Source: Anaerolineae bacterium
GTDB taxonomy: Bacteria > Chloroflexota > Anaerolineae > B4-G1
Length of the DNA: 7,510 bases
Assembly: GCA_030612585.1 (NCBI GenBank)
Contig: JAUWNP010000214.1
Location: forward strand, 1 to 7,510
Direction of reading: 5' to 3'
Notes under the pieces: model-generated
Told to the model about the DNA's origin: nothing
Seen by the model: only the letters and a program-made list of their open reading frames with translations
Databases searched by the model: none
Program-made: the position numbers and the translations under genes
Part shown: in pieces, positions 1-7,510 of the stretch
Layout: each line of letters starts with the position of its first letter
How positions within the stretch are numbered: position 1 is the first letter of the stretch

Positions 1-584
1 AGGCCCTGGATCAGGTGGCGGGTGAAGACAGAGTGGCTACCCTCTCCAATGACTTTGTCTTCCTCAAAGGCGTATTGTATCGCGTCGGAGGCAGTCAGTA
101 CCACCCGCCCGCGTCCCCCGAAATGCTCCTTGGCGCCAATGTCCGCGCCGGCTTTGGCTATCATCCCGCGCGCAAATGCCCCGCTGTAGCAGCAGTCCAG
201 CAACAAGACCTGTCGCCGAGAGCGGCTGTAGCGCATCACGTCGTTGACGAGGGTGGTCGGTATCGCGGTGCTGCGCAGCATTTTGCGGCGTGTGTCGGTG
301 GTGGCAAAGTAGAGGCGTCCATCCTCATCTTTGATACCGTGACCGGAGTAGTAGAGCAGCAAGAGATCATCGGGCTTGCGGTTGGCGAAAAAGGCTTCGC
401 TGGCCTGGTTCACCTTGTACGAGCGTTCGTTCTGGAGTGTTTGTACTTGGAAGCCGCCGACGGCGGGATCCTGGAGGACGCGCGCGAGGGCCTCGGCGTC
501 TTGAGCCGGGGCGACCAATTGCCGAAGATCGGGGTCTTGGTATTGATAACTGGCAATGATCAAGGCGTGACGCTTTTCAGTCAT
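1..584 (-). CDS. Caspase-fold (peptidase C14, EACC1-associated type) protein, N-terminal part, cut by the window edge
   Basis: A cysteine protease domain of the caspase/metacaspase clan; 194 codons are visible and the frame runs off position 1 with no stop. The start MTEKRHALIIASYQY is a typical first beta strand. YYSGHG (residues 78-83) carries the catalytic His82, and LLLDCCYSGAF (127-137) carries the nucleophile, most likely Cys132 with Cys131 beside it. VVLTASDA (161-168) and the SHSVFTRHLIQG stretch (183-194) complete the usual p20-like block. Bacterial proteins of this type often continue into effector-associated or repeat domains and are proposed to act in conflict or cell-death systems; the C-terminal part, which would decide the role, is outside the window. 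The ATG at 584-582 is preceded by GGAG at 594-591 with a 6-nt spacer. Fold and catalytic dyad are clear; the EACC1 label is recalled from family resemblance. Confidence 0.9.
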   Translation of the reverse strand, partial: MTEKRHALIIASYQYQDPDLRQLVAPAQDAEALARVLQDPAVGGFQVQTLQNERSYKVNQASEAFFANRKPDDLLLLYYSGHGIKDEDGRLYFATTDTRRKMLRSTAIPTTLVNDVMRYSRSRRQVLLLDCCYSGAFARGMIAKAGADIGAKEHFGGRGRVVLTASDAIQYAFEEDKVIGEGSHSVFTRHLIQG

Positions 585-590
585 TTATGA

Positions 591-594
591 CTCC
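591..594 (-). promoter_or_regulatory. Shine-Dalgarno GGAG of the caspase gene, inside the element's terminal repeat
   Basis: On the minus strand GGAG stands 6 nt before the ATG at 584. It is part of the outer terminal inverted repeat of the palindromic element, so this ribosome binding site arrived with the element. It supports the chosen start. Confidence 0.6.
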
Positions 595-611
595 ACTGAA
601 AAAAGGGGCTA

Positions 612-620
612 ATTTTAACA
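612..620 (-). promoter_or_regulatory. Possible extended -10 promoter for the caspase gene
   Basis: The minus strand reads TGTTAAAAT here, an extended -10 (TGn followed by TAAAAT). It would start transcription near position 605 and give a leader of about 20 nt before the ATG at 584. No good -35 is visible, which extended -10 promoters tolerate. It lies inside the palindromic element. Motif-only prediction. Confidence 0.35.
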
Positions 621-709
621 CAGAGACGCAAAGGCGCAGAGATTCTTGAATGATGCTTTAATATTTTTGAGAATCGAGGCCTTTGACTGAACAAATCTTG
701 ATCTACCAT

Positions 710-913
710 TTAAATTTCTTTGCGTCTCTGCGCCTCTGCGTTGAAGCTTTTGGTTTTTTCAGTAGAGTCATTTATATTATCGGGCGTGAGAATCAGTTTG
801 TGCCGGCTCATCCAGGCGTCAATGAGTTGTTGTGCCTGGGCTGAGATACCTTTTGCCTCTAGCCTGTCGCCATCAATCGTGCAGATGGATTGTACTCCGA
901 CGCCCCAAGCCTG
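710..913 (-). pseudogene. 3' remnant of an unrecognised gene formerly upstream of the caspase gene
   Basis: The minus strand is open for 67 codons from just after a TGA (916-914) to a TAA inside the palindromic element (712-710). It begins QAWGVGVQSICTIDGDRLEA and passes through QQLIDAWMSRHKLILTPDN, which looks like genuine protein sequence, before entering the element near codon 48. No ATG, GTG or TTG opens the conserved-looking part. Upstream to about 960, two other minus frames look equally protein-like (for example SGEYWRFDRLGASEYNP), which suggests frameshifts or an internal stop in a decaying gene. Without the element this frame would end in TGA at 579-577, overlapping the caspase start codon. 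I do not recognise the family, and the coding call is an inference. Confidence 0.35.
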
Positions 914-1013
914 TCAAATCGCCAATACTCCCCGCTCGTGGCAGCGATGATCGCCCGCCGCCGGCCACATTCCCGTCCAGCAGTAGATACATACAGGCAG
1001 GGAAAAGACTCTC

Positions 1014-1076
1014 TCTCCATTCTCCATTCTCCATTCTCCATTCTCTACTCTCCATTCTCTACTCTCCATTCTCTGT
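1014..1076. repeat. Heptanucleotide tandem repeat (TCTCCAT)n
   Basis: Nine consecutive 7-bp units: six exact TCTCCAT copies (units 1-4, 6 and 8), two TCTCTAC (units 5 and 7) and a final TCTCTGT. It lies upstream of the promoter and start of the large exported-protein gene. Spurious minus-strand frames reading MENGEWRMENGEW arise from it and are not genes. It is one of three different 7-bp repeat families within 250 bp. Confidence 0.9.
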
Positions 1077-1093
1077 TAGAATAACGCCAACTG

Positions 1094-1102
1094 TGGTATA
1101 CT
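1094..1102 (+). promoter_or_regulatory. Possible extended -10 promoter of the exported-protein gene
   Basis: TGGTATACT is an extended -10 (TGn plus TATACT) lying 46 nt before the ATG at 1149. No convincing -35 is present; the region where it would lie is the end of the TCTCCAT repeat tract, so a change in repeat number would alter the spacing upstream of this -10. Motif-only prediction. Confidence 0.35.
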
Positions 1103-1148
1103 GATAGTTAACTGTAGGCTGTCAAGTTGACGGGCGTGGAGGGGTGCG

Positions 1149-4100
1149 ATGGGCAAAATCTCAAACCTCAAATCCCAAATCCCAAATCCCAAATGGCTGA
1201 TTGCGATCATTGTTCATTGTTCATTGTTCATTGTTCATTGTTCATTGGCCATTGTCACGGCCCAATCCGGCTCCCAAATCGTCATCAACGAGTTGCAATA
1301 CCACCCCCTCTCCGACGACCACGGCGAGGAGTACATCGAACTCTACAACGCCGGCACTACCACCGTAGACCTCTCTGGCTGGGAGTTCAGCGACGGCATC
1401 GAGTACACCTTCCCTGGCGGCGTGTCCGTTCCGCCGGGCGGCTACGTCGTCGTCGGCCACGACCCGGCCACGGTCGAGGCCGTCTACAGCATCAGCGGTG
1501 TGTTGGGCCCCTTCGAGAGCGGCCGCCTCTCCAACAGCGGCGAGCGGGTGGCTATTGAGGATGCCGAAGGCAGCCTGGCGGACGAGGTTACCTACGACGA
1601 CCACCGCCCCTGGCCCGAAGCGCCGGACGGCAATGGCCCCTCGCTGGAACTGATCAGCCCGGCCTTCGACAACGACAGTCCTTGCTCCTGGGGGGCCAGC
1701 CAGCCGGTCGAGACCAGCCTGGGCACCCCCGGCGCGCAGAACAGTATCTATTCAACCGACAACATCCCTCCCTGCATCACCGGCGTGGCGCACACGCCCG
1801 CCATTCCTACCTCCAGCCAGCCGGTGACCGTCACGGCGCTGGTGGACGACAACAGCGCCGTCATATCGGTGACGCTGCACTATCGCCCCGAAGGGACATC
1901 CAACTACCTGACGCTACCGATGATGTCCCTTTCTTCCCCCCCCCTGGAGGGGGGGGGCTATACCACCGTCATCCCGGCCCAAGGGGATGGACTGTACATC
2001 GAGTTCTACGTCACCGCGACCGACGACGAGGAGGCCGAGAGGCTCGTGCCGGACAGCGCGCCGGGCACCACCTCCGACGAGACAGGGCTGCCTATCACCG
2101 TCAGTTACCTCTACCAGATAGAGGACACCCCGCCCACGAGTGACCTGCCCATTTACCGGCTCATCATGACGCAGGAGAACTGGACCGAACTGACCACCCG
2201 CGACCTCTTTTCCAACGTCCTGCTGGATGCGACTTTCGTCTACGGGGGAGAAGTGTTCTACAACGTCGGCGTGCGCTACCGGGGCGAGAGCTCCCGCTCT
2301 TCCTGGCCCCGCCCCTACCGCATCAAGTTCCGCGACGAGCACGAGTTCGAGGACCGGGAGCGCATCAACCTGGTGAGCGACAACCTGGGGCGCGAGGCGA
2401 TGGCCCACGATCTGTTTCAGCGCGTCGGGCTGCCGTCCTCAGACACCAGATTCGTGAGACTCTACATCAACGAGAACCGGGCGGGCGACTACCTGGACAT
2501 TGAGCAGGTGGACAACGACTTTCTGGAGGCCCACTTCCCCGACGACGACAACGGCAACCTCTATCGCGGCTTCGACGGGGCGGACCTGAGTTATCGCGGC
2601 CCCGATCCCGACAGTTACCGTCCCTACTACCTCAAGAAGAACAACGAGGACGCGGACGACTATTCCGACGTCATCGCGCTGACCGACGCGCTCACCAACA
2701 GCCCCGACGAGACCTTCCGCGCCGAGGCGGAGGCACTGGCCGACATGCGCCAGTGGCTGCGCTGGTTCGCAGTCCAGGCGGTGCTCGATAACCACGAGGG
2801 GGCGCTGTGGGCCGGGCAGGGCGACGACTACTTTCTCTACCATCGCCCCTCCGATGACCGTTTCGTCCTCGTCTCCTGGGACCACGATACCCTATTTCTC
2901 TTCCCAGATCACTCCATCTGGGAGCCCAACTGGTTGGCGGGTGAAATCGTAGTGCGCATCCTGAACTACCCGGACTTCACCCGCTGGTACTACCAGGACA
3001 TCGCCAGCATCGCGGCGAACGAGTTCGCGGTGACGGAGATGTACCCGCGCATTGACGCCCTGCCCGACGTGGTGAGCAGCGAGGACCGGGACAGACTCAA
3101 GTGGTACGTCTCCAACCGCATCCCGGAACTGAACGATCAGATACCCGGCACGAGGCTCTCCATCAGCACCAACGGCGGGGCGAACTTCACCACGACGCAG
3201 CCGGAGGTGACGCTGGAGGGGGACTGCTCTCCCTTGCGCGATGTCTACCCCAACGGGAGCCAGGAGGGGGTACAGTACCCCACGGCGACGACCTGGCACT
3301 ACACGAGCACGCTCTGGACGCGGGACAACGTCTTCGTTTTCACCGATGGGCTGGACAGCCACACAATCGTCGTTTACTGGGACACCTTCCACGGCGGCAC
3401 GCTGACGGAGGACACCACGCTCCCAACCAGCGACTATCCTTATGCCATCACCGACGACATCGTCGTACCGGCTGGGCTGACGCTGACTATCGAGCCAGGC
3501 GCGACGCTCCAGTTCCAGGCGGACCGTTCGCTGCGCGTAGAGGGCGGCCGGCTGTTGGCCGAGGGGACCAACAACCAGCCCATCGTCTTCACCCGGCAGG
3601 GGAGCGGCTACTGGGGCGGCATCCTGCTCTACGACACCCAGGCGGACAACCAGATCCGCCACGCCGTGATAGAGTACACGCGCCAGGTGATAGACCCTCC
3701 CCGCACCCACGGCGTCACTGCCTACGGCTCCCACGTGACCATCGCCGACAGTATTCTACGCCATACCCAGGCCAGCAATGCCGTCATTGCCGACTACGAC
3801 TCGACGCTCTACTTGCTGCGCAACGAGATTTACGACATCGAGAGCGATGCCGTGCACGCTACCGGTGGCTATGCTTTCATCCAGGGCAACCACATCTACG
3901 ACATCCGGCGGAGTCTCTATCCACTGGAGGGCATCGAAATCAGCCACATGACCACGCCAGCGGTGTTACTGGACAATCACATCCACGACGTCTCCGACGA
4001 CTGTATGGACCTGAACCACTCATCGGCGATCATCGAGCGCAACGAGGTGCACCACTGCGACGACAAGGGCATCTCCATCGGGCACCCCTCCTCCACGACG

Positions 4101-4601
4101 CTGGTGAACAACCTGGTCTACGCCTGTAATGACGGTATCGCCGTCAAGGACGGTGCAGTCTCGTACATCGTGAACAACACTGTGGCCGACAATCAGGAGA
4201 ATGGCATCTGGCTGTACGAGGTTCAGTTGCCGGGACACTATGGACTGGGGGCCGGCTTCGCTACGGTCGTCAATACCATCGTGTGGGGGAATGGCACCGA
4301 GATTGAGTTAGATCTGGAGCACGGCGCGGTCATCACTGTCGCCTACTCCGACGTGCGGGGCGACTCGGTCTGGCCCGGCGAGGAGAACATCAACACCGAC
4401 CCACTGTTTCGCACCCCTCAAAGCGGCGTCTACCGGCTGCTGGAGGATTCGCCGTGCGTAGACACGGGCACGCCGGAGGGCGCGCCGGACGAGGACATCC
4501 GGGGTGTCTACCGGCCCCACGGCGAGGGGTACGAACGGGGGGCGCACGAGTTCTTTGAGTTCTTCTCCTGTTACCTGCCATTGATCTTGCGGTTGCATTG
4601 A
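1149..4601 (+). CDS. Exported lamin-tail / CotH-kinase-like / beta-helix surface protein, 1150 aa
   Basis: A secreted multidomain protein. Residues 1-38 form a signal peptide: a Lys-containing n-region, hydrophobic 17-36 and likely cleavage after VTA38. Residues 43 to about 200 match a lamin-tail domain (INELQYHP, EEYIELYNAG, LSGWEFSDG). About 205-325 is an Ig/FN3-like spacer. About 333-667 is CotH-kinase-like: LPIYRLIM, YRGESSR (377-383, the RGxSS-type glycine loop), GDYLDIEQVD, and SWDHD (576-580, metal-binding WDxD). About 668-750 is a beta-sandwich linker. About 760-1060 is a right-handed parallel beta-helix (IEPGATLQF, then many N-H-I-Y-D-type turns), followed by a choice-of-anchor-Q-like segment (NTDPLF, SPCVDTG). 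The protein ends YLPLILRLH. Start ATG 1149 has GGAGG at 1138-1142, 6 nt away. Its 5' end is made of 7-bp repeats. CotH relatives phosphorylate spore-coat proteins in Bacillus; the substrate here is unknown. Confidence 0.88.
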   Translation: MGKISNLKSQIPNPKWLIAIIVHCSLFIVHCSLAIVTAQSGSQIVINELQYHPLSDDHGEEYIELYNAGTTTVDLSGWEFSDGIEYTFPGGVSVPPGGYVVVGHDPATVEAVYSISGVLGPFESGRLSNSGERVAIEDAEGSLADEVTYDDHRPWPEAPDGNGPSLELISPAFDNDSPCSWGASQPVETSLGTPGAQNSIYSTDNIPPCITGVAHTPAIPTSSQPVTVTALVDDNSAVISVTLHYRPEGTSNYLTLPMMSLSSPPLEGGGYTTVIPAQGDGLYIEFYVTATDDEEAERLVPDSAPGTTSDETGLPITVSYLYQIEDTPPTSDLPIYRLIMTQENWTELTTRDLFSNVLLDATFVYGGEVFYNVGVRYRGESSRSSWPRPYRIKFRDEHEFEDRERINLVSDNLGREAMAHDLFQRVGLPSSDTRFVRLYINENRAGDYLDIEQVDNDFLEAHFPDDDNGNLYRGFDGADLSYRGPDPDSYRPYYLKKNNEDADDYSDVIALTDALTNSPDETFRAEAEALADMRQWLRWFAVQAVLDNHEGALWAGQGDDYFLYHRPSDDRFVLVSWDHDTLFLFPDHSIWEPNWLAGEIVVRILNYPDFTRWYYQDIASIAANEFAVTEMYPRIDALPDVVSSEDRDRLKWYVSNRIPELNDQIPGTRLSISTNGGANFTTTQPEVTLEGDCSPLRDVYPNGSQEGVQYPTATTWHYTSTLWTRDNVFVFTDGLDSHTIVVYWDTFHGGTLTEDTTLPTSDYPYAITDDIVVPAGLTLTIEPGATLQFQADRSLRVEGGRLLAEGTNNQPIVFTRQGSGYWGGILLYDTQADNQIRHAVIEYTRQVIDPPRTHGVTAYGSHVTIADSILRHTQASNAVIADYDSTLYLLRNEIYDIESDAVHATGGYAFIQGNHIYDIRRSLYPLEGIEISHMTTPAVLLDNHIHDVSDDCMDLNHSSAIIERNEVHHCDDKGISIGHPSSTTLVNNLVYACNDGIAVKDGAVSYIVNNTVADNQENGIWLYEVQLPGHYGLGAGFATVVNTIVWGNGTEIELDLEHGAVITVAYSDVRGDSVWPGEENINTDPLFRTPQSGVYRLLEDSPCVDTGTPEGAPDEDIRGVYRPHGEGYERGAHEFFEFFSCYLPLILRLH
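1156..1197. repeat. Heptanucleotide tandem repeat (AAATCCC)n inside a coding start
   Basis: Six 7-bp units: AAATCTC, AAACCTC, three exact AAATCCC (1170-1190) and AAATGGC. It encodes the polar n-region of the exported protein (ISNLKSQIPNPKW). A gain or loss of one unit moves the reading frame by one base. All three frames across the tract are open. Confidence 0.88.
1209..1257. repeat. Heptanucleotide tandem repeat (ATTGTTC)n encoding the signal-peptide core
   Basis: Five exact ATTGTTC units (1209-1243) followed by two diverged units (ATTGGCC, ATTGTCA). Three units equal seven codons, so the protein shows a 7-residue repeat, VHCSLFI then VHCSLAI (residues 22-35), which is the hydrophobic core of the signal peptide. 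Its sequence is unrelated to the two neighbouring repeat families, which share only the unit length. Confidence 0.9.
1936..1957. repeat. C9-TGGA-G9 palindrome inside the exported-protein gene
   Basis: Nine C (1936-1944), TGGA, then nine G (1949-1957) form a perfect GC hairpin with a 4-nt loop. In the protein it reads SPPLEGGG (residues 263-270), in a loop of the spacer between the lamin-tail and CotH-like regions. Both homopolymers are prone to slippage, and loss or gain of one base would truncate the protein. Confidence 0.85.
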
Positions 4602-4616
4602 TGCCCATTTCGCCGC

Positions 4617-4633
4617 AATGGGGTATAATGGGG
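4617..4633 (+). promoter_or_regulatory. Promoter -10 TATAAT framed by AATGGGG direct repeats
   Basis: A perfect TATAAT at 4624-4629 stands 28 nt before the ATG at 4658, giving a predicted start near 4636. AATGGGG occurs at 4617-4623 and again at 4627-4633, a 10-bp period (one helical turn) that overlaps the -10 and could be an operator. No good -35 at 16-18 bp is visible. The promoter lies just after the stop of the exported-protein gene, so the downstream genes can be transcribed independently. Confidence 0.5.
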
Positions 4634-4657
4634 TTCATTGAGATTGAGGAGGAGGTA

Positions 4658-4927
4658 ATGGTCAAGAGAGCACAGCAACGTGCCTACTTCTTCTGGGACT
4701 ACGACATCACCGAGGAGGAGGTGCACGAGATCCTGCGCGGCGACGATGAGCCCCGCAAGATCTGGGTGATGAGCCGCATTCTGGAGCGTGCTCACTTTGA
4801 TGACGTCTGGCACTATCTCACTCCACCCGACCTGCGCCTGTACTTCGAGCGACTGCAACTCCGCCCACAAGTCCGAGAGGTATGGGCTCACGCGATTGAG
4901 GTCTGGAACCGTGACGAATGCTCATAG
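4658..4927 (+). CDS. Small DUF6922-like protein, probable partner of the downstream nucleotidyltransferase
   Basis: An 89-residue acidic cytosolic protein with no signal or membrane segment. It opens AQQRAYFFWDYDITEEEVHE and continues with ILRGDDEPRKIWVMSRILER, HFDDVWHYLTPPDLRLYFE and a Trp-rich end (EVWAHAIEVWNRDECS). Short FFWDYD...ILxG...RILExAxFDDVW proteins of this kind commonly sit directly before AbiEii-type nucleotidyltransferase genes; I recall the family as DUF6922 but could not check. By position it could be the antitoxin or a partner, which is inference. Start: GAGGAGGAGG (4646-4655) precedes the ATG; the frame stays open upstream to 4598, but the strong SD and the TATAAT at 4624 favour 4658. 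Its last 17 nt overlap the next gene, so translation is probably coupled. Confidence 0.8.
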   Translation: MVKRAQQRAYFFWDYDITEEEVHEILRGDDEPRKIWVMSRILERAHFDDVWHYLTPPDLRLYFERLQLRPQVREVWAHAIEVWNRDECS

Positions 4928-5582
4928 TGTGCTGACCCTGCTGCAGCGTCGTTTCCTGCAAGCCTTCTTCGCCCACGAGGTCGGGAGGCGCTTTTTCCTG
5001 ACCGGTGGGACAGCCCTGGCAGCGTTCTACCTCCACCACCGGCTCAGCAGGGATGTTGACTTGTTCACTACTGACGACGAGGCGCTACCGCTGGCTCGAC
5101 GTGAGATGCCCTTTATTGCAAGCGATCTGGGCTGCCAGGCACGGAGCGGCACTACGACGCCCACCTTTCAGGTCTTCCTGCTGGAATCCCCCGACGAGCC
5201 GACTCTGAAGGTTGATCTGGTACGCGACATAGATATCCAGTTTGGCACACGCCAGGAGATCAAGGGTGTCGTCGTAGATGCCGAGGAGAATATCGCAGTC
5301 AACAAGATCCTGACCATCTTCGGACGCACGGAGAGCAAGGACTTCGTGGATCTATACTTTCTCCTCCAGGCCGGATATGACGTCAAACGCCTGGTGGCGC
5401 TAGCCAAGCAAAAAGACACCGGCCTGACCGAGTTCTGGCTGGCCGGGATGATGAGGGAAGTCACGAAACTGAAGGATCTACCACCGATGCTGAAGTCGTT
5501 GACTTTGGAGGAGTTACAGGCGTTCTTTCTGGAGTTGGCCGACCGCGAATTCCGCGACGTCAGACCCCCGGATTGGTGGTAG
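4911..5582 (+). CDS. AbiEii/AbiGii-type nucleotidyltransferase toxin-like protein
   Basis: A 223-residue cytosolic protein of the Pol-beta-fold AbiEii family, whose members are toxins of type IV-like toxin-antitoxin and abortive-infection systems; tested relatives transfer nucleotides to tRNA or other acceptors. Visible motifs are FFLTGGTALAAFYLHHR (28-44) with the GG and DVDLF (48-52, metal ligands Asp48 and Asp50), KVDLVRDI (100-107, third acidic residue Asp102), ENIAVNKILTIFGR (126-139) and SKDFVDLYFLL (142-152, conserved K-D-x-x-D-L-Y). All catalytic positions appear intact. GTG 4911 is chosen because GAGG (4898-4901) lies 9 nt upstream and it gives the natural N-terminus; the frame runs further upstream to 4788 but inside the preceding gene. 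A second in-frame GTG is at 4929. The partner is not the usual winged-helix AbiEi antitoxin. Confidence 0.88.
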   Translation: MTNAHSVLTLLQRRFLQAFFAHEVGRRFFLTGGTALAAFYLHHRLSRDVDLFTTDDEALPLARREMPFIASDLGCQARSGTTTPTFQVFLLESPDEPTLKVDLVRDIDIQFGTRQEIKGVVVDAEENIAVNKILTIFGRTESKDFVDLYFLLQAGYDVKRLVALAKQKDTGLTEFWLAGMMREVTKLKDLPPMLKSLTLEELQAFFLELADREFRDVRPPDWW

Positions 5583-5605
5583 CGCGCACTAAATACTCAG
5601 CAAAG

Positions 5606-5611
5606 AAGGAG
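5606..5611 (+). promoter_or_regulatory. Shine-Dalgarno AAGGAG of the amidase gene
   Basis: AAGGAG with an 8-nt spacer before ATG 5620 sits in the 37-bp gap after the toxin-like gene. It is the strongest ribosome binding site in the window and supports independent, efficient translation of the amidase even if it shares a transcript with the preceding pair. Confidence 0.75.
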
Positions 5612-5619
5612 ATGACAAA

Positions 5620-7314
5620 ATGAGCCAAAAGACAGAATACGATCTCGAATCGGTTAGGCTACCATACCTGGCAGGGCCGCTACTGCGCCTGTTTGTGACG
5701 CTGCTGGAAAGCCCGCTGCGCGGTTTGCTGCTCCCCAACTTGTTTCGCAGCGCCGGGATCGCCCGCCTGCGGGAGCAACAGATAAACGAACCACCCACCT
5801 TGCATCCGATACACCACACGGGCACCCTGACCTCCGAGGCGGGGAGCGTGCCGCAGGACGAGTGGCCTGGCCCACCGGCTCAACCTGGCCCCGGTTTCCA
5901 CTTCGCCACCGTGCACGACTACGCCAGGGCATACCGGGAAGGGAAAACCACCCCGGACGAAGTGGCGCACAAGGTGCTGGAAGCGATTGGGGCCAGCAAT
6001 GCCGCCGCCCCACCCCTGCGCGCCATCATCGCCGTGGAGCGCGAGGACGTGCTGAGGCAAGCACGGGCGGCCACAGAGCGCATCAAGAATGGGCAACCAT
6101 TGAGTACCTTCGACGGCGTGCCGGTGGCAGTGAAAGACGAGGTGGACATGGTGCCGTATCCCACCACGGTGGGCACCGCCTTCCTGGGGAAGTCCCCGGC
6201 GGAGGAGGATGCCACGGTGGTGGCCCGGATGCGAGCGGCAGGCGCGTTGCTGATCGGCAAGGCCAACATGCACGAAATCGGCATCGGGGTGACCGGGCTG
6301 AATCCCCACCATGGGACGCCCCGCAACCCTTACGACCCCAGCCACTACACCGGGGGCAGTTCGAGCGGCCCGGGCGCGGCTGTGGCCTCGGGACTTTGCC
6401 CGGTCGCCATCGGCGCGGACGGCGGCGGCTCGATCCGCATCCCGTCGTCGTTCTGCGGGCTGGTGGGGCTGAAACCCACCTTCGGGCGAGTGAGCGAGTT
6501 TGGGGCCGCGACGCTCTGCTGGAGCGTCGCTCACTTAGGGCCGTTGGCGGCCACCGCTACCGACGCCGCCCTGGCCTTCGGTCTGATGGCCGGCCCCGAC
6601 CCCAAAGACCACATCTCCCTGCACCAGCCTCCACCCACCCTGGCGGGATGGAACAACCCGGATTTGAGCGACCTGACGCTGGGGGTCTACTGGCCCTGGT
6701 TCCGGCACGCTGCTACCGACGTGGTGTCGGCGTGCGAGTCGTTGCTCAAAGAGTTTGAGAATCGGGGAGCCCAGGTGCGCGAGATCGTAATCCCCAATCT
6801 TGAAAACGCGCGGGTAGCACACACGATAACAATTGCCGGGGAGATGTCCCAGGCGATGGGCCGGTACTACGCTGACCATCACCGCGAGCACGGCCTGGAC
6901 GTGCGCACCAACCTGGCGCTGGCGCGCGCATTCACTGCCCGCGATTACATCCAGGCCCAGCGGGCGCGCACCCAATTGATGACCAATTTCAACCGTGCCC
7001 TGGAACAGGTGGACGTGATCGTCACTCCAACCACTGGACTGACCGCCCCTGCCATCCCCCAGGCCGCTCTGCCGCACGGCGAGTCGGATCTGACCACACT
7101 GATGGAGATCATGCGTTTCACGACGCAGGCCAATTTCACCGGGCTGCCCGCCATCTCCTTCCCGGCGAGTTACAACGAGGCCGGGCTGCCCATCGGTATG
7201 CAGGCCATAGGCCGCGCCTGGCAGGAACAGATCCTACTACGGTTGGCGCTGGCCGCCGAGCAGACAGTGGAACGGCAAGCGCCGCAGGTGTATTACGAGA
7301 TATTGGCAGAATAG
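5620..7314 (+). CDS. Amidase-signature family hydrolase, 564 aa
   Basis: Hydrolyses a carboxamide to acid and ammonia or amine; the substrate cannot be read from the sequence. The amidase-signature triad is intact: Lys172 in PVAVKDEVD, cis-Ser247 in GGSSSGPGAA, and nucleophile Ser271 in DGGGSIRIPSSFCG. The Ser-Ser spacing of 24 equals that of mammalian FAAH. VDVIVTPT (464-471) and GLPAISFPAS (508-517) are the usual C-terminal blocks. About 95 residues precede the catalytic domain, more than in GatA. Residues 12-47 are hydrophobic with spaced Arg (LAGPLLRLFVTLLE, LRGLLLPNLF) and could lie on a membrane or pack as an amphipathic cap. No signal peptide is evident. GatB or GatC is absent, so a glutamyl-tRNA amidotransferase subunit is unlikely. 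The gene follows the toxin-like gene on the same strand; no functional link is evident. Confidence 0.92.
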   Translation: MSQKTEYDLESVRLPYLAGPLLRLFVTLLESPLRGLLLPNLFRSAGIARLREQQINEPPTLHPIHHTGTLTSEAGSVPQDEWPGPPAQPGPGFHFATVHDYARAYREGKTTPDEVAHKVLEAIGASNAAAPPLRAIIAVEREDVLRQARAATERIKNGQPLSTFDGVPVAVKDEVDMVPYPTTVGTAFLGKSPAEEDATVVARMRAAGALLIGKANMHEIGIGVTGLNPHHGTPRNPYDPSHYTGGSSSGPGAAVASGLCPVAIGADGGGSIRIPSSFCGLVGLKPTFGRVSEFGAATLCWSVAHLGPLAATATDAALAFGLMAGPDPKDHISLHQPPPTLAGWNNPDLSDLTLGVYWPWFRHAATDVVSACESLLKEFENRGAQVREIVIPNLENARVAHTITIAGEMSQAMGRYYADHHREHGLDVRTNLALARAFTARDYIQAQRARTQLMTNFNRALEQVDVIVTPTTGLTAPAIPQAALPHGESDLTTLMEIMRFTTQANFTGLPAISFPASYNEAGLPIGMQAIGRAWQEQILLRLALAAEQTVERQAPQVYYEILAE

Positions 7315-7321
7315 ACATCGT

Positions 7322-7361
7322 CAGACCTGACAGGTTTTTGCTCGTAAACCTGTCAGGTCTG
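7322..7361. repeat. Perfect palindrome after the amidase gene; possible terminator
   Basis: CAGACCTGACAGGTTT (7322-7337) pairs perfectly with AAACCTGTCAGGTCTG (7346-7361) around an 8-nt loop, a 16-bp stem that begins 8 bases after the amidase stop codon. No run of T follows the stem on either strand, so it is not a classical intrinsic terminator, though it could stop or stabilise converging transcripts. GACCTGACAGGT-type palindromes recur between genes in several genomes, so it may be a dispersed repeat. A second, weaker register pairs TCAGACC (7321-7327) with GGTCTGA (7361-7367). Confidence 0.75.
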
Positions 7362-7402
7362 GTCTGAGCACTGTCCATTCGCTGAAATAATTTTGACTTT
7401 TC

Positions 7403-7510
7403 TCAATTCTTGGCCAATCTGGTGTAAACAACTGGTGATAATCCCAAGAGTTCCAAAATGCGGGTTTGCAAATCAGTCAACGGGGTGACATGGCGGATGG
7501 TTTTGTCAGG
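7403..7510 (-). CDS. C-terminal fragment of a probable transposase, cut by the window edge
   Basis: Thirty-five codons and a TGA (7405-7403) are visible on the minus strand, opening in frame at the window edge. The end reads RHVTPLTDLQTRILELLGLS followed by PVVYTRLAKN. TPLT-LQ-RILELLGLSP-VY-RL endings are familiar from DDE transposases, and I associate them loosely with the IS1634 group, but the fragment is too short to be sure. If correct, the end of the insertion sequence should lie between the palindrome and this stop (about 7362-7402); no matching second end is available here. The rest of the gene is outside the window. Confidence 0.45.
   Translation of the reverse strand, partial: PDKTIRHVTPLTDLQTRILELLGLSPVVYTRLAKN

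Follow-up and report, generated by a model that had tools for sequence, protein, structure and literature searches.

A caspase-like gene has very probably been hit at its start by a 181-bp MITE-like element, which inserted at ATTTAT and parted the gene from the 3´ end of an EACC1-like gene. Both lie in a window of 7,510 nt, by which we mean the whole stretch of DNA that was analysed. In the proposed course of events, the element would have landed over the caspase gene start, duplicated 6 bp of its target and separated the caspase gene from a neighbour whose 3´ end normally lies directly upstream. A DDE transposase with distant kinship to IS1182 likely carried out the transposition; its gene is found beside ends of the same type in five related genomes. 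Any translational coupling between the two genes would have been lost, and the end of the element may offer GTGGAG as a substitute ribosome-binding site. An insertion of this sort is ordinary in kind and is well supported: the element belongs to a multi-copy family with terminal repeats, 6-bp (at times 7-bp) duplications and a target preference, a transposase gene lies beside the same ends, the caspase start is the one used by its homologues, and the upstream remnant shows homology to the usual caspase partner. At this locus, a predicted bacterial conflict system carries a precisely defined lesion (Table 1).

As the preliminary description of this DNA had reported, an exact 10-bp direct repeat, AGTCATTTAT, is present at 579-588 and 766-775 and bounds a nested inverted repeat, with outer arms at 587-604 and 754-771 (94% complementary) and inner arms within 621-642 and 718-741. 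The minus strand of this 197-bp region (GC content 37.6% over 579-775) is predicted to fold as RNA with -64.9 kcal/mol (z -6.66; 0 of 200 shuffles equal). When the flanks were joined by script, 187 bp were lost and the minus strand read ...GATAATATAAATGACTGAAAAGCG; after this collapse, the upstream frame terminated as ...LTPDNIND* with an 8-nt overlap with the caspase ATG, reproducing the junction that had been described. The collapsed product is identical whether the duplication is read as 6 or as 10 bp. The size originally given for the element, 183 bp, is corrected to 181 bp by comparison with its family. The 8-nt overlap had also been offered in support of the insertion, of a coding upstream frame and of the caspase start, but it is weak evidence. 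The caspase start, ATGACTGA, contains stops in both other frames, so any out-of-phase upstream reading ends with a 4- or 8-nt overlap, and the overlap seen here adds little. That the insert is a true insertion is strongly supported by many copies with different flanking duplications in another genome, G261. The element has no coding capacity of its own, as the ORFs of at least 60 aa that touch 589-769 (3-590, 15-590 and 720-950) only reach in from the sides.

Table 1. Features at the caspase start and upstream of it, in window coordinates
Feature	Position	Strand	Remarks
Caspase-like Peptidase_C14 gene, starting at 584 and incomplete at the window edge	3..584	-	PF00656, E 4.1e-18
AGTC of the original target	579..582		Matches the element's last four bases; stretches the repeat to 10 bp
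Target site duplication ATTTAT, left copy	583..588		Family scheme
MITE-like non-autonomous element, 181 bp	589..769		Family comparison; non-coding
Left terminal inverted repeat GACTCCACTGAAAAAAG	589..605	+	End type also found beside IS1182-like transposase genes
GTGGAG, Shine-Dalgarno-like, from the element's end	591..596	-	6 nt before the caspase ATG; putative role
Inner hairpin arm, CAGAGACGCAAAGGCGCAGAGA type	621..642
Inner hairpin arm, opposite side	718..741
Right terminal inverted repeat, inward reading GACTCTACTGAAAAAAC	753..769	-
Target site duplication ATTTAT, right copy	770..775		Family scheme
EACC1-like gene remnant, about the last quarter	776..913	-	Frame open from 913; profile match 797-883
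Promoter-like TTGACA-17-TACAAT toward the caspase gene	889..917	-	Consensus match only, 11 of 12

The caspase gene and its upstream partner

The part of the caspase gene in the window is an open frame with GHG and DCCYSG motifs, and a search for homologues returned 389 at E 0.001. The closest caspase relatives were P0001 at 93% and P0002-P0011 at 70-76%. In 22 of 24 aligned homologues (24 out of 120 listed), the start M stands at the same column, bearing out the start codon that had been proposed. Of 513 caspase relatives in the genome collection, the best 80 were kept; the closest full-length DNA sequence among these is L001, at 64%. It comes from the archaeon Methanocrinis, where an EACC1-like gene ends 10 bp before the caspase gene. 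A 73% match (L273) covers residues 10-99 only, and no upstream partner was found there. A search for the empty site, as had been suggested, yielded no true empty allele of the locus in the collections searched, L001 being the closest full-length sequence. The viral collection contributed one distant caspase locus (L178), and G261 gave no caspase match at E 1e-10.

Genomic relatives often have, immediately upstream of the caspase gene, a small ORF whose product ends in a pattern like TIDGDTIEL...LIDAFVRRH. We built a profile, referred to as the EACC1 profile, from 38 upstream ORFs (one row, L011, is in the wrong frame) and compared it with the window's six frames. It matched 797-883 on the minus strand over positions 104-133 of 135 with E 1.6e-6, the next-best match in the window having E 0.57; the remaining three quarters or so of the EACC1-like gene were not found in the window. 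No Pfam EACC1 model matched two relatives or the remnant, and the EACC1 name is taken from gene order together with the excerpted published description (PMC7159879).

We then compared spacing at the caspase loci, of which there were 108 (3 with less than 300 bp of upstream sequence), or 105 distinct loci once three duplicates were removed by hand. An EACC1-like partner was present within 1000 bp upstream in 81 of the 105, and 24 were without a match; 38 of the 108 loci also built the profile, making this detection circular, though not the spacing. Thirty of the 81 partners overlap the caspase gene, 43 lie at 0-15 bp, 6 at 16-100 bp and 2 further away, such that 73 overlap it or lie within 15 bp. 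Apparent overlaps of 34-63 nt in 17 loci probably reflect a wrong start choice, and an 8-nt overlap of the same kind as that rebuilt here occurs in two loci (L011 and L280). The earlier claim that the upstream frame was coding is supported by homology to the usual caspase partner rather than by the overlap. Only about the last quarter is recognisable and, with some three quarters beyond recognition, what the collapse restores is a relic junction. Anyone studying this caspase should bear in mind that its partner gene here is a relic.

This arrangement of genes agrees with the EACC1-caspase system (Kaur et al. 2020, PMC7159879). As given in the excerpted text of that paper, in "System 4" a small 5´ gene directly precedes a 3´ gene whose product has a caspase domain at its N-terminus, and the system is prevalent in actinobacteria. 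The relatives are like it in that their small 5´ gene directly precedes the caspase gene, and their 5´ ORFs have a hydrophobic glycine-containing segment, as judged by eye. In the window, the 3´ gene has the N-terminal caspase domain (PF00656), whereas an intact EACC1 gene is not found directly 5´; unlike in System 4, the 5´ gene is cut to about its last quarter and parted from the caspase gene by the element.

The preliminary description had held that the same insert in every relative, or a lack of other copies, would speak against an insertion. Other copies exist, and a search of the 600 bp before the caspase gene at up to two mismatches revealed no end of the element in 104 of the 105 distinct loci. 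The sole exception, L080, carries one isolated end-like 15-mer some 550 bp upstream, also with up to two mismatches, which we take to be chance. In L068 (the same locus as L148), a 232-bp spacer separates partner and caspase gene. This spacer contains no end at up to two mismatches, and one end-like match at up to three mismatches was found within 700 bp; it too is taken as chance, given that 9 of 27 loci show one at that threshold.

The sequence around the start codon raises a further reading, in which the insertion turned into a regulatory switch: the element's own ribosome-binding site would replace coupling, and the caspase would be expressed without its EACC1 partner. In keeping with this, the element's end puts GTGGAG 6 nt ahead of the ATG, the caspase frame is open with its two motifs, and a promoter-like site upstream adjoins the EACC1 remnant where partner homology begins. 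However, promoter-like sites arise in shuffles too (0.6), and across the copies GGAG ends are not preferentially placed ahead of genes, with an ORF following 11 of 31 GGAG ends versus 25 of 47 other ends. We consider the switch unlikely. On the same counts we rejected the idea that GGAG ends of the element generally act as start-codon donors, and we treat the placement of GTGGAG as a coincidence that could still matter. It is quite improbable that the locus encodes a rewired cell-suicide-type caspase that lost a membrane sensor partner and draws on an element-borne ribosome-binding site and a promoter in the partner's remains. Were such rewiring real, the caspase would be made on its own, without its partner.

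Copies, duplications and target preference of the element family

For the reading that we prefer, insertion of a MITE-like element, we turned to copies in other genomes. In a scan of the class to which G007 belongs (the genome of L068, Caldilineales), 89 of 396 genomes gave matches to the insert, many of them covering the inner hairpin module alone. Near full-length matches were found in one genome, G261, where a copy shares 88.4% identity with the element over its length (by BLAST, 89% identity over query 1-184 of 185). The end motif GASTCYMCTGAAAAA has 192 matches in G261 at up to one mismatch, compared to 10 for the reversed motif used as a control, and we estimate roughly 100 elements in this genome. 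Many of these copies are at unrelated sites, as is characteristic of MITEs. Exact matches to the motif are present in 61 of the 298 genomes in G261's class; the counts are 117 in G251, 96 in G261 and 86 in G194, with 0 control matches in all three. We thus have an abundant transposon-derived family in one bacterial class (86-117 exact ends per genome of 3-8 Mb), along with a likely parent transposase. No account of this element family was found among literature titles and abstract openings.

The amidase encoded in the window is 74% identical to an amidase in G236, a genome of G261's class. Amidase matches at E 1e-120 were found in 33 of the 298 genomes of this class, and none at this threshold in G261. 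Given the kinship to G236, host and element family fit the same class.

Inner and outer parts of the element also occur in other combinations. The GCG-rich inner module (CTTTGCGTCTCTGCGCCTCTGCG type) is present in G009, G002 and G007 (L083, L084, L086 and L087) without transposon ends, as though the element had picked up an independent repeat family. Four stretches of G261 (L181, L201, L207 and L209) have the same outer ends around a different inner module (CACAGAGGACACTGAGAAAA type), and the outer ends seem to mobilise several cargo hairpins.

To determine duplication length, we paired ends with a spacing of 100-420 bp and flanks of 12 bp or more in 60 further G261 stretches and other G261 DNA. 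This gave 78 distinct pairs, the window included, among which spurious inner pairings or decayed ends were left, none being dropped before counting. An exact 6-bp duplication directly outside the ends was found in 29 of the 78 pairs, versus 0.54 in shuffled right flanks, and 10 pairs match at 5 of 6 positions. Six further pairs, separate from the 6-bp ones, have an exact 7-bp duplication (shuffles 0.11), exact 8- or 9-bp duplications were seen in 0 of 78, and 33 pairs have neither a 5-of-6 match nor an exact 6- or 7-bp duplication. The duplication length is thus near-constant at 6 bp, at times 7 bp, as in MITEs, and the window fits the family scheme with an element at 589-769 and the duplication ATTTAT.

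Target preference was assessed with 37 copies that have 5-6 of 6 matching positions and full flanks, leaving the window out. The duplicated sequence tends to ATNNAT, and TC stands directly outside it in 21 of 74 flanks versus 4.8 expected (p 7e-9). Since the element's own end reads GASTC, a match at a TC-flanked target runs on into the element. The left AGTC in the window is the reverse complement of the GACT in the caspase start ATGACT; the TC preference explains part of the 10-bp repeat length, and the further A and G of the match are taken as chance. The flanking repeat of the preliminary description accordingly keeps its exact 10-bp match and is divided into a 6-bp duplication plus 4 extra matching bp. 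That the element instead arrived with a 10-bp duplication, as had been implied, is highly improbable. The match is exact and L081 likewise has a longer imperfect repeat, but exact repeats that end at the element are 6 bp (29 pairs) or 7 bp (6 others) in the family and never 8 or 9 bp, and an extension past 6 bp enters the element's own end, partly explained by the TC preference. For insertions read by eye this is a trap, as a target preference that resembles the element ends lengthens the apparent duplication.

It is scarcely credible that the palindrome is a native regulatory or structural hairpin (an attenuator or RNA element) and the 10-bp repeat chance: a very stable predicted RNA fold just upstream of a start codon would suit such a role, but any long inverted repeat folds well whatever its role, dozens of copies sit at unrelated G261 sites with their own duplications, the ends were not found upstream of the caspase gene in 104 of the 105 distinct loci (the exception being the lone 15-mer of L080), and the insert has no Rfam match at gathering scores, the result on which we also rejected a curated RNA family.

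The likely parent transposase

An autonomous transposon with the same ends, as expected for a MITE, was found in two genomes. Ends 1886 bp apart enclose a 604-codon open frame in G105, and ends 1854 bp apart enclose a 608-codon frame in G261. The two proteins are 49% identical and match DDE transposase models, with PF13751 above the cut-off in both and PF05598 in one of the two. The best NCBI model for both is that of the IS1182 family, NF033551 (E 1.1e-34 and 2.1e-42), yet the scores of 120 and 146 bits are far below its curated cut-off of 270, and we therefore call the parent IS1182-like only.

Transposase relatives at E 1e-60 or better are present in 5 of the 17 genomes searched, each with an end nearby. 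Both ends surround the transposase gene only in G105 and G261, and a single end was found in G052, G067 and G271. The G052 and G271 loci are cut short by contig ends, a stop interrupts the frames in G271 and G067, and of all these ends that of G271 resembles the motif least. The other 12 genomes, all with ends and including G251 and G194, which have as many as G261, gave no transposase relative at this threshold. The G105 transposon is flanked by a duplication matching at 5 of 6 positions (AATCTT/AATCCT); no matching duplication was found for that in G261 (ATGTGT/ACTTAA). Plasmid records returned remote transposases only, all 57 below 60% identity. A transposase gene accompanies such ends in 5 of the 17 genomes, and the insert is accordingly most likely a MITE, which an IS1182-like transposase may have mobilised in trans.

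A comparable element is the 160-bp ISMac2-related MITE of Methanosarcina acetivorans, which its authors paired with an IS1182 family transposon in the excerpted report (PMC3852290); going by the table legend there, we take the entries 14, 26 and 4 as copies, inverted repeat length and direct repeat length. By this description, both elements are short and non-autonomous, with many copies, terminal inverted repeats and an IS1182-type partner. Unlike the M. acetivorans MITE as excerpted there (PMC3852290), the present family has about 100 copies in G261, ends of about 17 bp, a 6-bp duplication and an inner GCG-rich hairpin module. IS1272, placed in the IS1182 family, is described in the excerpted source as being without target duplications (PMC5678879).

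Other repeats and genes in the window

We also noted three distinct 7-bp tandem arrays in the window: TCTCCAT x8.6 (1014-1073), AAATCCC x5.6 (1156-1194) and TCATTGT x7.0 (1207-1255). The AAATCCC and TCATTGT arrays are inside the first 36 codons of the gene for a 1150-aa LTD/CotH protein (1149-4601), so copy-number slippage would shift the frame, and we regard this gene as a candidate phase-variable surface gene. At 4598-5582, a small ORF weakly matching DUF6922 (E 0.049, below the cut-off) is followed by an AbiEii-type nucleotidyltransferase gene (PF08843, E 9.7e-16), a possible AbiE-like toxin-antitoxin pair.
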